A stretch of DNA of 11,850 bases from Thermomicrobiales bacterium (GTDB taxonomy: Bacteria; Chloroflexota; Chloroflexia; Thermomicrobiales; UBA6265). This document shows, in pieces, positions 1 through 11,850 of this stretch. How positions within the stretch are numbered: position 1 is the stretch's first letter; each line of letters begins with the position of its first letter. The notes under the pieces were generated by a model that made no database searches, was not told the DNA's origin, and was given only the letters and a program-made list of their open reading frames with translations. The translations under genes and the position numbers were made by a program. The DNA lies in the NCBI GenBank assembly GCA_025937615.1, contig JAICRA010000011.1, forward strand, positions 1 to 11,850, in the 5' to 3' direction.

Positions 1-20
1 CGTGGTTATGCGGTTTTCTC

Positions 21-96
<76 letters not shown>

Positions 97-135
97 GATG
101 AAGGAAGCATAGCAAGTCGGCAAAATCGGTGTCAA

Positions 136-1626
136 TCATGCGGCGGTGGCTCCTGCGGGCTCCAGGCTCGGTCGCCGGCCCGCCCAGGTTTCGGAACGCT
201 CATAAGCGTCGGCAATGCGAAGGATCGTCGCCTCGGCAAATGCCGGACCCAGGATCTGGAGCGAAACCGGGAGGCCGTCACTGAACCCGCATGGGATGGC
301 AACTCCTGGAATGCCCGCCATGTTGGCCGGGATCGTGAAGACATCAGCCAGATACATTTGATACGGATCATCCGTCCGCGCGCCGAGCGGGAACGCCACG
401 GTTGGGGAGGTGGGCGCTACAATCGCGTCGACCTTTGACCACGCTTCGTCAAAATCCCGCTTGATCAGAGTTCGGACCTTTTGTGCCTTGACGTAATACG
501 CGTCATAGTAGCCAGAGCTGAGCGCGTAGGTGCCGAGCATGATGCGGCGCTTGACCTCCGGGCCGAACCCTTCGCCGCGTGTTCGCTCATAGGTTTCGCG
601 CAGCGTCGGCGCCTCGATCGCCAGCCCGTATTTGACGCCGTCGTAACGGGCAAGATTGGCGCTTGCCTCAGCTGGCGCCGTGATGTAGTACGTCGGCAGC
701 GCGTACTCGGTGTGCGGCAGATTCACCTCGACCAGCTCGGCCCCGAGAGAGCGAAGGCGTTCAGTTGCCCGGTACATCGCATCAGCGACACCAGGCTCCA
801 TTCCCTCCACGCTGTATTCTGCGGCCACCCCGATCTTCATTCCGGATATATCGCCAGTGAGAGCTGATCGATAGTCGGGAACTGCCTCGCGGGATGAGGT
901 TGAATCCTGGGGATCATGTCCCGCGATCGCCTGCAGCGTGATCGCCGCGTCTTCGACCGTTCGCGCGAACGGACCAATTTGATCCAGACTCGAGGCGAAG
1001 GCCATGAGCCCAAGGCGCGAGACGCGCCCGTACGTCGGCTTCAGACCGACGACGCCACAGAATCCAGCCGGCTGGCGAATTGATCCTCCGGTATCGGAAC
1101 CCAAGCTGACCGCGGCGAGGCTCGCAGACACAGCCGCCGCGGGGCCGCCGCTGCTCCCTCCCGGAACGCGGTCGGTACTCCAGGGATTGCGCACTGGTTT
1201 GAACGCGGAGTTCTCGTTCGACGAGCCCATCGCGAACTCGTCCGTGTTGGCCTTCCCGAGAAACACCGCGCCCTGTTCGCGAAGACGCCGCACAACGGTC
1301 GCGTCGTATGGTGGACGAAATCCCTCGAGAATGCGCGATCCGGCAGTCGTCGGAGCGTCGATGGTGCAAAGTACGTCCTTGAGCGCGACGGGGATACCGG
1401 TCAATGGCAACGCGTCGCCTGCGGACAGGCGGCGGTCGGCGGCGGCAGCCTGGGCTAGGGCCACATCGCGCATGACATGCAGGTAGGCACCGAGTTCAGC
1501 GTCAAATTGATCAATACGCTCGAGGTAGGCCTCGGCGAGTTCAACCGCCGAGATTTCCCGCGAGTCGAGGGCTCGCCTCGCTTCGGCCGCGGTGAGCTCC
1601 GCGCAATTGAGGAGTGGGTCAAGCAC
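136..1626 (-). CDS. gatA: Asp-tRNA(Asn)/Glu-tRNA(Gln) amidotransferase subunit A
   Basis: GatA is the glutaminase subunit of GatCAB. It releases ammonia from glutamine, which GatB uses to convert Glu-tRNA(Gln) or Asp-tRNA(Asn) to the amide form. The 496-residue length is normal. The amidase-signature Ser-cisSer-Lys triad is visible: K83 in GIPVALKDV, S158 in GGSSGG, and S182 in SDTGGSIRQP. These sit four residues beyond the positions I recall for Staphylococcus aureus GatA (K79, S154, S178). The start is GTG at 1624-1626, two bases after the gatC stop (TAG-CG-GTG). A GAGGA about 9 nt upstream, inside the end of gatC, suggests translational coupling. It stops at TGA. gatB does not follow; tRNA-Lys does. 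No disruption is seen. Confidence 0.97.
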   Translation of the reverse strand: MLDPLLNCAELTAAEARRALDSREISAVELAEAYLERIDQFDAELGAYLHVMRDVALAQAAAADRRLSAGDALPLTGIPVALKDVLCTIDAPTTAGSRILEGFRPPYDATVVRRLREQGAVFLGKANTDEFAMGSSNENSAFKPVRNPWSTDRVPGGSSGGPAAAVSASLAAVSLGSDTGGSIRQPAGFCGVVGLKPTYGRVSRLGLMAFASSLDQIGPFARTVEDAAITLQAIAGHDPQDSTSSREAVPDYRSALTGDISGMKIGVAAEYSVEGMEPGVADAMYRATERLRSLGAELVEVNLPHTEYALPTYYITAPAEASANLARYDGVKYGLAIEAPTLRETYERTRGEGFGPEVKRRIMLGTYALSSGYYDAYYVKAQKVRTLIKRDFDEAWSKVDAIVAPTSPTVAFPLGARTDDPYQMYLADVFTIPANMAGIPGVAIPCGFSDGLPVSLQILGPAFAEATILRIADAYERSETWAGRRPSLEPAGATAA

Positions 1627-1628
1627 CG

Positions 1629-1934
1629 CTAGGCGTCCTCGAGAGGAGCACCGAGAATCGCATCGACCTCGAAGTAGCCATCGGCTTGCCGCGGCGCATT
1701 TTCGAGCACTGCCTGACGAGGAAGCGAACCCGTGACCACGTCCGGTCGCATCACATTCGTCATGGCCGTCACTTGCGCGGTCGGCGGGATCGCATTCGTG
1801 TCGAGTCTATCGATCGCTTCGATATGCCCCAGAATCGAGGAAAGTTGATCTTGCAGTCGAGTTATCTCGTCGTCACTCAGCCCGAGTCGCGCAAGTTCCG
1901 CCACGTACTCAACTTCTTCTCGCGTCAGTGGCAT
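1629..1934 (-). CDS. gatC: Asp-tRNA(Asn)/Glu-tRNA(Gln) amidotransferase subunit C
   Basis: GatC is the small subunit that wraps around and stabilises the GatA-GatB pair. With the ATG at 1932-1934 the product is 101 aa, beginning MPLTREEVEYVAELARLGLS. That matches the family N-terminus, in which a helix carrying a V-x-x-[IVL]-A-x-L-A-R-L-like pattern is conserved. The middle and C-terminal parts (RLDTNAIPPTAQV, then MRPDVV, then NAPRQADGYFEV) also follow the family: the T-x-x-V-x-x-[ML]-R-x-D segment and the terminal NAP...FxVP-like motif. An in-frame TTG at 1955 would add seven residues (MSVGFGT), but GAGG lies only one base before it, too close to be useful. Neither start has a convincing Shine-Dalgarno site. 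It is followed by gatA after 2 bp. Confidence 0.95.
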   Translation of the reverse strand: MPLTREEVEYVAELARLGLSDDEITRLQDQLSSILGHIEAIDRLDTNAIPPTAQVTAMTNVMRPDVVTGSLPRQAVLENAPRQADGYFEVDAILGAPLEDA

Positions 1935-2196
1935 GGTCCCGAATCCGACACTCAATCCTCAAAGGCAAGCGGCCAACTCCTATCCACGGCGACGATCGAT
2001 GGAGTCTATCATGACCCCTTTCCTGTTGTAGACTGGCCAGGTCGCGAACCCGCCACAATGCCCCCAGGCTGATTCTCTTCGCTGGGAACCGTTGGTGACT
2101 CACGCCGCCGCCTGCGGCGAGCGCCGTGGGTATTGACGACAATGGTCGCGCGACCTTGGAACGGGACGAATCTGCTCGTCTTCTTGACTGGAGCCT
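1935..2196. other. divergent intergenic region gatC / lipoprotein gene
   Basis: This 262-bp region should hold the promoters for gatC (leftward) and the lipoprotein gene (rightward). I could not find a convincing paired -35/-10 in either direction. The best fragments are a TTGACG at 2133-2138 (plus) with no matching -10, and an isolated TATCAT at 2007-2012 (plus). A small GC-rich inverted repeat, CGCCGC-CT-GCGGCG, sits at 2106-2119 with no T tract, so it is not a recognisable terminator. I support no gene here. Confidence 0.5.
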
Positions 2197-2925
2197 ATGA
2201 ACCGTACTCACGGTAAAGGTTCCGCGTGCCTCGTCGCACTCGTTGCTGGTTTCTTGCTGGTAGGTTGTGCGGAAGAGGATGCCGGTCCCCAATTTGCGAC
2301 TGACCCCAGGCCCACGCGCGCTCCTACAGAGGCCGTCACCTCACCGTCCCCAGCGCTTCTTCCAACAGCAGAGTCAGCGGCAACCCCGGTGGCAACCCCT
2401 GCCTCCTTCACAGATCTTCTTGCGGTTCGTGGCGCCGCGTCCGTTGTCCATGTTGTTTCCCGCAATGTCGTCTGGTCGATCGCCGGCGACGGGGAGGCGA
2501 CCCAACTCTTCGAGGCGCCGGATGATTCCACCATCGTCGCCACGGATTCGTCACCCGACGGGCAAGAGGTTGCGATCCTCCTGGAGGAAAAGTCAGCCGA
2601 GCGCCCGACGGCGCAAGTCGTCATCGTCGATTCAGCCGGATCAATTGTCGGTCAGTTCGGCGCTCCCGTCGGGTCCTCGGCTACTCCGGTCCCCGAAGCC
2701 GGCGGTATCTCGCAATCGATTGACTGGTCCCCGCAAGGGGATCGAGTTCTCGCACAGCTCGAAACCGGGGAAGTGATCGAGATCCTCGTCGATGGCGGCG
2801 AACCGCCGATCGCACTCGACTTCGCCGGTGCGGGTGGCACAGTGATTGAGCCCGCCTGGTCTCCTACTGGGCAAAGCATTGGGTTCATCTCGGAGAGCGA
2901 AGACGACGACATGCGATCCTTGTGA
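2197..2925 (+). CDS. lipoprotein with beta-propeller-like repeats, N-terminal part, ended by premature TGA
   Basis: The ATG at 2197 has a GGAG 3 nt upstream. Residues 1-24 form a lipoprotein signal peptide: basic MNRTHGKGS, hydrophobic CLVALVAGFLLVG, and lipobox L-V-G-C with C24 as the lipidated residue. A Pro/Thr/Ala-rich linker (about 31-70) should hold the following domain off the membrane. After it come WD40-like/TolB-like (PD40-type) propeller units, shown by SPDGQEVA (119-126), WSPQGDRV (177-184) and WSPTGQSI (221-228). The frame stops at TGA 2923-2925 after 242 codons, in the middle of a repeat, and continues open in the same frame to 3486. The whole gene would encode about 429 residues. 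Its biological role is unknown; a surface-anchored propeller is inferred. As it stands, the product is a truncated propeller unlikely to close. Confidence 0.75.
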   Translation: MNRTHGKGSACLVALVAGFLLVGCAEEDAGPQFATDPRPTRAPTEAVTSPSPALLPTAESAATPVATPASFTDLLAVRGAASVVHVVSRNVVWSIAGDGEATQLFEAPDDSTIVATDSSPDGQEVAILLEEKSAERPTAQVVIVDSAGSIVGQFGAPVGSSATPVPEAGGISQSIDWSPQGDRVLAQLETGEVIEILVDGGEPPIALDFAGAGGTVIEPAWSPTGQSIGFISESEDDDMRSL

Positions 2926-2973
2926 ATCCTCGACATCGGAACGGGCGAAATCAGGACCGTCGTTACCCCGCTT

Positions 2974-3486
2974 TTGGGACGGCTTGTCGTGGACTTCGCC
3001 TGGTTGCCCGACGGCGTGTCCCTGCTGTTCACCGAAGGCGGCGGGCCAGGCAGCGCGATCACCGGAATCGACCTGTGGCGGGTCGACGACAGCGGCGAGA
3101 ATCGTGAGTTGGTCGCCAGCGCAGGAACGGTGGCCCCCGTTGCCAGGATCGCCAAACTAAGTCCGTCACCGGATGGCCGAAGCGTGGCGTATGCGGTGCT
3201 TGTCCCAGGGGCCGGAGGCCCCGCAGCCGACAGCGTGTGGGTGCGGAGCCTTGCGTCGGGCATTGGCTTCCGCATCGCATTGCCCTCGGTTGCGTCCATT
3301 GAAGACATTTGGTGGACCGAGGAGGGACTCGTAGTCTCGGTCGTCACTGGTCCAACAGCGCAGGGGCGGCCTCCGACTCGAGCACTTCTTCAGGTTCAAC
3401 GGGACGGGGCGATAGGCGCCCTGTGGGCGGAGCCCGCCGCCGCTCCGGCAGCCGCTACGCCGGAAGGACCTGCTGGCTCACCCTAA
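2974..3486 (+). pseudogene. C-terminal part of the interrupted beta-propeller lipoprotein
   Basis: This is in the same reading frame as the upstream lipoprotein fragment. The frame is open from directly after the TGA (2926) to TAA at 3484-3486; the first possible restart is TTG at 2974, with no clear ribosome binding site. It carries further propeller units: FAWLPDGVSLLF, IDLWRVDDSGE, LSPSPDGRSVAYA and DSVWVRSLASG. It ends in an Ala/Pro-rich tail (AEPAAAPAAATPEGP). It has no signal peptide of its own, so it would not reach the cell surface if made separately. The motifs are undecayed, pointing to a very recent mutation, a sequencing error, or stop-codon readthrough. Its stop overlaps the dnaX stop on the other strand. 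Confidence 0.7.
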
Positions 3487-5393
3487 TTGTCGGCGGCCGG
3501 CGCTGTTCGATCCGAGCCTTCCGGCTCGCGAATCTCTTCGGCGTCAAAGATGTTCATTGCGGCACGAATGCGGACCCGTGCTCGTTCTTCCTCATCCACA
3601 CTCAGGGTGTCATCTGTTTGAGGTGGGGCCGATTCCCGAACCTCTAGCGCTGCGGGCGTTTCCCGAATTTCTATCGGCGCACTTTGTGCAGGTGACCCGA
3701 CCATTTCACTACGGAGGATGCATTGCAGCGAAATATCTCTGCCAAGAAGGCGCGAGAGCACGCCCCCTACTGTCTCACGCACATCGTCGCTGTTGAGTTT
3801 GTCACGGTGAAATGGGTATGGCACCGCCAGTGTTATCTGGTTGCCTGAAATGGCAACTGGATCGACTTCGCTCAGGAGCGCCTCGATCCGCCGGTTCAAT
3901 GCTTTGACATCCGCACGCACGCTCGGCCACAGCTCCGCGATCTGTTCGATGTCGAAGGAACGATTGTCAGCCGCGCCACCGTTCGCGGCCGCTTCGGGGA
4001 CTTGCATTGATCGGAGCGGCGTAATCGCCGCTGGTTCACTTTGGCTGGAACGTGCTGGTTCTCGCGACGAGACCTCGCGGATCGGCGATGGGCCGCGCAC
4101 GCGGTCCCTCAAGGAAGTGGGAGGTGCTGGGGGCGAGGCCGTCGAGTCGAAACGTGCCTCCCCGACCGGTCGCTCGTTGGACTGCGAACCGGTGGACTCC
4201 GCTGCGGCGAGCGCCACCGCTTCGACAACGGCGACTTCGAGAGGGAGTTGGGGATAAGGTGCGTGCTTGATGCTGAAGTCGATCTCGCTAAACCGCCGTG
4301 CCAGTGCGGCCAGCTCCGCGAGAGAGAACATTCTCGCCAGTTCGCGCGCACGGGAGTCCGCCTCGCCTGTGCCGGCAGACCGTTCCAGCAGGAGCAGTCG
4401 TAGATAGGCCAGAAGTTGCCGGTTGAGCTGACGCGGGTCTTCTCCATCGTCGACGGCGTCCTGAACGACGCGTAGAGCCGAGCCGACGTCCCGTCGCCCA
4501 ATCGCTTCGACAAGTGCTTCAAGGCGATCGTTCCTGCTCAAACCGAGCGCGGCATTGACGTCCGCGACGGTGATCGAGGCGGAGGCCGATTGCTCGCGCG
4601 ACATTGTCATGCCCAACGCCAATCGCTCGAACAGACCAAGAGCATCGCGCAAGCTACCGGTGGCGTGACGGGCAATCAATCGAAGCGCATCGTCGTCGAC
4701 TGAAATGCCTTCGAGAGCCGCGACGGTCTGCAACCGGCGAACGATATCGTCAACGCTCACGCGCCGAAATTCGAACCTCTGGCAGCGGGAGACAATCGTC
4801 GGTAGGAGTTCCTCGGGATCGGTGGTCGCGAGGATGAAACGGGTATGGGCCGGCGGTTCTTCCAGAGTCTTGAGGAAGGCATTGGCTGCCGCGCCGGTGA
4901 TCTGGTGCGATTCATCGATGATGTAGACCTTCGAACGTAGCTGCGCGGGTGCGTAGCGGACGCGCTCCCGCAGATCCCGGATGTCGTCGATGCCGCGATT
5001 GCTTGCGGCGTCAATCTCGATGAAGTCAGGCGACGCCCCTGAATTGATGGCTTGGCAGTTCTCGCACATGTTGCAGGGGCGCTGGTTCGGGTCGTCATGG
5101 AGGCAATTGATCGCTTTCGCGAGCACTCTGGCCGTCGTCGTCTTCCCCGTCCCGCGGGGGCCGCTGAAGAGATAGGCGTGGGCAACCTTGTTCAATCGGA
5201 CCGCGTTCTGCAAGGTGCGGATGATGTGCTCTTGACCGACCAACTCGTCGCTGTCGAACGACTGCGGGCGGTACTTTCGATACAGCGACGAAGTGGACGC
5301 GGCATCCGCTCTTCGTGGCGCGATCGTTTCGGCAGTGGTGGCGGCCAGGCCCTCGTCGCTGTCACTGTCGCCGAAGAGCGACGGCACCGTCAT
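3483..5393 (-). CDS. dnaX: DNA polymerase III subunit gamma/tau (clamp loader ATPase)
   Basis: DnaX is the ATPase motor of the clamp loader that places the beta clamp on primed DNA. The 636-aa product opens with a variable 37-residue lead, then the family start SLYRKYRPQSFDS. Visible motifs are Walker A GPRGTGKTT (78-86), a four-Cys zinc module (C97, C107, C110, C113), Walker B VYIIDESH (156-163), the SRC motif (202-204) and sensor-2 GSLRDAL (246-252). A clamp-loader domain III follows to about 400, then a Pro/Ser-rich linker (about 400-475), then a tau-like C-terminal domain (about 480-565) and an acidic tail. The ATG at 5391-5393 has a strong AGAGGAG at 5401-5407. No slippery sequence for a gamma frameshift is visible. 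It diverges from rsmI and converges on the lipoprotein gene. Confidence 0.97.
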   Translation of the reverse strand: MTVPSLFGDSDSDEGLAATTAETIAPRRADAASTSSLYRKYRPQSFDSDELVGQEHIIRTLQNAVRLNKVAHAYLFSGPRGTGKTTTARVLAKAINCLHDDPNQRPCNMCENCQAINSGASPDFIEIDAASNRGIDDIRDLRERVRYAPAQLRSKVYIIDESHQITGAAANAFLKTLEEPPAHTRFILATTDPEELLPTIVSRCQRFEFRRVSVDDIVRRLQTVAALEGISVDDDALRLIARHATGSLRDALGLFERLALGMTMSREQSASASITVADVNAALGLSRNDRLEALVEAIGRRDVGSALRVVQDAVDDGEDPRQLNRQLLAYLRLLLLERSAGTGEADSRARELARMFSLAELAALARRFSEIDFSIKHAPYPQLPLEVAVVEAVALAAAESTGSQSNERPVGEARFDSTASPPAPPTSLRDRVRGPSPIREVSSREPARSSQSEPAAITPLRSMQVPEAAANGGAADNRSFDIEQIAELWPSVRADVKALNRRIEALLSEVDPVAISGNQITLAVPYPFHRDKLNSDDVRETVGGVLSRLLGRDISLQCILRSEMVGSPAQSAPIEIRETPAALEVRESAPPQTDDTLSVDEEERARVRIRAAMNIFDAEEIREPEGSDRTAPAADN

Positions 5394-5525
5394 GCGGAAT
5401 CTCCTCTAGAACATGGCTGGATCTGGGAAATGGATCGATTCATCTGTGTCCGTACAGGAGTATAGTCGACGCAGTTTGCGATTTTTCTCCCGGTTCTAAG
5501 TCGCGGCCGGTTGAGGACCTGCGTC
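5394..5525. promoter_or_regulatory. divergent promoter region dnaX / rsmI
   Basis: These 132 bp separate the dnaX ATG (leftward) from the rsmI TTG (rightward) and must carry both promoters. Around 5459-5466 the sequence AGTATAGT reads as -10-like TATAGT rightward (5461-5466) and TATACT leftward (5464-5459), so the two candidate -10 boxes overlap back to back. The rightward box has only a weak -35 (TTCATC at 5439-5444, 16-bp spacer); the leftward one has none recognisable. Assignment of these boxes is tentative. Confidence 0.35.
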
Positions 5526-6458
5526 TTGGGCACTCTCTATATCGTGGCAACGCCAATTGGCAATCTGGACGACCTCTCGCCAAGGGCCGCTCGAGTCTTG
5601 CGCGAAGTCGACCTCATCGCGGCTGAGGATACTCGCCATAGCCGCCGCTTGTTCACGCATTTCGAGATCAAGACGCCTACCGTGAGCTACCACGAGCACA
5701 ACCAGCGCAGTCGACGCGAGTTACTGCTCGCAGCGTTGGCAGCAGGTGACGTGGCATTGATCACGGACGCGGGAACGCCCGGAATTTCCGACCCCGGGGC
5801 CGACCTCGTCGCGGCCGCGCTCGCCGCCGGCTATAGAGTGTCACCGATTCCGGGAGCCTCGGCCCTGGCGGCCGCGGTCAGCGCGTCAGGACTGATCGAC
5901 GGTCCCTTTCTGACGCTTGGATTCCTGCCCAGAGTGCGAGGAGAGCGTCTGCGGTTGATTGCCCGTGCCGCGACGGCTGGCTTCCCGCTCGTCATATTCG
6001 AATCCGCGCGGCGCCTGAGGCTCACACTGCAGGAGTTGTCGGAGACTCTTGGCGACCGAAGTGCCGTGATTTTTCGCGAGCTGACGAAATTTCATGAGGA
6101 CGTGCGCGCCGGCACATTGAACTCGCTGAGTCATTGGGCTGAGGAGGCCAGCCCGCGGGGCGAGATCGTTTTGATCGTCGCGGCCTCACCTGACACCGCC
6201 GCAGCGGAGGATGATGTCCATGCGGTAGTGCGGACCCTGCGGCGATCCGGCCTCAGCGCCAGCCAGACCGCGCGGGAGGCAGCGTCGATTACGGGTCTGC
6301 CCCGGTCTGAACTCTACAAGCTCGCAATGGCCATTGATGTCCCCGGGTCAGTCGGGTTGAAAAGCCAGCTTCCGTTGCCGGATCAAAATGCTTTGCAAGA
6401 TCCCCTCGGCAATCAAGAAGGTCCAGAGCGACGAGAGCCCGGAGCTGACGAACGGTAA
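5526..6458 (+). CDS. rsmI: 16S rRNA (cytidine-1402-2'-O)-methyltransferase
   Basis: RsmI uses S-adenosylmethionine to 2'-O-methylate C1402 of 16S rRNA in the decoding centre. I chose TTG 5526 because it gives the family start M-G-T-L-Y-I-V-A-T-P-I-G-N-L-D-D-L and has GAGGA (5513-5517) 8 nt upstream; an earlier TTG at 5511 would overlap that site. The product is 310 aa. Tetrapyrrole-methylase-fold motifs are present: ATPIGNL, AEDTRHSRRL, SYHEHN, TDAGTPGISDPG, PGASAL, GFLPR and FRELTKFHE. The usual C-terminal segment TGLPRSELYKLA ends near residue 275, and the frame then runs on about 35 residues through sequence antisense to the end of rodA. That tail (Pro/Gln/Glu-rich) looks like an accidental extension. 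It terminates at TAA 6456-6458. Confidence 0.95.
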   Translation: MGTLYIVATPIGNLDDLSPRAARVLREVDLIAAEDTRHSRRLFTHFEIKTPTVSYHEHNQRSRRELLLAALAAGDVALITDAGTPGISDPGADLVAAALAAGYRVSPIPGASALAAAVSASGLIDGPFLTLGFLPRVRGERLRLIARAATAGFPLVIFESARRLRLTLQELSETLGDRSAVIFRELTKFHEDVRAGTLNSLSHWAEEASPRGEIVLIVAASPDTAAAEDDVHAVVRTLRRSGLSASQTAREAASITGLPRSELYKLAMAIDVPGSVGLKSQLPLPDQNALQDPLGNQEGPERREPGADER

Positions 6459-7469
6459 CGTGATGCCTGTCACTGGCATCAGGCCCACGTTCATACCGAT
6501 GTTGACGAACGCCTGGAAGAACAGCATGCCGGTGATGCCGATTGCCAACGCTTGACCCAGACCGTCCCGAGCGACCTCCGACACGTGAAGGCATCGCCAG
6601 AGCAGAATCGCGAACATCAGCATCAGGGCGAGCATGCCGATAAAACCAAACATGCCGCTCGCATGCGCGAAAATAAAGTCAGATTCGCGGACCTTCAGTA
6701 ATCCGAGTTGGCTCTGCGTTCCCCCTTCAATGCCGAAGCCACGCCACCCACCGGAACCGATGCTAATGCGGGCCTGGATCAAGTTAAAACCGTCGCCGCG
6801 CGCATCGGCCTCCGGGTTGAGAAAGATGGTCCAGCGCCGCCGCTGGTATTCGGCTAGTAAAAACTCCCAGGCGATCAACACGGTTAGTGGCGCTGCGGCG
6901 CCGAGCGCGACCCAATAGCGCCTTCGCGTCTGCGCAAGGGCCAGGACAGACACCCAGATGACAGCATAGACGAGGCTTGTCCCGAGGTCGGGCTGGCGAA
7001 AGACCAGCACCATCGGCACGAGCGCGATCAGGAGGGAGACAACAAAATTGCCAAGCTCTCGCATGGCCGGTCCGCGCGACGCCACGAATGATGACAAAGC
7101 CAGTAATGTCGCGATCTTTCCGAATTCCGAAGGCTGAATCGTCGTAAAGCCAAGGTCGAACCACCTTCGCGACCCAGCGATCTCTACTCCAATGCCAGGG
7201 ACGAGTACCAGCGCGAGCGCGATCATCGACGCGCCGTAGATTGCCCAGGAAAGGGAACCGAGAATGCGGTAGTCGATGCTGGCGACGATCAGCATGAGGG
7301 CGAGCCCAAGCGAACCGTATAGTGCCTGCCGAACTCCGAGATTGGATGGGACCAGCGGACCGCCGCCGTCAGCGCTGTAGATGGTGATGGCGCTGAAACC
7401 CATCAGCACGAGGGTCGTCAGCAGGATATAGAAGTCGAAGTCCTTCCAGCCCCGTCCGAGTCGGTTCAA
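6348..7469 (-). CDS. rodA: SEDS-family peptidoglycan glycosyltransferase RodA (FtsW/RodA/SpoVE)
   Basis: This multi-pass inner-membrane protein of 373 aa has about ten hydrophobic segments. SEDS proteins polymerise lipid II into glycan strands with a partner class B PBP; RodA serves lateral-wall growth. Visible family signatures are SRRWFDLG (100-107), IQPSEFGKIA (111-120), FRQPDLGTSLVY (157-168), ESDFIFA with the putative catalytic Asp at D264, and NIGMNVGLMPVTGITLPFVS (323-342). QPSEFGK and IGMNxGLxPVTG favour RodA over FtsW. The start is TTG 7467-7469, with GAGAG and AGGAG 7-11 nt upstream. It lies 42 bp after the HD gene on the same strand, probably one transcript. Its last 37 codons overlap the rsmI 3' end on the opposite strand. 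No PBP2 gene is in the window. Confidence 0.92.
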   Translation of the reverse strand: MNRLGRGWKDFDFYILLTTLVLMGFSAITIYSADGGGPLVPSNLGVRQALYGSLGLALMLIVASIDYRILGSLSWAIYGASMIALALVLVPGIGVEIAGSRRWFDLGFTTIQPSEFGKIATLLALSSFVASRGPAMRELGNFVVSLLIALVPMVLVFRQPDLGTSLVYAVIWVSVLALAQTRRRYWVALGAAAPLTVLIAWEFLLAEYQRRRWTIFLNPEADARGDGFNLIQARISIGSGGWRGFGIEGGTQSQLGLLKVRESDFIFAHASGMFGFIGMLALMLMFAILLWRCLHVSEVARDGLGQALAIGITGMLFFQAFVNIGMNVGLMPVTGITLPFVSSGLSSLWTFLIAEGILQSILIRQRKLAFQPD

Positions 7470-7511
7470 CGTCGTTCTCTCTCCTGCCGCGTCTTGCTCG
7501 CTACGTGGCGT

Positions 7512-8300
7512 CTAGAGCACGGAGACATCGTTGATCGTGATATGAAACGCATAACCAAGCGCTTCGGCGGCTCGCCTCGACATAAGCATGCGGGGCAGAA
7601 AGATCTCGAAATAGTGCATCACCGGCGCGATCGAGGTGTCAATCTCCAGCTCGAGTGTGACTGACTTCGCGTCGGGATCCACTCGCAGCCGGGACGATGT
7701 GGCGGCGAAATTGACTCTGTCATGCTGATCGAAGGTAGTCGGATCGGGGTTGCGGACGCGAGATCGATGGACATCAGCCTTATCGGCCAGGATCAGGACG
7801 GCGGAGACGGCATGCACCGGCTCGCCGATGCGCCCCTCGTCTTCATGCGAACCGATCGCGCCCATCACCATCGCCGCGTCTTCTGGCGTCGCGCCGAGCC
7901 TGCGCAGGATTTCATGGGCGAGTAGCGCACCCGTACGGGCATGATCCAGGCGGCTGACGACATTACCGATGTCGTGAAGATAGCCAGCAATCGCCGCAAG
8001 TTCTTGCTGCCGGCGGTCGAAACCCATCCGCTTCAGAATGTTACGCGCGATGTTAGCCACTAGGCCGACATGACGGAATCCGTGCTCGGTATAACCAATG
8101 ACCCCGAGATTGCGATTCGCGTTCCGGATGAATGCCTGCACTTCCGGATCAGATTTCACCATGTCCAAGCTGACGGATGCTTTGCCACCACTCGTCTGGC
8201 CATCTCTCGAAGCACTGAACGGATCGACGTCATCGCTGTCGACCGGGCCCGGGCCAGGGCGTGGGCTTCTGGGGATGGCAATTTCAGGTGCTTCTGCCAT
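7512..8300 (-). CDS. HD-domain metal-dependent phosphohydrolase
   Basis: The 262-aa soluble protein has an HD superfamily domain. Candidate metal ligands are H73 and/or H77 (TEHGFRH), the H109-D110 pair (YLHDIGN), H152 (IGSHEDEG) and D173 (LILADKADVHRS). This pattern fits an HD hydrolase with one or two metal ions. The exact substrate (nucleotide, cyclic dinucleotide or other phosphate ester) cannot be told from sequence. Homologous proteins usually begin near the VKSDPEVQAFI segment (residue 48), so the first 46 residues (Pro/Ser/Asp-rich, PRSPRPGPGPVDSDD) are an extra, probably disordered extension; ATG at residue 47 is an alternative start. The ATG at 8298-8300 has no clear Shine-Dalgarno site. 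It is the first gene before rodA, 42 bp apart, which hints at a link to cell-wall growth but does not prove it. Confidence 0.85.
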   Translation of the reverse strand: MAEAPEIAIPRSPRPGPGPVDSDDVDPFSASRDGQTSGGKASVSLDMVKSDPEVQAFIRNANRNLGVIGYTEHGFRHVGLVANIARNILKRMGFDRRQQELAAIAGYLHDIGNVVSRLDHARTGALLAHEILRRLGATPEDAAMVMGAIGSHEDEGRIGEPVHAVSAVLILADKADVHRSRVRNPDPTTFDQHDRVNFAATSSRLRVDPDAKSVTLELEIDTSIAPVMHYFEIFLPRMLMSRRAAEALGYAFHITINDVSVL

Positions 8301-8504
8301 GCGCGCTTATCCGGGTGGGGTTCGAACTTACTGTCCTCAGCGAGTATAAGGAGAAGTCTCGGTGTAGAACTTCGCGGGGCGTCCCACCGGGTCGGGAACG
8401 CGGCAATCGGCATATTCTCGGCATGATCATCGTGCTATGCTTCGCCCGTTCCACGTGCCCGGCGCTGGCCTCGTCTTCCCGCCATAATCAGGTGGTTCCA
8501 AGGA
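8301..8504. promoter_or_regulatory. divergent promoter region HD phosphohydrolase / DUF3090 gene
   Basis: The 204-bp gap between divergent starts should hold two promoters. Leftward, TATACT (8348-8343, minus strand) is a good -10 about 43 bp ahead of the HD start, but no good -35 is seen. Rightward, CATAAT (8483-8488) is a near-consensus -10, again without a clear -35, and would give an RNA starting about 10 nt before the DUF3090 ATG, so nearly leaderless. Both assignments are by eye and uncertain. Confidence 0.3.
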
Positions 8505-9032
8505 ATGGGTGGAGAACTCGACGCGGAGCGGATTCAAGTCGATGCAGTCGGTGAACCCGGCGATCGCCGTTTCAGGCTCCTGTCGATCGTCAATGGCCAA
8601 ACCTACGTAGTCTGGATGGAGAAGCAGCAGGTTCACGCTCTGGGATTGGCGCTCGAACAAATGCTTGCCCGGCTTCCAGACGCGGGACCTGTGCTTCCCG
8701 CAGCGCCGGTCGTTCCCGAGTTCGACCTGGAAACCCGAAAGCAGTTTCGGGTCGGTCGGATGGAACTGGGCTATGACGACGACGAAGACCGCATCGTGAT
8801 CGTTGCCCACGACCTGAACGGCTCGGAAGAAAACGATGCGGCATTCGCATGCCGCATGACGCGGGCGCAAGCTCGGGATCTAAGTGCGGAATCGGCAGCG
8901 GTGGTCGCCGCCGGTCGTCCCCGGTGCACGATGTGCGGGGAGCCGATGGGGCCTGGCCCGCATGTCTGCCCGCAGCAGAACGGTCACTTTCGCCACGATC
9001 TGGAAGCCGTCGAAGACGCCGAAGATGTCTAA
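8505..9032 (+). CDS. DUF3090 family protein
   Basis: This is a 175-aa protein of unknown function. The N-terminal half carries the family pattern: D-A-V-G-E-P-G-D-R-R-F-R-L-L (13-26), then a W-M-E-K-Q-Q-V-H-A-L stretch (37-46), as in the LEKxQVxxLxxRL segment of actinobacterial members. The C-terminus has a small zinc-binding motif: C141-x2-C144, then H153-x-C155, followed by N-G-H161. It is likely structural. An acidic DDDEDR patch sits at 91-96. The ATG at 8505 is the first available start in the frame; AAGGA abuts it with no spacing, so initiation may be weak or near-leaderless. In Actinobacteria the family often sits by a histidine phosphatase and a SCO1664-like gene; neither is here. The stop is TAA, 36 bp before the ilv promoter. 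Confidence 0.85.
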   Translation: MGGELDAERIQVDAVGEPGDRRFRLLSIVNGQTYVVWMEKQQVHALGLALEQMLARLPDAGPVLPAAPVVPEFDLETRKQFRVGRMELGYDDDEDRIVIVAHDLNGSEENDAAFACRMTRAQARDLSAESAAVVAAGRPRCTMCGEPMGPGPHVCPQQNGHFRHDLEAVEDAEDV

Positions 9033-9068
9033 AGATTGCGAATTTTCAGTTCTGGTGCGGCCAGCGGA

Positions 9069-9098
9069 TTGACAAAGAATCGTCACATGCCATACGAT
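9069..9098 (+). promoter_or_regulatory. probable sigma-70 promoter of the ilv operon leader
   Basis: A perfect -35 TTGACA (9069-9074) is separated by 18 bp from a -10 TACGAT (9093-9098, four of six consensus bases including TA...AT). Transcription would start near 9104-9106. That puts the leader-peptide start codon about 40 nt, the attenuator hairpin about 180 nt, and ilvB about 290 nt into the transcript. A second -10-like GATAAT at 9113-9118 lacks a -35. Confidence 0.6.
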
Positions 9099-9143
9099 TC
9101 ACGACGCTGGTGGATAATCCGCCTAAAGTGTGGTGCAGGATCG

Positions 9144-9230
9144 ATGAGATCTTCATTTGCAAGCATCATCATTTCCTCGGTAGCGGGCCTCGTACTTACG
9201 GGGCTCCCGGTAGGGGGCCGCGTGCGCTAA
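9144..9230 (+). CDS. ilv operon leader peptide (Ile/Val/Leu-rich)
   Basis: The frame starts at ATG 9144, with AGGA at 9137-9140, and ends at TAA 9228-9230, encoding 28 residues. It contains three Ile in a row (codons ATC ATC ATT, 9165-9173), then four Val and three Leu (V13, L16, V17, L18, L21, V23, V27). Ten of 28 residues are the end products of the pathway encoded downstream. This is the expected control peptide of a ribosome-mediated attenuator: a ribosome short of Ile-, Val- or Leu-tRNA would stall within it. The stop codon lies directly against the G-rich antiterminator strand at 9231. The frame is also open further upstream, to an ATG at 9087, but that lies inside the promoter. There is no homology-based support; the call rests on composition, position and RNA structure. 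Confidence 0.75.
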   Translation: MRSSFASIIISSVAGLVLTGLPVGGRVR

Positions 9231-9306
9231 GGGGGGCCATCAAGTCGGCGGAAGCCGAAAACAATGTAGACGAGTTTCTGGATCGGCCTCCCACCAGTGG
9301 GAGGCC
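9202..9306 (+). promoter_or_regulatory. transcription attenuator of ilvBN: competing antiterminator and terminator
   Basis: Four segments can pair in exclusive ways. Segment 1 is GGCTCCC (9202-9208). Segment 2 is GGGGGGCC (9231-9238), with a second copy GGGGGCC at 9213-9219. Segment 3 is GGCCTCCC (9285-9292). Segment 4 is GGGAGGCC (9299-9306). Segments 3:4 form the terminator stem. Segments 2:3 form an 8-bp helix with a single G-U, which would prevent it. Segment 1 can pair with either copy of 2 (7 bp, one G-U). A ribosome at the leader stop (9228-9230) would cover segment 2 and allow termination. One stalled at the Ile codons (9165-9173) would leave segment 2 free to antiterminate. A 5-bp hairpin with a GGAA tetraloop (9245-9258) sits between segments 2 and 3. 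Confidence 0.72.
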
Positions 9307-9311
9307 ATTTT
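9285..9311 (+). terminator. intrinsic terminator (attenuator) before ilvB
   Basis: GGCCTCCCA (9285-9293) and TGGGAGGCC (9298-9306) form a perfect 9-bp stem with a CCAG loop. ATTTTG follows, a short T tract of four. It lies 82 bp before the ilvB ATG and downstream of a leader peptide, so it is placed to stop transcription before the structural genes rather than after a gene. The short T run makes its strength uncertain. Confidence 0.75.
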
Positions 9312-9392
9312 GATGTCAAGGATCAAGGGCATGATTGTGAGAAGTGCGGGGACCCGGATGTACCGGTCGGTAACCTAGGGACGGGGTCAGTG

Positions 9393-11150
9393 ATGGCAGG
9401 GACCGGGACCACAACGGCGTGGACATCGCCGGACCGAACGAGCTCCGGACGTGGAAAAAAGGAACGGCCGGTGCTGACGGGGTCGCAAATCGTTTGCCGG
9501 GCGCTCGAGGACGAAGGCGTGGATACGGTTTTCGGCTACCCCGGCGGTGCGGTGATCCCGCTGTACGATGCGTTGCCAGGAGCCGGGTTTCACCATGTCC
9601 TGGTCCGGTTCGAGCAATGGGCGGCGCTCGCGGCCGAAGGGTACGCGCGTGCGACTGGCAAGCCTGGCGTTTGCCTCGCCACGTCGGGTCCGGGCGCGAC
9701 CAACCTGGTCACCGGGCTCGCCGATGCCATGCTTGACTCGGTCCCAATTGTCGCCATCACCGGACAGGTGATCCAACCACTCATCGGCCGCGATGCCTTC
9801 CAGGAAGTCGACATTACGGGCATCACTTTGCCGGTCACGAAGCACAATTATCTGGTCAATCGCATTCAGGACCTGGCTCCGACATTCAAAGAGGCGTTCC
9901 ACCTGGCCACAACCGGCCGGCCGGGACCGGTGCTGATCGACATCCCGAAAACTCTCTTCCTCCAAAAACATGAGTACGAGTATCCCGAAACCGTGTCCCG
10001 GCGCGGGTACCAACCGACATCAGTTCCAAACATGCGGCAGGTGCGGCTGGCGGCGGAGGCGATAAGAAAGGCGCGCAAGCCGCTGATCATGGCGGGCCAC
10101 GGCATCATGTTGAGCGGCGCGACCGGGTTGTTCCGGACGTTTGTCGAAAAGACCGGCATTCCCATCGCGTATACGCTCCTTGGTCTCGGCTCGTTCCCCG
10201 AGGAGCACCCTCTTGGGCTGGGGTTGATGGGCATGCACGGGCACAGGCATGTCAACGACGCCCTCGATGAGTGCGACCTCCTGATCAACATCGGGGCGCG
10301 ATTCGACGACCGGGCAACTGGCCAGGTCAGCGGGTTCGCGCAAAACGCGTTCGTCGTTCACGTCGATATCGACCCGGCCGAGATCGGGAAGAACGTCCGC
10401 ACCGACGTTCCTGTGGTCGGCGACGCCGCCGAAGTACTGAGGCTGTTGATCCCTGAAGTCGAGGGGGCCTGCCATGACGACTGGATGGCCTGGATCGATT
10501 CGCGGCGCGACCGAGCCCTCGACGAGGCGCTCGAGGAGCGGCCGGCATGGCCGGAGCCGTACACCATCGTCAAGTCGATTGCCGAGGCGACAAATGGTGA
10601 GGCAATTCTGACCACCGACGTCGGGCAGCACCAGATGTGGGCGGCCCAGCACTTCGGCTTCAATCACCCAGACCGTTGGATCACGTCGGGTGGCCTCGGC
10701 ACGATGGGTTTCGGCTTGCCATCGGCGATCGGGGCCAAGATCGGCCGGCCCGACCTCGAGGTTTGGGCGGTGATCGGGGACGGTGGTTTTCAAATGTCCT
10801 GCAACGAGCTCGCGACGGCCGTGCAGGAGAACCTCGACCTCAATATCGCGATCATCAATAACGGGTATCTCGGGATGGTCCGCCAGTGGCAGGACCTCTT
10901 CCACTCCAAGAATTACTCCGAGGTCAAGATCGGCGCACCGAATTTCGAGAAGCTTGCGGAGGCGTATGGCATTACGGGAATTACCGTGCGCTCTGACGCG
11001 GAGATTCGTCCGGCGATCGAACGAGCGCGAGCGATCCGTGGACCGGTGCTCATCGACTTTGTGATCGAGCCCGAAGCAAACGTCTGGCCGATCGTCCCGC
11101 CCGGTGCCGCGAATTCCGGGATGCTGCACAAGCAGCGATTTGAAGGGTAG
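9393..11150 (+). CDS. ilvB: acetolactate synthase, large (catalytic) subunit
   Basis: The ThDP-, FAD- and Mg-dependent enzyme joins two pyruvates to 2-acetolactate (Val/Leu branch), or pyruvate and 2-ketobutyrate to 2-aceto-2-hydroxybutyrate (Ile branch). I chose ATG 9393 (585 aa), with GGGG 6 nt upstream. An in-frame GTG at 9297 would start inside the terminator hairpin and is unlikely. Visible features are VFGYPGGAVIPLYDA (47-61), the ThDP-activating Glu E74 in VRFEQWAALAAEGYARATG, TSGPGATNL, RDAFQE (133-138), FDDRATG, the ThDP/Mg motif from GDG (462-464) to NN (489-490), and QWQDLF with W499, the Trp associated with 2-ketobutyrate preference. FEQWA replaces the more usual HEQGA. Residues 1-25 are a variable lead. 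ilvN follows after 8 bp. Confidence 0.96.
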   Translation: MAGTGTTTAWTSPDRTSSGRGKKERPVLTGSQIVCRALEDEGVDTVFGYPGGAVIPLYDALPGAGFHHVLVRFEQWAALAAEGYARATGKPGVCLATSGPGATNLVTGLADAMLDSVPIVAITGQVIQPLIGRDAFQEVDITGITLPVTKHNYLVNRIQDLAPTFKEAFHLATTGRPGPVLIDIPKTLFLQKHEYEYPETVSRRGYQPTSVPNMRQVRLAAEAIRKARKPLIMAGHGIMLSGATGLFRTFVEKTGIPIAYTLLGLGSFPEEHPLGLGLMGMHGHRHVNDALDECDLLINIGARFDDRATGQVSGFAQNAFVVHVDIDPAEIGKNVRTDVPVVGDAAEVLRLLIPEVEGACHDDWMAWIDSRRDRALDEALEERPAWPEPYTIVKSIAEATNGEAILTTDVGQHQMWAAQHFGFNHPDRWITSGGLGTMGFGLPSAIGAKIGRPDLEVWAVIGDGGFQMSCNELATAVQENLDLNIAIINNGYLGMVRQWQDLFHSKNYSEVKIGAPNFEKLAEAYGITGITVRSDAEIRPAIERARAIRGPVLIDFVIEPEANVWPIVPPGAANSGMLHKQRFEG

Positions 11151-11158
11151 GGGGCATC

Positions 11159-11722
11159 GTGAAGAATCGTCACACGCTGAGCGTTCTCGTCGAGGATCAC
11201 CCCGGGGTCCTCAACCGGGTGGTCTCGCTGCTGCGCCGGCGCTCATTCAACATCGACTCGATCACGGTCGGGCATTCGGAGCAGCCCGGGGTCTCACGCA
11301 TGACCATTGTCGTCATCGGCCGGGACGAAGAAGTGGAGCAGGCCGGTAAGCAACTTTACAAGCTCATGGAAGTGCTGAAGGTCATCGACGTGACATCGTT
11401 GAACTGTGTCGCGCATGAGATGGCGCTGATCAAAGTGGCGGCAAAATCTCAGACGCGGTCAGAAATCCTGCAGATCGCGCAGATTTATGACGCGCGGATC
11501 GTCGATGCCAGCCCGACGACCTTGCTGATCGAAGCCACCGGCGCGGAAACCCACATCGATGGATTGCTGAACATGTTGAAAGCGTTCGGCATCCGGGAGC
11601 TCGTCCGAACTGGCCCGGTCGCGATGATGAGCGGATCAACGACGGTCGGCGTTAAGGAAAGCTCTCGCCCGGAGCGGGAACTGGCGGTTGCCGGCAACGG
11701 CTCGACGCCACACGCGAACTGA
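11159..11722 (+). CDS. ilvN: acetolactate synthase, small (regulatory) subunit
   Basis: IlvN (also named IlvH) binds the large subunit, raises its activity, and in most bacteria confers feedback inhibition by valine. The product is 187 aa with an N-terminal ACT domain, HTLSVLVEDHPGVLNRVVSL (5-24). The family stretch RRRSFNIDSITVG (26-38) and the typical second half, beginning EMALIKVAA, follow. The last 25 residues (about 163-187) form a variable polar tail beyond the usual family end. The GTG start at 11159 has AGGGGG (11149-11154), which overlaps the ilvB stop TAG; the 8-bp gap suggests translational coupling. The stop is TGA. The gene shares the attenuated ilv transcript and is followed 113 bp later by the probable ilvC. 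Confidence 0.96.
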   Translation: MKNRHTLSVLVEDHPGVLNRVVSLLRRRSFNIDSITVGHSEQPGVSRMTIVVIGRDEEVEQAGKQLYKLMEVLKVIDVTSLNCVAHEMALIKVAAKSQTRSEILQIAQIYDARIVDASPTTLLIEATGAETHIDGLLNMLKAFGIRELVRTGPVAMMSGSTTVGVKESSRPERELAVAGNGSTPHAN

Positions 11723-11835
11723 GCCTAGGGCGTCCTGTCAGCGAAGCCCTTGCCTGGAGATAGGCGGCTAAGCCGGGCGGAGGGTCCGGAGTACAAGAGC
11801 AGCGCGCGACGCTGGAACGATCATGGGGGAGACGC

Positions 11836-11850
11836 ATGCCCGCGAAGGTC
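11836..11850 (+). CDS. ilvC: probable start of ketol-acid reductoisomerase (partial, cut by window end)
   Basis: ATG at 11836 follows a strong GGGGGAG (11825-11831) at proper spacing and encodes M-P-A-K-V before the window ends. Position directly after ilvBN, and an N-terminus like the MxAKVYYD-type start of many IlvC proteins, make ilvC the best guess. Five codons cannot prove it. The 113-bp gap from ilvN holds only small GC hairpins without a T tract, so read-through from ilvBN is plausible. Confidence 0.5.

Follow-up and report, generated by a model that had tools for sequence, protein, structure and literature searches.

The window, the whole 11,850-nucleotide stretch of DNA that was analysed, reaches its end after two genes for acetolactate synthase. 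The large subunit gene, ilvB, was identified by TIGR00118 (742 bits), and the small subunit gene, ilvN, by TIGR00119, NF008864 and PF10369. A gene for a DUF3090 protein lies 5' of the ilvB leader region, on the same strand. The nearest genomes belong to the same genome-database class as a Sphaerobacter MAG. Sphaerobacter is filed under Thermomicrobiota by NCBI and is placed in Chloroflexota by GTDB. The features identified in front of and including the two genes are the following.

9069..9098, plus strand: promoter, with TTGACA at 9069-9074, an 18-nt spacer and TACGAT at 9093-9098
9137..9140, plus strand: possible weak ribosome-binding site AGGA, read from the sequence, 3 nt from the ATG
9144..9230, plus strand: leader peptide frame MRSSFASIIISSVAGLVLTGLPVGGRVR, 28 codons, ATG at 9144 and stop TAA at 9228-9230, kept in relatives
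9165..9173, plus strand: three Ile codons ATC ATC ATT, candidate control codons from the codon listing
9189..9198, plus strand: CTCGTACTTA, comprising the control codons Leu-Val-Leu (CTC GTA CTT) and the first base of the next codon, strongly conserved
9202..9219, plus strand: in-leader hairpin GGCTCCC/GGGGGCC, a predicted fold and candidate pause hairpin
9231..9241, plus strand: antiterminator 5' strand (segment 2) GGGGGGCCATC, immediately 3' of the leader stop, from the predicted fold
9245..9258, plus strand: small hairpin within the antiterminator loop, a predicted fold
9281..9292, plus strand: antiterminator 3' strand (segment 3), of which 9285-9292 also belongs to the terminator 5' arm
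9285..9311, plus strand: intrinsic terminator, with a 9-bp stem at 9285-9306, a 4-nt loop (CCAG) and then ATTTT
9393..11150, plus strand: ilvB, acetolactate synthase large subunit, likely start ATG 9393
11159..11722, plus strand: ilvN, acetolactate synthase small subunit

The initial annotation had read most of this arrangement from the letters, and the parts are where it placed them. The TTGACA/TACGAT promoter is present, and it is the one such site in 901 bases (the shuffle mean is 0.2). The 28-codon frame contains three consecutive Ile codons, four Val and three Leu, and the G-rich strand proposed to follow its stop codon is GGGGGGCC at 9231-9238, directly 3' of the TAA. The 9-bp terminator hairpin with its T tract precedes ilvB, beginning 54 nt past the leader stop; the likely start of ilvB is 162 nt past that stop. 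Pairing of 9231-9238 with 9285-9292 over 8 bp was confirmed and includes one G-U pair. A second G-rich strand, absent from the initial annotation, occupies 9213-9220 in the 3' arm of the in-leader hairpin and could also pair with the terminator arm. Our automatic choice of segment 2 in the window fell at 9213 rather than 9231, and we therefore name both. The T tract is short in the window (four T), and many relatives have six. At 9308-9315 the four T are followed by GATG, and a run of at least five T leading directly into GATG lies downstream of the terminator in 10 of 27 upstream regions from near relatives.

The proposal of an ilvBN(C) operon held for ilvB and ilvN, which are in the window, and had to be extended for the genes beyond. 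Downstream reading of five relatives gave the order ilvB-ilvN-ilvC-leuA-leuC-leuD-leuB in every case. For L254, the assignment of ilvC and the leu genes was by NCBIfam families, with ilvN under the strict limit set there; L255-L258 were read by match to the L254 proteins and have the same order. This gene content fits a leader with codons for all three branched-chain amino acids.

Taken alone, the window leader is unremarkable. Its best ten-residue Ile/Val/Leu score is 6, and five of 40 dinucleotide shuffles equalled it. Since the frame by itself is not significant, relatives were collected, and it is from them that significance comes. A protein scan of named genomes (at least 80 loci) gave, as the best among the matches listed, Sphaerobacter sp. 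HOG56 at 58% identity. Within the class, IlvB was identified at the threshold used in 138 of 158 genomes, one group of which is 72-90% identical to the window protein. The survey covered 131 regions upstream of ilvB, from the window and 130 genomes of this one class; eight IlvB-positive genomes were left out, namely G009 and, as partial matches, G035, G070, G107, G109, G112, G150 and G159. A search of viral contigs for IlvB returned eight loci at 43-50% identity, which were not used further.

Each region was scored for a frame in which some ten-residue stretch holds five or more Ile/Leu/Val, with a T-tailed hairpin no more than about 170 nt further on. Leader and terminator were found together in 100 of 131 real regions, compared with five of 131 shuffled regions and 11 of 131 reverse strands. 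With the Ile/Val/Leu threshold raised to 7, the counts out of 131 are 88 real, 0 shuffled and 2 reverse. A leader score of at least 8 occurs in 57% of 130 regions, but in only 0.3% of shuffles and 3% of reverse strands. A separate run on the 131 regions, with slightly different limits, gave 104 with leader and terminator, 12 with a frame for which no terminator was found and 15 below the leader threshold. Among the 12, several (for example L181, L187, L197, L211 and L213) show a leader-like stretch. From the 104 we dropped L150, L167, L183 and L198 by eye, where the frame or hairpin looked wrong, although L183 nevertheless shows a leader and a CCTCCC-type terminator. The resulting 100-locus set, used below, is thus distinct from the 100 of 131 counted in the first run. 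In four regions with no leader directly before ilvB (L192, L195, L200 and L201), an upstream frame reads like the C-terminus of IlvD, which suggests that ilvB there is inside a longer operon and that any leader would lie further upstream. A leader-like frame and terminator were also seen, in one look each, in Thermosporothrix (L010), a Thermoflexales MAG (L023) and the MAG L017.

The initial annotation had staked its reading on relatives having the leader frame and the hairpin. Both are kept, as is the promoter. The near set comprises 27 sequences, the window and 26 other loci (L116 was left out, as its contig begins downstream of the leader). In all 27, the best-scoring promoter-like pair has TTGAC[A/G] and a spacing of 17-18 nt and lies 44-90 nt ahead of the leader start, and 26 reach at least 10 of 12 matches, a level found in 0.6% of shuffles. 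CTCGTACTTA is exact in 23 of the 27, including the window, and is followed in this set by an in-leader hairpin of the GCTCCC/GGGAGC type. Six of the 27 have a three-base insertion in the loop of this hairpin, and none has a frame-breaking insertion there. Of 32 near genomes searched for the motif, 25 gave a match, a single one in 23. G144 and G145 have a second match, with one mismatch, on another contig, and in G150 and G162 the match is on contigs other than the ilvB piece; no clear second copy was seen in the rest, and one may exist in these four.

Covariation, which the initial annotation had named as a check, was found in part. Across the 27 near sequences, 93.1% of cells are paired in the in-leader hairpin, with one CG to AU change, and 90.9% in the terminator stem. 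For the two together the figure is 91.9%, and shifting the partner by one, two or three columns lowers it to 63.6% or below. In five pairs both sides have changed, a number that none of 500 shuffles reached. Of these five, two lie at stem ends and form in 14 and 9 of the 27 sequences, and the other three concern one sequence each. Thus, compensatory changes are present in the leader hairpin and terminator, and few of them fall in the solid part of the stems. For segments 2 and 3, the MAFFT alignment of the near set places segment 2 one base out of register, so pair counts were discarded and swap comparisons used instead.

These comparisons show that segment 2 varies along with the terminator arm across the 100 loci. 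The arm contains CCTCCC in most of them, and elsewhere CCTTCCGC, CCTCTCGG, CCTCCGG, CCTCCTGG or CCCCCC. Among 58 distinct arms, own partners pair better than swapped ones, and none of 5000 permutations was as good; relatedness between the loci was not removed from this comparison. One locus, L156, fails it, with 31 of 91 foreign regions pairing at least as well. Pairing of segment 2 beats letter shuffles at p 0.05 in only 50 of the 100 loci, of which the window is one (0.02).

The control codons are of unusual kinds. In the 27 near leaders, GTA accounts for 71% of the Val codons (72 in all), CTT for 34% of the Leu codons (112) and ATT for 67% of the Ile codons (81); the corresponding figures in 28 ilvB bodies are 2%, 6% and 14%. 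Third-position GC in these leaders, counted over codons before segment 2, is 0.44 for Ile/Leu/Val codons and 0.80 for other codons. In the remainder of the class the trend is alike but weaker (GTA 54%; third-position GC 0.465 vs 0.636). We considered base composition alone as the cause, and it is insufficient because the other codons of the same leaders show the bias much less. The control codons, as read from these sequences, are rare synonyms by selection or through some RNA constraint. Elf and colleagues reportedly proposed in 2003 that the choice of regulatory codons follows the sensitivity with which the charging of their tRNAs declines, and the preference for rare synonyms in these leaders is a natural data set for that idea.

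We modelled the folds by dropping all RNA behind the ribosome and placing its front edge 13-15 nt beyond the A site. In the window, before the 3' arm of the terminator is made, a core pairing of 9231-9241 with 9281-9292 is predicted with probability 0.97 in untranslated RNA. With a stalled ribosome on this incomplete RNA, the predicted antiterminator probability is 0.76 (Leu16), 0.80 (Leu18) or 0.996 (Ile8). With the ribosome on the stop codon it is predicted to be 0, and the complete RNA would form the terminator at 0.965. Thus, covering or freeing segment 2 switches the predicted structure before terminator completion, in the way that the initial annotation had suggested. In the stop-state model of the window, pairing of the terminator arm with other upstream sequence is still 0.63 at the point where the 3' arm has yet to be made.

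The same tendency is present in the wider set. In 94 of 100 loci, upstream pairing of the terminator arm in incomplete RNA is greater by over 0.2 with a stalled ribosome than with one on the stop codon, and the reverse occurs in none. The mean stall-stop difference is 0.48 in these loci and 0.14 in shuffled leaders; as shuffled leaders still give 0.14, part of the effect is geometric. The window itself has a difference of 0.26, which one of eight shuffles exceeded (0.48). Distances were taken for the 87 loci in which segment 2 has at least six pairs. The leader stop ends between -7 and +39 nt from the start of segment 2, with a median of 11, and it is within 21 nt in 67 of the 87, so that a ribosome at the stop would be close enough to hinder segment 2.

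At full-length equilibrium the picture changes for the stalled state. The terminator is predicted for the window at 0.70 (Leu16) and 0.876 (Leu18), and the antiterminator for Ile8 only (0.935). Averaged over the stall codons, the terminator is below 0.5 in 13 of 27 near loci and 22 of 100 loci overall, and in the stop-codon state it is predicted above 0.8 in 100 of 100. Because the stalled state is often the terminator at equilibrium, antitermination must rest on the antiterminator forming first and holding.

The features found here are those of ribosome-mediated attenuators: an apparent short leader frame, rich in codons for the end products and kept in relatives; an intrinsic terminator between the leader and the first gene; and a predicted antiterminator that shares the terminator 5' arm and excludes it. 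Thus, the element before ilvB is very probably a ribosome-mediated transcription attenuator, judging from sequence comparison and folding models. The attenuation reading of the initial annotation is strengthened by the leaders and terminators of relatives, the matching of partners and the fold switch predicted for incomplete transcripts.

From the computed elements, their conservation, the partner matching and the fold switch, we infer how transcription start, translation, stalling, pausing, termination and the response to amino acids would follow one another. RNA polymerase would start shortly past 9098, some tens of bases 5' of the leader frame, and the in-frame hairpin at 9202-9219 probably pauses it until a ribosome arrives. 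A shortage of charged Ile, Val or Leu tRNA would stall the ribosome on ATC ATC ATT, GTA or CTC GTA CTT. Segment 2 (9231-9241) would then be free to pair with segment 3 (9281-9292) before the 3' arm of the terminator is made, and this antiterminator would allow transcription of ilvB-ilvN and, by analogy with the relatives, of ilvC-leuACDB. When amino acids are plentiful, the ribosome would reach the stop at 9228-9230 with its footprint over segment 2. Segment 3 could then pair with 9298-9306, and transcription would end near 9311.

The behaviour of RNA that carries no ribosome is a separate matter within attenuation. Untranslated RNA might itself terminate through a protector pairing that frees the terminator, making three states, or termination may follow from a stop-codon ribosome only, making two. 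We give the three-state version somewhat less than an even chance. At full-length equilibrium, the terminator is the predicted fold of untranslated RNA in 22 of 27 near loci and 92 of 100 overall, the untranslated terminator arm is little paired upstream in L176 (0.01), L156 (0.14) and L208 (0.15), and the G-rich arm of the leader hairpin in the window can pair with the terminator arm too. However, untranslated full-length window RNA is predicted to antiterminate (0.785, with the terminator at 0.206, or 0.30 with another 5' end), because the hairpin at 9202-9219 does not contain segment 2, and before terminator completion the arm is upstream-paired above 0.5 in 19 of 27 near loci. Antitermination of the untranslated full-length RNA is predicted for five of the 27 (the window, L102, L108, L109 and L111) and for eight of 100 overall.

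The leader peptide could instead act by reinitiation, translational coupling or Rho-dependent termination, with no part for an intrinsic hairpin. One proposal is that a leader gene increases the translation of a gene close to it (PMC4833913, in the portion of the article available). Against this explanation, the likely ilvB start lies 162 nt beyond the leader stop, and a T-tailed intrinsic hairpin follows the leader in 100 loci. We consider this explanation very unlikely.

The conservation of CTCGTACTTA led us to consider a riboswitch or a protein-bound element, and this candidate was set aside as the wider class keeps the codon content in varied letters. In its broader form, this alternative holds that the terminator is coupled to a riboswitch that binds a metabolite or a tRNA (such as a T-box or a ppGpp riboswitch) and that the short frame is incidental. 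Riboswitches too have a terminator with an alternative pairing, T-boxes do precede ilvB in four class members and two Dehalococcoidia loci (below), and CTCGTACTTA is conserved at the nucleotide level. Nevertheless, the feature that recurs in the class is a tight cluster of Ile/Leu/Val codons whose sequence varies, and no Rfam family was identified in the window leader at the gathering score, with chance-level matches up to E 10. A riboswitch with an incidental frame is thus highly improbable, and attenuation by a translated leader remains the preferred reading.

The search against Rfam leader families suggested in the initial annotation was carried out, and no family scored above its threshold in this region of the window. 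At the gathering score, the sole match in the window is a distant tRNA. Up to E 10 the leader gave chance-level matches only, and the nearest leader family is Phe_leader at 15.9 bits, where 55 are needed. The T-box riboswitch family (RF00230) has no Rfam match in the window. In 20 relatives there was no match to a peptide-leader family, and two of the 20 matched T-box. Rfam was run on 35 of the 131 class regions, window included, so further T-boxes may exist.

T-box matches of 106-147 bits were obtained in L160 (395-612), L162 (374-583), L169 (357-571) and L170 (340-555). Each of these four loci also has a Leu/Val/Ile leader with its own terminator between the T-box and ilvB. These class members therefore have, by their sequences, what appear to be two sensors of tRNA charging in series before one ilvB. 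The apparent T-box specifier, from the layout of the element, we take to be CUC (Leu). This sublineage is a possible intermediate between two ways of sensing one signal. A T-box also precedes ilvB in two of three Dehalococcoidia or Dehalococcoidales loci (L004, 2961-3222; L009, 3647-3908).

The best-known cases of leader-peptide attenuation come from Proteobacteria and Actinobacteria. In the class surveyed here, which lies outside those groups, it seems to be how ilvB is normally controlled, and many different sequences are available for comparison. The enterobacterial attenuators of ilvGMEDA, ilvBN and leuABCD have Ile/Val/Leu control codons, a pause hairpin, and an antiterminator that competes with a terminator. 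The window element shares the control codons, a candidate pause hairpin and the two competing folds; it differs in lacking a match to an Rfam leader family and in its predicted untranslated state. A broad survey of attenuation by Lopatovskaya and colleagues in 2010, cited in PMC4833913, may cover some of these genomes.

The ilvBNC leader of Corynebacterium (ilvB-II motif, PMC10272879, as far as its accessible text goes) is similar in having an in-frame start and stop, branched-chain codons, a terminator and an alternative antiterminator before ilvB. Its uORF is usually 15-17 codons, compared with 28 here, and its antiterminator uses the loop of P1, which the uORF spans, whereas the strand used here follows the stop codon (PMC10272879, same text). 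Unlike that ilvBNC operon, the operon in the five relatives continues through leuACDB. Actinobacterial ilvB leader peptides, in the part of PMC1262725 that describes them, are also short frames with Ile/Val/Leu runs and a poly-U terminator before ilvB, but the frame overlaps the terminator hairpin, while the antiterminator strand here lies between the stop and the terminator. The same part of PMC1262725 states that changed leader codons in an ilvB leader of Streptomyces coelicolor were without effect, which counts against the attenuation reading. T-box ilv-leu leaders, such as that of B. subtilis ilvBNC-leu (PMC12452182, in the portion available), have the same genes, the uncharged-tRNA signal and the terminator/antiterminator output. 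A T-box binds the tRNA directly and involves no peptide, and none was found in the window.

In open-access literature on leader peptides or attenuation in Chloroflexi, Chloroflexota, Thermomicrobi- and Roseiflexus, we found no apparent description of this element in the available portions of the articles, which include PMC4833913, PMC9413887 and PMC12452182. In the part of PMC4833913 that bears on this, Chloroflexi are among the groups too thinly sampled for its leader-gene diagrams. As far as these searches show, the mechanism is of a known kind, and what is new is its occurrence across the class, the rare control codons and the sublineage with T-box and leader in tandem. The most extended reading joins several of these points: control across the phylum; a sensor built on the rare codons GTA, CTT and ATT; read-through as the default without a ribosome in the window, L102, L108, L109 and L111, where a stop-codon ribosome alone would terminate; and a T-box/leader tandem that may reflect replacement of one sensor by the other in evolution. 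We offer this combination tentatively and regard it as rather doubtful.

Two further observations concern the 5' part of the window. A lipoprotein-like frame at 2197-3486 (plus strand), which on reading has the look of a beta-propeller protein, carries a single in-frame stop at 2923-2925 and is open on both sides. Its first 242 residues have no Pfam or NCBIfam match, and it is either a disrupted gene or a sequence error. A tRNA-Lys (CTT) gene (21-96, minus strand) adjoins gatA.
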